A stretch of 64,000 nt of DNA from Hydrogenovibrio thermophilus (lineage in GTDB: Bacteria > Pseudomonadota > Gammaproteobacteria > Thiomicrospirales > Thiomicrospiraceae): the NCBI RefSeq assembly GCF_004028275.1, contig NZ_CP035033.1, positions 2,538,501 through 2,602,500 on the forward strand. The letters run 5' to 3'. A program made the position numbers and the translations under genes. The notes under the pieces were generated by a model. It made no database searches and was not told where the DNA came from. It worked only from the letters and a program-made list of their open reading frames with translations. Of the stretch, positions 1 through 64,000 are shown piece by piece; positions within the stretch are counted from its first letter, which is position 1; each line of letters begins with the position of its first letter.

Positions 1-15
1 TTCGAATCCGCCTCT

Positions 16-2112
16 ATGCCCGCAACCGATAACCAGCCTTTGGCACAACAAAAATTGACGTCCCTGAAAGGCGTCGGCGATAAGTTGGCGGAAAAGCTCA
101 ATCGCCTGGGACTGTTCGTGGTGCAGGACTTGTTATTCCACCTGCCGTTGCGTTATCAGGATAAAACCAAACTCACTCCCATCGCCAATCTGTTCATCGG
201 CCAGGAAGCCTTGATTGAAGGGGAAATCATCAGCCACCACATGACGCAGAGCCGCAACAGCAGCCTGATCGTCAAACTGGTGGACGAAAGCAGCCAAACC
301 CTAAGCTGCCGCTTCTTCCATTTCCACTACCGGCAAGCCCAGCAATTCAAACGCGGCCAAATACTGCGCGGTTACGGCGAAGTGCGCTCCGGTCCCAGTG
401 GACTGGAAATGGTGCACCCGGCGTATCAGCTTTTCCCTCGCGATAACACGCCGCCGCTGGAACAAACCCTGACGCCGGTTTATCCGGTCACCGAAGGACT
501 GGGGCAACCAACCCTGTTGAAACTGATTCAGCAGGCGCTGACGTTACTCAAGCAATATCCGTTGGCGGAAGCCTTGCCCCCGCATTTATTGGATGAACTG
601 CAACTGCCGCCCATCAACGAATCCCTGTTGCAGCTGCATCAACCGCAACCGGAAGACGACCTGTTTCTGATCAAACAGTTCCAGCACCCGGCGCAAAAAC
701 GCCTGATTCTGGAAGAATTGCTCACCAGCCAACTGAGCTTGCAACTGTTGCGGCAATCCGAAAAACAGCGCCAGGCACCGATCTTTCCACCCAGCCAAAT
801 CGCCAACCAACTGCTGGCCTCTTTGCCGTTTGAGCTCACCGGTGCTCAACAACGGGTGCTGGATGAAATCCGTCAGGACGTCAATCAACCGCACCCCATG
901 CAGCGCCTGGTGCAAGGGGACGTCGGCTCCGGCAAAACCGTCATTGCCGCGCTCGCCGCCATTCAAGCCGCCGACGCCGGTTACCAGGTGGCCATTATGG
1001 CCCCGACGGAAATTCTCGCGGAACAGCACCGCAACCATTTTCAGGAATGGCTGGAACCGCTCGGCATTCCGGTCGCCTGGCTTAACGGCCGCATGAAAGC
1101 CGCCGAAAAACGCTTTATGCTGGCGCAAATCGAATCCAACGAGGCCAAAGTAATCATCGGCACCCACGCCCTGTTTCAGGAAAGCGTCACCTTCAACCGA
1201 CTCGGGTTGGTCATCATCGACGAACAACACCGTTTCGGCGTGCACCAACGCTTGGCGTTGCACGATAAAAGCCAGCTTGACGACGACACCCATCCGCACC
1301 AGCTGATTATGACGGCCACGCCGATTCCACGCACCTTGGCGATGACCGCTTACGGCGACCTGGATTTGTCCATCATCGATGAACTGCCGCCCGGCCGCCA
1401 GCCCATCGACACCGCGGTATTGAACAATCAAAAGCGCTTTGAGGTGATGGAGCATCTGTATGCACAGTGCAAAGCCGGAGTGCAGGCCTACTGGGTCTGC
1501 CCGCTGATTGAAGAATCGGAATTACTGCACGCTCAGGCGGCGGAGGTCACCGCCCAACAATTCAAAGACCATTGGCCGGATTTACGCGTTGGCTTGATCC
1601 ACGGCCGTTTGAAAGGCGACGAAAAAGCCGAGATGATGGCGGCTTTCCAGAACCATGAATTGGATTTACTGGTCGCCACCACCGTGATTGAAGTGGGCGT
1701 CAATGTGCCGAATGCCAGCTTGATGATTATCGAAAACGCCGAGCGACTCGGTCTGGCGCAGTTGCACCAGTTACGCGGACGCGTAGGCCGGGGACACAAA
1801 AAAAGCCACTGTGTGCTGTTGTACCAGGCCCCACTGGGCGAAACCGGCAAAGCGCGCCTCAACATCATGCGCGACACCAACGACGGTTTCCGCATTGCGG
1901 AAGAAGACTTGAAATTACGCGGCCCGGGCGAAATTCTCGGCACTCGACAAACCGGCGGCCTGCAATTTAGAATAGCCGACTTGAAGCGGGATCAGGAATG
2001 GATTCCAGTCGCCAAACATTGGGCCGAAACCCTGGCCGTCAGCGACCCGGACATTGTCGATGCCTTGCATACCCGCTGGATAGGAGAACGAATGGATTAC
2101 AAACATGCCTGA
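16..2112 (+). CDS. recG: ATP-dependent DNA helicase RecG
   Basis: Cytoplasmic superfamily 2 helicase that remodels stalled replication forks and recombination intermediates. At 698 residues it has the usual RecG length. An N-terminal wedge/OB region is followed by motif I near residue 300 (GDVGSGKT), motif II DEQH near 402, the MTATPIPRT motif, and the second RecA-like lobe with ATTVIEVGVNVPNA and QLRGRVGRG. The frame is open to the left window edge (bases 1-15), so an earlier start cannot be excluded, but the family length fits this ATG. Its last 8 bases overlap ubiC, implying co-transcription and coupled translation. Confidence 0.97.
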   Translation: MPATDNQPLAQQKLTSLKGVGDKLAEKLNRLGLFVVQDLLFHLPLRYQDKTKLTPIANLFIGQEALIEGEIISHHMTQSRNSSLIVKLVDESSQTLSCRFFHFHYRQAQQFKRGQILRGYGEVRSGPSGLEMVHPAYQLFPRDNTPPLEQTLTPVYPVTEGLGQPTLLKLIQQALTLLKQYPLAEALPPHLLDELQLPPINESLLQLHQPQPEDDLFLIKQFQHPAQKRLILEELLTSQLSLQLLRQSEKQRQAPIFPPSQIANQLLASLPFELTGAQQRVLDEIRQDVNQPHPMQRLVQGDVGSGKTVIAALAAIQAADAGYQVAIMAPTEILAEQHRNHFQEWLEPLGIPVAWLNGRMKAAEKRFMLAQIESNEAKVIIGTHALFQESVTFNRLGLVIIDEQHRFGVHQRLALHDKSQLDDDTHPHQLIMTATPIPRTLAMTAYGDLDLSIIDELPPGRQPIDTAVLNNQKRFEVMEHLYAQCKAGVQAYWVCPLIEESELLHAQAAEVTAQQFKDHWPDLRVGLIHGRLKGDEKAEMMAAFQNHELDLLVATTVIEVGVNVPNASLMIIENAERLGLAQLHQLRGRVGRGHKKSHCVLLYQAPLGETGKARLNIMRDTNDGFRIAEEDLKLRGPGEILGTRQTGGLQFRIADLKRDQEWIPVAKHWAETLAVSDPDIVDALHTRWIGERMDYKHA

Positions 2113-2656
2113 CCGTTTGCATTGGTACCCGGCCGCGCTGTTCGGACGCCTGGGCATCGAACCCGCTTACCGGGAATGGTTGCTGGAAACCGGTTCCTTG
2201 ACCGCCAAAATCCGCCAGGCCTGCCCGGAAATGCACGTGACGGTTTTATCGGAAAGATGGGAAGTGCCGTTGCGCTTTGAGGCGGAACGTTTGAAACTGG
2301 CCGACAACCGCAAGGCCTGGGTACGATGTGTATTGCTAAAATGCGGCGATGAGCCTTTAGTGTACGGCCGTACCGTGATTCCCGACTGCGTGCCAGGCAA
2401 TGCTTGGTACCGTCTGCGTCAACTGGGGAATCGTCCTTTGGGCGAAATCCTGTTTCAGCTTCCCAATGTACAACGGACGCCGTTTGAAATCGCCCACACC
2501 CAATCGACCGATTGGCCATACTTGCCCGAGACTGAACCGACCAGACCGGTCTATGCAAGGCAATCCACCTTCACACAAGACGGCGACACCCTGTTACTCT
2601 CGGAAGGCTTTCGCGTCCGCCCAGCCGGTTCACCGCCGTCTCAAGTACTGCCTTAA
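2105..2656 (+). CDS. ubiC: Chorismate--pyruvate lyase
   Basis: Splits chorismate into 4-hydroxybenzoate and pyruvate, the first committed step of ubiquinone synthesis; UbiA, encoded at 8.3-9.2 kb, uses the product. The 183-residue protein has the family pattern: VRCVLLKCGDEPLVYGRTVIP in the middle (core arginine of the substrate pocket), the LGxRPLGEILF segment, and a late glutamate in LLLSEGF corresponding to the catalytic-site Glu of E. coli UbiC. The start overlaps the recG stop region by 8 bases in another frame. It converges with the anti-sigma gene, with only an 18-bp gap and no clear terminator. Confidence 0.9.
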   Translation: MPDRLHWYPAALFGRLGIEPAYREWLLETGSLTAKIRQACPEMHVTVLSERWEVPLRFEAERLKLADNRKAWVRCVLLKCGDEPLVYGRTVIPDCVPGNAWYRLRQLGNRPLGEILFQLPNVQRTPFEIAHTQSTDWPYLPETEPTRPVYARQSTFTQDGDTLLLSEGFRVRPAGSPPSQVLP

Positions 2657-2674
2657 ACAAGACGAAAGACGACC

Positions 2675-3382
2675 CTAGAACTTGTAGTACTTCCAACCTG
2701 TTTGCATACGGTTGACGATTTCGTCGATCGCGGTTTTATCCGACTCGACACCGTCAATCAACTTGGCCGGCTCGCCTTTGGCGGCTCGACGTTCCAAAGC
2801 CCGTTGACAGGCAATCAACTTGAGGTTGTCGTATTGTGCCAACAGGCTGATGATGGCTTCACGGCTCTGATTATCCTGCTCGAACAACTCGATGCCATGG
2901 TCGTTGGCCACGATTTCGATTTGCATCGGCGGCACACCCTCCTGCGCTTTGTTTTCCGCCAACAGGGTGCTGGCTTTTTGCAAAAGCGCTTGGGTTTTTT
3001 CCGGCTGGTTGGAATCGATATGCAACAGAATCCGACTGTCGGTCGCCTCATTCTGCACCACCGACACACCTTGCATCCCCGAATCGGCGGGCGAATAAGG
3101 CAATGCAAAGACGCCCAATGCCACCACCAGCGCAACCGATGCAGCCGCGGCCCAGTAAGTTCGGTTAGACCCTTGGCGTTCAAACGTCGGACGCGGCGGA
3201 ACCGGCACCTTTTGATAGTGCTCCAGCATCTGCTGTTTGATTTTACGCAGCTCGCACACCTCATGGCGCAACGCCGGATCCAACTTCAATGCTTCTTCAA
3301 ATCGCTGGCGTTCCTGCAACGATAATTCGCCGTCCAGGTAGGCATGGATTTCCTGCGGTGTCGTTTTCAATTTTTCCGTCAT
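2675..3382 (-). CDS. Anti-sigma factor with periplasmic DsrE-like domain
   Basis: Seen: residues 1-50 match the cytoplasmic anti-sigma helix bundle (IHAYLDGELSLQERQRFEE, then DPALRHEVCELRK); the HxxxCxxC zinc motif of ZAS proteins is incomplete (one Cys). A single membrane helix lies at about 74-95 (AAAASVALVVALGVFALPY). Residues 115-235 read like a DsrE/DsrF-fold domain: ILLHIDSNQPEKTQALL, MQIEIVANDHGIELF, LKLIACQRALER, and the end WKYYKF. That domain aligns by eye with the two exported DsrE-like proteins encoded divergently next door, including the Cys-x-x-x-Leu core. Its ATG overlaps the sigma-factor stop (ATGA), typical of sigma/anti-sigma pairs. Inference: the outer domain senses a sulfur species or binds a free DsrE-like partner and releases the sigma factor. 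No biochemical precedent is known to me. Confidence 0.8.
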   Translation of the reverse strand: MTEKLKTTPQEIHAYLDGELSLQERQRFEEALKLDPALRHEVCELRKIKQQMLEHYQKVPVPPRPTFERQGSNRTYWAAAASVALVVALGVFALPYSPADSGMQGVSVVQNEATDSRILLHIDSNQPEKTQALLQKASTLLAENKAQEGVPPMQIEIVANDHGIELFEQDNQSREAIISLLAQYDNLKLIACQRALERRAAKGEPAKLIDGVESDKTAIDEIVNRMQTGWKYYKF

Positions 3383-3957
3383 TTCGCGCTACTCTTCTTT
3401 AAAACGACCACATTGTCTGGATAACTGGGAATCAGTTTCTCACTGGTGACCAATTTCTTCAACTTTTCCCGAGCTCGGGAAAGACGGCTCATGACCGTGC
3501 CAACCGGCACTTCGGTGATTCCTGCCACTTCCTGATAGGAATAGCCTTGTAGGTCGACCAGAACGATGACTTCCCGTTGATCGATCGGCAGATTGCCGAT
3601 GGCATCATGAATGTTCTGAATCGTCTGTTTGCGGATATACAAGGATTCAATCGATTCCGTTTTCAGTTGCTCGCCCACTTCGGCGACGTCCACCTGATGC
3701 CAACGGGCATTTTGCCGACAGTTATCGTAAAACAGGTTATGCATGATTTTGCACAACCATCGGTCCACGTTTTCAAAACACGTCAGTTGATCGGCTTTCT
3801 GCAACGATTTCAACATAGTGTCCTGAACCAAATCTTGCGCCAAGGACTCATCCTGACTCCAGGCGTAAGCAATTCGGTAAAGATTGGCGTAGTGCGATTC
3901 CAGCACCGCATTCAACTTCACCTGATTGGTTTTTAATTTAATCCAATTGCTAATCAT
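3379..3957 (-). CDS. ECF-type RNA polymerase sigma factor
   Basis: Extracytoplasmic-function sigma-70 family protein, 192 residues. Region 2 is YRIAYAWSQDESLAQDLVQD and following; region 4 is IGNLPIDQREVIVLVDLQG, then YSYQEVAGITEVPVGTVMSR with SRAREKLKKL, the -35-reading helix-turn-helix. Start ATG at 3957 has a good ribosome site (AAGGGAG, 6-7 bases upstream). Translation is coupled to the downstream anti-sigma gene by an ATGA overlap. It is divergent from the DsrE-like/porin operon across a 208-bp gap, so that operon is the obvious first target, but no sigma-dependent promoter could be fixed by eye. Confidence 0.93.
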   Translation of the reverse strand: MISNWIKLKTNQVKLNAVLESHYANLYRIAYAWSQDESLAQDLVQDTMLKSLQKADQLTCFENVDRWLCKIMHNLFYDNCRQNARWHQVDVAEVGEQLKTESIESLYIRKQTIQNIHDAIGNLPIDQREVIVLVDLQGYSYQEVAGITEVPVGTVMSRLSRAREKLKKLVTSEKLIPSYPDNVVVLKKSSAK

Positions 3958-4034
3958 TCAAACTCCCTTTTTTTCATCATAGGCAAAATTTTCGACCGCG
4001 ACAAGCCTTTGTTTTACCTATCAGAATATAACTG

Positions 4035-4044
4035 TTTCATGAAA
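4035..4044. promoter_or_regulatory. Small palindrome in divergent promoter region
   Basis: TTTCATGAAA is a perfect 10-bp palindrome roughly midway in the 208-bp gap between the sigma factor and the DsrE-like gene. A second small hairpin (CGGAA, 4-base loop, TTCCG) lies near 4100-4113. The gap must carry both promoters. Neither element is recognised as a known operator. Confidence 0.25.
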
Positions 4045-4165
4045 TAAGGAGCCGTTATCCCATCATAGAAATAACCATCTCAGAAAGTTGGAATAAAGCC
4101 GGAAGGTTTTCCGTTATTGGGGAGAGCGCTCTTGAAGACGCATGAAACTTTGGAGGAAATAAAAC

Positions 4166-4627
4166 GTGTTCAAACCTAAAACAAAACTGTTCATTCTTAG
4201 CTGGCTCGCCACTTTGTTGTTTTCAGCCAACATTATGGCCGCAGCCGAGGAACCGCCATTGCCGGATACTTTTGCCACTCACAAAGTCGTCCTGCAAATC
4301 AGCGACCCGGATCCATTCAAGCAGACTTTGGTGCTGAATGTGGCCAACAATCTGATGAAGCACTACGATGCCGGCGATTTGGATTTGGAAATCGTCGCCT
4401 TCGGCCCCGGCTTACGTTTGATGCTGGAAGGCAACGTCAATACGCCACGGATTAAAGCGCTCATGAGCGCCGGCGTGCGTTTCAGCGGCTGTGCCAATAC
4501 CCTGAAGCATTTCACCAAAATTCTGGGAAGCAAACCAGCTTTGACCGAAGGCGTGACCGTGGTGCCAGCCGGTGCGGCCCGTATTCTGCAGTTGAATGCC
4601 GCCGGTTATCAAATACTGAAACCTTAA
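4166..4627 (+). CDS. Exported DsrE-like protein 1
   Basis: 153 residues with a signal peptide (MFKPKTKLFILSW, hydrophobic core to about 24, cleavage after the IMAAA region). The mature part is a single DsrE/DsrF-like domain: HKVVLQISDPDPFKQTLVL, LDLEIVAFGPGLRLML, VRFSGCANTLK with the family cysteine, GVTVVPAGAARI, and GYQILKP at the end. DsrE-fold proteins carry or sense persulfide sulfur; exported single-domain forms are of unknown role. GTG start with strong ribosome site (TGGAGG, 9 bases upstream). First gene of an operon with a second DsrE-like protein and a porin; divergent from the sigma/anti-sigma pair, whose anti-sigma ends in a related domain. Confidence 0.88.
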   Translation: MFKPKTKLFILSWLATLLFSANIMAAAEEPPLPDTFATHKVVLQISDPDPFKQTLVLNVANNLMKHYDAGDLDLEIVAFGPGLRLMLEGNVNTPRIKALMSAGVRFSGCANTLKHFTKILGSKPALTEGVTVVPAGAARILQLNAAGYQILKP

Positions 4628-4656
4628 TCAAACGACTCTAAGAGTCCGAGGAGACC

Positions 4657-5142
4657 ATGATGCTTAACGTCACCAAATTGTTTGTCCTGACCTTGCTGTC
4701 CGGCTGGGTGCTGCTGTCTTCAGCGCAAGCCTCCGAAGGCTATGGCCATCAAAAAGTGGTTTATCACATCAATTATGACGATGCCAAAAAGCAGTCCAGC
4801 ACCTTACGTAACATCCAGAACCACATCAATGCGGTCGGCGCGGATAATCTGGACATCAAAGTCGTGCTGCACGGCAACGGCCTGTCTTTACTGCTGAAAG
4901 AGGATGCCCTGAAAAACGTGCCGAAATTCAAGGCCGCCAATGCCACCACGGAGATGCAACAGAAGGTGGACAGTCTGCGCATGCAAGGCGTGGTGTTTGA
5001 TGTCTGCGCCAACACCCTGAAGGGCCGGAACGTCGATTACAAACGTGATCTTTACGACGTTGACCAGAAGGACATCGTGCCCAGCGGCGTGGCCGAACTG
5101 GCACACCTGCAAGAAGAAGGGTTCGTTTACCTGAGACCTTGA
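4657..5142 (+). CDS. Exported DsrE-like protein 2
   Basis: 161 residues. Signal peptide MMLNVTKLFVLTLLSGWVLL with cleavage near SSAQAS; mature DsrE-like domain with HQKVVYHINYDDAKKQ, LDIKVVLHGNGLSLLL, VVFDVCANTLKG (family cysteine), DIVPSGVAELAHLQ and the terminal GFVYLRP. Clearly paralogous to the preceding gene and to the C-terminal domain of the anti-sigma factor; it has an extra charged loop (KFKAANATTEMQQKV) before the cysteine segment. Ribosome site GAGGAG before two adjacent ATGs (4657, 4660). Twenty-nine bases separate it from the upstream gene. Confidence 0.88.
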   Translation: MMLNVTKLFVLTLLSGWVLLSSAQASEGYGHQKVVYHINYDDAKKQSSTLRNIQNHINAVGADNLDIKVVLHGNGLSLLLKEDALKNVPKFKAANATTEMQQKVDSLRMQGVVFDVCANTLKGRNVDYKRDLYDVDQKDIVPSGVAELAHLQEEGFVYLRP

Positions 5143-5208
5143 ACCACCTAACCCTTAAATAAACTGAATAGACCCTAAAAACAATAGAAAACACTAGAGA
5201 AGAGGCTT

Positions 5209-6522
5209 ATGAAAAAACAATTTTTAACCAAACTGTTACCGGCCGCCATCATCGCGGCTTGCACCACCACTCCGGCGCACGCCACCAACTGGTTGATGCT
5301 GCAAGGCACCGAACCCGCCGACCAAGCGCCAAGAGCCAAGCTTTGGGGCTTTGTGCAACTGGACTATCAGCACACCGATGACACCAAACTGAAAGCGGGC
5401 CCAGGTAAAGGCAAACCGGCGGCCTTTAACCAAATGGCCCCTCAATTGGACAGCGCCAGCGGATTCAATGTCAAACGTGCCCGTATCGGGGTACGCGGCA
5501 ACAACCTTCCGTTGGATAAAAAAGTGAACTATTTCCTGCTGGCGGAATTCGGGAACAACGGTATCACCACAGGCAAAGGCGCATCCCAAGGTCAACTGAC
5601 CGACGCCAGTGTCACCTTAAATTACATTCCGGGTGCACGCGTACGCGCCGGTTTATTTAAAACACCCGGCTCGGAAGAAGGTCTGCAAGCCGCTTTCGTC
5701 GCCAATTACATCAACTTCTCGAATGCCACCGATCGCTTGCTGTTGGAAAGAGACTTTGAATACGAAAGCGGAAATACCGAGCGGGATGGCCCGGTCGGCG
5801 CTTTCCGGGATACCGGGGTGCAGGTATTCGACACCTTTAATCTCGGCGGTTGGGACACCAGTTATGCGGTTATGATCGGCAACGGCAGCGGTTTAGCCGT
5901 CACCAACAACAATGGAGATATGGACACCTACCTGTACGCCTCCACCGAAAAGGTTTTTGGCGACTCCAAAGGACCGCGCCGCCAAGGGTTTAAGCTGTAT
6001 GCCTGGAACCAAAGCGGGAAGCGAGATTACAATGATGGCACCCCGACATCACCGGGCACAGAACAGAGTCAAAACCGTACTCGTAGCGGTGTAGGGACCA
6101 CCTTCTTTAACGGCAAATATCGAATGGCGGCCGAATACATCATGGCCGACGGGATGATTTACGGCGGAACGTCTGGCGCGAGAACGCCAGACGATGGTGG
6201 CACCTTCAGTGTCTTACCGGATCAGAAAGCCGACGGTTATTACGTCAGTTTGGGGTATCGTCCGATTTCAACCGTGGAACTGGATGTGCGTTATGACAAA
6301 CTGAACAGTGCCACCGATAAAAACGGTACGGGCGGTGCCAATGCCGAGCGTGTATTCGAAACCACAACGCTGGGCGCACAATACTTCTTCAATAAGAAGA
6401 CGTCCCTGAAAGCCAACTACGAAATCCGCAGCGTTGACGCACCGAACTCTAACGATACCGTCAATGACATTCTGGATTCCATCGATAATCGTATTTCCGT
6501 ACAGCTAACCGCTGTTTTCTAA
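5209..6522 (+). CDS. OprO/OprP-type outer-membrane porin
   Basis: 437 residues with a signal peptide (MKKQFLTKLLPAAIIAACTT, cleavage after PAHA). The mature protein has alternating beta-barrel strands, an early LWGFVQLDYQHTDDTKLK strand and FNVKRARIGVRGNNLPLDKK typical of the phosphate-selective porin O/P superfamily, and a C-terminal phenylalanine (VQLTAVF) as barrel assembly signal. Likely a trimeric anion-type outer-membrane channel; substrate unknown. It sits 66 bp after the DsrE-like pair and is followed by a strong terminator, so the three genes probably form one operon under the divergent ECF sigma factor. Confidence 0.9.
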   Translation: MKKQFLTKLLPAAIIAACTTTPAHATNWLMLQGTEPADQAPRAKLWGFVQLDYQHTDDTKLKAGPGKGKPAAFNQMAPQLDSASGFNVKRARIGVRGNNLPLDKKVNYFLLAEFGNNGITTGKGASQGQLTDASVTLNYIPGARVRAGLFKTPGSEEGLQAAFVANYINFSNATDRLLLERDFEYESGNTERDGPVGAFRDTGVQVFDTFNLGGWDTSYAVMIGNGSGLAVTNNNGDMDTYLYASTEKVFGDSKGPRRQGFKLYAWNQSGKRDYNDGTPTSPGTEQSQNRTRSGVGTTFFNGKYRMAAEYIMADGMIYGGTSGARTPDDGGTFSVLPDQKADGYYVSLGYRPISTVELDVRYDKLNSATDKNGTGGANAERVFETTTLGAQYFFNKKTSLKANYEIRSVDAPNSNDTVNDILDSIDNRISVQLTAVF

Positions 6523-6548
6523 GTTTCGTTGCTTGTCTAAAGTGCTTT

Positions 6549-6571
6549 GGCCTGCTTTGCAGGCCTTTTTT
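6549..6571 (+). terminator. Rho-independent terminator after porin
   Basis: Perfect 7-bp stem GGCCTGC / GCAGGCC with a TTT loop, followed by six T. It closes the DsrE-like/porin operon. Confidence 0.9.
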
Positions 6572-6579
6572 ATATCCAC

Positions 6580-7776
6580 TTATTTATGATCATAGAACTG
6601 CGCTTCCAGCATAAAGCGAATGCTGGCGTCGGCTTTATTGAAATTGGTATCATCGTAAAAACTGATTTCCGGATCGATCTCAAAGAACATCCAGTCCTTA
6701 TAAATTCGCTCCCGCCAATTCACCCCAACCGAATAGGAACTTAAATTGAACCCAGGAGCATCCGGAGTCCAGTTCCAGTTCCAGCCAAGGTAATAGGCTA
6801 AGCCACGATGCACATTGACCTGATCGACAAAAATGAAATTCTGCGACAACGAATAGTTTTGATCTTTATCTTTCCAGTCCGCTTCGGTTTGCGAACGGAA
6901 TAAAAACTGGTTATTGATTTGGCGGTCGAACACCTGACGGGAATTCAGCCCCACACCTTTATAACTTTCCCAATACAAATCCTGATACATCCGACTGTAC
7001 CATTTAGGGCTGAGCTGCCACTTGTAATGCAACTTGATCCGCGCATAGGGATCCGGTTCAATAATATTACGAAAATTCAACCCCACATCGACAAAGGTAG
7101 CGGTAAAACCGGCAATGTCCAACGCATAACGCAAACCGACATTGGTGCCATCATCCTGCTGAGGCGAAGTGGCGCTCGACGCATTATTCAAAGGTGAATT
7201 ATTGCCCGTTCCGGCCGTGCCAGCCGCCCCACCGGATGACAACTCCTTGATATTATCTTCCGCCGAACTGACAATCAAATGCCAGCGCCGATTGGTTCTT
7301 GGTAGGGCGATTTTGGTTCGAAATTTCACTTGAGTATCGATACTGCCGTCGGAATGAAACCGGACCGGCGTCATAATGTCCAAACGACTGCCTTTGGTTC
7401 GGTCAAAGGAGTCGTCGGTTCCGAAAAAGTCATCCGCCTGTTCGCCGAAATCATCTACCTTATGACTGAGCCAATCGTGCATGGTGTCCAGATACTTGAA
7501 AGTGAAGTTCAATAACGGGCTTTCCGTGCCTTCAAAAAAATAGGTTTTCTCCGGTGGCGGTTGAGTCGGTCCCTCCGATGTAGGCGGTGCATTGTCCGGG
7601 GCAGGCGATGACGAAGGGGATGCAACGGTTTCGGTCTGTGATTTGGCTTCGGCCGCGGAAGAATCGGATGCCGAATCGGCGGAATCCTCGGAAAAGACTG
7701 TTTGCGGTATGCACCACGCAATCCCGCTCAAAAGCAGTATAATGATTCTATTATTATGCAATCGAAAATGCCTCAT
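6580..7776 (-). CDS. Putative outer-membrane beta-barrel protein, unknown function
   Basis: 398 residues with a signal peptide (hydrophobic IIILLLSGIAWCIPQTVFS). Residues about 30-75 are a low-complexity Ser/Ala/Pro/Glu linker. The rest has alternating aromatic strands (HYKWQLSPKWYSRMYQDLYW, YLGWNWNWTPDAPG, SYSVGVNWRERIYKDWMFFE), which suggests a barrel. I do not recognise a family. The ATG at 7776 has no ribosome site and overlaps the divergent gene's ATG by two bases; the in-frame TTG at 7761 has GAGG nine bases upstream and still leaves a signal peptide, so it may be the real start. It converges with the porin operon. Confidence 0.7.
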   Translation of the reverse strand: MRHFRLHNNRIIILLLSGIAWCIPQTVFSEDSADSASDSSAAEAKSQTETVASPSSSPAPDNAPPTSEGPTQPPPEKTYFFEGTESPLLNFTFKYLDTMHDWLSHKVDDFGEQADDFFGTDDSFDRTKGSRLDIMTPVRFHSDGSIDTQVKFRTKIALPRTNRRWHLIVSSAEDNIKELSSGGAAGTAGTGNNSPLNNASSATSPQQDDGTNVGLRYALDIAGFTATFVDVGLNFRNIIEPDPYARIKLHYKWQLSPKWYSRMYQDLYWESYKGVGLNSRQVFDRQINNQFLFRSQTEADWKDKDQNYSLSQNFIFVDQVNVHRGLAYYLGWNWNWTPDAPGFNLSSYSVGVNWRERIYKDWMFFEIDPEISFYDDTNFNKADASIRFMLEAQFYDHK

Positions 7777-8281
7777 GTCGGATCAAATCAAACAAATCCA
7801 AGCCACATATCAGCCCATTGAAGATCGAATCCTGTTCCAGCTGCATACCCAGCAACAACAGTGCATGCAAGCCTGGATTACCCGACGTTATCTGAAATTA
7901 CTCATTCCGGCACTGCAAGGCCAACACCCGCAAACCGGCGAAACCATTGTTCAACACCAACACCCGGCGGAACGCCAACTGCGGCAAGAAAAAGCTCAGC
8001 TGGAAGGCGACTTCGAAAAACCCTACGAAGAGCCGGAAAATCTGGAGCACCCTTTGGGTGATACCCCTATTCTATTGGCGAAAATGACCTTTCGCAATCT
8101 GGATGGGCCGGAACCACAACTGGCCTTGGAACCCGACGAAGGGGCCGGCATCCAGCTGGGCTATAACCCGGAACTGATGGGGGTTCTGCTCAAGGTCTTG
8201 TCCAAGGCGTTGACCAAAGCCGATTGGTCGTTGGATTTGGAGCCGATTCTCGACATGCCGGATAATTTCACTCTGCAATAA
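7775..8281 (+). CDS. Conserved-looking hypothetical protein
   Basis: 168-residue soluble protein with no signal peptide or membrane segment; rich in Gln and Leu (IQATYQPIEDRILFQLHTQQ, then RRYLKLLIPALQGQHPQ), with an acidic middle and a C-terminal LMGVLLKVLSKALTKADWSL segment. ATG 7775 is chosen because the coding pattern starts here; the frame continues upstream to 7592 but that part is antisense to the outer-membrane protein gene. Function not recognised. It is divergent from that gene with overlapping starts and converges with ubiA after a 1-bp gap. Confidence 0.65.
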   Translation: MSDQIKQIQATYQPIEDRILFQLHTQQQQCMQAWITRRYLKLLIPALQGQHPQTGETIVQHQHPAERQLRQEKAQLEGDFEKPYEEPENLEHPLGDTPILLAKMTFRNLDGPEPQLALEPDEGAGIQLGYNPELMGVLLKVLSKALTKADWSLDLEPILDMPDNFTLQ

Positions 8282-8282
8282 T

Positions 8283-9164
8283 TTAAAGAGTGCCTAGCCA
8301 GGGTATCACACTTTTATCCGCAACAATGCCGACCAAAATCACCACGCCCACCCAGTGATTGTTTAAAAACATCCGGAACGCCTGTTCGGGCTGTTGGAAA
8401 TGCAATAACCACTGATGATAGACGAACAACCCAGCGGCGGCCAAAACGGACAAGTCATACACCCAGCCCAAATCGAACAATTGACCCAACCACACAAAAC
8501 CGGCCAGCATTATCAGTTGAAAAGCGCCCACTATCCACTGGACCTTTTCACCGAACAAAATCGCCGTCGATTTGATACCGAGTTTCAAATCATCTTCCAA
8601 GTCCGCAATGGCATAGGCGGTATCGTAAATCAGCGCCCAAATCAGGGTTAATGTGAAAATCACCCAGGCCTGCCAGGGCACGTCATTCTGAACCGCCGCA
8701 AACGCCATCGGAATAGCCCAGGCAAAAGCCGCACCCAAAAACGCCTGCGGCCAATAAGTGTGCCGCTTCATAAACGGATACAAAACAGCTAGGAACAAAG
8801 CCCCCAACGAAAGCGCAATGGTCAGTGGATTCAGCATCAGCACCAAACCGAAGCCGACCAACCCCAACAGAACGAAAAAACGCAGCGCCTGTTTTTCCGT
8901 CAAGGCGCCGGTCGCCAGCGGGCGACAGCAAGTCCGTGACACGTCGCCATCGAAATGGCGGTCGGCATAATCATTGATGACACAACCCGCCGAACGCATA
9001 ATGACGGCGCCCAAAATAAAAATCAGCACAATCGACCAAGGAGGCGTGCCATCCGCCGCCAACCAAAGCGCCCACAACGCCGGCCACAGCACCAAATAAA
9101 TCCCCACCGGCCGGTTCAGCCGAGTCAGATCCAGATATGCCTGTAACGTTTCTCGAGTCATCAT
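8283..9164 (-). CDS. ubiA: 4-hydroxybenzoate polyprenyltransferase
   Basis: Integral-membrane prenyltransferase that attaches the polyprenyl tail to 4-hydroxybenzoate, the product of UbiC, in ubiquinone synthesis. 293 residues with about eight or nine membrane helices. The first Mg-diphosphate motif is NDYADRHFD; the second is YDTAYAIADLEDD, where E. coli has an Arg at the Leu position. GIKSTAILFG is the conserved stretch after it. Two consecutive ATGs (9164, 9161) are possible starts. It follows the 88-residue gene directly (stop adjoins start), so probably one transcript with glmU. Confidence 0.93.
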   Translation of the reverse strand: MMTRETLQAYLDLTRLNRPVGIYLVLWPALWALWLAADGTPPWSIVLIFILGAVIMRSAGCVINDYADRHFDGDVSRTCCRPLATGALTEKQALRFFVLLGLVGFGLVLMLNPLTIALSLGALFLAVLYPFMKRHTYWPQAFLGAAFAWAIPMAFAAVQNDVPWQAWVIFTLTLIWALIYDTAYAIADLEDDLKLGIKSTAILFGEKVQWIVGAFQLIMLAGFVWLGQLFDLGWVYDLSVLAAAGLFVYHQWLLHFQQPEQAFRMFLNNHWVGVVILVGIVADKSVIPWLGTL

Positions 9165-9431
9165 CTACAATTCGGCAACCAAGGCATCCATCAACGGCTT
9201 TGCAGGCGGGTTCATTTCCAGGTAGGCTTCCAGCTCACCGTGATTATCGGAATAATGCAAGGTCACTTCGGCCCGGCGTTCATCCTCCAAGGTCTTTTCC
9301 CATTTCATCATATAAGCCCAACCGATGAACTGGCTTTGGCCACCGTCTTGAAAGAAGAGCGACCACCCTTGCTCATTCATACGCTTTTGAAAGGCTTCCG
9401 CTTGTTGCGGTTCGATCATTAAATACACCAT
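9165..9431 (-). CDS. Small hypothetical protein
   Basis: 88-residue soluble protein (MVYLMIEPQQAEAFQKRM; FIGWAYMMKWEKTLEDERRA; EVTLHYSDNHGELEAYLE). No motif recognised. It reads with native-like codon use, fits tightly between glmU and ubiA on the same strand, and its stop codon directly adjoins the ubiA start, which supports it being a real gene. Function unknown. Confidence 0.6.
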   Translation of the reverse strand: MVYLMIEPQQAEAFQKRMNEQGWSLFFQDGGQSQFIGWAYMMKWEKTLEDERRAEVTLHYSDNHGELEAYLEMNPPAKPLMDALVAEL

Positions 9432-9472
9432 ATCGACACCCGACGGTTTGGATAGTGAGCGGAAAGAATCGG

Positions 9473-9482
9473 CCAGGCCTGG
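9473..9482. repeat. CCAGGCCTGG dispersed palindrome, copy 1
   Basis: Exact copy directly behind the glmU stop codon (stop at 9483-9485 on the minus strand), in the gap before the 88-residue gene. Confidence 0.9.
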
Positions 9483-10847
9483 TTATTTTTTAACCGGACG
9501 CTGCCAATCCTTAAAACTGATTTGCTTGGAACGCGACAGGGTCAGGGTTTCCGCCGGCGCGTCTTTGGTAATGGTGGAGCCGGCACCAATGGTCGCACCG
9601 TCATGCACCGTCACCGGAGCCACCAACTGCGTGTCCGACCCAACGAAAACCCGGTCACCAATGACGGTTTGATGCTTATTCACGCCATCATAATTACAGG
9701 TAATCGTGCCGGCACCGATATTCACGTCCTGTCCCATAACGGTATCGCCGACATAGGAAAGATGGTTGACCTTCGAGCCCTGCCCGATTTGTGCTTTTTT
9801 GGTTTCAACGAAGTTGCCAATCTTCACGCCTTCCGCTAACTCGGTTCCTGGGCGTAAACGCGCGTAAGGCCCAATTTGACAGGCTTGGCCGATGCGTGCC
9901 GATTCGATATGACTGAAAGTGTGAATCACTGTATTGTCGGCAATCACGGCATCCTTAATCACACAGTTCGCCTCAATCACCACATTATTCCCCAAAGTGA
10001 CTTGACCTTCGAACACGACATTCACATCGATTTGCACATCCTGCCCCACATCCAACTGACCGCGAACATCTATACGGCTGGCATCAATTAGCGTCACACC
10101 TTGCACCATTAAATCCTCGGCTAAGGCCTGCTGATAACGTCGTTCCAAAGATTGTAACTGTAGTTTGTTATTCACGCCCAATACCTCAATTTCCGATTGC
10201 GGTTGCGTGGTATGCACTTCAAAACCATCGGCCACACACATGGCAATGATATCGGTCAGATAATATTCGCCTTGTGCATTGTCATTCGACAAACGCGCCA
10301 GCCATTGCTTCAAATAGATTCCGGACGCAGCCAAAATACCGGTATTCACTTCCCGGATCATTTTTTCCGCTGGGGAAGCATCCTTTTCCTCGACAATCGC
10401 CTGCACGGCATGATGCGGATCACGCACAATGCGTCCATAGCCGGTGGCATCGTCCAGGTTAATCGTCAACAGCGCCAAGGGATGTTGGTCATCAATCAAG
10501 CTCAGTAAATCCTGAAGCGTTTCGGCACGGGTCAAAGGCACATCACCATAGAGTATCAGAACCGTGTCTTCATCGGAAAAATGCGGTACCGCCTGTTGTA
10601 CGGCATGGCCGGTACCCAGTTGTTCTTCCTGCATCGCAAAAGTCATATTCGGATGCCGGATTCGTTCCGCAACCAACTCGGCACCGTGACCAATCACCGT
10701 CACGATGTCCTGGCAATCGAGTCGGTCAGCCGTTGCGACAACGTGCCCTAAAAGCGGTTTTTGCGCCAATGGCTGCAGCACTTTCGGTAAATTCGAACGC
10801 ATCCGCGTGCCTTTTCCGGCCGCCAAGATAACCACTTTTAGGGACAT
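9483..10847 (-). CDS. glmU: Bifunctional UDP-GlcNAc pyrophosphorylase / GlcN-1-P acetyltransferase
   Basis: Makes UDP-N-acetylglucosamine for peptidoglycan and LPS. About 454 residues: an N-terminal nucleotidyltransferase domain beginning VVILAAGKGTRM with a QLGTGHAVQQA segment, and a C-terminal left-handed beta-helix acetyltransferase from about residue 250 with hexapeptide repeats (IGAGTITCNYDG near 375). ATG at 10847 is chosen over the in-frame start at 10877 because CAGGAG lies 6-7 bases upstream and the protein then begins MSLKVVILAAGKG as in the family. It lies downstream of the atp operon, past a bidirectional terminator. Confidence 0.97.
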   Translation of the reverse strand: MSLKVVILAAGKGTRMRSNLPKVLQPLAQKPLLGHVVATADRLDCQDIVTVIGHGAELVAERIRHPNMTFAMQEEQLGTGHAVQQAVPHFSDEDTVLILYGDVPLTRAETLQDLLSLIDDQHPLALLTINLDDATGYGRIVRDPHHAVQAIVEEKDASPAEKMIREVNTGILAASGIYLKQWLARLSNDNAQGEYYLTDIIAMCVADGFEVHTTQPQSEIEVLGVNNKLQLQSLERRYQQALAEDLMVQGVTLIDASRIDVRGQLDVGQDVQIDVNVVFEGQVTLGNNVVIEANCVIKDAVIADNTVIHTFSHIESARIGQACQIGPYARLRPGTELAEGVKIGNFVETKKAQIGQGSKVNHLSYVGDTVMGQDVNIGAGTITCNYDGVNKHQTVIGDRVFVGSDTQLVAPVTVHDGATIGAGSTITKDAPAETLTLSRSKQISFKDWQRPVKK

Positions 10848-10880
10848 GAAAACTCCTGAAACTTCATAAAACCGCAATCA

Positions 10881-10898
10881 AACCCTTCCGTTAGGGTT
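10881..10898 (-). promoter_or_regulatory. Hairpin in glmU leader
   Basis: AACCCT and AGGGTT arms with a 6-base loop lie in the leader upstream of the glmU ribosome site. No known regulator is recognised; it may be incidental. Confidence 0.25.
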
Positions 10899-10940
10899 GC
10901 TCTTAAACGTATTCTATCGAATTTGTTTGATTGCAATTCT

Positions 10941-10969
10941 AAAAAAAAAAGCACCCGAAGGTGCTTTTT
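10941..10969. terminator. Terminator after atp operon
   Basis: Stem GCACC / GGTGC with a CGAA loop, flanked on the plus strand by ten A before and five T after, so it can terminate the atp operon (minus strand, T-run of ten) and readthrough in the other direction. Confidence 0.9.
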
Positions 10970-10986
10970 CTAAAAGGACAATTGAC

Positions 10987-11421
10987 TTAAGACAATCCTG
11001 TCTTGTGCAAACGATCACGCAACTTGCTAATCGTCTGAATCTGCGCAACGGCTTCCGCCAATTCGATTTGAGCACGTGCTACGTCTGTATCAGACTTCGC
11101 TTGCTCCATCGCATCTTCGGCACGACGTTTCGCTTCTTCAGCTGCAGCTTGATCCAAGTCTTCAGCGCGGATCGCGGTATCGGCCAGAATGGTAACAACA
11201 CTTGGTTGCACTTCTAGCACACCGCTGTTGATGAAAAAGAAATCTTCTTCATCGCCACTGACGACACGAACCTGCCCTGGCTTTAACTGAGTTAATAGCT
11301 GGGTATGTTTTGGCAGGATGCCGACTTCACCATCGGCAGCCTGTGCAAAGACCATATCCGCTTTACCAGAGAACATTGAGCCCTCTGCACTTACAATATC
11401 GACTTGCATTGAGACTGCCAT
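10987..11421 (-). CDS. atpC: ATP synthase F1 epsilon subunit
   Basis: Central-stalk subunit of the F1 motor. 144 residues from ATG 11421 (MAVSMQVDIVSAEGSMFSG), with the N-terminal beta-sandwich (DGEVGILPKHTQLLTQLKPG) and the C-terminal two-helix region. The in-frame TTG six bases upstream is less likely, since AAGGA lies 10 bases before the ATG. Last gene of the operon. Confidence 0.96.
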   Translation of the reverse strand: MAVSMQVDIVSAEGSMFSGKADMVFAQAADGEVGILPKHTQLLTQLKPGQVRVVSGDEEDFFFINSGVLEVQPSVVTILADTAIRAEDLDQAAAEEAKRRAEDAMEQAKSDTDVARAQIELAEAVAQIQTISKLRDRLHKTGLS

Positions 11422-11427
11422 AATCAA

Positions 11428-13706
<2,279 letters not shown>

Positions 13707-13719
13707 GGCCTACCCCTTC

Positions 13720-15261
13720 TTAATAAACGCCGTTTGCTTTGAATGCTTCAACCATCGCTTTAACGTCTGTGATGATGTCATCATTCCAGTCGCCTTTTTC
13801 GTTGATTTTAGCCGCCAAATCAGCTTTTTCAGAGTTTAGATAGGCATGCAAGGCCGCTTCGAAGTCCAGTACTTTTTCGACTTCAACGTCATCCAAGTAA
13901 CCTTCATTCGCCGCATATAGGGAAACGGCCATTTCTGCGATAGTCAAAGGTGAATACTGCTTCTGCTTCATCAACTCGGTGACGCGCTTACCACGCTCCA
14001 ACTGAGCTTTTGTTGCAGGATCCAGGTCAGAAGCGAACTGGGCGAAAGCCGCCAATTCACGGTACTGAGCCAAATCAAGACGAATACCACCACCCAGCTT
14101 TTTGATCGCTTTTGTTTGGGCAGAACCACCAACACGCGATACCGATAGACCCGCGTTAACCGCCGGACGGATACCTTGTGTGAACAAACCAGTCTCTAGG
14201 AAGATTTGTCCATCTGTAATCGAGATTACGTTGGTTGGTACGAATGCAGATACGTCACCGGCTTGTGTTTCAATGATTGGTAGCGCGGTCAAAGAACCGG
14301 TCTTACCTTTCACTTCACCGTTAGTGAATTTTTCTACGTAGTCCGCGTTAACACGAGCGGCACGCTCAAGCAAACGAGAGTGAAGGTAGAAAACATCCCC
14401 AGGGAAAGCTTCACGTCCTGGTGGACGACGTAGCAACAAGGAAATCTGACGATACGCTTGCGCTTGCTTGGTCAGATCATCATAGATGATCAAAGCATCT
14501 TCACCGCGGTCACGATAGTATTCACCCATCGCACAACCGGCATAAGCCGCCATATATTGCAACGCAGCTGGATCAGAAGCGTTAGCCGCAACGATAACCG
14601 TGTTTTCCATGGCACCGTATTCTTCCAATTTACGCGCAACGTTGTTCACTGTGGAAGCTTTTTGACCCATTGCGACGTACACACATTTCACACCCGTGTT
14701 CTTTTGTGAAATGATGGCATCAATCGCGATAGCCGTTTTACCGGTTTGACGGTCACCGATGATCAACTCACGTTGACCACGACCAACAGGAATCATTGAG
14801 TCGATGGACTTGATACCTGTCATCATAGGCTGATCAACCGATTGACGATCGATAACGCCCGGCGCGATGCGCTCGATTGGCGAAGTCAATTTCGTGTCGA
14901 TTGCACCTTTACCGTCGATTGGACGACCTAGACCGTCTACAACACGACCATTCAGTTCCGGACCAACCGGCACTTCCAAAATACGTCCAGTACAAGTGAC
15001 TTTGTCACCTTCTGAGATGTGTTCATATTCACCTAGGACAACGACACCAACGGAATCACGCTCAAGGTTAAGCGCCATACCGAAAGTCTCTTCGTCAAAT
15101 TGAACCATCTCACCATACATTACATCTGACACACCATGAATAAGTGCGATCCCGTCAGCAATACTGACGACCGTACCTTCACTGCCAGACTCTGCAGCCC
15201 CATCAAACCCTTTGATTCGGTCTTTGATTAGGTTACTGATTTCAGAGGCATTCAATTGCAT
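13720..15261 (-). CDS. atpA: ATP synthase F1 alpha subunit
   Basis: Non-catalytic nucleotide-binding subunit. 513 residues. Walker [37 protein letters not shown], and the C-terminal helical domain are present. ATG 15261 ([19 protein letters not shown]) is preferred to the in-frame ATG at 15276 because GAGAGGA sits just upstream of it. Confidence 0.98.
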
Positions 15262-15275
15262 GTGTTTCCTCTCCA

Positions 15276-15812
15276 TTATTGGGCGATTGCTGCGCCAAGT
15301 TTGTTAAGTTGAGAACGCGCTGAGCCATCTACCACCCAGTCACCGACTTTAATCTTAATGCCTGCGATCAGCGTTGGATCTTCTTCATAACTGATCTCAA
15401 CGTCGGCATCAAACTTAGCATTTAAAGCAGCACTTAATTTCTTCTTCTGCTCAACCGTCGCTTTGCGCGCTGAAACAACTGTCGCTCTAACACGCTTTTC
15501 GTCTTCGGCTTTCAATTGTTCAAACAATTCAGCCACATCGGAAAGCGCTGCAAGGCGTTTGTTTTCAGACATGATTGTTAGAAGATTCTTAGCTTCATTC
15601 GTCAAAGCCGTTCCCATCACACCAACGAAGATGTCCAAGACTTCTTCTTCGGTTGCAACCGGGTTCACCATAAAGGCCTGCATCGCATCATCAGAAGCGA
15701 TGGCGGCCAAACTGGTTAACTGCTCTGACCATTCCGCTAGTTTATTTTCTTCTTTCGCCACGTCGAAAGCGGCTTCAGCGTACGGTCTTGCAATCGTTAT
15801 TAATTCTGCCAT
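15276..15812 (-). CDS. atpH: ATP synthase F1 delta subunit
   Basis: Peripheral-stalk connector between F1 and the b subunits. 178 residues: [20 protein letters not shown] at the N-terminus, the six-helix domain, and the C-terminal [19 protein letters not shown] strand motif diagnostic of OSCP/delta. It sits between atpF and atpA. Confidence 0.97.
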
Positions 15813-15822
15813 AGAGTTATCC

Positions 15823-16293
15823 TTAGATTGATTTAACTAAGGTTTCAAGCATGTCGTTGTGTGCTGCTGCATCGACTTCTTTATTAAGAATTTTTTCTGC
15901 ACCAGAAACAACCAGAGTGGAAACTTCTTTACGAAGCTCTTCTCTTGCGCGACTTACTTCTTGCTCTAATTCTGCTTGGGCGGAAGCCTTAATACGGTCA
16001 GCTTCTTCAGAGGCTTTGATCTTCGCATCTTCTACGATTTCAGACCCTCTTTTTTCTGCTTGACTCAATACATTTTGAGCTTGAGCTTTGGCTTCTTTCA
16101 GTACTTCTTTCGCACGTTGTTCAGCCAATTCAAGTTCATGCTTACCTTTCTCAGCGGCAGAAAGTCCGTCAGCAATACGCTTTTGACGGTCTTCCATTAG
16201 CTTAGACAGCGGCCCCCACAGCACTTTATTCACCAACCAAATCAATAGCACAAAAGCCAAGATTTGGATGAGAAGCGTTGCATTAATACTCAC
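15823..16293 (-). CDS. atpF: ATP synthase F0 b subunit
   Basis: Membrane-anchored peripheral-stalk subunit. 156 residues: N-terminal membrane helix ([20 protein letters not shown]), then a long charged Ala/Glu/Lys right-handed coiled coil. Single gene, so a homodimeric stalk, as in other gammaproteobacteria. Confidence 0.97.
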
Positions 16294-16350
16294 GGTGGTT
16301 ACCTCGCCATTCGTTTATTTAAAAAATAGTTGGTTATGAAACTGTTTGGA

Positions 16351-16635
<285 letters not shown>

Positions 16636-16737
16636 TTAGATTACTCCTTAAAGTTTTATACAAAGTTAAAGTTAAAAAAGCTTTTTACCGGCCACACCGT
16701 TGTTCAATGAAACCCGGCAGGTGCGCTTAAACCTTAA

Positions 16738-16752
16738 GGGAGACAAGCTCCC
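16738..16752 (-). other. Stem-loop in the atpB-atpE gap
   Basis: GGGAG and CTCCC arms with a 5-base loop lie in the 141-bp gap between atpB and atpE. In such operons a structure here can affect relative atpE expression; that role is only inferred. Confidence 0.3.
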
Positions 16753-16776
16753 CGTTATTCCTTTTATCGTTTACCC

Positions 16777-17966
<1,190 letters not shown>

Positions 17967-17968
17967 CT

Positions 17969-18265
17969 TCATTCCTTATCCGACTGCTTGGAATCGCTCA
18001 CCGAACTCATCGGCTTTTCGTCTAACAATTCCATCTTTCCAAGCAGTTTATGTACTTTCATCATCCCGCCGACAAAACCAAGCACACCGCAACTCAACAA
18101 AAACAGCGGCGTGGTGTCGAACAACACATCAAATGCATAACCCACCAAAAAACCGGCGACGATCATACTGGTAAAAACGGAACCGGCGCTCAACAGCAAA
18201 AAATTCAGGGCCGGCTTATGTTTTCTTTCGTTTTGTCCAGCCTTTTTGGGTTCCAGTTCCGACAC
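17969..18265 (-). CDS. atpZ: AtpZ/AtpI-family F0 accessory protein
   Basis: 98-residue membrane protein with two hydrophobic helices (LNFLLLSAGSVFTSMIVAGF; DTTPLFLLSCGVLGFVGGMM). Small proteins with this layout (AtpZ, PF09527) often head atp operons and help ion supply or rotor assembly. GTG start at 18265; the ribosome site is weak (GGAG 13 bases upstream). First gene of the operon; the stop lies within the atpI start region. Confidence 0.75.
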   Translation of the reverse strand: MSELEPKKAGQNERKHKPALNFLLLSAGSVFTSMIVAGFLVGYAFDVLFDTTPLFLLSCGVLGFVGGMMKVHKLLGKMELLDEKPMSSVSDSKQSDKE

Positions 18266-18285
18266 GGGACGTTCAATGCTCCGAT

Positions 18286-18314
18286 AAATTATTCAGGTTC
18301 GACTTTCTTCTCAA
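18286..18314 (-). promoter_or_regulatory. Candidate atp operon promoter
   Basis: On the minus strand TTGAGA (18314-18309) and TAATTT (18291-18286) are spaced by 17 bases, about 20 bases before the atpZ GTG. Both boxes are imperfect; found by eye. Confidence 0.35.
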
Positions 18315-18397
18315 GTCAAACGGTCAAGAATAATAGCGGTTTCTGATGCCAAAATCTAGTAATAATCCAATTAATTTTTTTTGCCCACAATATATTG

Positions 18398-18478
18398 GTT
18401 CGTTTCAAAAAACGAACACTAGAGGAGAATTTTTTACCGTCAAACCGAAGCAATAACCTTTTATTAAAAATGGTTATT
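18398..18478 (-). terminator. Possible terminators behind parB
   Basis: Two inverted repeats lie between parB and atpZ: GTTCGTTT/AAACGAAC (18398-18417, 4-base loop) and AATAACC/GGTTATT (18452-18478, 13-base loop). Neither has a clean T-run directly behind it, so termination of the mnmG-rsmG-parA-parB transcript here is likely but not certain. Confidence 0.35.
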
Positions 18479-18491
18479 AAATTGAACTAAC

Positions 18492-19358
18492 TCACTGATT
18501 TAATTCGTGTAACAAGCGCTTCAATTCCTCTTCGGAACGGTAGGCGATTTCAATTTTTCCACGCCCCTTCGCGCCATGCGAAATCTTCACATCGGTGGCC
18601 ATCTTTTCCGCCAAGCGTGCCTGGTGGTCTTCCGCAAATTTCGGCAACGCCGGTTTTTTGGACTTTTTCAGCTGACTCGGCACCAAGACATTCTGCACCG
18701 CTTGCTCGATTTCACGCACCGTCCACTGCTTCAAAATAGCCTTTTCCGCCAACTCTAATTGAATGGTTTCCGGCAAGGTAATAATGGCACGTGCATGCCC
18801 CATGGACAACTTGCCGTCATGCAACCAATTCTGCACCGGTTGCGGCAACTTCAACAACCGCAGAAGGTTGGTGACGGACGCACGGGAACGACCCACCGCA
18901 TCGGCCACGGCTTGCTGCGTCAAATCAAACTCCTGCATCAAGCGCTTCAGACCCAAGGCGGTTTCAATCGGATTCAAGTCCTCACGCTGCATGTTTTCAA
19001 TCAATGCCATCGCCAATGTCGCCTGGTTATCGGCTTTACGAATCACCACCGGTACCGACTCCAACCCGGCCTGCTTGGCCGCACGCCAACGACGTTCACC
19101 GGCGATGATTTCATAGCGATCGTCACCCAATGCCTTCACCACAATCGGTTGAACAATACCCTGAATGCGAATCGAGTCCGACAGTTCCTGGAGAGCCTCG
19201 GCGCCGAATTGCTGACGCGGCTGGTATTCACCCGGTACCAATTGATCAATTGCGATCTTATCAATCCGTAAATCCGACAGACTGTTTTCCGCTTTCTGCT
19301 TACCGCCAATCAGGGCACTGACCCCTCTTTTCCCCATGCCAGAACGTCTTTTTGCCAT
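18492..19358 (-). CDS. parB: Chromosome-partitioning protein ParB
   Basis: CTP-dependent DNA clamp that loads at parS. 288 residues: N-terminal nuclease-like fold with PGEYQPRQQF and the CTP-binding GERRWRAAKQAGLESVPVVI, then ALIENMQREDLNPIETALG, the helix-turn-helix TQQAVADAVGRSRASVTNLL, and the C-terminal dimerisation segment. It follows parA by 14 bp. No consensus parS (TGTTTCACGTGAAACA) was found in the window. Confidence 0.97.
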   Translation of the reverse strand: MAKRRSGMGKRGVSALIGGKQKAENSLSDLRIDKIAIDQLVPGEYQPRQQFGAEALQELSDSIRIQGIVQPIVVKALGDDRYEIIAGERRWRAAKQAGLESVPVVIRKADNQATLAMALIENMQREDLNPIETALGLKRLMQEFDLTQQAVADAVGRSRASVTNLLRLLKLPQPVQNWLHDGKLSMGHARAIITLPETIQLELAEKAILKQWTVREIEQAVQNVLVPSQLKKSKKPALPKFAEDHQARLAEKMATDVKISHGAKGRGKIEIAYRSEEELKRLLHELNQ

Positions 19359-19372
19359 TACTCTTTACCCAG

Positions 19373-20140
19373 TTAGATTTTTGTTTTTCGGATCAATTCA
19401 TTCGCCAACGCCAAATAGGCCACCGCGCCGTTCGAGCCCCGGTCGTAATCCAGTATCGACTCACCGTAACTTGGCGCTTCCGCCAAGCGGACATTTCGCG
19501 GCACGATGGTTTGCAGCACCTTCATACCGAAGTGCGCCACCAACTCGCTGGACACATCATTGGCCAGATTATTACGACGGTCATACATGGTGCGCAACAG
19601 GCCGTCGATGTGCAAATCCGGATTCAACTCCGTTTGCACCGCCTCAATCGTATCCATCAAGGCCGACAAACCTTCCAGCGCAAAATATTCACACTGCACC
19701 GGCACCACAATGCCGTCGGCGGCCGTTAATGCATTCAGGGTCAACATATTCAAAGTTGGCGGGCAGTCGATGAGAATCACATCGTATTTATCGCGCAATT
19801 TCTTTAACGCTTTTCGTAAACGTTTCGGGCCTTTTGATTCGTCGATCAAATCGACTTCCGCCGCGGTCAAATCGCCATTGGCGCCAATCAGATCGAGGTT
19901 TTCGACATTGGTTTCCATCACCGCATCACGGGCTTTAGTCTCGCCGACCAGCACATCGTAAGCGGACACGTTTAAATCGTCCTTTTCCACCCCGATCGCC
20001 ACCGTGGCATTGCCTTGCGGATCCAGGTCAATCATCAGAACTTTCTTCTGCATTCGAGCCAACGCAGCGGATAAATTCACCGTCGATGTCGTCTTCCCGA
20101 CACCCCCTTTCTGATTGGCGACCGCAATGATCCTACTCAT
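19373..20140 (-). CDS. parA: Chromosome-partitioning ATPase ParA (Soj)
   Basis: Walker-type ATPase that segregates origins with ParB. 255 residues: deviant Walker A KGGVGKTTSTVNL near residue 11, MIDLDPQGNATVAIG, and DVILIDCPPTLNMLTLNALT. One base separates its ATG from the end of rsmG, as in the conserved mnmG-rsmG-parA-parB cluster close to the replication origin in many bacteria. Confidence 0.97.
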   Translation of the reverse strand: MSRIIAVANQKGGVGKTTSTVNLSAALARMQKKVLMIDLDPQGNATVAIGVEKDDLNVSAYDVLVGETKARDAVMETNVENLDLIGANGDLTAAEVDLIDESKGPKRLRKALKKLRDKYDVILIDCPPTLNMLTLNALTAADGIVVPVQCEYFALEGLSALMDTIEAVQTELNPDLHIDGLLRTMYDRRNNLANDVSSELVAHFGMKVLQTIVPRNVRLAEAPSYGESILDYDRGSNGAVAYLALANELIRKTKI

Positions 20141-20809
20141 TTATTTTTCCCGGCATTTTTCGATTTTAATCAACGTTCTTTGCGCGTCCAAATCGGGCAC
20201 TTTCAAGTCAAAAACTTGCGACATTTTAGCAAACTCTGGCAGCTCTGCGACTTCATCTTGTGTTTTTTGCGCTTTCATCGCCCACCAGTGTCCACCGACC
20301 GCCAACAGGTGCTCGGTCCACGTCAACATATCGTCTAACGACGCAAACGCCCGTGACACCACGCCGTCATAAAGCTGTTCCGGGCGATAGGCTTCCACCC
20401 GCTGGTGTAGCACTGTGACGTTTTCCAACCCCAGTTCGGCCTTGGCCTGAATCAAAAAACGGGTTTTTTTACTGTTGCTGTCCAGCAAATCGATTTGACG
20501 CTCCGGGAACAGAATCGCCAACGGAATACCGGGCAAGCCACCGCCGGTGCCGACATCAATCAAACGTTCACTGTCGATAATGGCGGCCACGCTCAAACTG
20601 TCGAGCAAATGTTTGACGAACATCTCGTCCAGATCGCGAATCGCGGTCAGGTTGTAGGTTTTATTCCACTTTTCAAGCAGGGAAAGGTAATGCAGCAATT
20701 TCGACCAGGCCTGGGCGTTTTCGGGTAAACCGAACTGCTCAAACGCTGTAGTGAGACGACCGGAGAATTGATTATGACGAGCGCTATCCACGAACAAACG
20801 ATCCCTCAA
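20141..20809 (-). CDS. rsmG: 16S rRNA (guanine-527-N7)-methyltransferase
   Basis: SAM-dependent methyltransferase (GidB) that modifies G527 of 16S rRNA. 222 residues with [19 protein letters not shown], then [18 protein letters not shown] (SAM site), [14 protein letters not shown], and [13 protein letters not shown]. Its start overlaps the mnmG stop by four bases. A CCAGGCCTGG copy lies within the gene and encodes Gln-Ala-Trp. Confidence 0.96.
20705..20714. repeat. CCAGGCCTGG dispersed palindrome, copy 2 (in rsmG)
   Basis: Exact copy inside the 5' part of rsmG; read on the minus strand it encodes Gln-Ala-Trp. One of only two exact copies inside coding sequence. Confidence 0.9.
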
Positions 20810-22698
20810 CCAGCCGCTTTGCGCTGTTTTTTAATTGAAATCAGCAGCAGCGACACTGCCGCCGGCGTCACCCCGGAAATACGCGACGCCATGCCCAAGG
20901 TGGTCGGTTTGTGATCACGCAACTTCTGCTTCACTTCGTTCGACAGGCCGGAAATGGCATCCAAATCCAGGTTGGCTGGAATTTCAACGCTTTCGGCACG
21001 GCGCAACTTGTCGATTTCCTCTTGCTGGCGAGCGATGTAACCCGAGTACTTGGCTTCGATTTCAATCTGATCGACCACCGTTTCGTCCTGCAAACCGTCG
21101 CCGAACATATCCAACGAGGCCAGAGCGCCATAGGTCACTTTCGGGCGCTTGAGCAAGTCGTAAAGCGTTTGCTCTTTACTCAACGGCAAATCCATCAAGG
21201 CCTCGGCCTTTTTCGCCTCGGCATGTTGCGGATAAATCCAGGTTTCCTTCAAACGTGCCAACTCGGTTTCCATCTGTTCCATTTTGGCTTCAAACGCCAT
21301 CCAACGCGCATCGTCAATCAAACCGAACTCGCGGGCAATCGGCGTCAAACGCTGATCAGCATTGTCTTCCCGCAACATCAGACGATACTCGGCGCGTGAG
21401 GTAAACATCCGGTAAGGTTCGGACGTCCCCAGCGTAATCAAATCATCCACCAACACACCGATATAAGCTTCGTCACGTCGCGGATACCATTGGGACTTTT
21501 CCTGCGCGCGGCGCGCGGCGTTCAAACCGGCCAACAAACCTTGTGCGGCCGCTTCTTCGTAACCGGTGGTGCCGTTGATTTGCCCGGCGAAGAACAAGCC
21601 GTGAACCGCTTGGGTTTCCAAGGTCGGTTTCAAACCGCGCGGGTCGAAATAATCATATTCAATGGCGTAACCGGGACGCATGATGCGGGCATTTTCCATC
21701 CCCTTCATGGATTGCACAATCTGCACCTGAGTTTCGAACGGCAAACTGGTGGAAATGCCGTTTGGATACAACTCATTCGACGTCAGACCTTCCGGCTCGA
21801 TAAACACCTGATGGCGGTCACGTTCGGCAAAGCGCATCACCTTGTCTTCGATGGATGGACAATAACGCGGCCCAACACTGTCGATTTCACCGGCGTCGGA
21901 ATACATCGGCGATTGATCCAGAGATTGACGGATAAACTCATGGGTTTGTTCATTGGTATAGGTAATGTAGCAAGGCATTTGCTGCGGATGCATCTCCGCT
22001 TTGCCCATAAAGGAAAACACCGGCATCGGCGTGTCGCCCGGCTGAATCTGCATAGCTTCGAAATCAACGGTACGCGCGTCGATGCGTGGTGGCGTGCCGG
22101 TTTTCAGGCGACCGACCGGCAAATCCAATTCACGCATTTTCTCCGCCAAGCCATTCGCGGGGGCATCCCCGGCGCGGCCACCTTCGTAGTTCTTCAAACC
22201 GATGTGAATGCGCCCGGCCAGAAAGGTTCCGGCGGTCAACACCACTTGCCGCGCATAGAAACGCAACCCCATCTTGGTCACGGCGCCGATGACTTCACCG
22301 CCCTCCAGAATCAAATCTTCCACCGATTGCTGAAAGATGGTCAGATTCACCTGGTTTTCCAAGCGCATGCGAATCGCCTGACGATACAACACGCGATCGG
22401 CCTGGGCACGAGTGGCGCGCACCGCCGGGCCTTTCGAGGCGTTCAGCGTACGGAATTGAATCCCCGCCTCATCAATTGCCAAGGCCATGGCGCCGCCCAA
22501 TGCATCGACTTCTTTCACCAAATGACCTTTACCGATGCCGCCAATCGCCGGATTACAGGACATCTGTCCGAGCGTATCAATATTATGCGTTAATAGCAGG
22601 GTTTTCACGCCCATGCGCGCGGATGCCAGCGCGGCTTCCGTACCGGCATGCCCGCCCCCGACGACAATCACATCAAAATTGGTCACCGCGCTATCCAT
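20806..22698 (-). CDS. mnmG: tRNA 5-carboxymethylaminomethyluridine-34 synthesis enzyme MnmG
   Basis: FAD-dependent partner of MnmE in modifying U34 of certain tRNAs. 630 residues. FAD site [20 protein letters not shown] at the N-terminus, [31 protein letters not shown], and the C-terminal helical domain ending [23 protein letters not shown] 22698. Heads the mnmG-rsmG-parA-parB cluster. Confidence 0.98.
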
Positions 22699-22751
22699 CG
22701 AAACAACTCCACCCGCCTGTTAATACGCCGACGCCGGAACCAGAAATCCCA

Positions 22752-22761
22752 CCAGGCCTGG
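22752..22761. repeat. CCAGGCCTGG dispersed palindrome, copy 3
   Basis: Exact copy in the 193-bp gap between the divergent mnmG and the lipoprotein gene, about 54 bases before the mnmG start; the palindrome extends to ACCAGGCCTGGT. Here it lies in an upstream region, not at a gene end. Confidence 0.9.
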
Positions 22762-22891
22762 TCAAAACCGTCTTTTCGGCTGCCTATAAAAAAACGATGC
22801 ATTATAGCATAAATTCCGCTTGGAATAATTTTACCTTTCATCCAAAATTTTCTTCTATAATGTTGAAAACACTCAACAAAAAGGCCTCGCT

Positions 22892-23509
22892 ATGACATTG
22901 GTTTCCACACCTGTTCGTTTATCCGTATTGTTGGCTTTCCTATCCCTAAGCGCTTGCTCGCTGACGCCGCCCAAAAGCATGATGGACGTCCAAGCGGGTT
23001 ACACTTTCACATTGAAAAAGCCGGTCACCGTTCCGGCGCATGATGCTCGGGCCTTCATTCAGGACGGTCAAATGACCACCCACCACGGCTTTAACCGCTA
23101 CGAACAACATTGTGAACTTGAAGTAAAAGACTTGTCCCGCAAGCCGCAAGTGATTCAACCCGGCACCTTCACCATCACCAAAGTGCGTATCGACTCCGAA
23201 GCCATCGCCAGCCGCCAAGCGCCTACGGTTTTCTATGCGATGAACGACATCAATCCTTATCCGAACCAAACACTTCGTGACCTGCCGGCCCACGTCAATC
23301 TGGCCGACAATGACGGAGGTGCCGGCATTGACCCGACCATGGATTTGGTTTACCTCTACCTCGAGTCGAAAACCCAGCCCAATATTCTGCGTTTAACCTG
23401 TGCCGGTTCATTGAGCCGCGGCAACCCGTTGGATGCGCCTCGTAGCCAACGCCCACAGCAAAAACAAATCAACCAGATTCTCGGCAGCTACGGCGAAGTG
23501 GCGCCCTGA
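22892..23509 (+). CDS. Predicted lipoprotein, unknown function
   Basis: 205 residues with a lipoprotein signal (LSVLLAFLSLSACSLT, lipobox LSAC, acylated Cys about residue 22). The mature part is soluble and includes YTFTLKKPVTVPAHDARAFI, FNRYEQHCELEVKDL and LVYLYLESKTQPNILRLTC, with two further cysteines that could form a disulfide. No family recognised. It stands alone, divergent from mnmG, 79 bp upstream of the HD-GYP gene. Confidence 0.8.
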   Translation: MTLVSTPVRLSVLLAFLSLSACSLTPPKSMMDVQAGYTFTLKKPVTVPAHDARAFIQDGQMTTHHGFNRYEQHCELEVKDLSRKPQVIQPGTFTITKVRIDSEAIASRQAPTVFYAMNDINPYPNQTLRDLPAHVNLADNDGGAGIDPTMDLVYLYLESKTQPNILRLTCAGSLSRGNPLDAPRSQRPQQKQINQILGSYGEVAP

Positions 23510-23588
23510 CGTTGACTGAAAACTAAAAAATTCAACCGCCATATCGGCCTTTGCGCCGGCAAACGGTTATTTCTGTACGGAGCGGACA

Positions 23589-24635
23589 ATGCAATATGGA
23601 TTTCATATTCTCATCGTCGACGATGTCTCGGAAAACATTCAGGTCGCCATGAGCATACTGAAAGAAGAAGGCTACCAGTTTTCCTTCGCCATGGATGGCG
23701 AACAGGCGTTATCGCTGGTCGAGGAAAACGACTTCGACCTGATTCTGCTGGATGTGATGATGCCGCGGATGGACGGCTTCGAGGTCTGTCGGCGCTTGAA
23801 GTCACAGGCCCGCACCCAGGATATCCCCATTATCTTCCTGACCGCAAAAGTCGACATCGATTCGGTCAGCCAGGGGTTCCGGCTCGGTGCGGTCGATTAC
23901 ATCACCAAGCCCTTTCATGCCGAAGAACTCATTGCCCGCGTCAAAAACCACCTCGAACTCTCCGCCGCCAAACACCTCCTCAAACAAAACAACCTGACCC
24001 TCCAGAAAAACCTGGCCCACCGCGAAAAACGCTTCGCCACCGAGCTGGAAGAAAACCAGAAAGAAATCATTTTTGTCCTCACCGAATTGATGGAATCCAC
24101 TTCCGACGAAACCGGCCAGCATATCCGGCGCGTCGCCGAATGCTCAAAATGCCTGGCGCATTATCATCCCAACCTATCGAGCGACGATGAAAGCGTAATT
24201 TACCACGCCGCTCCCATGCACGACATCGGTAAAATGACCGTGCCGCTGGAAATCCTGCACAAACCCGGCAAACTGACACCAGCCGAATTCCAAATCATCA
24301 AATCCCACACCACCACCGCTTACGACATGCTCAAGTTTTCCAAGCGCAAATTCATTCAGGCCGCGGCGGTGATTGCCTTGCAGCACCACGAAAAGTGGGA
24401 CGGCAGCGGTTACCCCAACCGGCTGGCCGGGGAAAACATCCACATTTACGCCCGAATCGTCAGTGTCGCCGACGTTTTCGATGCCCTGACTCATAAACGG
24501 GAATACAAAGACGCCTGGCCGATTGACGACGCCGTGCAATACATCGTCGAACAAAAAGGCATTCAATTCGACCCGCAACTTGTGGACATCTTTACAGAAC
24601 ACCTTGATGATTTCATCCGTATTTCGCAAACTTAG
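23589..24635 (+). CDS. Response regulator with HD-GYP phosphodiesterase domain
   Basis: 348 residues. Receiver domain at 1-125 with the phospho-acceptor Asp in [14 protein letters not shown]; a short coiled linker; HD-GYP domain at about 155-345 with [20 protein letters not shown] and [17 protein letters not shown], the metal ligands and GYP loop intact. Such proteins hydrolyse cyclic di-GMP when phosphorylated. Its end overlaps the start of the hybrid kinase gene by 29 bases, so the kinase is the likely input partner. Confidence 0.95.
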
Positions 24636-27600
24636 CCGGTTTTTACGCCTACTGACCTGGCTGCTTTTCTGTTGGACGGGCGGCGCACAGGCACTCGACC
24701 TGACGCCTCAGGAAACCCGCTGGATTCAACAGCACCCGGAAATCACCCTCGGCGCCGATTACCAATGGCCACCGTATGAATTCAATGACGAACGAGGCCG
24801 TCACACCGGCATCTCCGCCGACATTCTGCAATTAATTGAACAAAAGACCGGCCTGGTCATTCATGTCCGTTCCGGCGTCTGGGCCGAAATTTTAAAGGAT
24901 GCCAAACAAGGGAAGCTTGATGGACTGGCCTGTGCCGTCAAAACGCCGGAACGCCAAGAGTATTTTTCGTTCACCACCCCTTACACCCAGATGCCGCTGG
25001 CGGTCTTCGTGCGCAATGACAGTGCCCTCAAACGCCTCGGCTCGCTGGATGACCTCAAAGGCCTGACAGGCCAAAGCATTGCCATCAATCAAGATTCTTA
25101 CCTTCATGAATGGCTGAAAACACACTATCCGGGGTTTCAATTTCGGCCCCAGCATTCGAACTTGGAAGCACTGGAAGCGGTTTCCTTCGGGCAGGCCGAC
25201 GTTTACATCGGCAACTTGGCCGTGGCCACTTACCTCATCAAACACCATTATCTGACCAACCTCGACATTCTCGCCAAGGCCGACGATTACCAGACCGAAA
25301 CCGCCATCGCCATCGATAAAGACCAACCCCTTCTCTTCAGCATCATCCAAAAGGCGCTCAACGACATCCAGCCCAGTGAAAAGAACGCCGTGCTCAATCG
25401 CTGGTTCATGGCCTCCCGCTCCGACCAACTCCATCTGACCGACGCAGAAGTCGCCTGGATTCAGGCCCACCCCGTCGTCAAAGTGGCCGGTGAACCGGAT
25501 TGGGCTCCGTTCGATTTCGTCAACCTCAACGGCGACTATCAAGGCATCGCCAACGACTATCTGGCGCTCATTTCCCAGAAGACCGGCCTGCAATTCGACA
25601 TTGAAACCGGCATATGGCAAAGCAACCTCGACCAAATCCGACGCGGCGAAGTCGATTTGCTCCCCGCCGCATTCGTCAACGACCGCCGTCGCCAATATGC
25701 GCTGTTCAGCGCGCCCTATTTCAAAACCCTGACCTATTTCTTTGTCCGTCAGGACGTCGACGTCAAACGGCTCGAAGATCTGAATGACCCGACCTTGGCC
25801 ATCCCGAAAGGCTATGCGCAAGTCGATTATCTGAAAAAGCACTATCCGCACATCCAATTACTGGAAACCGATACGTTGAGCCAGGCGATTGACGCCGTCA
25901 TCGAAGACAAAGCCCAACTGTTGTACGACAATTATTCCGTTTTGTCCTACACCCTGACGCAATTCGGCATCCGCAACATCAAGCCGTTTCGTTCCTCCCG
26001 GCAGGCAACGCAATCATTGCACTTTATGATTCGTCAGGACGCTCCGGAACTGCAATCCATCATCAACAAAGCGCTGGCCGCCTTCACCCCCGCCGAAAAA
26101 CAACAAATCGACGACAAATGGCTCAATGTGCTCCCGACACCGCAATCGGTGCCCATCACACCCGATCAGCAAGCCTGGCTAAACGCCCACCCGATTGTCT
26201 CCTTCGGCGGTTCACCGGACTGGCGGCCGTTTGAAGCCTTCACAACCAAAGGGCGCTATGTCGGCATCGTCGCCGATTTTCTCCGCGCGCTGGAGCAAAA
26301 AATGCCGATTGAATTCCAGCCCCACTCGACCCGGACCTGGCAGGAAACCCTCAACCTGGCACGAAAAGGAACGCTGGATGTCATCTCCGGCGACATTGAC
26401 GACCCGGTATTGGCCGAACACTATCACCCCATTACCCCGTATCTGAAAAGCCCGATTGTCATCGTCATGAAAGACCGCAACGAATTCGTCAACGGTTTGC
26501 CGGAACTGCGCGACCGTAAAATCGCTTTCGTGAAAGGCTTCGGTTACAGCCACGCCATCACCCGCGCCTATCCCGCCTACCATTTCCAACCCGTCGATTC
26601 GGCACAGGATGCCTTGGAAGGAGTTGCCATCGGCCGTTACGACGCGGCGCTGATGTCGCTGCCGAAAGCGAGTTATCTCATCAAACAGAACAATCTCCAC
26701 ACGCTCAGCATCGTCGGAAAAACCGACCTCTTCATGCAGATGACCTTATTCGTCTCGAAAGACAAACCGGAACTGCATCAACTGCTCAGCCTGGCAATGG
26801 ACAGTCTCACCCAGGAGCAGAAACAGGCCATTCTCGACCGCTGGACGAAGATCGAATTCGCCCCGCAATTCGATTACATCCTGCTCATTCAAATCGCCGG
26901 CATTTTCCTGGCCGTTGTCCTGATGTTCCTTTACTGGAACCGCAAACTCGCACGTGAAATCGAACACCGCAAAGCCGCCGAAGCCCAACTCAGACACAAC
27001 GAACTTCTATTGCAGGAAGCCAAGGAACAGGCGGAAGCCGCCAACCGTGCCAAATCGGAATTCTTGGCCAATATGAGTCATGAAATCCGCACCCCGATGA
27101 ACGCCATCATCGGCTTTACCGAGCTGCTGAACGAACAGGTCTCGGAACCCCGTTTGAAAAATTTCATCCGCACCATTCAATCCGCCGGCAACACTCTGCT
27201 TATGCTCATCAACGACATCCTCGACCTGTCGAAAATCGAAGCCGGCAAAATGACGCTGCAAAAACAAGCCACCAATCCGCATGACCTCTTCAAGGATATC
27301 GGCCAGATATTCACCATAAACATGCAGAAAAAAGGCCTGGACTTCCTGGTGGACATTGACCCGAGTTTGCCCGATGCCCTGCTGTTGGATGCGGTTCGCT
27401 TACGTCAGATTCTGTTTAATCTGCTCGGCAATGCGGTCAAATTCACCGACACCGGCCACATCAAATTGTCGGTGAAATCCATGAACGTTCTGGAACATCT
27501 CAGCAAACTCGATATCCTCATCGAAGTGTCCGACACCGGCATCGGGATTCCACCAGAACAACAAACTCGCATCTTCAACGTCTTCGAACAGCAAGACGGC

Positions 27601-28509
27601 CAAAGCACCCATAAATTCGGCGGCACCGGTTTGGGGCTTTCCATCACTCAGCGACTGGTGGACATGATGGGCGGGCACATCAATCTCGAGAGCGAACCGG
27701 GCAAGGGCAGCACCTTCGGCATTCTCCTACCGAGTGTCGACATCGCCTCCATCCGCCATCATTCCGACGACCATCACGAACACGACACCCGGCATGGCCG
27801 AATCCGCTTCCAACCGGCTTCGGTGCTGGTGGTGGATGACATTGAAGACAACCGCGAACTGATCAAACACAACTTCGACGACACCGACATCCAAACAACC
27901 GAAGCCGAAAACGGTCAAGTGGCACTGGAACGCTGTCAGGCGCAAAACTTCGACCTGATTTTGATGGACATCCGCATGCCCGTCATGGATGGCTACGAGG
28001 CCGCCCAGGCCATCAAAAAACAATATCCGGCGTTACCGATTGTCGCCTTAACGGCCTCGGTCATGGAAGACACGGAAGAAAAAGCCAAACGCACCCATTT
28101 CGACGATTATCTGCGCAAACCGGTTTTGAAATCCGACCTGTTCCGAACCCTAAGCCATTTTCTGCCACACGATTACGAACCGCTTGAGTCCGATGACACC
28201 CCCTCGCTACGCCCGATTGTCAACGACATCATCCGACAAGACCCGACCTCATTCCTGCAAGCGTTGGAAAGTCTGCAACCCAAATACCAAAAAGCCCTCA
28301 AAACCAACAGCATCGCCGACATCAAACAATTTGCCGACCAATGTGCCGAACTGGGGCATCAATATCAATGCGTGCAATTCGACGAAATGGCGACCTTCTT
28401 GTTGGAAGCCCTCGACAGCTTCGACATCCCGAGCATCCAAGCCGGTTTGCAACGGTTTCCGAGTATCGAAACCGCACTTCGAAAAGCACTGAACGACACA
28501 TCCGGCTAA
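24607..28509 (+). CDS. BvgS-like hybrid histidine kinase with three periplasmic solute-binding domains
   Basis: About 1300 residues from ATG 24607 ([20 protein letters not shown], signal peptide ending near AQALD). Three tandem SBP_bac_3-type domains at about 31-270, 277-508 and 519-748, each opening with a W-x-x-x-HP-like motif ([60 protein letters not shown]). One membrane helix at 755-780; HisKA with [19 protein letters not shown] (His near 824); HATPase with [11 protein letters not shown] and [12 protein letters not shown]; receiver near 1070-1190 with [14 protein letters not shown]. The C-terminus resembles the degenerate HPt-like helical tail of this class; no canonical phosphotransfer His is seen. 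Probably signals to the HD-GYP regulator just upstream. Confidence 0.93.
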
Positions 28510-28532
28510 CCGGTCTCGACGCTCTTTACCCC

Positions 28533-28556
28533 AAAACGACCAGGCCTGGCCGTTTT
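28533..28556 (+). terminator. Terminator-like palindrome with CCAGGCCTGG copy 4
   Basis: The exact core at 28540-28549 is extended to a 24-bp near-perfect palindrome (AAAACG outer arm, CGTTTT at the other end, one mismatched pair), 24 bases after the hybrid kinase stop. Four T close the right arm. Likely terminator between the kinase and dabB. Confidence 0.75.
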
Positions 28557-28614
28557 CCACCTTTTAATGAACCCTTCTCAAACCCAGTTGGAATCAGGGC
28601 TAACGCGTCCATAC

Positions 28615-28639
28615 ATGCGATGCAGTCTATAGGTCGCAT
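28615..28639. promoter_or_regulatory. Inverted repeat upstream of dabB
   Basis: ATGCGA and TCGCAT separated by 13 bases, 90-114 bases before the dabB start. The 6-N13-6 geometry suits a LysR-type or other dimeric regulator, but no consensus is recognised. Confidence 0.3.
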
Positions 28640-28728
28640 TTAATTTCCCAATTTTTCTTTCCCGCCCATCTCTCCTAACATTATCGCCATGTAATCTGCC
28701 TCAACTGTATTTGTGAAAGGAGTGTCTT

Positions 28729-30282
28729 ATGGACGGTCATTGGATCGGAAATTGGCTATTAATACTCGTCCCGCTCGGATTTTTTCTGGGCGCACTGCTC
28801 AATGAAAAACGCGCTCGCTGGAACACGGCCGCCGCCATCAGCTTGACCGCGCTTGCCCTGGTCATCGTATTGGGCTTGCTGGAACGTTTCAATGTGGCGC
28901 CGGTCGTAAACACCGACAGCTGGATCACGCATTCACCGGTCGCCTACGTCATGCTCGGCCTCATCAGCTTTATCGCCTTCATCAATATCCGCTATTCCAG
29001 CGCCTACATGGCCGGGAATAAGGACGAGGAAAAACGCTACCTGCGCTGGCTGATGATCACATTGGGCAGTGTCGCGATGGTGGTCATCAGTAACCACATG
29101 CTGTTGATGATGACCGCCTGGATCGCCATCAGCCTGAGCTTGCACCAATTGTTGATTTTCTACCCGGAACGCCAACGGGCCGTGCTGGCCGCCCACAAAA
29201 AATACATTTTTGCCCGAGTGGCGGAACTGTGTCTGTTGAGTGCCATCCTGATTTTGCATTACGAGCACAACACCTGGTTCATCACCGACATCCATCGTAC
29301 CATCGACTTGAACGGCATCACCCATCTCGATCAGGTCGCCGCCCTGATGGTCGCATTGGCCGCACTGGTGAAGTGTGCCCAGTTGCCGTTGCACGGCTGG
29401 TTGATCCAAGTGGTCGAAGCCCCCACGCCGGTTTCCGCGCTGTTGCACGCCGGCATCATCAACCTGGGTGGCTTCCTATTGATTATCTTCGCGCCTTTGA
29501 TCGTGGTTTCCGACATCGCTCAATGGGTTCTGCTCATTATCGGCGGCATCACCACCGTGCTGGCCGCATTGGTCATGATGACCCGCGCCTCGGTCAAGGT
29601 GCGTCTCGCTTGGTCCACCATGTCGCAAATGGGCTTAATGCTGGTCGAATGCGCCCTGGGGTTATTCGAGCTGGCCCTACTGCACTTGGTCGCCCACTCC
29701 TGCTACAAGGCCTATGCATTCCTAAATTCGGGTTCCGAAGTCGAATCCAGTCTCAAACGCCGCCTGTCACAAGCGGTACCGCCCAGCCGAACCGAATGGA
29801 TTCTGGCCGGACTGGCCTCACTGACACTGGTCGCCGCCTTGGTCGCCGTACTGGATTTGGACGGCCCTTACAGCCCATGGCTATTGTTCGCCATTGCCCT
29901 GACGCTGCTCATGGCCGAACGCCGAGGACGACTCAACACCGCTTCGGTCATCAGCATGATGACGCTGGGTGCGATTTTGATTGCGGCTTACAGCCTGCAA
30001 AAAGCCGGGGCTTACCTGGTCATTCCATCGATGACCACCAGCGTCGGCTGGGTCGGGGATGCCTGGATCGGCTTTTTGATGATCCTGTTTATGGCCGGTT
30101 ACATCCTGCTGCGTTACCACACCGACCACCCGCTTGTCACCAAAGCGCGCCGCGCCTTTTATGCCGGGTTTTATCTGGACGAATGGGTGACGCGTCTTAA
30201 TTTGCGGATCTATCCGACCCGTTTACCGGTTCGGTTGAAACCCAAAAAACTTCAGATTCCAAAAGAGGAGTTTTTCCAATGA
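28729..30282 (+). CDS. dabB: DIC accumulation complex membrane subunit DabB (NuoL/NDH-like)
   Basis: 517-residue polytopic membrane protein related to the proton-conducting subunits of complex I and Mrp antiporters. It has about 13 hydrophobic segments and the family hallmark HGWLIQVVEAPTPVSALLHA near residues 222-241, the lysine-bearing LVKCAQLPLHGWL, and SCYKAYAFL. In the DAB system DabB couples ion flow to CO2-to-bicarbonate conversion by DabA. Ribosome site AAAGGAG before ATG. The stop overlaps the dabA start (ATGA). Confidence 0.93.
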   Translation: MDGHWIGNWLLILVPLGFFLGALLNEKRARWNTAAAISLTALALVIVLGLLERFNVAPVVNTDSWITHSPVAYVMLGLISFIAFINIRYSSAYMAGNKDEEKRYLRWLMITLGSVAMVVISNHMLLMMTAWIAISLSLHQLLIFYPERQRAVLAAHKKYIFARVAELCLLSAILILHYEHNTWFITDIHRTIDLNGITHLDQVAALMVALAALVKCAQLPLHGWLIQVVEAPTPVSALLHAGIINLGGFLLIIFAPLIVVSDIAQWVLLIIGGITTVLAALVMMTRASVKVRLAWSTMSQMGLMLVECALGLFELALLHLVAHSCYKAYAFLNSGSEVESSLKRRLSQAVPPSRTEWILAGLASLTLVAALVAVLDLDGPYSPWLLFAIALTLLMAERRGRLNTASVISMMTLGAILIAAYSLQKAGAYLVIPSMTTSVGWVGDAWIGFLMILFMAGYILLRYHTDHPLVTKARRAFYAGFYLDEWVTRLNLRIYPTRLPVRLKPKKLQIPKEEFFQ

Positions 30283-32732
30283 TGGCTGATAACATGACCA
30301 ACCAAGCCACGGCGCTGAGGCCGAGTCTTCCAGACAATCAACGACGTTCCCTGCAAGCGGCCTGCAGCCGCATTGCGCCGACCTGGCCGCTTGACGAACT
30401 GATTGCCGTCAACCCTTGGTGGGAAATGCGTGACGAACACGTCAGTCAGGTTTCTGCCCGCCTCAGCGCCCTGACGCAGGCCAACTGTGTCATGCCGAAA
30501 GCCTATTTCCAGGAAATCTGGATGGAAACGCTGCAACCGCAACATTTGGAAACGGCCATCGCCGAGTTCGGCAAAGATTACAGCGTCGAAACCATGGAGC
30601 GCTACCTGCTCAACGAAGACGACCAAACCCACTGGCACAACATCAGTGACTTCGTCGACAGCGGCCCCAACCGCAAGTACAAAATGGCCTGGCGGGATGA
30701 GATTACCCACCAGATCAGTCAGTTCTGCGCGGACTTTTTTCGCCCCCAAAATGTCGAGTCCGCCCCTTACGCCAACACCTATCAAGGGCTTTACCTTGAG
30801 TGGTTGAGAACCACCCGGCAAGACAAAGGGATTGAAATTCTCATGGCGGAAGACGGCCTGACCGAACTGTTCAATGACTTGCCGGAAAGTGCCGAAGCCC
30901 TGCTGGCCGAAGCGCTGATTGGATTGCGAGTGCCGGAAGGTGAAACCGCCGAATACAGCCACGCCTTATTGTTGGACATCAACGGCTGGGCCTCCTGGGT
31001 GGCCTACCTGCGCTGGCAGGATCGTTTAAGCGGACATGACAATGACCTGATGATGGATTTGCTCGCCATCCGCATGGCTTGGGAATGGGTCCTTTGGCGT
31101 CACCAAAAACAAACCGACAAAGTCGTCTTCAACGAATTGAAAGTGATGTGGCGTCACCAGATGACCATCGTGCACGACTTGATTCAGAATCATCAAAATT
31201 CGCAGGAAAAATCCTGGATTTGGCAACGGGCCGCGGAAATCGCCTATCAATCGACGTTGCATCAACAACTGAAATACTCGCCCCATGCCGAACAGACCGA
31301 CGCCGGTAAAACGCCGACCTTACAGGCCGCTTTCTGCATCGACGTGCGCTCGGAAATCATTCGACGTGCGCTGGAAGCGCAGGATGCCGGCATCGAAACC
31401 CTTGGCTTCGCCGGTTTCTTCGGGTTACCGATAGAATACCGCCCGGCCGGAACCGATATTATCCGGCCACAACTGCCAGGCCTGTTGAAATCCAACATTC
31501 AGGTAGCGCCCATTCTGCCGCAGCAAAAAACTGCGTCGATTCGGGAAAAGCTCAACAAGAAAGCCCGTTGGATTGAATGGAGCAATGCCCCACCGTCCGC
31601 TTTTACCATGGTGGAAGCGACCGGGTTGATATATGCCTTTAAGCTGTTGCGAAACAGTCTTTTCCCGGAAGATGACAGCCATCCGGTCAACCACCTTCCG
31701 GTGAGCGACGCCTTCGAACTGACACAGGGCCAAGACCCGCTCAGTCTGTCGCAAAAAGTCGATTTGGCTTACGGCATCCTCAACGCCATGGGGCTGACCG
31801 GACCCTTGGCGGAGACGGTGCTGTTGGTCGGGCACGGCAGCAGCAGTTGCAACAACCCGCACGCTTCCGGGCTGGACTGCGGAGCTTGCGGCGGCCAAAC
31901 CGGCGAAATCAACGTTCGGGTTCTGGCCTATTTACTGAATGACCCAACCGTTCGCGATGGCTTGCAGGCAAAAGGCCTCACCATTCCAACGGCCACCCGT
32001 TTCGTCGCCGCCATGCACAACACCACCACGGACGAGTTCACTTGCTTCGGGGAAGACATCGCTCGCAATGAACCGGTTTCCAACTGGTTGGCCCGCGCCG
32101 GCGAAATGGCCCGTCAGGAACGTTCGATCCGTCTTGGCTTGGACCACCTGAAAGAACCGGTCTTGCACAAATCCATCAAGCACCGCGCCAAGGACTGGTC
32201 ACAGGTACGGCCTGAATGGGGCCTGTCGAACAACGCCGCCTTCATCGTGGCACCGCGTTGGCGGACTCGTGGCATCAACCTGCAAGGTCGCGCCTTCCTG
32301 CACGATTACGAGGCGTCGCAAGACCCGGACGCCAGCTTGCTGACCCAAATCATGACCGCCCCGATGGTGGTCACCAACTGGATCAACCTGCAATACTATG
32401 CGTCGGTCTGCGACAACCACACCTATGGCAGTGGTAACAAAGTCCTGCACAATGTGGTGGACGGCTGCATCGGGGTGTTTGAAGGCAACGGCGGGGATTT
32501 ACGCATTGGACTGCCGATGCAATCCCTGCACGACGGCAACAAATGGATGCACGAACCGCTTCGCCTCAGTGTCTATATCGATGCGCCGCGCAATGCCATC
32601 GCCAAAGTGGTGGCGGAAAACGAAGTGGTGCGTCAGCTCATCGACAACGAATGGCTGTTCTGTTTCCGTTGGGACTCTAATGGCAGCGTTGAAAGGTTTA
32701 TTAAGCAAACTTGGCAAGCGCATCATAACTAA
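30279..32732 (+). CDS. dabA: DIC accumulation complex catalytic subunit DabA (DUF2309)
   Basis: 817-residue soluble protein with a beta-carbonic-anhydrase-like zinc site: the Cys/Asp pair in FCIDVRSEIIRRAL and the His/Cys pair in LLVGHGSSSCNNPHASGLDC followed by GACGG. With DabB it hydrates CO2 one way inside the cell, powered by the ion gradient, raising cytosolic bicarbonate for carbon fixation. The N-terminal LDELIAVNPWWEMRD motif is typical of DUF2309. Start ATG 30279 overlaps the dabB stop and has AGAGGAG upstream. A 46-bp palindrome follows the stop. Confidence 0.96.
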   Translation: MMADNMTNQATALRPSLPDNQRRSLQAACSRIAPTWPLDELIAVNPWWEMRDEHVSQVSARLSALTQANCVMPKAYFQEIWMETLQPQHLETAIAEFGKDYSVETMERYLLNEDDQTHWHNISDFVDSGPNRKYKMAWRDEITHQISQFCADFFRPQNVESAPYANTYQGLYLEWLRTTRQDKGIEILMAEDGLTELFNDLPESAEALLAEALIGLRVPEGETAEYSHALLLDINGWASWVAYLRWQDRLSGHDNDLMMDLLAIRMAWEWVLWRHQKQTDKVVFNELKVMWRHQMTIVHDLIQNHQNSQEKSWIWQRAAEIAYQSTLHQQLKYSPHAEQTDAGKTPTLQAAFCIDVRSEIIRRALEAQDAGIETLGFAGFFGLPIEYRPAGTDIIRPQLPGLLKSNIQVAPILPQQKTASIREKLNKKARWIEWSNAPPSAFTMVEATGLIYAFKLLRNSLFPEDDSHPVNHLPVSDAFELTQGQDPLSLSQKVDLAYGILNAMGLTGPLAETVLLVGHGSSSCNNPHASGLDCGACGGQTGEINVRVLAYLLNDPTVRDGLQAKGLTIPTATRFVAAMHNTTTDEFTCFGEDIARNEPVSNWLARAGEMARQERSIRLGLDHLKEPVLHKSIKHRAKDWSQVRPEWGLSNNAAFIVAPRWRTRGINLQGRAFLHDYEASQDPDASLLTQIMTAPMVVTNWINLQYYASVCDNHTYGSGNKVLHNVVDGCIGVFEGNGGDLRIGLPMQSLHDGNKWMHEPLRLSVYIDAPRNAIAKVVAENEVVRQLIDNEWLFCFRWDSNGSVERFIKQTWQAHHN

Positions 32733-32751
32733 AAGTACATAGTTGGCTGGG

Positions 32752-32797
32752 TGCAATAGATGAAAACCACCAGGCCTGGTGGTTTTCATCTATTGCA
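32752..32797. terminator. 46-bp perfect palindrome with CCAGGCCTGG copy 5
   Basis: Two perfectly complementary 23-base arms without any spacer, centred at 32774/32775, with the core at 32770-32779 and an inner ACCACCAGGCCTGGTGGT. It starts 20 bases after the dabA stop. As RNA it would form a very stable hairpin with a TTTT in the 3' arm; transcription termination behind dabA is the simplest reading. Confidence 0.85.
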
Positions 32798-32824
32798 AAT
32801 AACTCAAATACCCCATTAGGTTCA

Positions 32825-32886
32825 AGTTGAATTTTCAACTGATCAGCCCGGCGACGTGGTGAGCTTATCCCTCTTTTTCAACTGAG
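32825..32886. promoter_or_regulatory. Operator-like repeats upstream of the SulP gene
   Basis: AGTTGAA-TT-TTCAACT (32825-32840) is a near-perfect palindrome. Its right half recurs as a direct repeat, TTTTCAACTGA, at 32833-32843 and 32876-32886, 43 bases apart (about four helical turns). Likely binding sites of a dimeric regulator controlling the SulP/iota-CA genes. The rest of the 220-bp gap holds the terminator palindrome and no gene. Confidence 0.4.
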
Positions 32887-32952
32887 AGAGTCAAGCTATC
32901 AAATGCAACATGCCTTTAAGCATTTTCAGAATCAAAAGGTTTAAAAAAACAA

Positions 32953-34269
32953 ATGACACAGGAAAACATAAACACAGAAAATGCCCAAATATCGGATACA
33001 GGTTCGGCGGCCTTTCGAAAGGAGTACGCTTTACAAGATCTGCAAGCCGGCGTGATTACCGCAACCATGGCGATTCCCTTGTCCATCGGTATCGCTTTAA
33101 TGTCGGATTACCCGATTCAGGTCGGCCTCGCGACGGTGGCATTTGCATCTTTCATTGGCTTTTTATTTGCCTGGTTTCGCCCAGGAAACTTTATCGGCGC
33201 GCCGGGTATTGCCGCTGGTTTAGCACCGATTTTAGCCTTGGGCATTGCTACCTTCGGCATCGAAAACATGGCGTTTATCATTTTTTTAACGGCGACTTTT
33301 CAGGCGTTGATTTGGAAGTTCAATTGGCAGCGATATTTGCTTATGGCCGTTCCCGGTTACTTGGTTGAAGGCTTATTGGCCGGAATTGGGTTAAAAATTG
33401 CCCTGAAATTTCTGCCGTTTTTATGGATGCTACCGGTCGGAGTGGCCGCCAGCGAAGATTTCTGGACGGAATCGCGTATGCAAGTGATTGCGTTATCCGC
33501 AGTCGGTGTTTTGTTGTTTTTGGGGCTATTTCAAAAATTTAAGGACACCAAACCGGCATTGCCTTATTTTGCACTGATTGTCTTTGGCATTATGGCCGCC
33601 TTCTTTGTGGAGGTGAAAATGCTCAAGGTCGAAGACATTGAGTTTAATATCGGTTTTCCGGTTCCCAACTTTGACAGTGTGTGGCTGTGGCTTTATGCCT
33701 TTTTCTTCGCGATGATGTTGGCTGTGGTGGATGTGATTGAGCAGGTGATGAGTAACGCCGCTATTGAAAAAATTGACCCTTTGAAACGACCCTGTAACTC
33801 CAATAATTCGCTGCTGGCGATTTGGGTGTCGAATATGGGGGCGTCTTTCTTTGGCGGGATGACCAATTTGGACGGTTTGGCAAAATCCTCTACCAATCGT
33901 TTGGCGGGCGCTTACACCAAATTATCGGTGCTGGTCATTGGATTACTGATTACTTTTTTTGTTTTTAATGTGCACCATCTTGACCATCTCCCATATTTTG
34001 CATTGGCGATTATCATGACGTTTGTCGGCATCAAGATGGTGTTGGGCCTGTTGCACATTGCCAAGCATGGTCCTTATGCTTTGCTGCTGGCCACGCTGTG
34101 TGGCATTTTGGTTTTTAAGGTCGGCATTTTCGAAGGCTTGATCATTACTCTGGTGATTCATGCACTGATTTATTATGTGATTTTTAAGAAGATTGATTGC
34201 CGTCCAACCGGCTCCATTCTCCGTCATTATTTCAAAAAATTTAAAGAAGACGATAAAGAATTAAATTGA
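32953..34269 (+). CDS. SulP-family anion transporter, probable bicarbonate uptake
   Basis: 438 residues with about 11-12 membrane helices. The start of the membrane domain (YALQDLQAGVITATMAIPLS with IGIALMSDYPIQVGL) and FIGAPGIAAGLAPILALGI match SulP transporters. The cytoplasmic STAS domain of classic SulP proteins is missing: the protein ends in a short charged tail (FKKFKEDDKELN). In sulfur-oxidising autotrophs STAS-less SulP proteins act or are proposed to act in bicarbonate uptake, and its place between dabBA and an iota-CA supports that here. Base composition looks lower in GC than dabA. The ribosome site is weak (AAGG 13 bases upstream). Confidence 0.82.
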   Translation: MTQENINTENAQISDTGSAAFRKEYALQDLQAGVITATMAIPLSIGIALMSDYPIQVGLATVAFASFIGFLFAWFRPGNFIGAPGIAAGLAPILALGIATFGIENMAFIIFLTATFQALIWKFNWQRYLLMAVPGYLVEGLLAGIGLKIALKFLPFLWMLPVGVAASEDFWTESRMQVIALSAVGVLLFLGLFQKFKDTKPALPYFALIVFGIMAAFFVEVKMLKVEDIEFNIGFPVPNFDSVWLWLYAFFFAMMLAVVDVIEQVMSNAAIEKIDPLKRPCNSNNSLLAIWVSNMGASFFGGMTNLDGLAKSSTNRLAGAYTKLSVLVIGLLITFFVFNVHHLDHLPYFALAIIMTFVGIKMVLGLLHIAKHGPYALLLATLCGILVFKVGIFEGLIITLVIHALIYYVIFKKIDCRPTGSILRHYFKKFKEDDKELN

Positions 34270-34429
34270 GAGCTTTGCATGAGTGGGGCGCGATAGAAAA
34301 ATGAGATAAAATTTTTCTGAATTAGGCGGAAAACGCAGCGAATAGCGAGCTATTTGCCAGTTTTTCAACGACATTCAGGGAAATTTTAGCCATTTTTATC
34401 CGTGCATCCATCTCGTACAAAGCTCTCAA
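34266..34429. repeat. 164-bp imperfect inverted repeat (MITE-like or giant hairpin)
   Basis: Two 81-base arms around a 2-base centre. The outer 12 bases pair perfectly (TTGAGAGCTTTG / CAAAGCTCTCAA), as do several inner blocks (AAAAATG, TAAAATTT, CTGAAT, GAAAA, AATAGC). It begins inside the SulP stop codon and ends 45 bases before the iota-CA start. No target-site duplication is evident by eye and no open frame lies within. Confidence 0.75.
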
Positions 34430-34474
34430 ATTAACGGTTTTCGTAAAGCCGTTTTAAATGAAAAGGAAATTATT

Positions 34475-35023
34475 ATGAACGATCGTTATCCAATCAGCGG
34501 TACGGTGGGAATTGAGTGGGATGGCCAACAAAAAGTCAGTGTCAGCGGTTTTCAGTCGAGACAAAAAACCAGTTTGGTGACTCAACGCAATCTAAAAGCG
34601 CCGGTGGACACCGCCTATGCCAACGAGTCTTGCCATTGTGCGCCGGCCTCGGAAAAATTAGCCAAGGAGTTGTTTCAGCGCTGGAACCAAGCTCTGCTGA
34701 GCGAAAATGCCAAGTCGGTCGCCAATCTATATTGGGACGATGCGGTGTTGTTGCCGACGGTGTCTAATGTTCCTCGTATCAACCCGGCTGAAATTGAAGA
34801 TTACTTTCAACACTTTTTGCAATCCAAGCCGAATGGCACCGTTTTATCGCGTAATTTAAAACAAGGATGCAACAAATTGACGGATGCGGGTGTCTACGAA
34901 TTTGAAGTGGTTAAAGGCGGTAAAAAAAGCGTGGTGCCCGCCCGTTACACCTTCGTGTATGAGTTTCGTCATGGCGACTGGAAAATCATTCATCACCATT
35001 CTTCAATGATGCCGGAATCTTGA
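34475..35023 (+). CDS. Iota-class carbonic anhydrase (CaMKII-AD/SnoaL-like fold)
   Basis: 182 residues. Residues about 62-182 match the bacterial iota-carbonic anhydrase family (COG4337, CaMKII-association-domain fold): LFQRWNQALLSENAKSVANL, YWDDAVLLPTVSNVPRIN, EIEDYFQHFLQSKPNGTV, DAGVYEFEV, VVPARYTFVYEFRHGDWKII, and the signature HHHSS just before the C-terminus. It interconverts CO2 and bicarbonate. Unlike many bacterial members it shows no signal peptide; the first 60 residues are polar (MNDRYPISGTVGIEWDGQQK) with a Cys-His-Cys at 50-52. Good ribosome site (AAGGAAAT). With dabBA and SulP it forms a carbon-concentrating cluster. Confidence 0.85.
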   Translation: MNDRYPISGTVGIEWDGQQKVSVSGFQSRQKTSLVTQRNLKAPVDTAYANESCHCAPASEKLAKELFQRWNQALLSENAKSVANLYWDDAVLLPTVSNVPRINPAEIEDYFQHFLQSKPNGTVLSRNLKQGCNKLTDAGVYEFEVVKGGKKSVVPARYTFVYEFRHGDWKIIHHHSSMMPES

Positions 35024-35121
35024 TGCTGGATAAGCTCAGATAATGCAACAACTTAAAGAAATGCGACCCTTAATGGCGCCTTAATTTGGACGAAGTATCG
35101 GCCTGGCCCAAACGACAGAGA

Positions 35122-36300
35122 TTACAGCAGAATACCGCTGTTCGGTTTCCGGCTGGGGCGTGCCAGAATTGGCAGGTACAATACCGTCAGCCATAAAAAG
35201 GCCAGGCTCCAACCCAACTGGCTGGCCTGAACCCACCAGACAGTGTACTCCGGCAACAGGAGCGGAAACGCCACCCGCAATACGGCGGAGGCCGCCAAAA
35301 GGGCGAACACCCAAACCAGACTTTTCGGCGGTTCAAACACATTCCGGTTGGTATGCCCCAACGAAATGCGCGCCATAATGGACGAACACAGCAAGCCAAT
35401 GCCTCCGGCCGCCAGCGCATGCAAGGCAATCGATTCACTGACCCAACCCAGACCGACCAAGCCGTAGAGCGCCATGCCGGTCACCATAAACGCATAGGAA
35501 ACGTGCAAGGGCCACAGCAGCAACACCGACCAGATGCGTGGATGGTACCAGGCCTTCAGTCGGATAAAATGCACGCCGGCCAACGGAAGCGCAATCAAAC
35601 TGGTCGCCCAATGCTGCGGGAAAAACACCGCCGCCACCATCAACGCCAAAAAACCGACCAGCGCCAAGGCATCCAACCGTTTCGACTGCACGCTTTCCGG
35701 CAACCCCAACGCCTTTTCGGTGAAAAACGGAATCAGACGCCGCATCATCGTCAAGTTAATCGCCAGCACCAGAAAGAGCCCGAAAATCACCCCCAGGTGC
35801 ACACCGTTATCGAGCCAGTTAAACGCCCCGGCGTAAAACACCCCATTGGCCGCCAACAACAAGGCAAACTTCGACGCCAACCCCATTTGCGGCCACAATT
35901 TTTGGCGCAACACCGGGCCGATGAACAGCCACAGCAGCCCGAGGTTAAACAGCAAATCGGACGTCGCCACCCAAATCAACGGCCAATCCAGCAAAAAACC
36001 GATTCGCGCCAAGGCCCAACAGGCAAACACCCAAGCCAGACGCCAACCCGAAGCCGAATTCTCCTTCGACCAGTTCATCACCGCCGTCAGCAAGAACCCT
36101 GTCACCGTCGCCAACGCATAACCGAACACCATTTCATGCGCATGCCAATACATCGACGGAATACCGGAGAAGGTCGTCATCGCAGCCGGATATTGCCAAA
36201 ACCAGATCAACATCGCCACGCCGGTGAACAGACTGCCACCCAGAAAAAACGCGCGGAAAGCGCGATCGAAAAAGAATAACTGACTCGGAAGTCGTACCAT
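35122..36300 (-). CDS. nnrS: NnrS-family heme/copper membrane protein
   Basis: 392-residue protein with about 12 membrane helices. The NnrS pattern is clear: FRAFFLGGSLFTGVAMLIWF, WHAHEMVFGYALATVTGFLL, MMRRLIPFFTEKAL, and HALAAGGIGLLCSSIMARIS with SLGHTNR. NnrS proteins protect against or respond to nitric oxide and are often controlled by NO- or oxygen-sensing regulators; no such binding site was firmly identified upstream. It converges with the iota-CA gene and is divergent from the efflux operon. Confidence 0.9.
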   Translation of the reverse strand: MVRLPSQLFFFDRAFRAFFLGGSLFTGVAMLIWFWQYPAAMTTFSGIPSMYWHAHEMVFGYALATVTGFLLTAVMNWSKENSASGWRLAWVFACWALARIGFLLDWPLIWVATSDLLFNLGLLWLFIGPVLRQKLWPQMGLASKFALLLAANGVFYAGAFNWLDNGVHLGVIFGLFLVLAINLTMMRRLIPFFTEKALGLPESVQSKRLDALALVGFLALMVAAVFFPQHWATSLIALPLAGVHFIRLKAWYHPRIWSVLLLWPLHVSYAFMVTGMALYGLVGLGWVSESIALHALAAGGIGLLCSSIMARISLGHTNRNVFEPPKSLVWVFALLAASAVLRVAFPLLLPEYTVWWVQASQLGWSLAFLWLTVLYLPILARPSRKPNSGILL

Positions 36301-36337
36301 TGCCTTCTCCTTTGAATTCGAATGGTATGAAGAAATC

Positions 36338-36351
36338 GACCAGGCCTGGTC
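36338..36351. repeat. CCAGGCCTGG dispersed palindrome, copy 6
   Basis: Core at 36340-36349, extended to the 14-bp palindrome GACCAGGCCTGGTC. It lies 38 bases upstream of the nnrS start, within the divergent nnrS/efflux gap. Confidence 0.9.
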
Positions 36352-36578
36352 AAAATCGTAGTCTATGAATGCCCACTTTCCAACAAGGTACAGAGTAAGG
36401 TTTGATGATTTTGATAACTCTCATCAAGGCTACGCCTAGCGACCAGCTTGAATCCATGGTCGCCCATCCACACTTTTTTTGTCGCAACATCATATCACAA
36501 CACCAAAATCACGCTGACCAGCGCACGCCCCCGTCACTTGAAAAGTGAGCTCCCTTCCTAAAAATGCAATAATAATCC
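36352..36578. other. Non-coding stretch between nnrS and the efflux operon
   Basis: The gap from 36301 to 36672 (372 bp) holds palindrome copy 6, then about 225 bp in which I see no gene or clear signal, then the efflux promoter listed separately. Scattered TTGAT/ATCAA halves near 36410-36430 do not form a standard FNR/NnrR box. Confidence 0.5.
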
Positions 36579-36608
36579 TTGTTAACGACTCATGAGTCGG
36601 TATATGAT
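36579..36608 (+). promoter_or_regulatory. Efflux operon promoter with palindromic operator in the spacer
   Basis: TTGTTA (-35, 36579-36584) and TATGAT (-10, 36603-36608) are 18 bases apart. The spacer contains the perfect 14-bp palindrome CGACTCATGAGTCG (36586-36599). An operator there fits a TetR/MarR-type repressor or a MerR-type activator. About 65 bases upstream of the first efflux gene. Confidence 0.5.
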
Positions 36609-36672
36609 AACGGCATGATGCTTATATGTAACACTCGCCTCAAACCAGTGAGTTAGAAAAGACGGAACCAGC

Positions 36673-38163
36673 ATGTTTTCACCCCCTAAACAGAATTCAA
36701 TCACAAAGCACCTGTTACGCTTTTCGCCATTAGGGGTTGGTCTTCTACTGCTGTCACTGGCGGGCTGTTCCATGGCGCCCGAGTATCAACGCCCGGAAGC
36801 ACCCATTCCATCCAAATTTCCGGCCCCTGAACAAGCGGCGAAGACTCTGGATGCCACCATGCCGGAAGATAAAGCCACACCGGACTGGCAAACCTACTTC
36901 AGCGACCCGGCACTGCAAAAAATCCTCAATGACGCGCTGGCCAACAACCGCGATTTGAGAATCGCGGCCGCCCGAGTCCGAGCTTCACGCGCCATTTACG
37001 GCATTCAGCGCTCCGATCTTTTCCCCGACATCAATGTCGGCGCACAAGGCAGCCGAACCCATACGCCCGCCGACCTTAGCTATACCGGCAGGGAAGTCAC
37101 CTCGTCGAGTTATCAACTCAGCGCCAATTTAAGTATCTGGGAACTCGATTTCTGGGGCCGAATCCGCAGTTTGGAAGAAGCCGCATTACAAGATTACCTG
37201 TCGCAGGAAAGTTCGCAACAAGCGTTTAAAATCGCCTTAATTGCTCAGGTGACCAATGGCTACCTGAATTATCGGGAGTTGGATCAACGCCTGGTTCTGG
37301 CCCAAAAAACCCTGAGTTCCCGCGAAGAATCCTACCGTATTTTCAAGCGACGCTTTGAAATGGGTGTCATCTCCGAACTGGACCTGACACAGGTCGAAAC
37401 TCTAGTCAAACAAGCTCAAACTCTGACCATCGAATTGGAGCAACTTAAAGAAAACCAACTCTACGACTTGTCCTATCTGGTCGGCAGTCCGGTGCAACTG
37501 AAGCATGTCGACAGCTATTTCGGCGAAGAGGCGGTATTTCAACCGATTTCACCAGGCCTGCCTTCCGAGCTGCTGAACAACCGGCCGGACATTCTCGCCG
37601 CCGAGCATTCACTGCGTTCCGCCACCGCTAATATCGGCGCGGCCAGAGCGGCCTTCTTCCCGAGCATTACCCTGACCGGCTATGCCGGCACCGCCAGTGC
37701 GGAACTGGACGGCCTTTTCGCCTCCGGCAGCGGTGCCTGGAGTTTTGCTCCCAGTATCAACCTGCCGATTTTTAACGGCGGGCGAAACCAGTCCAATCTG
37801 GATTTATCCAAGGCACGCCAAAACGAGGCCGTGTCCAACTACGAAAAAACCGTTCAAAACGCTTTCAAGGAAGTCTCGGTTTCATTGTCGAATCAGAAAT
37901 GGTTAAAGAAACAATTGAAGGTGTTGGAAGATACCTTATCCATACAACAACGCCGAGCCCATCTGGCCGAACTTCGCTACAAAAGCGGCGCGACGCCTTT
38001 TTTGGAAGTTCTGGATGCCGAACGCGCCCGACTCAGTGCCGAACAGACGCTCGTCACCGCCCGGCGCGCTTTATCCAGCAGTCAGGTTGAACTTTACACC
38101 GCCATTGGCGGCGGCCTGACCCAGAAACAAAAATCCCCTGCCCCCCAAAAAACCGGAGAATAA
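36673..38163 (+). CDS. Outer-membrane efflux factor, NodT/OprM type
   Basis: 496 residues. Lipoprotein signal ([20 protein letters not shown], lipobox LAGC). Two TolC-like repeats of strand plus long helices follow: [20 protein letters not shown] with [17 protein letters not shown], and the second repeat [20 protein letters not shown] with [20 protein letters not shown]. The NodT-class signature NRPDI is present. Forms the outer-membrane tunnel for the adaptor and ABC transporter encoded next. First gene of a four-gene operon with 3-5 bp gaps. Confidence 0.95.
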
Positions 38164-38168
38164 TCAAC

Positions 38169-39245
38169 ATGAATGCCCAACGCCTCAAACGCGCCATCGT
38201 CCTTATCATACTGGCTGCCATTGTTGGTTTCGGGGGCTGGCATTTTTGGAAGCAATGGAATGAAAACAATAAAAACGGCTATTTAATCAGTGGCAATGGC
38301 CGCATTGAAGCCGTTGAAATCGACATCGCCACCAAACTGCCCGGCCGTATTGAAAAAGTGCTGGTCGATGAAGGCGACTTTGTCCAAAAAGGCCAACTGC
38401 TTGCCATCATGCAGACCGATACCTTAAATGCCCAACTGGCGGAAGCCGAAGCCCAATACAAACAAGCCCAAAATGCCGTCAAAAGTGCCGAAGCTCAAGT
38501 GGCGGTACGCAAAAGCGACGTGGCCGCCGCGAATGCCGGGGTGGTGCAGCGTGAAGCCGAACTGGATGCCGCCAAACGGCGCCTGGCCCGCTCCGAGGTA
38601 CTGTCTAAGGAAAATGCCTCCTCCATACAGGAACTGGATGACAATCGTGCGCAGGTTCGCAGCGCCAAAGCCGCCGTCATTGCGGCCCAGGCACAAGTGA
38701 CCGCCGCTCAAGCCGCCGTTACCGCCGCCGAAGCGCAAGTCACCGGCGCCAAATCTCAGGTTGTCGCCGTGGAAGCCACCATTGAACGCATTCGCGCCGA
38801 CATCAACGACAGCCAACTGACATCACCGAAAAACGGCCGCATCCAATACCGCATCGCCCAACCCGGAGAAGTCCTTGGCGCAGGCGGAAAACTGCTGAAT
38901 CTGGTGGATTTAAGCGATGTGTATATGACCTTTTTCGTGCCGGAAACCGATGCCGGTAAACTCGCCATCGGCCAGGACGTTCACATCATTCTGGATGCCG
39001 CACCCGGTTTTGTGATCCCAGCCCATATTTCCTTCGTCGACAGTGTGGCTCAGTTCACCCCCAAAACGGTCGAAACGGCTAAGGAACGTCAAAAACTCAT
39101 GTTCCGCGTCAAAGCACAGATTCCGGAAGAACTTTTGCAGGCGCATATCGACAAAGTAAAAACCGGTTTGCCCGGCTTGGCTTGGCTCAAAATGGACCCA
39201 GACAAAGACTGGCCGGAAAACTTGCGTGTAGCGCTACCCGATTAA
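38169..39245 (+). CDS. HlyD/YhiI-type membrane-fusion adaptor
   Basis: 358 residues. N-terminal membrane anchor ([18 protein letters not shown]), lipoyl half [20 protein letters not shown], a long Ala/Gln/Lys coiled-coil hairpin at about 80-195, the second lipoyl half with [20 protein letters not shown], and a beta-barrel with the [20 protein letters not shown] strand. Bridges the inner-membrane ABC transporter and the outer-membrane factor. Five bases after the outer-membrane factor gene; order and partners match E. coli yhiI-rbbA-yhhJ. Confidence 0.94.
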
Positions 39246-39248
39246 ACC

Positions 39249-41987
39249 ATGGGACACACATCCGAATCCTACATCGTCGAGCTTGAACACGTTTCTCTCG
39301 CTTATAAAGAAACGGTTGCGCTGGACGATATTTCCCTGCAAATACCGGCCGGCAAAATGGTGGGGCTGATCGGGCCGGATGGTGTCGGGAAATCCAGCTT
39401 ACTGGCATTGATTTCCGGCGCGCGCATCATACAAAAAGGCCATGTCCATGTGCTGGGCGGCGACATGAAAGATGGCGGTCACCGCGACCGGGTCTGTCCG
39501 CAAATTGCTTATATGCCGCAGGGACTCGGCAAAAACCTCTATGCCACCTTATCCGTGGAAGAGAACCTGCAATTTTTTGGGCGCCTGTTCGGGCACAACA
39601 AAGCCGAACGGCGTAAACGCATCGACGACCTCACCCAAAGCACAGGCTTATATCCGTTCCTTGACCGCCCAGTGGGAAAACTATCCGGTGGTATGAAGCA
39701 GAAACTGGGATTATGCTGCGCCCTGATTCACGACCCCAAATTGCTGATACTGGATGAACCCACCACCGGGGTTGACCCTCTGGCCCGGTCGCAATTTTGG
39801 GACCTGATTGACCGAATCCGTCAGAAACAGCCGGACATGAGCGTCATCGTCGCCACGGCTTACATGGACGAAGCCCAACGCTTTGACTGTCTGGTGATGA
39901 TGGACGACGGAAAGGTCCTTGATACCGATAGCCCTCAAGCCTTGCTGGCAAAAACGCAAATGGATAACCTCGAATCGGCTTTTATTGCGTTACAGCCCGA
40001 AGCCAAACGTAAAAAACACCAAGCGGTCGACATTCCACCATTACATTTGGACAGCCAAAACGATGTCGCCATCGAGGCCACTGATTTAACCATGCGATTT
40101 GGTGACTTCACGGCCGTCAATCATGTGAATTTCCGTATTTTGAAAGGCGAGATTTTCGGTTTTCTCGGCTCCAACGGGTGCGGCAAATCGACGACCATGA
40201 AAATGCTAACCGGCTTACTGACCGCCTCCGAAGGACAAGCCCTGCTCTTCGGCCAGAAAATCAATCCGGGCGACATGACCACTCGGAAACGGGTCGGCTA
40301 TATGTCGCAAGCCTTTTCTCTCTACACCGAACTGACCGTACACCAAAACCTGGTGTTACACGCCAGACTGTTCGGTGTGCCGGAAGCGGACATCCCGGCA
40401 CGCGTCGACGAAATGGTCGAGCGTTTCAACTTGCAGCACGTGATCGACAGTTTGCCGAACAGTTTGCCGCTGGGCGTCAAACAACGCCTTTCCCTGGCCG
40501 TGGCCATGGTGCATAAACCCGAGTTGCTGATTCTTGACGAACCAACTTCCGGCGTCGACCCCATTGCGCGTGATAACTTCTGGCGCCTGATGATTGAACT
40601 GGCTCGCAACGATAAAGTGACCATTTTCATTTCCACCCATTTTATGAATGAAGCCGAACGATGTGACCGCATTTCGCTCATGCATGCCGGCAATGTCCTC
40701 ATCAGCGACACCCCGGCAAACATCGTGCAATCCAAGCAAGCCGACTCACTGGAGCAGGCCTTTATCCAGTACTTGAAAGAGTCCGACCCATCAAACTCAG
40801 ACTCGCCGGAACAAACACTACAAGAAACATTTTCCACGGGCGCCACCACACGAAAACCCCAGGGATTCAGTTTAAAGAGAACTTTCAGCTATTCCTGGCG
40901 CGAATCCTTGGAACTCACGCGTGACCCGATTCGGCTGACGCTGGCACTGCTCGGTTCCATCATCTTGATGACGGTACTCGGCCTTGGGATTTCGTTTGAC
41001 GTCGAAGATTTGAATTATGCCATTCTGGATCGGGATCAAACGACACTGAGCCAAAATTACGCCCTCAACCTGTCCGGTTCACGCTATTTTACCGAGAAGC
41101 CCCCTATCCGCGATTACCAGGATTTGGAAAAACGCTTGCGAAAAGGGGAAATCTCCCTCGCCATTGAAATTCCGCCCGGGTTCGCACGAAACATCAAACA
41201 CGGTCGTGATGTTGAAATTGCGGCCTGGATAGACGGCTCCATGCCCACTCGCGCCGAAACCATTAACGGTTATGTGCAGGGCATGCACCAAAACTGGATG
41301 GCGTACCAGGCCAGGGTGAACTTAGGTCAACGCGAGGCGGGCAATTTCACCATTGAGACCCGTTACCGTTATAACCCCGATGTGGAAAGTCTGCCGGCCA
41401 TGATTCCCGCCGTCATTCCATTGTTAATGTTGATGTTCCCAGCCATGCTCACCGCCTTATCCATAGTGCGTGAAAAAGAACTGGGGTCCATCATCAATCT
41501 TTATGTCACTCCCGTGACTCGGACCGAATTTCTGCTGGGCAAACAACTGCCCTACATTGTCTTAGCCACAGTCAATTTCATTTTATTATTGATTTTGTCG
41601 GTCACCGCTTTTCAGGTTCCCATTACCGGGAGCGTGTTGGCGTTATTATTGGCGGGTGTTTTATTCAACATCGTCGCCACCGGAATCGGCCTGTTCGCCT
41701 CGACGTTCACCAAAAGCCAGATTGCCGCAATGGTACTGACCATGATCGGCACCATGATTCCGGCGGTGCAATTTTCCGGACTGTTGAATCCGGTGGATTC
41801 AATGGAAGGGGCCGGACGAATCGTCGGTGAAACCTACCCGGCCACCTACATGTTTGAAATCAGCCGTGGCGCGTTCAGTAAGGCACTCGGGTTTCCCGAC
41901 TTACACCAGTCTTTCTGGCCGATTATGATTGCCATTCCGGTCATTCTGACCTTGGCGATCGTCCTACTGAAAAAGCAGGAGCGTTGA
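39249..41987 (+). CDS. rbbA: RbbA-type double ABC ATPase fused to ABC-2 permease
   Basis: 912 residues, the same size as E. coli RbbA (911). First ATPase domain about 8-235: Walker [10 protein letters not shown], signature [11 protein letters not shown], Walker [14 protein letters not shown]. Second about 275-500: Walker [11 protein letters not shown], degenerate signature [11 protein letters not shown], Walker [14 protein letters not shown]. An ABC-2 membrane domain follows, with a first helix near 560-580, a large periplasmic loop, then five helices from about 715. RbbA was named for ribosome association, but the fused permease and neighbours argue for an exporter half. The 3-bp gap to each neighbour indicates tight coupling. 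Confidence 0.93.
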
Positions 41988-41990
41988 ACC

Positions 41991-43115
41991 ATGCAAGCGC
42001 TTAAAAACATTATCCGTCTCGGCGTCAAAGAACTGTGGAGCCTGTATCGGGACCCCGGCATGATGATACTGATTCTGTACATCTTCACTTTCGCCATTTA
42101 CAGCTCGGCCACGGCCAAACCCGACACCCTGCATATGGCGCCCATCGCCGTCGTAGACGAAGACGATTCCCGACTGTCGCAACGCATCGTGTCGGCGTTT
42201 TTTCCGCCCAAATTCGAAACACCGGCCAAGCTCTCCATCAACCAGATCGACCGAGCGCTGGATTCCGGGCATTATACCTTTGTTATCAATATTCCACCCA
42301 ATTTCCAACGTGATATCCTCGCCGGTAAAAAAACCGAAATTCAGTTGAACATCGACGCCACCCGCATGAGTCAATCTTTCAGCGGCAACAATTACATTCA
42401 ACAGATCATCAATCAGGAAGTCTCGGAATTTTTACAAGGCTATCGCACCAATGAAGCCGGCCAAGTCGCCATCGTCAATCGAATGCGCTTCAACCCCAAC
42501 CTCGAAGGTTCCTGGTTCGGTGCCATTATGGAAATCATCAATAACGTCACCATGCTGTCGATTATGCTAACCGGCGCGGCCTTGATTCGAGAACGGGAAC
42601 ACGGCACGATTGAACACTTGCTGGTCATGCCCGTCACCCCGGCGGAAATCATGATCGCCAAAATCTGGTCCATGTCTCTGGTGGTGATCGTATCGACGTT
42701 TTTATCCCTGAATCTGGTGGTGCGTGGCGCATTGGACGTCCCCATAGAAGGGTCGACCTTACTGTTTCTAGTGGGCGCTTTACTGCACCTGTTCGCGACG
42801 ACCTCCATGGGCATTTTTCTGGCCACCATTGCCCGCAGCATGCCGCAATTTGGCATGCTGATCGTATTGGTTCTTTTGCCGTTGCAAATCCTGTCGGGCG
42901 GGACGACACCGCGTGAAAGCATGCCGGAAATCATTCAAAACATCATGCTGATGGCTCCGACCACACATTTTGTGGAGTTGAGTCAGGCCATCTTGTACCG
43001 CGCCGCCGGATTCGACGTGGTCTGGCCACAGTTTCTGGCCTTGTTCTGCATCGGCAACGCGCTGTTCATATTTTCATTAATGCGCTTCCGCAAAACCATC
43101 AGTCAGATGGCGTAA
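41991..43115 (+). CDS. yhhJ: ABC-2 type permease (YhhJ-like)
   Basis: 374 residues: N-terminal helix (PGMMILILYIFTFAIYSS), a periplasmic domain of about 150 residues (YTFVINIPPNFQRDILAGKK), then five helices including NNVTMLSIMLTGAALIRERE with HGTIEHLLVMPVTPAEIMIA, the ABC-2 consensus. Likely pairs with the permease part of the RbbA-like protein to form one exporter. Last gene of the operon. Confidence 0.93.
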   Translation: MQALKNIIRLGVKELWSLYRDPGMMILILYIFTFAIYSSATAKPDTLHMAPIAVVDEDDSRLSQRIVSAFFPPKFETPAKLSINQIDRALDSGHYTFVINIPPNFQRDILAGKKTEIQLNIDATRMSQSFSGNNYIQQIINQEVSEFLQGYRTNEAGQVAIVNRMRFNPNLEGSWFGAIMEIINNVTMLSIMLTGAALIREREHGTIEHLLVMPVTPAEIMIAKIWSMSLVVIVSTFLSLNLVVRGALDVPIEGSTLLFLVGALLHLFATTSMGIFLATIARSMPQFGMLIVLVLLPLQILSGGTTPRESMPEIIQNIMLMAPTTHFVELSQAILYRAAGFDVVWPQFLALFCIGNALFIFSLMRFRKTISQMA

Positions 43116-43145
43116 ACCCAAGCCGACAACAAATAGAGAAAACGC

Positions 43146-43155
43146 CCAGGCCTGG
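43146..43155. repeat. CCAGGCCTGG dispersed palindrome, copy 7
   Basis: Exact copy 31 bases after the ABC-2 permease stop and just before the end of the convergent small cytochrome-bd protein gene. The palindrome is barely extended here, so it is a weak terminator at best. Confidence 0.9.
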
Positions 43156-43181
43156 CCATTTTAGGATCACGTCGATAAAAC

Positions 43182-43313
43182 TTAATCAACCAAAAAACCG
43201 AAAGCCCATTTCAGCAACAGCGTCACCAATAGCAACACCAGCACGCCGGCAAGGTACAAACCAACAAACCAGCGCCAGGACGATTTCGACTTGGCCTCAG
43301 TAGCCTTCTTCAA
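43182..43313 (-). CDS. Small cytochrome bd-associated protein (DUF2474-like)
   Basis: A 43-residue protein below common size cut-offs: MKKATEAKSKSSWRWFVGLY, then LAGVLVLLLVTLLLKWAFGF, then LVD. A basic N-terminus is followed by one membrane helix, the layout of DUF2474 proteins encoded behind cyanide-insensitive oxidase genes and analogous to CydX. TTG start at 43313 with a strong ribosome site (AAGGTGG, about 6 bases upstream); it overlaps the 3' end of cioB by 17 bases, implying coupled translation. Likely a stabilising third subunit. Confidence 0.78.
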   Translation of the reverse strand: MKKATEAKSKSSWRWFVGLYLAGVLVLLLVTLLLKWAFGFLVD

Positions 43314-44295
43314 AATCTTCCACCTTACCCGCGAAGATGCGATAGCCCCAAAGCGTATAGGCTAACACCAACGGTAAGAAAATCAAGACGCCCGGCAGGG
43401 TGAACCACAAACTGCTTTCCGGTGCATGCAATTCCCACAAGGTCATCTGATGCGGTAGCAGGAATGGAAAAAGCCCGGCCACCAAACCGACAAACCCCAT
43501 CACGAATAAGCCCACCGCCAGCCAGAAAGGCCGTGCACCGCACTCATTGCCATCCAAAGCGCGATACAACCAAAAACCGAACACCGCACTCAAGACCGGC
43601 ATCGGCAACAGATACAAGGCATTCAACCCTTCCAGCCAGCGGGTGCGTACCCACTCATTGCTGTACAGCATCCACAAACTGACAATGACCAAACTCACCA
43701 TCATCACCACCACCAAACGACGCCCCAATCGCGCCGCTCGCATCAGCAAATCCCCACGGGTTTTCAACACCAGATAACAGCTTCCCAGCAAAGCATACCC
43801 CGCCACCACGGACAAACCGGTAAAGATGGTAAACGGCGTAAACCAATGCAAGACAAACATCTCACCAACCATGTCACCGCCTTGCACCACCGCGCCCAGC
43901 ACCATGCCCTGACACATCGCCGCCAAGGTGGAACCACCGAAGAAGGCGGCATCCCAAAGGCGTCTGGAACGCACCGACTTAAAACGGTATTCAAACGCCA
44001 CGCCTCGCAGAATCAACCCAAACAGCATCAACACCAATGGCACATACAAAGAAGACAACAGGTGCGCATAAGCCGTCGGAAAGGCCGCAAAAAGCACCAC
44101 ACCGCCAAACACCAACCAGGTTTCATTACCGTCCCATACGTGCGAAATGGAACGCATCACCGTATCACGCTCACTGTCATCGTCGAGCCAAGGGTAAAGC
44201 ACGCCCAACCCCAAATCGAAACCATCCAAAATCACGTACATCAATACGCCGAAGCCCAGCACCAAAAAATAAAATAACGCCAATTCCTGTTCCAT
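43297..44295 (-). CDS. cydB: Cytochrome bd-type quinol oxidase subunit II (CioB/CydB)
   Basis: 332 residues with about eight membrane helices. Family N-terminus YVILDGFDLGLGVLYPWLDD with SHVWDGNETWLVFGGVVLF. It is shorter than E. coli CydB (379) and matches the cyanide-insensitive (Cio) branch. Reduces oxygen to water with quinol as donor without proton pumping. The ATG shares one base with the cioA stop (TAATG). Confidence 0.94.
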   Translation of the reverse strand: MEQELALFYFLVLGFGVLMYVILDGFDLGLGVLYPWLDDDSERDTVMRSISHVWDGNETWLVFGGVVLFAAFPTAYAHLLSSLYVPLVLMLFGLILRGVAFEYRFKSVRSRRLWDAAFFGGSTLAAMCQGMVLGAVVQGGDMVGEMFVLHWFTPFTIFTGLSVVAGYALLGSCYLVLKTRGDLLMRAARLGRRLVVVMMVSLVIVSLWMLYSNEWVRTRWLEGLNALYLLPMPVLSAVFGFWLYRALDGNECGARPFWLAVGLFVMGFVGLVAGLFPFLLPHQMTLWELHAPESSLWFTLPGVLIFLPLVLAYTLWGYRIFAGKVEDFEEGY

Positions 44296-45710
44296 TATCG
44301 CGCTCCTCCTTCGGTGGGTTTGTCGGCCACCTGCTTCACCAGCGCCTTGGCATATCCGGGCAAATCCGGCGCATTTAACTGCGACTCCAGCGCTTCAAGC
44401 GACGGCGCACCTTTGCGCAACAATTTGCGCATGAAATACAAATAAGCCAGCAACAAACTGCCGTACAACACCACAAACGTGCTCAAAGACCACAACACCT
44501 TTTCCGCCGGTAACGGCGACGCCACCTCCATGGTGCGCACCAGCCCTTCCACCAACCAGGGTTGTCGGCCGGTTTCGGTCACATACCAGCCCGCCAAGGT
44601 CGCTATGGAACCCACCGGCCACATCCAGCGCGCCACCGTCAAAAACGGTTTGTTTTCATACAAACGGTTCTTGCGGCGTAACCACAAGGCCCACAGGCTC
44701 ACAAACAACATCAAGAAACCGATGCCGACCATCACTCGAAACGAGAAAAACACGATCGGTACATAAGGGCGATCTTCCGGCGGCACCGACTTTAAGCCCT
44801 GCGCACCGCCATCCAAGCTGTGCGTCAAAATCAGCGAGCCCAAATGCGGAACCGCTACTTCGTAATCGTTGCGTTCTTCTTCCATATTCGGCCAGGCAAA
44901 CAATACCAACGGCAAAGGCTGCTCGTGTTCCGGCCAAATCCCTTCAATCGCCGCTAACTTCACCGGCTGATATTCCTTAACGTTCAAGCCGTGGCCGTCG
45001 CCAACAAAAATCTGCAACGGCACTAAGACCAGCGTGCCCCACAACGCCATCGACAAACTTTTCTTCGCCCAAAGCGCTGTTTTATCGCGCAACACATGCC
45101 AAGCACTCACCGCAATGATAATGAACGACGCCGTCAGCATCGCCGCCAGCAGCATATGCGCCACACGGTGCGGCATGGATGGATTGAACACCACTTCCCA
45201 CCAATCACTCGCCTGAAAACGTCCGTCCACCAACTCATAACCCGCCGGGGTCTGCATCCAGGAGTTGGCCGATAAAATCCAAAACGCCGACAACCAAGTG
45301 CCCAGCATGACGATGACCGTGGCGAAAAAGTGCAATCGCTCGCTGACACGCTGCCAGCCGAACAACATCACGCCGAGAAACCCGGCTTCGAGGAAAAACG
45401 CCGTCAGCACTTCATACGCCAGCAGCGGCCCCAGCACCGGGCCGACCTTCTCGGAAAAACCGGAAAAATTGGTGCCGAATTCAAACGATAAAACAATGCC
45501 GCTGACCACGCCCATGCCGAAGGTCACGGCAAACGGCTTGATCCAAAATTTCGCCAATTGAAAATACACCGGGTTGCGGGTTTTCAGCCACAGGCCTTCC
45601 CAAATGGCGATGGCAGTGGCTAAACCGATGGTAATGGAAGGAAAAAGAATGTGAAAGCTCACCGTAAAGGCGAACTGCATACGGGACAAAATCGCGGCAT
45701 CGAGTTCCAT
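44295..45710 (-). CDS. cydA: Cytochrome bd-type quinol oxidase subunit I (CioA/CydA)
   Basis: 471 residues. Heme ligand region FAFTVSFHILFPSITIGLAT (His near 19), VVSGIVLSFEFGTNFSGF, and the GRQPWLVEGLVRT motif near the C-terminus. The quinol loop is short, and the total length is below E. coli CydA (522), which places it with the Cio type. Such oxidases support respiration at low oxygen or when sulfide or cyanide would block heme-copper oxidases, sensible in a sulfur oxidiser. Confidence 0.95.
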   Translation of the reverse strand: MELDAAILSRMQFAFTVSFHILFPSITIGLATAIAIWEGLWLKTRNPVYFQLAKFWIKPFAVTFGMGVVSGIVLSFEFGTNFSGFSEKVGPVLGPLLAYEVLTAFFLEAGFLGVMLFGWQRVSERLHFFATVIVMLGTWLSAFWILSANSWMQTPAGYELVDGRFQASDWWEVVFNPSMPHRVAHMLLAAMLTASFIIIAVSAWHVLRDKTALWAKKSLSMALWGTLVLVPLQIFVGDGHGLNVKEYQPVKLAAIEGIWPEHEQPLPLVLFAWPNMEEERNDYEVAVPHLGSLILTHSLDGGAQGLKSVPPEDRPYVPIVFFSFRVMVGIGFLMLFVSLWALWLRRKNRLYENKPFLTVARWMWPVGSIATLAGWYVTETGRQPWLVEGLVRTMEVASPLPAEKVLWSLSTFVVLYGSLLLAYLYFMRKLLRKGAPSLEALESQLNAPDLPGYAKALVKQVADKPTEGGAR

Positions 45711-45823
45711 AGGACGTCCTGAAGCTGGTTGGAAGAGGTACGCACATTCTAGTACAAAATCATACAGATAGTAAGTGTATAAATTTCCAACCCTCGTCAG
45801 CCGGACACTGAACGGGCATCATG

Positions 45824-45851
45824 CAAATATCACCAGGCCTGGTGATATTTG
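45824..45851. repeat. 28-bp perfect palindrome with CCAGGCCTGG copy 8
   Basis: Core at 45833-45842; arms of 14 bases extend to CAAATATCACCAGG and its complement. It lies between the cytochrome bd operon start and the downstream end of the GGDEF gene, 36 bases past that gene's... opposite-strand start side of cydA; the nearer gene end is the GGDEF stop at 45887, read away from it on the minus strand, so it can serve as that gene's terminator. Confidence 0.88.
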
Positions 45852-45886
45852 ATACTTGAAAAGATTTGGAGGCGGACGGTTAAGCG

Positions 45887-46804
45887 TCAGTCGGCCGGAG
45901 CCGATTCAATGCGGTTTCGGCCACCCTTTTTCGCCGCATACAAAAACTGGTCAGCGGCTTCGATTAAGGAATAGGACGCCAGGGTCGCGTCCGGTGTCAC
46001 CGTCGCCACCCCCTGACTGACCGTCACCACCGGCGCGGTTTGCGACGCCACATGGGGAATGGCCAAAGCCTGAATCGCATCGGCGCAGCGTTCCGCCAGA
46101 GTTTTCGCCTGAACGGCATCCGTCCCAGGCAACAACAAGGCAAACTCCTCGCCGCCGTAACGCGCCAGCAAGCCCGGCGACTCCACCACGTCCGACAAAG
46201 CCTTCGCCACTTGAATCAGGCACTCATCGCCTTTGTAATGACCGTAATGGTCGTTATAAGCTTTGAAAGCATCAATATCCAACAGAATCATCGACACCGG
46301 CGTTTTCGTACGACCGGCTTCCGCCCAGGCGTCATCCAGCTTTCGGTCGAAGCGGCGGCGGTTCGGCACATGGGTCAGCCCGTCCAGAAACGACATCCGT
46401 TCCAATTCGCGGTTCAACTCTTTCAAGGCTTCTTCGTTTTGCTTGCGTTCGGTAATGTCGAACATAAAACCCACCAGGGATTCCACCTCGCCGTCGTCCT
46501 TGCGCACCACATGCACCACGTCCCGAATCCAAATGTAATCACCACTCTTGGTCAGCGCGCGATAATCGGCTTCATGGTCGATGCCGCTTTTGGATTGCGA
46601 CACGCAGAAATTCACCACACGCTCACGGTCGTCCGGATGCATGCGTTCCACCCAGTCGTCAATCGACTTCCAACTGTTCTGGGGCCAGCCCAGCAGGGTT
46701 TCAATTTGCGGGCCGATATAGGAAAACGTCAGGGTTGGCCAGTCAATCTGCCACGGAATCGCCTTGGTGGATTCCAATAATGTCTGGTAAAGATCGTCGT
46801 TCAT
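45887..46804 (-). CDS. PAS-GGDEF diguanylate cyclase
   Basis: 305 residues. PAS/PAC domain at about 15-125 (FSYIGPQIETLLGWPQNSWK; FMFDITERKQNEEALKELNR), then a GGDEF domain with FLDGLTHVPNRRRFDRKLDD and the active-site ARYGGEEFALLLPG. No inhibitory RxxD motif is obvious upstream of the site. Makes cyclic di-GMP; together with the HD-GYP and EAL proteins in this window it indicates active second-messenger signalling. Cytosolic, no membrane segment. Confidence 0.93.
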   Translation of the reverse strand: MNDDLYQTLLESTKAIPWQIDWPTLTFSYIGPQIETLLGWPQNSWKSIDDWVERMHPDDRERVVNFCVSQSKSGIDHEADYRALTKSGDYIWIRDVVHVVRKDDGEVESLVGFMFDITERKQNEEALKELNRELERMSFLDGLTHVPNRRRFDRKLDDAWAEAGRTKTPVSMILLDIDAFKAYNDHYGHYKGDECLIQVAKALSDVVESPGLLARYGGEEFALLLPGTDAVQAKTLAERCADAIQALAIPHVASQTAPVVTVSQGVATVTPDATLASYSLIEAADQFLYAAKKGGRNRIESAPAD

Positions 46805-46880
46805 CGTTCGGATTGGCTTGGGAGTTAAATGCGAAGCTTAGAGTATAAGGTTTTTACTCCCCGACGTGGCAGATTTATTT

Positions 46881-46911
46881 CCCGAAAACCACCAGGCCTG
46901 GGCATTTCGGG
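46881..46911. repeat. CCAGGCCTGG dispersed palindrome, copy 9, in imperfect hairpin
   Basis: Core at 46892-46901, flanked by CCCGAAA (46881 on) and TTTCGGG (46905-46911) so that a longer hairpin with an internal loop forms. It lies 29 bases past the MFS gene stop (minus strand), in the 135-bp gap to the GGDEF gene. Confidence 0.85.
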
Positions 46912-46939
46912 ATTCTTGACGTTTCGGGTTTTGAATCGG

Positions 46940-48235
46940 TTAAGGCGCTTTGGTGACGGATTCTTCCGTTTCCGTCGGTGCCGCGTCCGTCGCCATGACG
47001 CGCAGAATCACAAACAGCGACAATACCGTAAACGCCAGCGACACCAGCAGAATAGCTTTGTAGCCCACGAACTCGGCAATGTAACCCGCCCCCAGCGCGG
47101 AAATCACACACGCCAACGCGGTGGTGGAATTGAAAATCCCCAACGCCTCGCCTTGCGACAAGGAGCTGAGTTCCGCACTCCAGGAAGTGCCGCCCACAAT
47201 CAACGGCGACCAGGACGCCGGAATCAATACAAACGCCAAACCGCCGATGAAAAACGCCAAGCCGTGGAAATTGAAATAGGCGAAAAACGCCATCAATCCG
47301 ACCGCTAACAAACTGGCGAGAATGCCCGCCAACACCACTTTTCCGTCGCCGATTTTCTCACCCAGCATCCCCGCCGGCGCATACAGGAAAATGCCGATAA
47401 TCGCCCCCAAAGCATTGTAAACCGACGACACATCCGCATCCATGTCGAACACCGAGCGCATCAACAGCGGATACAGGTTATACAGCAACCAATTACCGAG
47501 CATAATGAAAAACCAACCGACAATGAACAAGCCGAAACGCGACGTCAACAACGCCGGGATTTTCAAAATCGCCTGATGAAACGACAACTCCAGTTTGCTC
47601 AACAACACCATCGGCGAACGAAACGGCAAATGGCGTTTATGCTCGAATTCACCGCGCAATTTAGGATGAGCTTCCTGTTTACGCATCGACGGAATCGACG
47701 CATACCCCACCAACATGCCAGGAATCATCAAGGCCGCCGCCAGCAGATACGCCACCGCCGGTTCCGGGAACAACACCGCCGCCGCAGCCAAACCAATCGC
47801 CTGCCCGACACCGTACAGTGTTTGCATCACGCCGATGCGCTCGTCCCATTCCGACTTTTCATAACGCTCGACAATGAAAATCCCCGCTACCGTGTTCGAC
47901 GCCACCGACCCGAAGCCTTGCAAAAAGGCCAGAATCAACCAAAAGCTCGTGGCCTGCACATACGGGAAAAACACCAGCGCCCCGCCCAGCAACACAAACC
48001 CGGACAAATACAACGGCTTGTGCAAGGCAAAGCGGTCGCTCAACATCCCTACCAAAGGCCCGAGCAATTGCCCCACGTAAAAGCTCGCCACCACCAGCCC
48101 GGCTGTGGACGCGCCTGCGTGTTCCGACACAATCAACGGCATCAGAATCGGCACAATCCCCAATACCACGATGCCCTGAAAACCGTAACCGTAAAACCAC
48201 GGCGAGCCGAAACGCTTAAAACTTGCCCACTTCAT
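46940..48235 (-). CDS. Major facilitator superfamily transporter
   Basis: About 431 residues with 12 predicted membrane helices (YGYGFQGIVVLGIVPILMPL; LLGPLVGMLSDRFALHKPLY with the MFS loop 2-3 motif GxLxDRxxxxKP; FGLFIVGWFFIMLGNWLLYN; DGKVVLAGILASLLAVGLMA). Substrate unknown. ATG 48235 (MKWASFKRFGSPWF) is chosen because AAAAGGA lies 8 bases upstream; the frame extends to 48340 with another possible ATG at 48277. Transcribed toward the GGDEF gene and divergent from murI. Confidence 0.88.
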   Translation of the reverse strand: MKWASFKRFGSPWFYGYGFQGIVVLGIVPILMPLIVSEHAGASTAGLVVASFYVGQLLGPLVGMLSDRFALHKPLYLSGFVLLGGALVFFPYVQATSFWLILAFLQGFGSVASNTVAGIFIVERYEKSEWDERIGVMQTLYGVGQAIGLAAAAVLFPEPAVAYLLAAALMIPGMLVGYASIPSMRKQEAHPKLRGEFEHKRHLPFRSPMVLLSKLELSFHQAILKIPALLTSRFGLFIVGWFFIMLGNWLLYNLYPLLMRSVFDMDADVSSVYNALGAIIGIFLYAPAGMLGEKIGDGKVVLAGILASLLAVGLMAFFAYFNFHGLAFFIGGLAFVLIPASWSPLIVGGTSWSAELSSLSQGEALGIFNSTTALACVISALGAGYIAEFVGYKAILLVSLAFTVLSLFVILRVMATDAAPTETEESVTKAP

Positions 48236-48582
48236 CCCATTGTCCTTTTTGCTGTTTGCCGGATTCAAAGGCGCCATAAACTCACCGCGCTGACCGCGAC
48301 AATGGAAAACACACCAGACAGGCACCCGCTTGACGAACACCCGGAAGACAGGCCGAAACAGCCCAGCCTATGAACGGCTTTAAAACAGTTTTGAATCGCC
48401 CGAGCGTACCAGCGTACACGGACGTCTATTTGAAAATTTGCGTCCCCATTCTAGCATCTTTACGCAAAAATTAGGATTCGCCCGCACAATTGCCGAGTGC
48501 AATCTCGCGGGAATGGATTACAATAAGGCTTCGCACAACCGGCCACACAGTCGGCAAGACGTTTCTGAACCCGAAAAACGAT
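48236..48582. other. Divergent gap between MFS gene and murI
   Basis: A 347-bp region that may include extra N-terminal codons of the MFS protein up to 48340. A TGGATTACAAT sequence (extended -10 like, TACAAT at 48519-48524) about 60 bases before the murI ATG is the best promoter candidate for murI; no good -35 accompanies it. I see no other gene. Confidence 0.4.
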
Positions 48583-49377
48583 ATGACAACATCCAGACCC
48601 ATCGGCGTATTCGATTCCGGCATCGGCGGCCTGCCCATTGCCCGTCAAATCCGCGCACTGCTCCCCAACGAAAACATCGTCTATGTCGCCGACACCTTGC
48701 ACACCCCTTACGGCGAAAAAACCGAAGACTATATTCTGCAACGCTCGCTGGCCGTAACCGATTTTCTGCTGGCGCAAAACGCCAAAGCCATTGTCGTGGC
48801 CTGCAACACCGCCACCATGGTCAGCATCAAAACCCTGCGCGAGCGCCATGCCCTGCCGTTTATCGGCGTGGAACCCGGCGTCAAGCCCGCCGCCATTCAC
48901 ACCCAAACCGGCGTCATCGGCGTGCTCGCCACGGAAAAAACCCTCACCAGCGATGCCTTCAACCAATTGGCAAAGCGCGTCGCCGGAAACGTGCAAATGG
49001 AAATCCAACCCTGCCCGAAACTCGTACGGCTGGTGGAATCCTTGCAACTCAGCGGTCAGGACGCCGTGCAAGCCGTGGAAGATTATGTGCATCCCTTGCT
49101 TGAAAAAGGCGCAGACACCATTATCCTCGGCTGCACCCACTTCGCCCACCTTGCGCCCATTATCGAACAAGTGGCAGGCCTGGGCGTTTCCGTCATCAGC
49201 ACCGAAACCGCCGTAGCTAAAGAAGTCGCCCGCCGCTTGCAAACCGCTGGACGCCTCAACCCAAGCACCACGCGCCCCGCCAATCCCATCACCTTCTACA
49301 CCAACAGCAACCTAAACACCTTCCAAAAACAAATCGCCCACCTCTGGGGCGAAAACGCCAGCGTTAAAGGATTTTAG
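48583..49377 (+). CDS. murI: Glutamate racemase
   Basis: Interconverts L- and D-glutamate for peptidoglycan synthesis. About 264 residues from ATG 48583 (MTTSRPIGVFDSGIGGLPIA). The two catalytic cysteines are in VVACNTATMVS and LGCTHFAHLAP; YVADTLHTPYGEK matches the substrate loop. The frame is open upstream to 48490, but the family N-terminus starts at this ATG. The ribosome site is poor. A diverged remnant of a second murI 3' end lies 1.2 kb downstream. Confidence 0.94.
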   Translation: MTTSRPIGVFDSGIGGLPIARQIRALLPNENIVYVADTLHTPYGEKTEDYILQRSLAVTDFLLAQNAKAIVVACNTATMVSIKTLRERHALPFIGVEPGVKPAAIHTQTGVIGVLATEKTLTSDAFNQLAKRVAGNVQMEIQPCPKLVRLVESLQLSGQDAVQAVEDYVHPLLEKGADTIILGCTHFAHLAPIIEQVAGLGVSVISTETAVAKEVARRLQTAGRLNPSTTRPANPITFYTNSNLNTFQKQIAHLWGENASVKGF

Positions 49378-49525
49378 CCCTGCAGTGAGCGCATCAAGTC
49401 CTGCTTTCAAAAATCCAAAATAACACCCATCGATTTCGTGGTTTCGAATAAAAGTGGTCTAGTATTTGCTTTTCAAATTACACAATATTACTTACTAATA
49501 ACACGACACTGCGGAGAATATTTTT

Positions 49526-50272
49526 ATGACCGTTTCTTCATTCAACTCGGTGGTGCCGACGACCTCGGTAACCGCTACTGCTTCAAAAGACATTGCCACT
49601 TATTCAGACAACTCGGTTGCTCAGACGAACCCGAACGATTCCGTTCAACTCTCGCCGGAAGCCATACAGGCGCAACGCCAAGAGAAATATGCTTTAAAAA
49701 CCGACCCGATGGAATTTTATAACGATTGGCTGAACACCAGTCCGCGTTATTTAAAATTGGAAGGCGAGAAACCCTATGAAAAGCTGTTGCCAGAAACTCA
49801 AGCCTATGTTGACCAATTACATGAACGGTTAAAAAACGCTCAATCGCCTTCAGAGCGGCGGGATATTGAAGCTTATATTTCCGGCGCATCTAGCTTTGGC
49901 GATAAAGAAATGGTTCAAAGCGACCATGATTTGGAAACACGTTGGAAAGTGGAAGGCGTGGCCATGAATATGCAGCTGGCACATTTAGCCATTCATAACG
50001 AAGAAATCGCGGTGCCGGAGGGTTTCGAAAAACCGGATATTTCTGACCGCTATAACATCCTGACTCGTGAAGATATTATACGCGGCAATGAAAAAATCGG
50101 CATTTCCAGAGAGCAGACGCTCGCTAATTTTGCCGAAATCGATCGACAAAATCGTCAAAACCTGGAAGATTTTTACTATGGCTGGATGAATGGCACCCGA
50201 ACGTTGGACGATGCGTTTTTGACCAGGCCTGAAGATCAATGGGACGGCCCGACCACTTACATAAACAATTAG
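49526..50272 (+). CDS. Hypothetical protein, unknown function
   Basis: 248-residue hydrophilic protein. The N-terminal 45 residues are Ser/Thr/Val-rich and disordered-looking (MTVSSFNSVVPTTSVTATAS), followed by DSVQLSPEAIQAQRQEKYAL, which resembles short segments in small motility-associated proteins, but I do not assign a family. The rest is helical and acidic (YVDQLHERLKNAQSPSERRD; RQNRQNLEDFYYGWMNGTRT). No signal peptide or membrane helix. Ribosome site GGAGAA upstream. It sits between murI and the murI remnant; a 9-of-10 match to the CCAGGCCTGG palindrome falls in its last codons (50223-50232). Confidence 0.7.
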   Translation: MTVSSFNSVVPTTSVTATASKDIATYSDNSVAQTNPNDSVQLSPEAIQAQRQEKYALKTDPMEFYNDWLNTSPRYLKLEGEKPYEKLLPETQAYVDQLHERLKNAQSPSERRDIEAYISGASSFGDKEMVQSDHDLETRWKVEGVAMNMQLAHLAIHNEEIAVPEGFEKPDISDRYNILTREDIIRGNEKIGISREQTLANFAEIDRQNRQNLEDFYYGWMNGTRTLDDAFLTRPEDQWDGPTTYINN

Positions 50273-50390
50273 AAATCGATGGGTAAATCGATGTTAAGAC
50301 TCGGTTTATCTTGTCGGCTGACGCTCATTAAAACCAGTGAGTTTCCAGAAACAAAAGGCCAGACCTGACCCTAGTGTTTACAGCTTTATC

Positions 50391-50402
50391 GCCAGGCCTG
50401 GC
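50391..50402. repeat. CCAGGCCTGG dispersed palindrome, copy 10
   Basis: Core 50392-50401 extended by one pair to GCCAGGCCTGGC, 119 bases past the stop of the hypothetical gene and upstream of the murI remnant. Confidence 0.9.
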
Positions 50403-50531
50403 TGAAATCAGTGTAATTGATTCATATTAACGTCAATGCTATCTGCTCGAGTCAAATGCCTTCGGATGCCGTTAAAAATACTTTCTGAAAGCTCAGGCGA
50501 CAAAGCATTCGCATGAATAAACGTTCGGTAA

Positions 50532-50708
50532 ATCAAAGCCGCTAGCCGTCTAGAAGCCGAAAACCTGCTCGCCCAACCGGCTGAGCCAACCACACAAGCG
50601 GCTTCCGCCGAATTCTGGAGCAACAGCGACTTACCGCTGTTCCAAAAGCAAGTCGCCGCGCTCTGGGGGCCCGAGAGCCAGCACGACATCCAAATCAAAT
50701 CCTTCTAA
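50532..50708 (+). pseudogene. Remnant of a second murI 3' end
   Basis: About 58 codons with no start, with an in-frame stop (TAA, 50529-50531) immediately upstream, ending at a stop at 50706-50708. The translation (AASRLEAENLLAQ; SAEFWSNSDLPLFQKQVAAL; WGPESQHDIQIKSF) aligns with the C-terminus of the intact MurI (EVARRLQTAGRLN; TFYTNSNLNTFQKQIAHLWG; ENASVKGF). It is diverged rather than a fresh duplication. Suggests an insertion or recombination event at the murI 3' end that displaced the older end. Confidence 0.8.
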
Positions 50709-50873
50709 CCAGCCCTTCAAACGTCGCAAAGCCTGACAAAACGTTTGAAATGGCGTCTTGCCCTTGAAACTCGCAACCTGTTTCCATACTCTAAACATTC
50801 GATCGGGATCACCTGATGCATTTATCCTCCGATTTATTTCTCCCTAAGGAACCTAAATAACAAGGAGTTTACG

Positions 50874-51113
50874 ATGAAAAAATCCATCACACTGATGCTG
50901 GCCTCTCTGGCCGGAACCGCGTTTATCAGCACCGGCGCCATGGCCGCCAAAGGGTCAGACAAAGACCCGTACACCGCGTCCATGCAAAGCTATGCCAAAG
51001 AAAACCCGGCCTTATCCCAATCCCTCAAGGCCTATCAGCAAGAACTCAAAAAAGTCATGAAAAAGCACCCGGAGTTGGACGAAGGGGCCTCCAAGTCAGA
51101 GAATGGCGAATAA
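50874..51113 (+). CDS. Small exported protein
   Basis: 79 residues with a clean signal peptide (MKKSITLMLASLAGTAFIST, cleavage after GAMA). The mature part of about 55 residues is charged and helical (DPYTASMQSYAKENPALSQS; YQQELKKVMKKHPELDEG). No cysteine or known motif. Strong ribosome site ACAAGGAG. Likely a periplasmic protein; function unknown. A terminator follows directly. Confidence 0.78.
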   Translation: MKKSITLMLASLAGTAFISTGAMAAKGSDKDPYTASMQSYAKENPALSQSLKAYQQELKKVMKKHPELDEGASKSENGE

Positions 51114-51122
51114 CGCCTTATG

Positions 51123-51152
51123 AAGCGGCGGTGCCAGCCAGCGCCGCTTTTG
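51123..51152 (+). terminator. Terminator after small exported protein
   Basis: 8-bp stem AAGCGGCG / CGCCGCTT with an 11-base loop, followed by a short T-run (TTTTG when overlapping the stem end), 10 bases after the stop. Confidence 0.65.
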
Positions 51153-51324
51153 TGAGACCGAATTTACCTGTCTTTCCCGCTCAATGACCAACTCAATAAC
51201 CAGTCCAATAACGCACCATCAAATCGATTCAAAATAAACAAAACCGTCGGGATGTCGATTTTCTTCAATCCTTTTGCCGCGCCCTTTTCTAACATGACTC
51301 CTGACACAACCACAGGAGGTCAAC

Positions 51325-51789
51325 ATGACAAAACGAATCGATTACGCCGCCATTTCACCGGAAGCGATTAAAATCCTGCACCAGCAGGAAGCTTACCTGC
51401 GCCACCAATTCCAACACAGCGACACCGTGCCCGTCTCCACTTGGGAATTGGTCAAACTGCGCGTCTCGCAAATCAACCAATGCGCGTTTTGCATCGACAT
51501 GCACAGCAAAGATGCCCTGTCGATGGGCGAAACCGCAGAACGCATTTACGGTCTCAGTGCCTGGCGGGATATGCCGATGTATTCCGACGCCGAATGCGTC
51601 GCTTTGGGCTGGGCGGAACGAGTCACCTCGGGCCAGACGATTGATGAGGAAACCTACCAACACGCCTTGGATGGTTTTGGTCCGCAAAGTCTGGTAGATT
51701 TGACCCTAGCGATCAACGCCATCAACAGTTGGAATCGCATTGTGAAAGTCTTCAAACCTGAGGTGGGACGCTATCAACCGCGAAAATAA
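51325..51789 (+). CDS. Carboxymuconolactone decarboxylase / AhpD-like protein
   Basis: 154 residues. The CMD-domain motif STWELVKLRVSQINQCAFCI with DMHSKDA carries the redox CxxC pair and the following His typical of AhpD-like alkylhydroperoxidase proteins. Likely a peroxide-linked redox enzyme; substrate unknown. Excellent ribosome site (ACAGGAGGT, 6 bases upstream). The AraC-family gene starts 11 bp after its stop, so the regulator probably controls or is co-expressed with it. Confidence 0.9.
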   Translation: MTKRIDYAAISPEAIKILHQQEAYLRHQFQHSDTVPVSTWELVKLRVSQINQCAFCIDMHSKDALSMGETAERIYGLSAWRDMPMYSDAECVALGWAERVTSGQTIDEETYQHALDGFGPQSLVDLTLAINAINSWNRIVKVFKPEVGRYQPRK

Positions 51790-51799
51790 CCTTCATCGT

Positions 51800-52564
51800 T
51801 TGCAGGACGGCACCTTTTCCCTGCGGTTATTCAAACCGCAGGGAAAGCTGTCGCCTTATGTGCAAGCCATCTGGTCGCTGACGATTTCCAAAACCAACCG
51901 TTCCGACCTGACAAAATGGTTGCAGGTGGACGCCTGCAGCGGCATTTTGTTCAACCTCACCGAAGCGGTGTATCTGGACGACCACTTCTACTCGGAAAAA
52001 GTCATCTTACTGCCCGTCGAAAAACACGCCCACTCCATGACCTGGCCGCCGGGTACGCAATTGAGCGGCATCCGTTTTCACCCCGGCATCAGTTTCGGCG
52101 TCTTCAACGAACATTACGAACAACCTTTCGCCCTGCAAGACTCGGAACTGCCCGCCAATTTACACCAACTCACCCGCCGCATGACCGACTCGCCCAGCCA
52201 TTTCTCCCGGCTTATCCGCCTGTATCAATGGCTCGACAAAGACCTGCCCTTTTCCGACAAAATCGCCCCGGCCTGGCGGCCGGTATTGAACTGGATGCGC
52301 CAATCCGAAAACCCGGCCGACTTGCCCATCGGGCAACGCCAAATCGAACGGCAATTCCGCCAACTGCTCGGCATGACACCCAAACAATTCCAGCGCATCA
52401 AACGCATTCAAAGCACCCAGAAAACCTTAAAACAAAACCCCGACATCGACCTGGCCGAACTCGCCCTAATGCACGGCTTCGCCGACCAAGCCCACATGAC
52501 ACGGGAATTCAAACAGATTGCCCGAATCACGCCGCAGAAATATCGGAAGATCATTACCCCATAA
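51800..52564 (+). CDS. AraC-family transcriptional regulator
   Basis: 254 residues. The N-terminal about 130 residues form a DUF6597-like sensing domain (YVQAIWSLTISKTN; PGTQLSGIRFHPGISFGVFN), and the C-terminal AraC helix-turn-helix pair is at about 165-250 (IERQFRQLLGMTPKQFQRIK; LAELALMHGFADQAHMTREF; ITPQKYRK). TTG at 51800 is taken as start; no ATG or ribosome site precedes it, and the frame is open upstream only to 51761, so translation is probably coupled to the CMD gene. Confidence 0.88.
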   Translation: MQDGTFSLRLFKPQGKLSPYVQAIWSLTISKTNRSDLTKWLQVDACSGILFNLTEAVYLDDHFYSEKVILLPVEKHAHSMTWPPGTQLSGIRFHPGISFGVFNEHYEQPFALQDSELPANLHQLTRRMTDSPSHFSRLIRLYQWLDKDLPFSDKIAPAWRPVLNWMRQSENPADLPIGQRQIERQFRQLLGMTPKQFQRIKRIQSTQKTLKQNPDIDLAELALMHGFADQAHMTREFKQIARITPQKYRKIITP

Positions 52565-52666
52565 AAATCTAATTAAAACAATAAATTACAAAATATTTGG
52601 CTATACTTATCATAAAATTTCTGTCGATCAACAATAGGATATGAGGTTAAATAAAACTTAAAAGAT

Positions 52667-53806
52667 ATGGAGGGAAGGCCATTGGAGCAAGATTTACAAA
52701 CATTTTTAAAGGAAAGTTATCTAACGGAAGATGAGTGGAAAAATTCAAACTTTGAATGGGAGGAATTAAAAAAAATTGGAACCCACCATCAAAATAATTT
52801 TTCAAACTTAAGTGACGTTGCAGAATTTGTTGCGAAAACATTGCAATCCTGTCCAGAAGTCCATTCTGTAAGATGGAGAATCAAAGACACAAATCATCTC
52901 ATGGCTAAACTGGTCAGAAAAAGAGTTGAAAAAAATGAAAAATATACTGACCTTTCTATAGAAAACTACACAGAAAAAGTTACAGATTTAGTGGGAATAA
53001 GGGTTCTTCACCTGTTCAAAAATGAATGGGAAACGATAGATGGTTTCATACGAAATAGATGGGAAACTGTCGAACCTGTCGTTGCTTATATTCGCGAAGG
53101 AGATGACAGAGAACCTTACGAAAATAAAAATTGTGAAATTGAAGATCACCCTGTAGGTTATCGGTCAATTCATTACATTGTAGGAGCTTCGCCAACTAAA
53201 GAGAAAGTAGTCTCTGAAATTCAAGTTAGAACACTATTTGAAGAAGGCTGGAGTGAAATTGATCACCGGGTAAGGTATCCAAAATTTTCTGATAATAGGG
53301 TATTAAGCTATTATTTAAAAGTCTTCAATCGTATGGCTGGTAGTGCTGATGAGATGGGGTCTTTTGTCAATGAGTTAACAAACAATATTAAAACTTATGA
53401 ACAAGAGTTGTCTAAAGTTAGAGTTGAAAATAAGAAACACCTTGAAAAGATAGATTCATTAATTAATGAATTGGAAAGCGAAAAAGATATTTCAGATAAT
53501 ATGAAATCCAAATTAAATTCCATGAGTAAAGAACTTAATAAGTTAAAGCCAAAGAACCATGGGAATTTTGGATTATCGAAAGAGAGGTCCGAAAACCAGA
53601 CAGAAAAACCAACAAACAGTGGAAATTTTGGTTTAGCGGATTATGCAGACATGGTAGGTCATTTAACGGATTATTCAAATATGGTAGACCCCCTAACTAA
53701 AAGTTTGACAGATTATTACATTAACAATCCACCATCGTGGCTAGGTCTAACAAGAGAAGAAATGGCTATGTATGATCTAAAGCAAAATGATGACAAAAAA
53801 AAATAA
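52667..53806 (+). CDS. RelA/SpoT-domain alarmone synthetase-like protein
   Basis: 379 residues in markedly AT-rich DNA unlike its neighbours. Residues about 60-225 carry the (p)ppGpp synthetase fold: VRWRIKDTNHLMAKLVRKR (ATP-site basic residues), VTDLVGIRVLHLF (metal Asp), HPVGYRSIHYIVGA (G-loop Tyr), EIQVRTLFEEGWSEIDHRVR (metal Glu). There is no HD hydrolase or TGS domain. Residues 240-300 form a coiled coil, and the tail holds two GNFGL repeats and YADMVGHLTDYSNMVDPLTK. ATG 52667 lacks a ribosome site; in-frame TTG 52682 has GGAGGGAAGG before it and may be the true start. Could be a small alarmone synthetase, a toxSAS toxin or a defence protein. Confidence 0.8.
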   Translation: MEGRPLEQDLQTFLKESYLTEDEWKNSNFEWEELKKIGTHHQNNFSNLSDVAEFVAKTLQSCPEVHSVRWRIKDTNHLMAKLVRKRVEKNEKYTDLSIENYTEKVTDLVGIRVLHLFKNEWETIDGFIRNRWETVEPVVAYIREGDDREPYENKNCEIEDHPVGYRSIHYIVGASPTKEKVVSEIQVRTLFEEGWSEIDHRVRYPKFSDNRVLSYYLKVFNRMAGSADEMGSFVNELTNNIKTYEQELSKVRVENKKHLEKIDSLINELESEKDISDNMKSKLNSMSKELNKLKPKNHGNFGLSKERSENQTEKPTNSGNFGLADYADMVGHLTDYSNMVDPLTKSLTDYYINNPPSWLGLTREEMAMYDLKQNDDKKK

Positions 53807-53816
53807 TTCATTAATA

Positions 53817-53842
53817 AAAAACCACCAGGCCTGGTGGTTTTT
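53817..53842. terminator. 26-bp perfect palindrome terminator with CCAGGCCTGG copy 11
   Basis: Core at 53825-53834, arms of 13 bases (AAAAACCACCAGG and its complement) giving A-run and T-run flanks on both strands: a bidirectional terminator between the convergent RelA/SpoT-like gene and metE. Confidence 0.9.
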
Positions 53843-53874
53843 ATATGATTTAAGAAAGGTTAATTAAAAGCCAA

Positions 53875-56250
53875 TTAAGCACTTTTCATCTGCGCTTCAA
53901 ACTGTTTTCTTAACACCTTGGCGGCTTCGACCATATTCGTCAGTGCCGGTTCGGTTTCTTGCCAGCCCCTTGTTTTCAAACCGCAGTCCGGGTTCACCCA
54001 CAGGCGTTCCGCCGGGATGTTTTCCGCTGCCTTTTGAATCAAGTCCACCATTTGCTCCACGGTCGGAATGTTCGGCGAATGAATGTCGTACACGCCCGGC
54101 CCGATTTCGTTCGGGTATTGGAAATCCACAAAGGCATCCAGCAATTTCATCTGCGATTTGGAAGTTTCGATGGTGATGACATCGGCATCCATTTTCGCCA
54201 CCGCTTCGATAATGTCGTTGAACTCGGAATAACACATATGGGTGTGAATCTGGGTGTCGTTCTGCACGCCGGAAGTGGTCATGCGGAAACTGTTCACCGC
54301 CCAACGCAGATAAGCCACCCAATCCGATTTTTTCAACGGCAAACCTTCACGCAACGCCGCTTCGTCGATTTGAATCATGTGGATGCCGGCGGTTTCCAAA
54401 TCCAACACTTCGTCGCGCAAGGCTAAGGCAATCTGGTTACAGGTGGCTTCGCGGGTTTGATCGTTACGCACGAACGACCATTGCAACACGGTGACTGCGC
54501 CGGTGAGCATGCCTTTCATGGTTTTGTCGGTTTGACTTTGCGCGTATTGCGACCAGAAAACCGTCATCGGTTTCGGGCGCGAAACGTCCCCGAAAATAAT
54601 CGGCGGTTTCACGCAACGCGAACCATAAGATTGCACCCAACCGAATTGGGTAAAGGCGAAACCGTCCAACTGTTCACCGAAGTATTCCACCATGTCATTA
54701 CGTTCCGGCTCACCGTGCACGAAAACGTCGATGCCGATGCGTTCCTGACGTTCACACACATCGCGGATTTCCGCCTGCATGGCGTCGATGTATTGCGCTT
54801 CGGACATCTCGCCTTTTTTGAATTTCAGACGGGTTTGGCGAATGGCCTGCGTTTGCGGGAAGGAACCGATGGTCGTGGTCGGGAACAATGGCAAATCGAA
54901 CTTGGGCTTCTGAACGGCGGCACGCTCGGCATAAGGCGCGGCGCGATCCAAGGCAACCTGATCCAATTTAGCGATTCGCGCTTGCACGTCGGCATTGTGA
55001 ATCAGTTTGGACTGTTGCTTATCGGCAATGGCTTGAGCGTTCGCGGCCAACGCTTTTTCACCGACCTGACCGTTTAAGGCGTCCGCCAGCAGTTTGATTT
55101 CCGCCAGTTTTTGTTTGGCGAAGGCGAGGTAGTTTTTCAGTTCCGAATTAAGTTTTTCTTCCACCTCCAGATTGACCGGCACGTGCAATAACGAACAGCT
55201 TGGCGCCACCCACAGGTTATCGCCGAATTTGGCTTTGGCGTCCTGAAGTTGGGCAATCGCGTCGGTGACATCGGTTTTCCAGATATTGCGCCCGTCCACC
55301 AAACCGATGGACAGCACTTTATCGGCTGGGTATTGCGCGACGACGTCGTTTAACTGTTTCGCGCCGCGTAAGCCGTCGTAATGCAATCCGGCCACCGGCA
55401 AGTCGCACGCCAGCGAGAGGTTATCGCCCAGCGTTTCAAAGTAGGTCGCCAACAGCAATTTAAGCGGCGCTTGACTCGACGGCTGTTTCGACGACTGACT
55501 CAAAGCGTCATAGGCTTGTTGGAACGCCTGTTGCCATTCGTCGGCCAGTTCCAGCACCAGAATCGGCTCGTCGATTTGCACCCATTCAATGCCTTGGTCG
55601 GCCAGGCGTTGCAAGATTTCGCTATACACCGCCAGCAATTCCGGCAAGCGGCTCAGCTTCGGAATCGCCGTGCCTTTGTTTTCGGCCAGATACAAATAGG
55701 TGATCGGTCCAACCAACACCGGTTTGACGTTTTTCGCCAGGCCTGCCACTTCAACGGCTTCCGCCACTTCGTCAAACAAACGCGTGTCGGTCAAGGCAAA
55801 GGCGGTATCGTCTTCCAGTTCCGGCACAATGTAATGGTAATTGGTGTCGAACCATTTTTTCATCGCCCCGGCGTAATCCGCTTTAGATGTTTGTTCCGAA
55901 TGTTCATGACCGGCATGCCCGGCGCAACACGCCGCCGCGTCATCGGACGGTGCGCGGCCACGCGCCATGCGAAACGCCACCTCCAAATCATAGTGTTCTT
56001 GACGGAAGCGTTTTGGAATCACGCCCAGCAAGGTGCTCATGTTCAGGAACTGGTCGTAATAAGCGAAATCGTTGGCGGGCAACAAGTCCACACCTGCGTC
56101 CAACTGGGTTTGCCAGTTTCGACGGCGAATGTCTTTTGCCACGGCGGCCAATTCGGCCTCGCTTTGCTCGCCTTTCCAGTAAGTTTCCAATGCGAATTTC
56201 AATTCCCGTTTATCGCCAATGCGCGGGTAGCCTAAATTATGGAGTGTCAT
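53875..56250 (-). CDS. metE: Cobalamin-independent methionine synthase with Cys/His-rich insert
   Basis: Transfers the methyl group of 5-methyltetrahydropteroyltriglutamate to homocysteine. 791 residues from ATG 56250 ([20 protein letters not shown]), which has AAAGGAA upstream. Zinc-site segments [12 protein letters not shown] and [12 protein letters not shown] are intact. Compared with E. coli MetE (753) there is an insert after GRAP near residue 100: [20 protein letters not shown], with two Cys and three His close together, possibly metal-binding. Divergent from metR; a strong hairpin sits in its leader. Confidence 0.97.
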
Positions 56251-56269
56251 GATTGTTTCCTTTGAATTG

Positions 56270-56319
56270 GGGCACCTCGAACAACCCCAGTGAGATTCTG
56301 CGGGTTGTTCGAGGTGCCC
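56270..56319 (-). promoter_or_regulatory. Strong hairpin in metE leader
   Basis: Perfect 18-bp inverted repeat GGGCACCTCGAACAACCC (56270-56287) and its complement (56302-56319), with CAG/CTG pairing inside the 14-base loop. On the metE strand it ends 20 bases before the ATG, just ahead of the ribosome site. Not followed by a T-run in that direction; on the other strand it is followed by TTTGATTTC. Could control metE expression as RNA structure or DNA site. Confidence 0.65.
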
Positions 56320-56375
56320 TTTGATTTCTATTTGTACGAAAACAATGATAGAATCCTCAAAACATGAAAACAAAC

Positions 56376-56386
56376 GAATAATATTC
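56376..56386. promoter_or_regulatory. Candidate MetR operator
   Basis: GAATAATATTC, an 11-bp interrupted palindrome 25-35 bases before the metR start, in the metE-metR divergent gap. It resembles the TGAA-N5-TTCA dyad of MetR sites in having GAA/TTC halves at a similar spacing. Found by eye. Confidence 0.35.
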
Positions 56387-56410
56387 AGAAATATATGAGA
56401 ATTATTAATA

Positions 56411-57313
56411 ATGATTGACGTTCGCCACCTTAAGACCCTGCTGGCGCTGCAACAACACAACAGCGTCAGCCTGGCCGCGCAGACCTTGTGCATGACGCAA
56501 TCGGCGCTGTCGCATCAAATCAAACAACTGGAGCACAGTCTCGGTTTGAAGCTGTTCGAGCGCAAAAGCTCGCCGATTCGATTCACCCCCGCCGGCAAAA
56601 TGCTGCTGAAAACCGCTCAGGAAATCGTGCCCAAGCTGGAACAAACCGAGATGGCGCTGAAAAGTTTCGAGGCGGGCGAGCAAGGGCGTTTGTTCATCGG
56701 CGTGGAATGCCACACCTGTTTTGAATGGCTTCTGCCGGTGATGCGCAGTTATCAACAGGCCTGGCAGGGTGTGGACATGGACGTGGTCAATAGCTTGTCC
56801 GGCGCGGCGAACAATCAAGCGCTCTCCAACCTGCAACGCCAGAAGCTAGATTTGGTCATCACCTCCGACCCAATCGAATTGAGCGGTGTGATCTACAAGG
56901 AATTATTCAGTTACGAATCCGTTCTGGTAACCGCCGCCGGGCACCCGCTGGCGGAATCCGACTGGATTACCCCGCAGGATTTGAAACACGAAACCCTGAT
57001 TCATTATCCGGTTCCGAAAGAAAAGCTGGATGTGTTCAAACATTTTCTGATGCCAGCGGACATTTCACCGAACGAACGTTTATCGGAAATGACGTTGATG
57101 ATGCTGCAATTAGTGGAAAGCCGTAAAGGCGTGTGTGTTCTGCCAAAGTGGCTGCTGGCGACCTTGCCGGAATTCCAGCATTTACCGACCCTTCGGCTCG
57201 GCACGCAAGGTTTGTGGTCGAAGCTTTACGCCGCCATTCATGAAGATGCGGAAAACAAAGCCTACATCGGCGCATTTATCGACAGAATCAAACAGGAAAT
57301 GCAAAATACCTGA
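56411..57313 (+). CDS. metR: LysR-type regulator of methionine synthesis MetR
   Basis: 300 residues. N-terminal winged helix-turn-helix [20 protein letters not shown] with [20 protein letters not shown]; effector domain with the MetR pattern [32 protein letters not shown] and [16 protein letters not shown]. In E. coli MetR activates metE with homocysteine as co-activator; the divergent placement beside metE supports the same role here. No clear ribosome site upstream of ATG 56411. Confidence 0.95.
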
Positions 57314-57324
57314 ATAGTAAGATT

Positions 57325-57338
57325 CACCAGGCCTGGTG
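57325..57338. repeat. CCAGGCCTGG dispersed palindrome, copy 12
   Basis: Core 57327-57336, extended to the 14-bp palindrome CACCAGGCCTGGTG, followed by GTTTT. It lies 14 bases after the metR stop and probably contributes to termination. Confidence 0.9.
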
Positions 57339-57389
57339 GTTTTCGGGAAACGGAAATTCAAAAAGGATTTGGATGAGGGGAATAAAAAG

Positions 57390-57408
57390 GAGGGCCTGGA
57401 CGGCCCTC
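57390..57408 (-). terminator. Second terminator behind EF-hand gene
   Basis: GAGGGCC / GGCCCTC stem with a 5-base loop, followed on the minus strand by CTTTTT. Backup to the terminator at 57445-57464. Confidence 0.75.
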
Positions 57409-57440
57409 AAACCCTGAGGAACTAACTAGAAGGAACTTTT

Positions 57441-57464
57441 AAAAGAGGCTTCAACCGAAGCCTC
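57441..57464 (-). terminator. Terminator behind EF-hand gene
   Basis: GAGGCTTC / GAAGCCTC stem with a 4-base loop (57445-57464), followed on the minus strand by TTTT, 35 bases past the EF-hand gene stop. Confidence 0.75.
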
Positions 57465-57498
57465 GAAAACTAAAACTTAGGAGATAAGAATGAATCGA

Positions 57499-57738
57499 TT
57501 ACTTCGTCAAATCGATCATTGAAAACTCTTTGTAGCTCAATTGGCCGTCTTGGTCGACATCCAACAAGCTCCACTGCGCTTGAACCTGGTCAGACGCTTT
57601 CGCTTCGTCTGCGCTCAGCGCGTCATTTTTGTCGGCGTTCAAATCAGACCAAAGTTGATCCACTTGCGATTCACCCATCGCAACGCCTGCCATACCGATA
57701 GAAGCCAAAAATGCTGTGATCAGTCTAAATTTTTTCAT
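57499..57738 (-). CDS. Small exported EF-hand protein
   Basis: 79 residues from ATG 57738 with an excellent ribosome site (AGGAG, 8 bases upstream); the frame is open to 57771 but those codons lack support. Signal peptide MKKFRLITAFLASIGMAGVA, cleavage near MGES. Two EF-hand calcium loops follow: DLNADKNDALSADE and DVDQDGQLSYKEF. Probably a periplasmic calcium-binding protein; partner unknown. Two terminators follow on the same strand. Confidence 0.88.
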   Translation of the reverse strand: MKKFRLITAFLASIGMAGVAMGESQVDQLWSDLNADKNDALSADEAKASDQVQAQWSLLDVDQDGQLSYKEFSMIDLTK

Positions 57739-57956
57739 TTGATTACTCCTTTTAAAAATTAAGTGAAACAATCAAAAGGCGACCGAATGAACTCCCCCAA
57801 TTCGACCGCATGATGATTGCTTTCGAGGTCTATACAGCATCGGCTATGCCAACTTTTAAAAATAAAATAACCTATTGATATAAAAGATATTTTTTAACTA
57901 AAAACCGTTTTTTTAAAACCCAGGCTTCAAATCGGCCGAAAACAGCGTTTTTTTGT

Positions 57957-58175
57957 ATGCATATCCCGACACTTTTCAGTTTGGAACATTCCGAATCCCC
58001 CGAAAAATACGCATTGTTCTGGCATGACAACCAGGCGCTAGGTCGTGTGAACCCTAAGTCCATGACATCTCAAGAAAAATTTTTTCGCTTAAAGGCCGCA
58101 TTATTTTTGAATGGCTTGAAAAACTGTTGCCGAATGGCGACACCTGATAAAGACGTTCCGGAATCGATAGATTGA
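57957..58175 (+). CDS. Doubtful small open frame
   Basis: 72 codons (MHIPTLFSLEHSESPEKYAL, then FWHDNQALGRVNPKS). Amino-acid composition is protein-like, with no internal oddities, but there is no ribosome site and no recognised family. It lies alone in a 500-bp gap. Confidence 0.25.
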   Translation: MHIPTLFSLEHSESPEKYALFWHDNQALGRVNPKSMTSQEKFFRLKAALFLNGLKNCCRMATPDKDVPESID

Positions 58176-58212
58176 ACTGAGCGATAATTCGCTGATTCGA
58201 CAGGTTTTTTGA

Positions 58213-58236
58213 TTCTGTCGCCGGACGGCGACAGAA
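58213..58236 (-). other. Strong stem-loop behind the glrR-like gene
   Basis: Perfect 10-bp stem TTCTGTCGCC / GGCGACAGAA with a 4-base loop, 6 bases past the glrR-like stop on the minus strand. No T-run follows (TCAAAAAACC), so it may protect the mRNA end or act as a factor-dependent terminator. Confidence 0.6.
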
Positions 58237-58242
58237 ATGGAG

Positions 58243-59610
58243 TTACGAGGATTTTTTCTTGAATTCCGCCGGTTTCAACTGGTGGCGTTCCAACAAACGA
58301 TAGAACTCGGTGCGATTGCGTTGCGCAATCCGCGCCGCGTGCGTGACGTTACCATTGACCAGTTTCAGCAGGCGAATGAGGTAATCCCGCTCGAAATTCT
58401 GCTTCGCTTCATTGAACGACATCATCGACAGGTTTTTCTGTTGCAAGGCCTTTTCAATCAGGCTCGCCGGAATCAGCGGCGCCGTCGCAAAAGTGCAGGC
58501 TTGCTCGATGACGTTTTTCAACTCACGGATGTTCCCCGGCCAATCGTAGCCCAGCAACATTTCCATCGCTTCGTTGGACAGCTTCTTGGCCTTGGTCTTC
58601 TGCTGTGCAATGAAATGGTTCGCCAGCAACGGAATATCTTCCGGCCGGTCGGTCAAACTCGGCAACCGCAAGGTGACGATGTTCAAGCGGTAATACAAAT
58701 CCAGCCGGAACTGCTTTTCGTCCACCAGTTGTTTCAAATCCTTATGGCTGGCCGACACCACCCGCACATCGATGGAAACGGTTTTGCTCTCACCGACCGG
58801 GCGGATTTCGCCTTCCTGCAAGGCACGCAACAGCTTGACCTGAAACGCGGGCGACATATCGCCGATTTCATCCAGAAACAGAACACCACCGTGCGCCAGT
58901 TCGAACAACCCTTTGCGGTTTTCGATGGCACCGGAAAAAGCGCCCCGCTTGTGGCCGAATAATTCCGATTCCAGCAAGTCTTCCGGGATGGCGCTGCAAT
59001 TGACCGCGATAAACGGTTTGTTGCGCCGCGGACTGGCGGCGTGAATCGCCTGGGCAATCAATTCCTTCCCAGTGCCGCTTTCGCCTTGGATGTACACGCT
59101 GATGTCGCTCTGGGCGACGTGATACAAATCCTGTAACAGCGCTTCAATCACATGGCTTTGGCCAATGATGTTCTTGCGCCATTTGGCTTGCTCGTCACCG
59201 GAGCCGACCGCGGTATGGATATTCAAGGCCTGGCGGATTTTTTCGTTCAGCTCGACGTGGTCAATCGGTTTGGTGATGAAACCGAACACCCCGCGGCTGG
59301 TGGCGTCCACCGCTTCCTGAATGGTACCGTGCGCCGTCATGATAATGACCGGCAAGGTCGGATAATGCTGGTGAATCTGTTCGTACAGCGCCAAGCCGTC
59401 CATTTCTTCCATCCGCAAATCGGTGAGCACCAGATGCGGGTTGAAGGTGGGCAGTTTGGCCAAGGCTTCCGCGCCGCTGCCGACGGTTTCCACTTCCAGT
59501 CCGAGAGACCGTAAGCGAATGGACAACAACGTCAGCAAGCTGGCGTCGTCGTCCACCAATAATAATCGTTGCCCGTCAAAATCGGGCGTTGCTTCCGAGT
59601 CAACGCTCAT
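58243..59610 (-). CDS. glrR: Sigma-54-dependent response regulator (GlrR/QseF-like)
   Basis: 455 residues. Receiver domain at 10-130 (LLLVDDDASLLTLLSIRLRS; phospho-Asp in LVLTDLRMEEMDGLALYE); AAA+ domain at about 150-380 with Walker A GESGTGKELIAQAIH, the sigma-54 contact loop GAFSGA (standard GAFTGA), and Walker B GGVLFLDEIGDMS; Fis-type helix-turn-helix at the end (NVTHAARIAQRNRTEFYRLL). The upstream kinase and lipoprotein genes make this the glrK-qseG-glrR arrangement known in enterobacteria. Overlaps the lipoprotein gene by 11 bases. Confidence 0.92.
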   Translation of the reverse strand: MSVDSEATPDFDGQRLLLVDDDASLLTLLSIRLRSLGLEVETVGSGAEALAKLPTFNPHLVLTDLRMEEMDGLALYEQIHQHYPTLPVIIMTAHGTIQEAVDATSRGVFGFITKPIDHVELNEKIRQALNIHTAVGSGDEQAKWRKNIIGQSHVIEALLQDLYHVAQSDISVYIQGESGTGKELIAQAIHAASPRRNKPFIAVNCSAIPEDLLESELFGHKRGAFSGAIENRKGLFELAHGGVLFLDEIGDMSPAFQVKLLRALQEGEIRPVGESKTVSIDVRVVSASHKDLKQLVDEKQFRLDLYYRLNIVTLRLPSLTDRPEDIPLLANHFIAQQKTKAKKLSNEAMEMLLGYDWPGNIRELKNVIEQACTFATAPLIPASLIEKALQQKNLSMMSFNEAKQNFERDYLIRLLKLVNGNVTHAARIAQRNRTEFYRLLERHQLKPAEFKKKSS

Positions 59611-60202
59611 CGTCTATCCTTTTATTTAAGGTTTTTTCGATTGATTTCAGTGCTTGAATCTGCGATTTCAGCACAGCGTTTTCCTTCCGCAGTTCCTCGA
59701 GCTCATGAGTCTGAGCTTCTATTTTCTGTTCCAATACGTCCTGATTGGCTTTCAAGGTATCGATAACTTCCAGTGTCTGTTCTTGGCTTTCGTTGAGCCA
59801 CGTCAACAGACGGTTTTGGTTTTGTGCCGGGCGTTGGTTCAAATCGTTCAGAATCGCCAACCGCTCCTTATGGGTGATGCAGCTTTTCTTGTCGGAAAAG
59901 CTGTACGCCAGCAGCCAACCGGCCTGCCAGACCTGTTTTTCGCGGTATTGCTGCGCCAGGCTGTGGCAGACCCGTTGACGGTGTTCGCCTTCCAGGTTGC
60001 AATAATAAGCGCCTTGTTTCAATAACCGCACCGCTTCCTTATCGGTCAGGCTGCAAAACAACGGTTCGCTGACCTTATCCTGGTCTTCGGGGAATGCCAG
60101 CGGAAACTGCATCTTGTCCGACGTCCCGGCAGGCTTGGGGGCAAACGCACTGCATCCCGTCAACAGGGCCAAGCCCAATCCGATAATGGCGATGAATCTC
60201 AT
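59600..60202 (-). CDS. qseG: QseG/YfhG-like lipoprotein
   Basis: 200 residues. Lipoprotein signal (FIAIIGLGLALLTGCSAF, lipobox LTGC), a middle region with four cysteines (LFCSLTDKEAVRLLKQGAYY with CNLEGEHRQRVCHSLAQQ), and a C-terminal coiled coil (ANQDVLEQKIEAQTHELEEL). Sandwiched between the kinase and regulator genes with 4- and 11-base overlaps, as qseG/yfhG is in E. coli, where it tunes the kinase from the outer membrane. Homology is inferred from context and layout more than from motif identity. Confidence 0.78.
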   Translation of the reverse strand: MRFIAIIGLGLALLTGCSAFAPKPAGTSDKMQFPLAFPEDQDKVSEPLFCSLTDKEAVRLLKQGAYYCNLEGEHRQRVCHSLAQQYREKQVWQAGWLLAYSFSDKKSCITHKERLAILNDLNQRPAQNQNRLLTWLNESQEQTLEVIDTLKANQDVLEQKIEAQTHELEELRKENAVLKSQIQALKSIEKTLNKRIDDER

Positions 60203-61698
60203 GTCACTGGCTCCACAGGTAAATCCAAAGCAAAACGCGCTCCAGAATAATGTTCGTTCGGTGGCAACAGATGTATCTCGCCGCCGTGTTTATCCACATA
60301 ATAACCGACAATCGCCAACCCGAGTCCGGTGCCTTTCATGGTCGAACCGGGTTGCATCTCGCCCTGAAAAAAGTCTTCGAAAATCGCTTTATGCAATTCT
60401 TCCGGAATGCCCGGGCCCTGATCTTCCACCAGAAAACGCAATCCAGTATCGGTGCGTGTCACCGACAAACCAATGTGGTCGCCCGACCCGGAAAACTTGA
60501 TGGCGTTGGACAGGAAGTTACTCAAAATCATCTTCAACTTGGCGGCGTCCGCCACAATTTTAAACCTTGGCACCGCCACATCCAAGACAACGCCCTTGTT
60601 CTGCACCAACAATTGATAATCGGCGACCAGTTGCGCCACCAGTTTGGACACATCCACGTCACCCAGATCGAGCCGGGATTGAATCGACACCGCTTTCTGG
60701 TATTCCAACAGGTTGGCGACCAGGTTCATGATATTGAAGTTACCGACCTGCATCAGTTGCACCACTTCTTTCTGCTCCGACGTCAGGGAGCCGATCAGTT
60801 CCTCCGACAGCAAGTCCGTGCCTTCTTTCAACGTGGCCAGCGGTGTTTTCAGTTCATGGGAGATGTTGCGGATGAACTGCTGTTTCTCATTTTCGAGGTG
60901 CTTCAATTCCTGCCGCAAACCTTCCAGATTGGCGCCCAGTTCGCGCACATCGCGCGGCCCGGCGGAAATCTCGATGGGCGTTTCAAAATCGTCCTTCACC
61001 AAACGGCGAATCACCGAACCAGTCTTGCGAATCGGCTTGGTGATGAAATGCACGAACACCACGCTCAACAAAAACGCCAACAAGCCGCTGGCCAGCACGA
61101 TGTAAAACACCCGTTCGCGCACCGACGCTTCGTATTCCGACAAGGCCTGCACTTCGAGTGATTGCTGGCGCGACCCCATTTCAATGATTTGTTTGGCCTG
61201 ATTGGTCAGTATCTCAAACTGGCCGACGTCTTCCGCCAGCACCGGTTTTTGCTCGAAAAACGCGCGGTTGTACACCGACTCGAACAGTTCCATTTCCAGC
61301 TGCTTCAACTGGTTCAGTTTCTTCGCCAAATCGGAATCGATGTCGTAGGGTTTGGACGCATCCACCAGACTGATGAACTTTTGATGATGGGTCAGAAACG
61401 CATCCAGCAGCGAGGTTTCTTTCAACACCTGATATTGGCGGATACTGCGTTCCATCGACACCAGACGTTCCAGAATCAAGCGACTGTTTTCGGTGACCAT
61501 CACCGTCTGAAACACGGTTTTATGCGCCTGTTTGGAGTAACTGTCCATCGACACCAGGGCGTACACTATCGCAAACATCAACGGCAAACTCACCACTACG
61601 AAACTGCCGAGCATCCACTGGTACAGGGAACCTTCCCAAACCGGTTTCAGTTTGGCGCTCAACTGTTGGCGGAAATTCGACCAGGCCTGGTTAAACAT
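60199..61698 (-). CDS. glrK: Sensor histidine kinase (GlrK/QseE-like)
   Basis: About 499 residues from ATG 61698 (MFNQAWSNFRQQLSAKL). Two membrane helices (about 25-45 and 180-200) flank a helical periplasmic sensor of about 140 residues; HAMP follows; HisKA with FIRNISHELKTPLATLKEGT; HATPase with NFLSNAIKFSG, VEDQGPGIPEE and GTGLGLAIVGYYVD. The frame is open to 61722, but ATG 61698 avoids extra overlap with the helix-hairpin-helix gene. A CCAGGCCTGG copy encodes its residues 3-6. Confidence 0.92.
   Translation of the reverse strand: MFNQAWSNFRQQLSAKLKPVWEGSLYQWMLGSFVVVSLPLMFAIVYALVSMDSYSKQAHKTVFQTVMVTENSRLILERLVSMERSIRQYQVLKETSLLDAFLTHHQKFISLVDASKPYDIDSDLAKKLNQLKQLEMELFESVYNRAFFEQKPVLAEDVGQFEILTNQAKQIIEMGSRQQSLEVQALSEYEASVRERVFYIVLASGLLAFLLSVVFVHFITKPIRKTGSVIRRLVKDDFETPIEISAGPRDVRELGANLEGLRQELKHLENEKQQFIRNISHELKTPLATLKEGTDLLSEELIGSLTSEQKEVVQLMQVGNFNIMNLVANLLEYQKAVSIQSRLDLGDVDVSKLVAQLVADYQLLVQNKGVVLDVAVPRFKIVADAAKLKMILSNFLSNAIKFSGSGDHIGLSVTRTDTGLRFLVEDQGPGIPEELHKAIFEDFFQGEMQPGSTMKGTGLGLAIVGYYVDKHGGEIHLLPPNEHYSGARFALDLPVEPVT
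61681..61690. repeat. CCAGGCCTGG dispersed palindrome, copy 13 (start of glrK-like gene)
   Basis: Exact copy immediately after the stop codon of the helix-hairpin-helix gene (minus strand), but here also inside the first codons of the kinase gene (Gln-Ala-Trp). Confidence 0.9.
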
Positions 61699-61933
61699 GC
61701 GACTCCTGCCCGGCCAGCTCAATGGCGGCGGCCACAGCAGCGCGTGCTTGCGGACTGTTTTTCCAACAAGAGGTTCTCAACTTGTCCGCGACGGTTTCAA
61801 CCACCTCATCCACACTGTAGGTTCGCAAAACGTCAAAGGAATCAATACCGATTTCTTCCAAGCGTTGGATAACCGTGGGCCCCACTCCTTTCAAGGCCAA
61901 TAACTGCGTCGTTTCCTGCTTGGAAAATGCCAT
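61691..61933 (-). CDS. Small helix-hairpin-helix protein
   Basis: 80 residues from ATG 61933. The hydrophobic ALKGVGPTVIQRLEEIGIDS is a helix-hairpin-helix motif (GVGP turn) as in small DUF4332-like proteins; the C-terminus is helical (SPQARAAVAAAIELAGQ). Probably binds DNA or another nucleic acid non-specifically. The frame continues upstream to 62218, but that part is antisense-like to the EAL gene end. Its stop overlaps the start of the sensor kinase gene. Confidence 0.75.
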   Translation of the reverse strand: MAFSKQETTQLLALKGVGPTVIQRLEEIGIDSFDVLRTYSVDEVVETVADKLRTSCWKNSPQARAAVAAAIELAGQESHV

Positions 61934-62027
61934 GATGCGCTCACTATCGAAAAAATCAAAAACATCATTGTAAAACGACGGCCGGGAAAAATCGGAAAAT
62001 TTTGGAGAAGCATGGATTCGACGGGAA

Positions 62028-64000
62028 TCAATCCATCTGATTGAATGAACGGCACCAGCCGAGGAATTCTTCCGGCGGCAATGGCCGACTGAAGCCGAAG
62101 CCTTGCGCCAGCAAGCAGCCTTTGTCGTGCAGGAATTTGGCCTGCAACTCGGTTTCGACGCCCTCGGCGATGACTTCCACCCCGACGGCTTTTCCGACCG
62201 CGATAATGGCTTCGACAATGGCTAGGTCTTCGGCATCGTCGGGCAGCGACTGCACGAAAGACTGGTCGATTTTCAACTGGTCCAACGGCAGTTTCTTCAA
62301 ATAGGACAAAGACGAGAAGCCGGTCCCGAAATCGTCCATCGACAAGGCCACACCCAATTCCTTCAAAGCGTAGAGAACTTCAATGCCCTGTTGCTCGTTT
62401 TGCAACAGGAAGCTTTCGGTCACTTCCAGTTCCAGCACCGCCGGATTGATGCCGGTTTCCGCCAGTACCTCGGCCACCGAAGACACAAAGTCCTGATGCA
62501 TCAACTGGATGGTGGAAACGTTCACCGATATGCGCTCCAACTCGAATCCCTGTTTTTGCCAGGCCTGCCAGTGGCGGCAGGCCTGGGCGAGAATCTCGCG
62601 TCCCAATGGAATAATCAAGCCAGTGGATTCGCTGATGCCGATGAATTTGCTCGGCGGTACCACACCCATTTCCGGGTGTAACCAACGCACCAGCGCTTCG
62701 GCTCCGATCACCCGATTGGCTTTCAGGCAGATTTGTGGTTGGAAATAGGTAATCAGCTCTTTGTTTTCAATGCCCTGACGCAACGCTTTTTCGTAGAAGA
62801 AGTATTCCGAGGTGGTGGTGGTCAATTCCGAGGAATGGAAAGCGTAACCGCTGTGCGGCAGTTTCTTGGCTTCAAACAAGGCTTCGTCGGCGGATTTCAT
62901 CAAATCCAAGGCTTCGTCGCCGTCCAGAGACGACAAGGCGATACCGATTTTGACGTCGAGCACATGATCCTGACCGTCAATGCTGAAAGGTTCCAGGAAA
63001 GCTTCAATCAACTGCTCGGCGAATTCGGCCGTTTCGTTCTTATTTTGGATGTCTTCCATCAGAATCAGGAAATTGTCCGCCCCCAAACGCGCCACGGAAT
63101 CTTCCGAATCCAGCAGTTGGTTCAAACGTTGCGCCACGGCTTTCAGTAATTGGTCGCCGTATTCGTAGCCTACGGCATCGTTGAACATCTTGAAACGGGC
63201 GATGTCCACAATCAACAATGCGACCTTCTGGGATTCCCGAGAGGATTTTTTGATGGACTGCTGCAAGCGGTTTTTGAACAGCGACACATTCGGCAAGCCG
63301 GTCAAAATGTCGTAAAACGACAGGCGGTTGATTTCCTGTTCGGTGGCCTTTTGCTGGCTCAAATCGTTCATCAAGCCGACGTAGTGCATCACTTCGCCGG
63401 TTTTGTTTTTCACCGCGTTGATAGTCAACCATTCCGGATAGATGGTGCCGTCTTTCTTACGGTTCCAGATTTCGCCCTGCCAGGTGCCGGTGGCATTCAG
63501 CGAGGCCCACATTTCGCGATAGAAGTTTTCCGCTTGCTTACCGGAACTGAGCATCGACGGGTCTTTGCCTGCGACATCCTTGAAGTCGTAGCCGGTGATG
63601 TCTTCGAACTTACGATTGACCAGCACGAAGCGGTTACGGGCGTCGGTGACGAGAATGCCTTCCCCGGCATTGTCGAACACCGAACGGGTCAGCATCTGGA
63701 ACCGCTCGGTTTCATGCCGGAAACTCAAATCGTTCATCACCACCAAATGCGCCGGTTCGGCGTGATAGGTAATCGGTTTATGCGACAGTTCCACCGAGAC
63801 CCGGCGATTGTCGTGACACAGCAATTTCTGTTCGATGTAGGCCGGATGGTGATGTTCCATTTCCCGCAAACGCAAGGCAAAAGCTTCCCGTTCGGTCTCC
63901 GGCACCAGATCCAACAGCGATTTTTCCATCAGATCGCACTCCTGATAGCCCAACAGGTTATAGACTTCGTGGTTGGCGTAGGCGATGCGGTCGTTTTGAT
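62028..64000 (-). CDS. PAS-GGDEF-EAL protein, truncated by the window edge
   Basis: At least 657 residues; the frame runs off the right edge (its N-terminus is missing). Visible order: the end of a PAS domain (DRIAYANHEVYNLLGYQECD), a second PAS with PAC (FENAGEG-like VFDNAGEGILVTDARN; GLMNDLSQQKATEQEINRLS), a GGDEF domain whose active site has decayed to LGADNF, and an EAL domain with GAEALVRWLHPEMG, LELEVTESFLL, MDDFGTGFSSLSYLKKLPLD and AEGVETELQ intact. Predicted cyclic di-GMP phosphodiesterase with a regulatory, inactive cyclase domain. Confidence 0.94.
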   Translation of the reverse strand, partial: QNDRIAYANHEVYNLLGYQECDLMEKSLLDLVPETEREAFALRLREMEHHHPAYIEQKLLCHDNRRVSVELSHKPITYHAEPAHLVVMNDLSFRHETERFQMLTRSVFDNAGEGILVTDARNRFVLVNRKFEDITGYDFKDVAGKDPSMLSSGKQAENFYREMWASLNATGTWQGEIWNRKKDGTIYPEWLTINAVKNKTGEVMHYVGLMNDLSQQKATEQEINRLSFYDILTGLPNVSLFKNRLQQSIKKSSRESQKVALLIVDIARFKMFNDAVGYEYGDQLLKAVAQRLNQLLDSEDSVARLGADNFLILMEDIQNKNETAEFAEQLIEAFLEPFSIDGQDHVLDVKIGIALSSLDGDEALDLMKSADEALFEAKKLPHSGYAFHSSELTTTTSEYFFYEKALRQGIENKELITYFQPQICLKANRVIGAEALVRWLHPEMGVVPPSKFIGISESTGLIIPLGREILAQACRHWQAWQKQGFELERISVNVSTIQLMHQDFVSSVAEVLAETGINPAVLELEVTESFLLQNEQQGIEVLYALKELGVALSMDDFGTGFSSLSYLKKLPLDQLKIDQSFVQSLPDDAEDLAIVEAIIAVGKAVGVEVIAEGVETELQAKFLHDKGCLLAQGFGFSRPLPPEEFLGWCRSFNQMD

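Follow-up and report, generated by a model that had tools for sequence, protein, structure and literature searches.

A candidate sulfur-sensing ECF sigma/anti-sigma factor module with a DsrE-type outer domain in Hydrogenovibrio thermophilus and other gammaproteobacteria

The window analysed here is a stretch of 64,000 nucleotides from Hydrogenovibrio thermophilus, and all coordinates are positions within it. A module of five genes occupies positions 2675-6522, each gene lying where the original prediction had placed it. Coordinates and domain models also confirmed the predicted layout, in which a dsrE1-dsrE2-porin operon is oriented divergently from a sigma/anti-sigma factor gene pair. The features of the locus are the following:

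2675..3382, minus strand: anti-sigma factor of 235 amino acids, with a cytoplasmic anti-sigma domain (residues ~1-60), a transmembrane helix (~76-94) and a periplasmic DsrE-like domain (117-235) that contains C192
2678..3034, minus strand: DsrE-like outer domain of the anti-sigma factor (residues 117-235), from AlphaFold2, Foldseek and HMM analyses
3379..3957, minus strand: ECF sigma factor of 192 amino acids, with a 4-base overlap with the start of the anti-sigma factor gene
3976..4004, minus strand: sigma-70-like site TTGTCG-N17-TATGAT upstream of the sigma factor gene, weak evidence since such sites occur in the region at chance number
4090..4116, plus strand: ECF-type promoter-like element GGAATAAA-N14-CGTTA upstream of dsrE1, the only exact copy in the genome
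4166..4627, plus strand: exported DsrE-like protein 1 (DsrE1), with a GTG start, a signal peptide-like N-terminus and C109
4657..5142, plus strand: exported DsrE-like protein 2 (DsrE2, Pfam DsrE), with a signal peptide-like N-terminus and C117
5209..6522, plus strand: porin of the Porin_O_P family (Pfam), 437 amino acids
6549..6572, plus strand: terminator-like hairpin followed by a T run, downstream of the porin gene

The sigma factor matched Sigma70_r2 (43.4 bits) and Sigma70_r4_2 (65.8 bits), both past the Pfam cut-offs, as well as TIGR02937 (85.6 bits, cut-off 42.9), and has regions 2 and 4 only, the composition of an ECF sigma factor. DsrE1 is a relative of DsrE2 (E=2e-16); the latter passed the Pfam DsrE model with 43.8 bits, and DsrE1 scored just under its cut-off (21.0 against 22.7 bits) but is nonetheless predicted to adopt a DsrE fold. 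DsrEFH (2hy5) and TusBCD (2d1p) were among the structural fold matches. The porin was assigned to PF07396 (Porin_O_P, phosphate-selective porin O and P) with 37.7 bits against a cut-off of 20.9, and a search by sequence for a solved structural relative gave no match. A defence system was also considered as an identity for the locus and was rejected, as PADLOC gave no match.

The anti-sigma factor combines an N-terminal domain recognised by Pfam (zf-HC2/anti-sigma, 24.3 bits, cut-off 22.2) with a single hydrophobic segment at residues ~76-94, which agrees with the predicted cytoplasmic domain and one membrane helix; this N-terminal domain and the adjoining sigma factor gene place it in class I. 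The Hx3Cx2C zinc motif of the ZAS subset was present in 0 of 105 distinct anti-sigma homologues, which makes the protein one of the non-zinc type and rules out a zinc-cysteine redox switch like that of RsrA/ChrR.

The outer part of the anti-sigma factor had been predicted to be DsrE-like, and sequence profiles, AlphaFold2 and Foldseek agreed on this. Pfam DsrE (PF02635) gave no match to this part even at E<=1, with a score of 17.2 for the anti-sigma factor of a relative; against the PDB, the single sequence matched 1l1s at E=1.3e-6 and the family profile matched 1l1s (MTH1491) at E=1.5e-17, followed by 2pd2 and 8uja. Structure prediction yielded a DsrE fold and not another one (pLDDT ~96), and the best six Foldseek matches of the model were all of the DsrE/YchN/DsrEFH type (1l1s, TMt 0.88). 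The proposed line-up with both exported proteins was reproduced by hhalign, with 99.1% for the DsrE1 family and 97.2% for the DsrE2 family; as BLASTP of the outer domain against DsrE1 and DsrE2 found nothing significant, this relationship is demonstrable by profiles only. The cysteine common to the three domains was likewise recovered (C192, C109 and C117), each residue being invariant within its own family. All 105 distinct fusions conserve C192 and W230, and in 25 of them Cys192 is the sole cysteine; in the family profile alignment C192 coincides with the cysteine of the CSNTL/CENSI motifs of 1l1s/2pd2. Profile, structure and conservation together rule out a chance resemblance, and the assignment of the outer part as a DsrE-type domain, and with it the architecture of the protein, is well supported by sequence and model. 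The fold by itself does not establish a role in sulfur transfer, and the nearest solved relatives, MTH1491 and ST0148, are without known function.

A survey of 369 sampled gammaproteobacterial genomes revealed anti-sigma factors fused to a DsrE-type domain in 64 of them, belonging to 39 families. A sigma factor gene adjoined the fusion in 106 of 107 cases, and the sigma factors partnered with these proteins form one clade. A DsrE or porin gene was found near 82 of the 107 fusions and a DsrE gene near 77, so that the predicted layout, recurring in many genomes, is not a product of chance. Several loci had only porin or metallophosphatase genes and no DsrE gene nearby. Within the genus, genomes without the anti-sigma factor were also without dsrE1. 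In comparable loci of alpha- and betaproteobacteria the match was confined to the anti-sigma N-domain, with no DsrE domain.

SoxB was encoded in 63 of the 64 fusion genomes, compared to 87 of the 305 others (Fisher p=6.5e-28, for related genomes that are not independent trials). RuBisCO was present in 58 of the 64, and we considered whether the module follows an autotrophic lifestyle rather than sulfur; that association was weaker than the one with SoxB and mostly explained by it, and the link between fusion and SoxB held within RuBisCO-positive (p=5e-11) and RuBisCO-negative (p=7e-6) genomes. Physical linkage was also found: in two genomes of a single genus the sigma and anti-sigma factor genes head an operon with soxXYZAB on one strand, and in another genome a GGAATA-N16-CGT element lies 37 bases upstream of soxXYZAB-dsrE1. 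In three more genomes, two of them with the motif, metallophosphatase genes (SoxB/5'-nucleotidase superfamily) are divergent from the sigma/anti-sigma pair. On these genomic grounds the connection of the module with sulfur oxidation is well supported.

Across relatives, GGAATA-N16-CGT precedes the DsrE/porin operon or the sigma factor gene. It occurred at 77 sites in 107 kb of target-upstream strand-bases compared to 17 in 2.47 Mb elsewhere, an enrichment of about 100-fold, and the reversed motif used as a control gave 0 and 5, respectively. This conserved promoter-like element makes the originally proposed control of the dsrE1-dsrE2-porin operon by the sigma factor probable. In the genome of the window, a relaxed form of the motif gave 20 sites and its reversed control 15, which leaves the full element at 4090 as the one credible site, and a wider regulon was discarded; the predicted target is thus one operon, without sox genes. 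The sigma factor gene in this genus has no ECF element but the sigma-70-like site instead. A sequence resembling this site is also present upstream in a close relative.

Taken as a whole, the module probably acts as a transmembrane switch in which the DsrE cysteine on the periplasmic side registers reduced sulfur, whereupon the sigma factor is freed, and we infer its ligand, cysteine chemistry and release step as follows. The pocket around Cys192 would be modified or occupied by sulfane sulfur that originates from thiosulfate, polysulfide or sulfur and arrives either unaided or by way of the soluble DsrE proteins. A change in the conformation or partners of the DsrE domain would then free the sigma factor, perhaps through regulated proteolysis, for transcription of the divergent operon; in other lineages it would also transcribe sox genes and the gene that encodes it. 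In the periplasm, the exported DsrE proteins would bind sulfur or pass it on, and the anion-type porin would admit thiosulfate-like anions. A bolder version, which we put forward tentatively and with some doubt, is that of a widespread and hitherto unrecognised extracytoplasmic sulfane-sulfur sensor in which persulfidation of the one outer DsrE cysteine releases the ECF sigma factor, and soluble periplasmic DsrE carriers supply sulfur to Sox chemistry while also signalling to the sensor.

Three other explanations were weighed against the sulfur-sensing switch. DsrE/Tus proteins form homo- and hetero-oligomers, and 2hy5 and 2d1p appear among the fold matches, so the DsrE domain of the anti-sigma factor might be a docking partner for soluble DsrE1/DsrE2 and not a chemical sensor, with the free or sulfur-loaded soluble protein joining it in a hetero-oligomer that sets sigma activity as feedback on the carrier pool. 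The three paralogous domains within one module with the same invariant cysteine, and the frequency of neighbouring DsrE genes, favour such occupancy sensing; the loci pairing with porin or metallophosphatase genes alone indicate that some systems can do without a soluble partner encoded nearby, and we regard occupancy sensing as unlikely. The domain could also bind no sulfur at all and be structural or hold a pocket for another small molecule, the SoxB link reflecting shared lineage or lifestyle. The carriers are indeed related and mostly autotrophs, and the nearest solved relatives lack known function, but an association that persists inside the RuBisCO strata, spans 39 families and extends to physical linkage with sox operons renders this explanation highly improbable.

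Alternatively, the invariant cysteine could serve a general envelope thiol or oxidative stress sensor reacting with sulfite, ROS, metals or disulfides and present in sulfur oxidisers given their reactive periplasm, sulfite being, judging from ECF26, the most likely ligand of that kind. Consistent with this, many members have a single cysteine and the promoter consensus is the same as that of the sulfite-responsive RpoE1/RpoE4 (PMC3511301, PMC6180224, PMC6527743). However, the predicted targets encode DsrE proteins, an O/P-type porin and Sox proteins, and genes for repair or for sulfite oxidases are not among them; anti-sigma factors of the alphaproteobacterial type were found without a DsrE domain, and we therefore consider a stress sensor quite improbable.

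To our knowledge, no role has been assigned so far to exported DsrE proteins, and the sensor reading would give them one. The module, nearly all of whose carriers are SoxB-positive, represents a specific, testable candidate sensor in sulfur oxidisers, and may be their way of sensing sulfur outside the cytoplasm; sensing and response in sulfur-oxidising bacteria are little known (PMC10451225). A literature search, with most subscription journals and the large ECF classification papers outside its reach, returned no paper joining DsrE with an anti-sigma factor, and the curated models of Pfam and NCBIfam did not flag a DsrE domain in the anti-sigma factor, which would explain how the module went unnoticed. 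The original prediction knew of no characterised system of this type, and this stands in part: the DsrE sensor appears to be new, but ECF control of sulfur genes was already known from ECF26. GGAATA-N16-CGT matches the ECF26 consensus GGAATA / GT (PMC6180224), the promoter consensus being what the likeness rests on, and ECF26 members of Sinorhizobium and Starkeya respond to sulfite (PMC6180224, PMC3511301, PMC6527743); the novelty thus resides in the DsrE sensor and in how widely it occurs, and the control of sulfur genes by an ECF sigma factor is no part of it.

The ECF26 pairs RpoE1-EcfR1 and RpoE4-EcfR4 of Sinorhizobium meliloti and SigE of Starkeya novella share with the module an ECF sigma factor with a one-TM anti-sigma factor and the promoter consensus; they respond to sulfur compounds and regulate genes for sulfur oxidation in the periplasm (PMC6180224, PMC3511301, PMC6527743), as is proposed for the module. 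In contrast, the outer domain of the ECF26 anti-sigma factor is described as somewhat similar to RsiW and not to DsrE (PMC6180224), and the targets are sulfite oxidases instead of DsrE proteins and a porin. MTH1491 and ST0148 (PDB 1l1s, 2pd2) resemble the outer domain in fold and length and carry the conserved cysteine at the same position, but are free single-domain proteins without anti-sigma fusion. The sulfurtransferases DsrEFH and TusBCD, cytoplasmic hetero-hexamers in sulfur relay, have the same fold at lower similarity, whereas the DsrE-like proteins described here are exported or membrane-anchored and have no DsrF/DsrH partner. FecR-type cell-surface signalling likewise unites an ECF sigma factor, a membrane anti-sigma factor and an outer-membrane channel, but the module has a Porin_O_P porin as its channel and contains no TonB-dependent receptor with a signalling domain. 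Finally, SoxR and sHdrR of Hyphomicrobium also regulate thiosulfate oxidation in response to sulfur (PMC10451225, PMC12423496), but as sulfane-sulfur-responsive repressors of the ArsR type, whereas the candidate sensor proposed here is extracytoplasmic and carried by an anti-sigma factor.

The module lies in a genome of 2.61 Mb on one contig, in which two soxB genes, soxY and RuBisCO genes are present, and its features in the window are as follows:
2675-3382, minus strand: anti-sigma factor gene, overlapping the sigma gene by four bases
3379-3957, minus strand: ECF sigma factor gene
4090-4116: promoter-like element GGAATAAA-N14-CGTTA, about 50 bases upstream of the dsrE1 start
4166-4627, plus strand: DsrE1, small exported protein, divergent from the sigma/anti-sigma pair
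4657-5142, plus strand: DsrE2, small exported protein, likewise divergent from the pair
5209-6522, plus strand: Porin_O_P porin, with a terminator-like hairpin at the end of the operon

In a Pfam search, the outer half of the anti-sigma factor gave no match to DsrE. Using phmmer against the PDB, the protein matched MTH1491 at E=1.3e-6, and a profile built from 28 homologues matched it at E=1.5e-17. Profile-profile comparison related the outer domain to the two neighbouring families, DsrE1 and DsrE2, at 99.1% and 97.2%, respectively. Residues 117-235 were modelled by AlphaFold2 with a pLDDT of about 96, and Foldseek (E<=0.001) returned six matches: MTH1491, ST0148, a designed DsrE-like chain, BT1422, YchN and DsrEFH. 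DsrE1 itself scored slightly below the Pfam cut-off, yet its predicted structure has the DsrE fold. Because the single hydrophobic segment of the anti-sigma factor (at about 76-94) comes after a basic stretch, its DsrE domain should be located outside, as predicted by the positive-inside rule; typical export signals were observed at the N-termini of DsrE1 and DsrE2.

Across 105 distinct fusions of an anti-sigma factor to the DsrE domain, C192 and W230 were invariant and D17, A81, G90, H121, G163 and G229 were conserved at 95% or more, while a zinc motif was absent. C192 was the sole cysteine in 25 of them, so that an intramolecular disulfide was ruled out as a general mechanism; the options left are single-thiol chemistry and a bond between molecules.

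The full fusion was found in 64 of 369 sampled Gammaproteobacteria, belonging to 39 families. A sample of 299 genomes from the phylum yielded three with it, the window's own and two others from the same class. Four other phylum members (G549, G582, G598 and G669; loci L261-L264) matched in the DsrE half only, their proteins aligning to the profile from about the membrane helix. In FastTree trees with modest supports, all fused DsrE domains (105/105) formed one clade (0.74) separate from DsrE1 and DsrE2, and the partner sigmas formed another (0.85) with one odd member, from a locus cut off by a contig end, which suggests a single fusion event. DsrE1 was encoded at the same place in 6/6 other same-genus genomes carrying the anti-sigma factor, and the five without it also lacked a strong DsrE1 match; thus, the module is gained and lost as one unit. 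The same-genus genome G005 holds a second DsrE1-like copy with one in-frame TGA (G005:C1:302273-302719, minus strand).

Among 107 fusions in 105 loci, some on contigs that end nearby, a sigma gene adjoined 106; a DsrE gene was near 77, a porin near 64, both near 59 and either one near 82. The module stayed constant while flanking genes varied from genus to genus. Next to the porin, a 398-aa exported protein (6580-7776, minus strand) gave only a weak NCBIfam match, with no Pfam family or PADLOC match; genes of similar size adjoin the module in several same-genus genomes.

The exact sequence GGAATAAA-N14-CGTTA occurs once in the window's genome. Over all loci, GGAATA-N16-CGT was found at 77 sites in target-upstream windows (31 DsrE1, 3 DsrE2, 6 porin, 37 sigma) versus 17 elsewhere, which makes the sites about 105 times denser in those windows; the p-value is descriptive only, since related loci are non-independent. 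The reversed pattern gave 0 and 5, respectively. Within the genus of the window's genome, the element is directed towards the DsrE operon only and a sigma-70-like site precedes the sigma gene, which in other lineages has a separate copy of the element. Two loci, L208 (G259:C26) and L233 (G143:C22), carry two tandem sigma/DsrE-anti-sigma pairs, each sigma with its own GGAATA-N16-CGT, and a DsrE2 gene after one pair. In L044, L046, L053 and L054, the sigma, anti-sigma and DsrE2 genes are co-directional, the porin is absent and no GGAATA element was found upstream of the three genes, so that these loci may be under a different kind of control.

SoxB (TIGR04486, E<=1e-100) was detected in 63/64 fusion genomes versus 87/305 others (Fisher p=6.5e-28, kinship ignored), and RuBisCO in 58/64 versus 118/305; the SoxB association held within RuBisCO-positive (p=5e-11) and RuBisCO-negative genomes (7e-6), kinship again ignored. 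Loci L239 and L240, from two genomes of a single genus, have the sigma and anti-sigma genes followed on the same strand by soxX, soxY, soxZ, soxA and soxB, identified by family scores in L240 and by matching ORF order and sequence starts in L239. In L243 the module adjoins a soxXYZAB-dsrE1 operon with the element 37 bases upstream of soxX. A metallophosphatase of the SoxB/5'-nucleotidase superfamily is divergent from the pair in L199, L216 and L220; its gene has the element upstream in L199 and L220, and the L216 protein scored 180 bits to the SoxB model, below the cut-off. Genes for a MauG-type di-haem cytochrome c peroxidase and a rhodanese lie near the pair in L212 (4495-7056), and those at L216:6691-8644 look similar.

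Beside the domain make-up, conservation, linkage and promoter-like element observed here, a mechanism can be proposed in which a sulfur signal would act through C192 chemistry in the outer DsrE domain and the sigma factor would be released from the anti-sigma factor. Judging from their families, the soluble DsrE proteins could serve as carrier, co-sensor or both, and the porin as an entry route for thiosulfate-like anions.

ECF26 members of Sinorhizobium and Starkeya respond to sulfite and control sulfite oxidases, and the ECF26 promoter consensus consists of GGAATA at -35 and GT at -10 (PMC6180224, PMC3511301, PMC6527743). The element of the module is identical to this consensus. Published descriptions of the outer domains of those anti-sigma factors do not name DsrE. 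Among 56 alpha-, beta- and other loci from the same search, such anti-sigma factors as were present matched in the N-domain only, one cut-off locus excepted. The sigma factor of the module is thus probably ECF26-like, and the DsrE domain on its anti-sigma factor is classed as a putative sensor of an apparently new kind.
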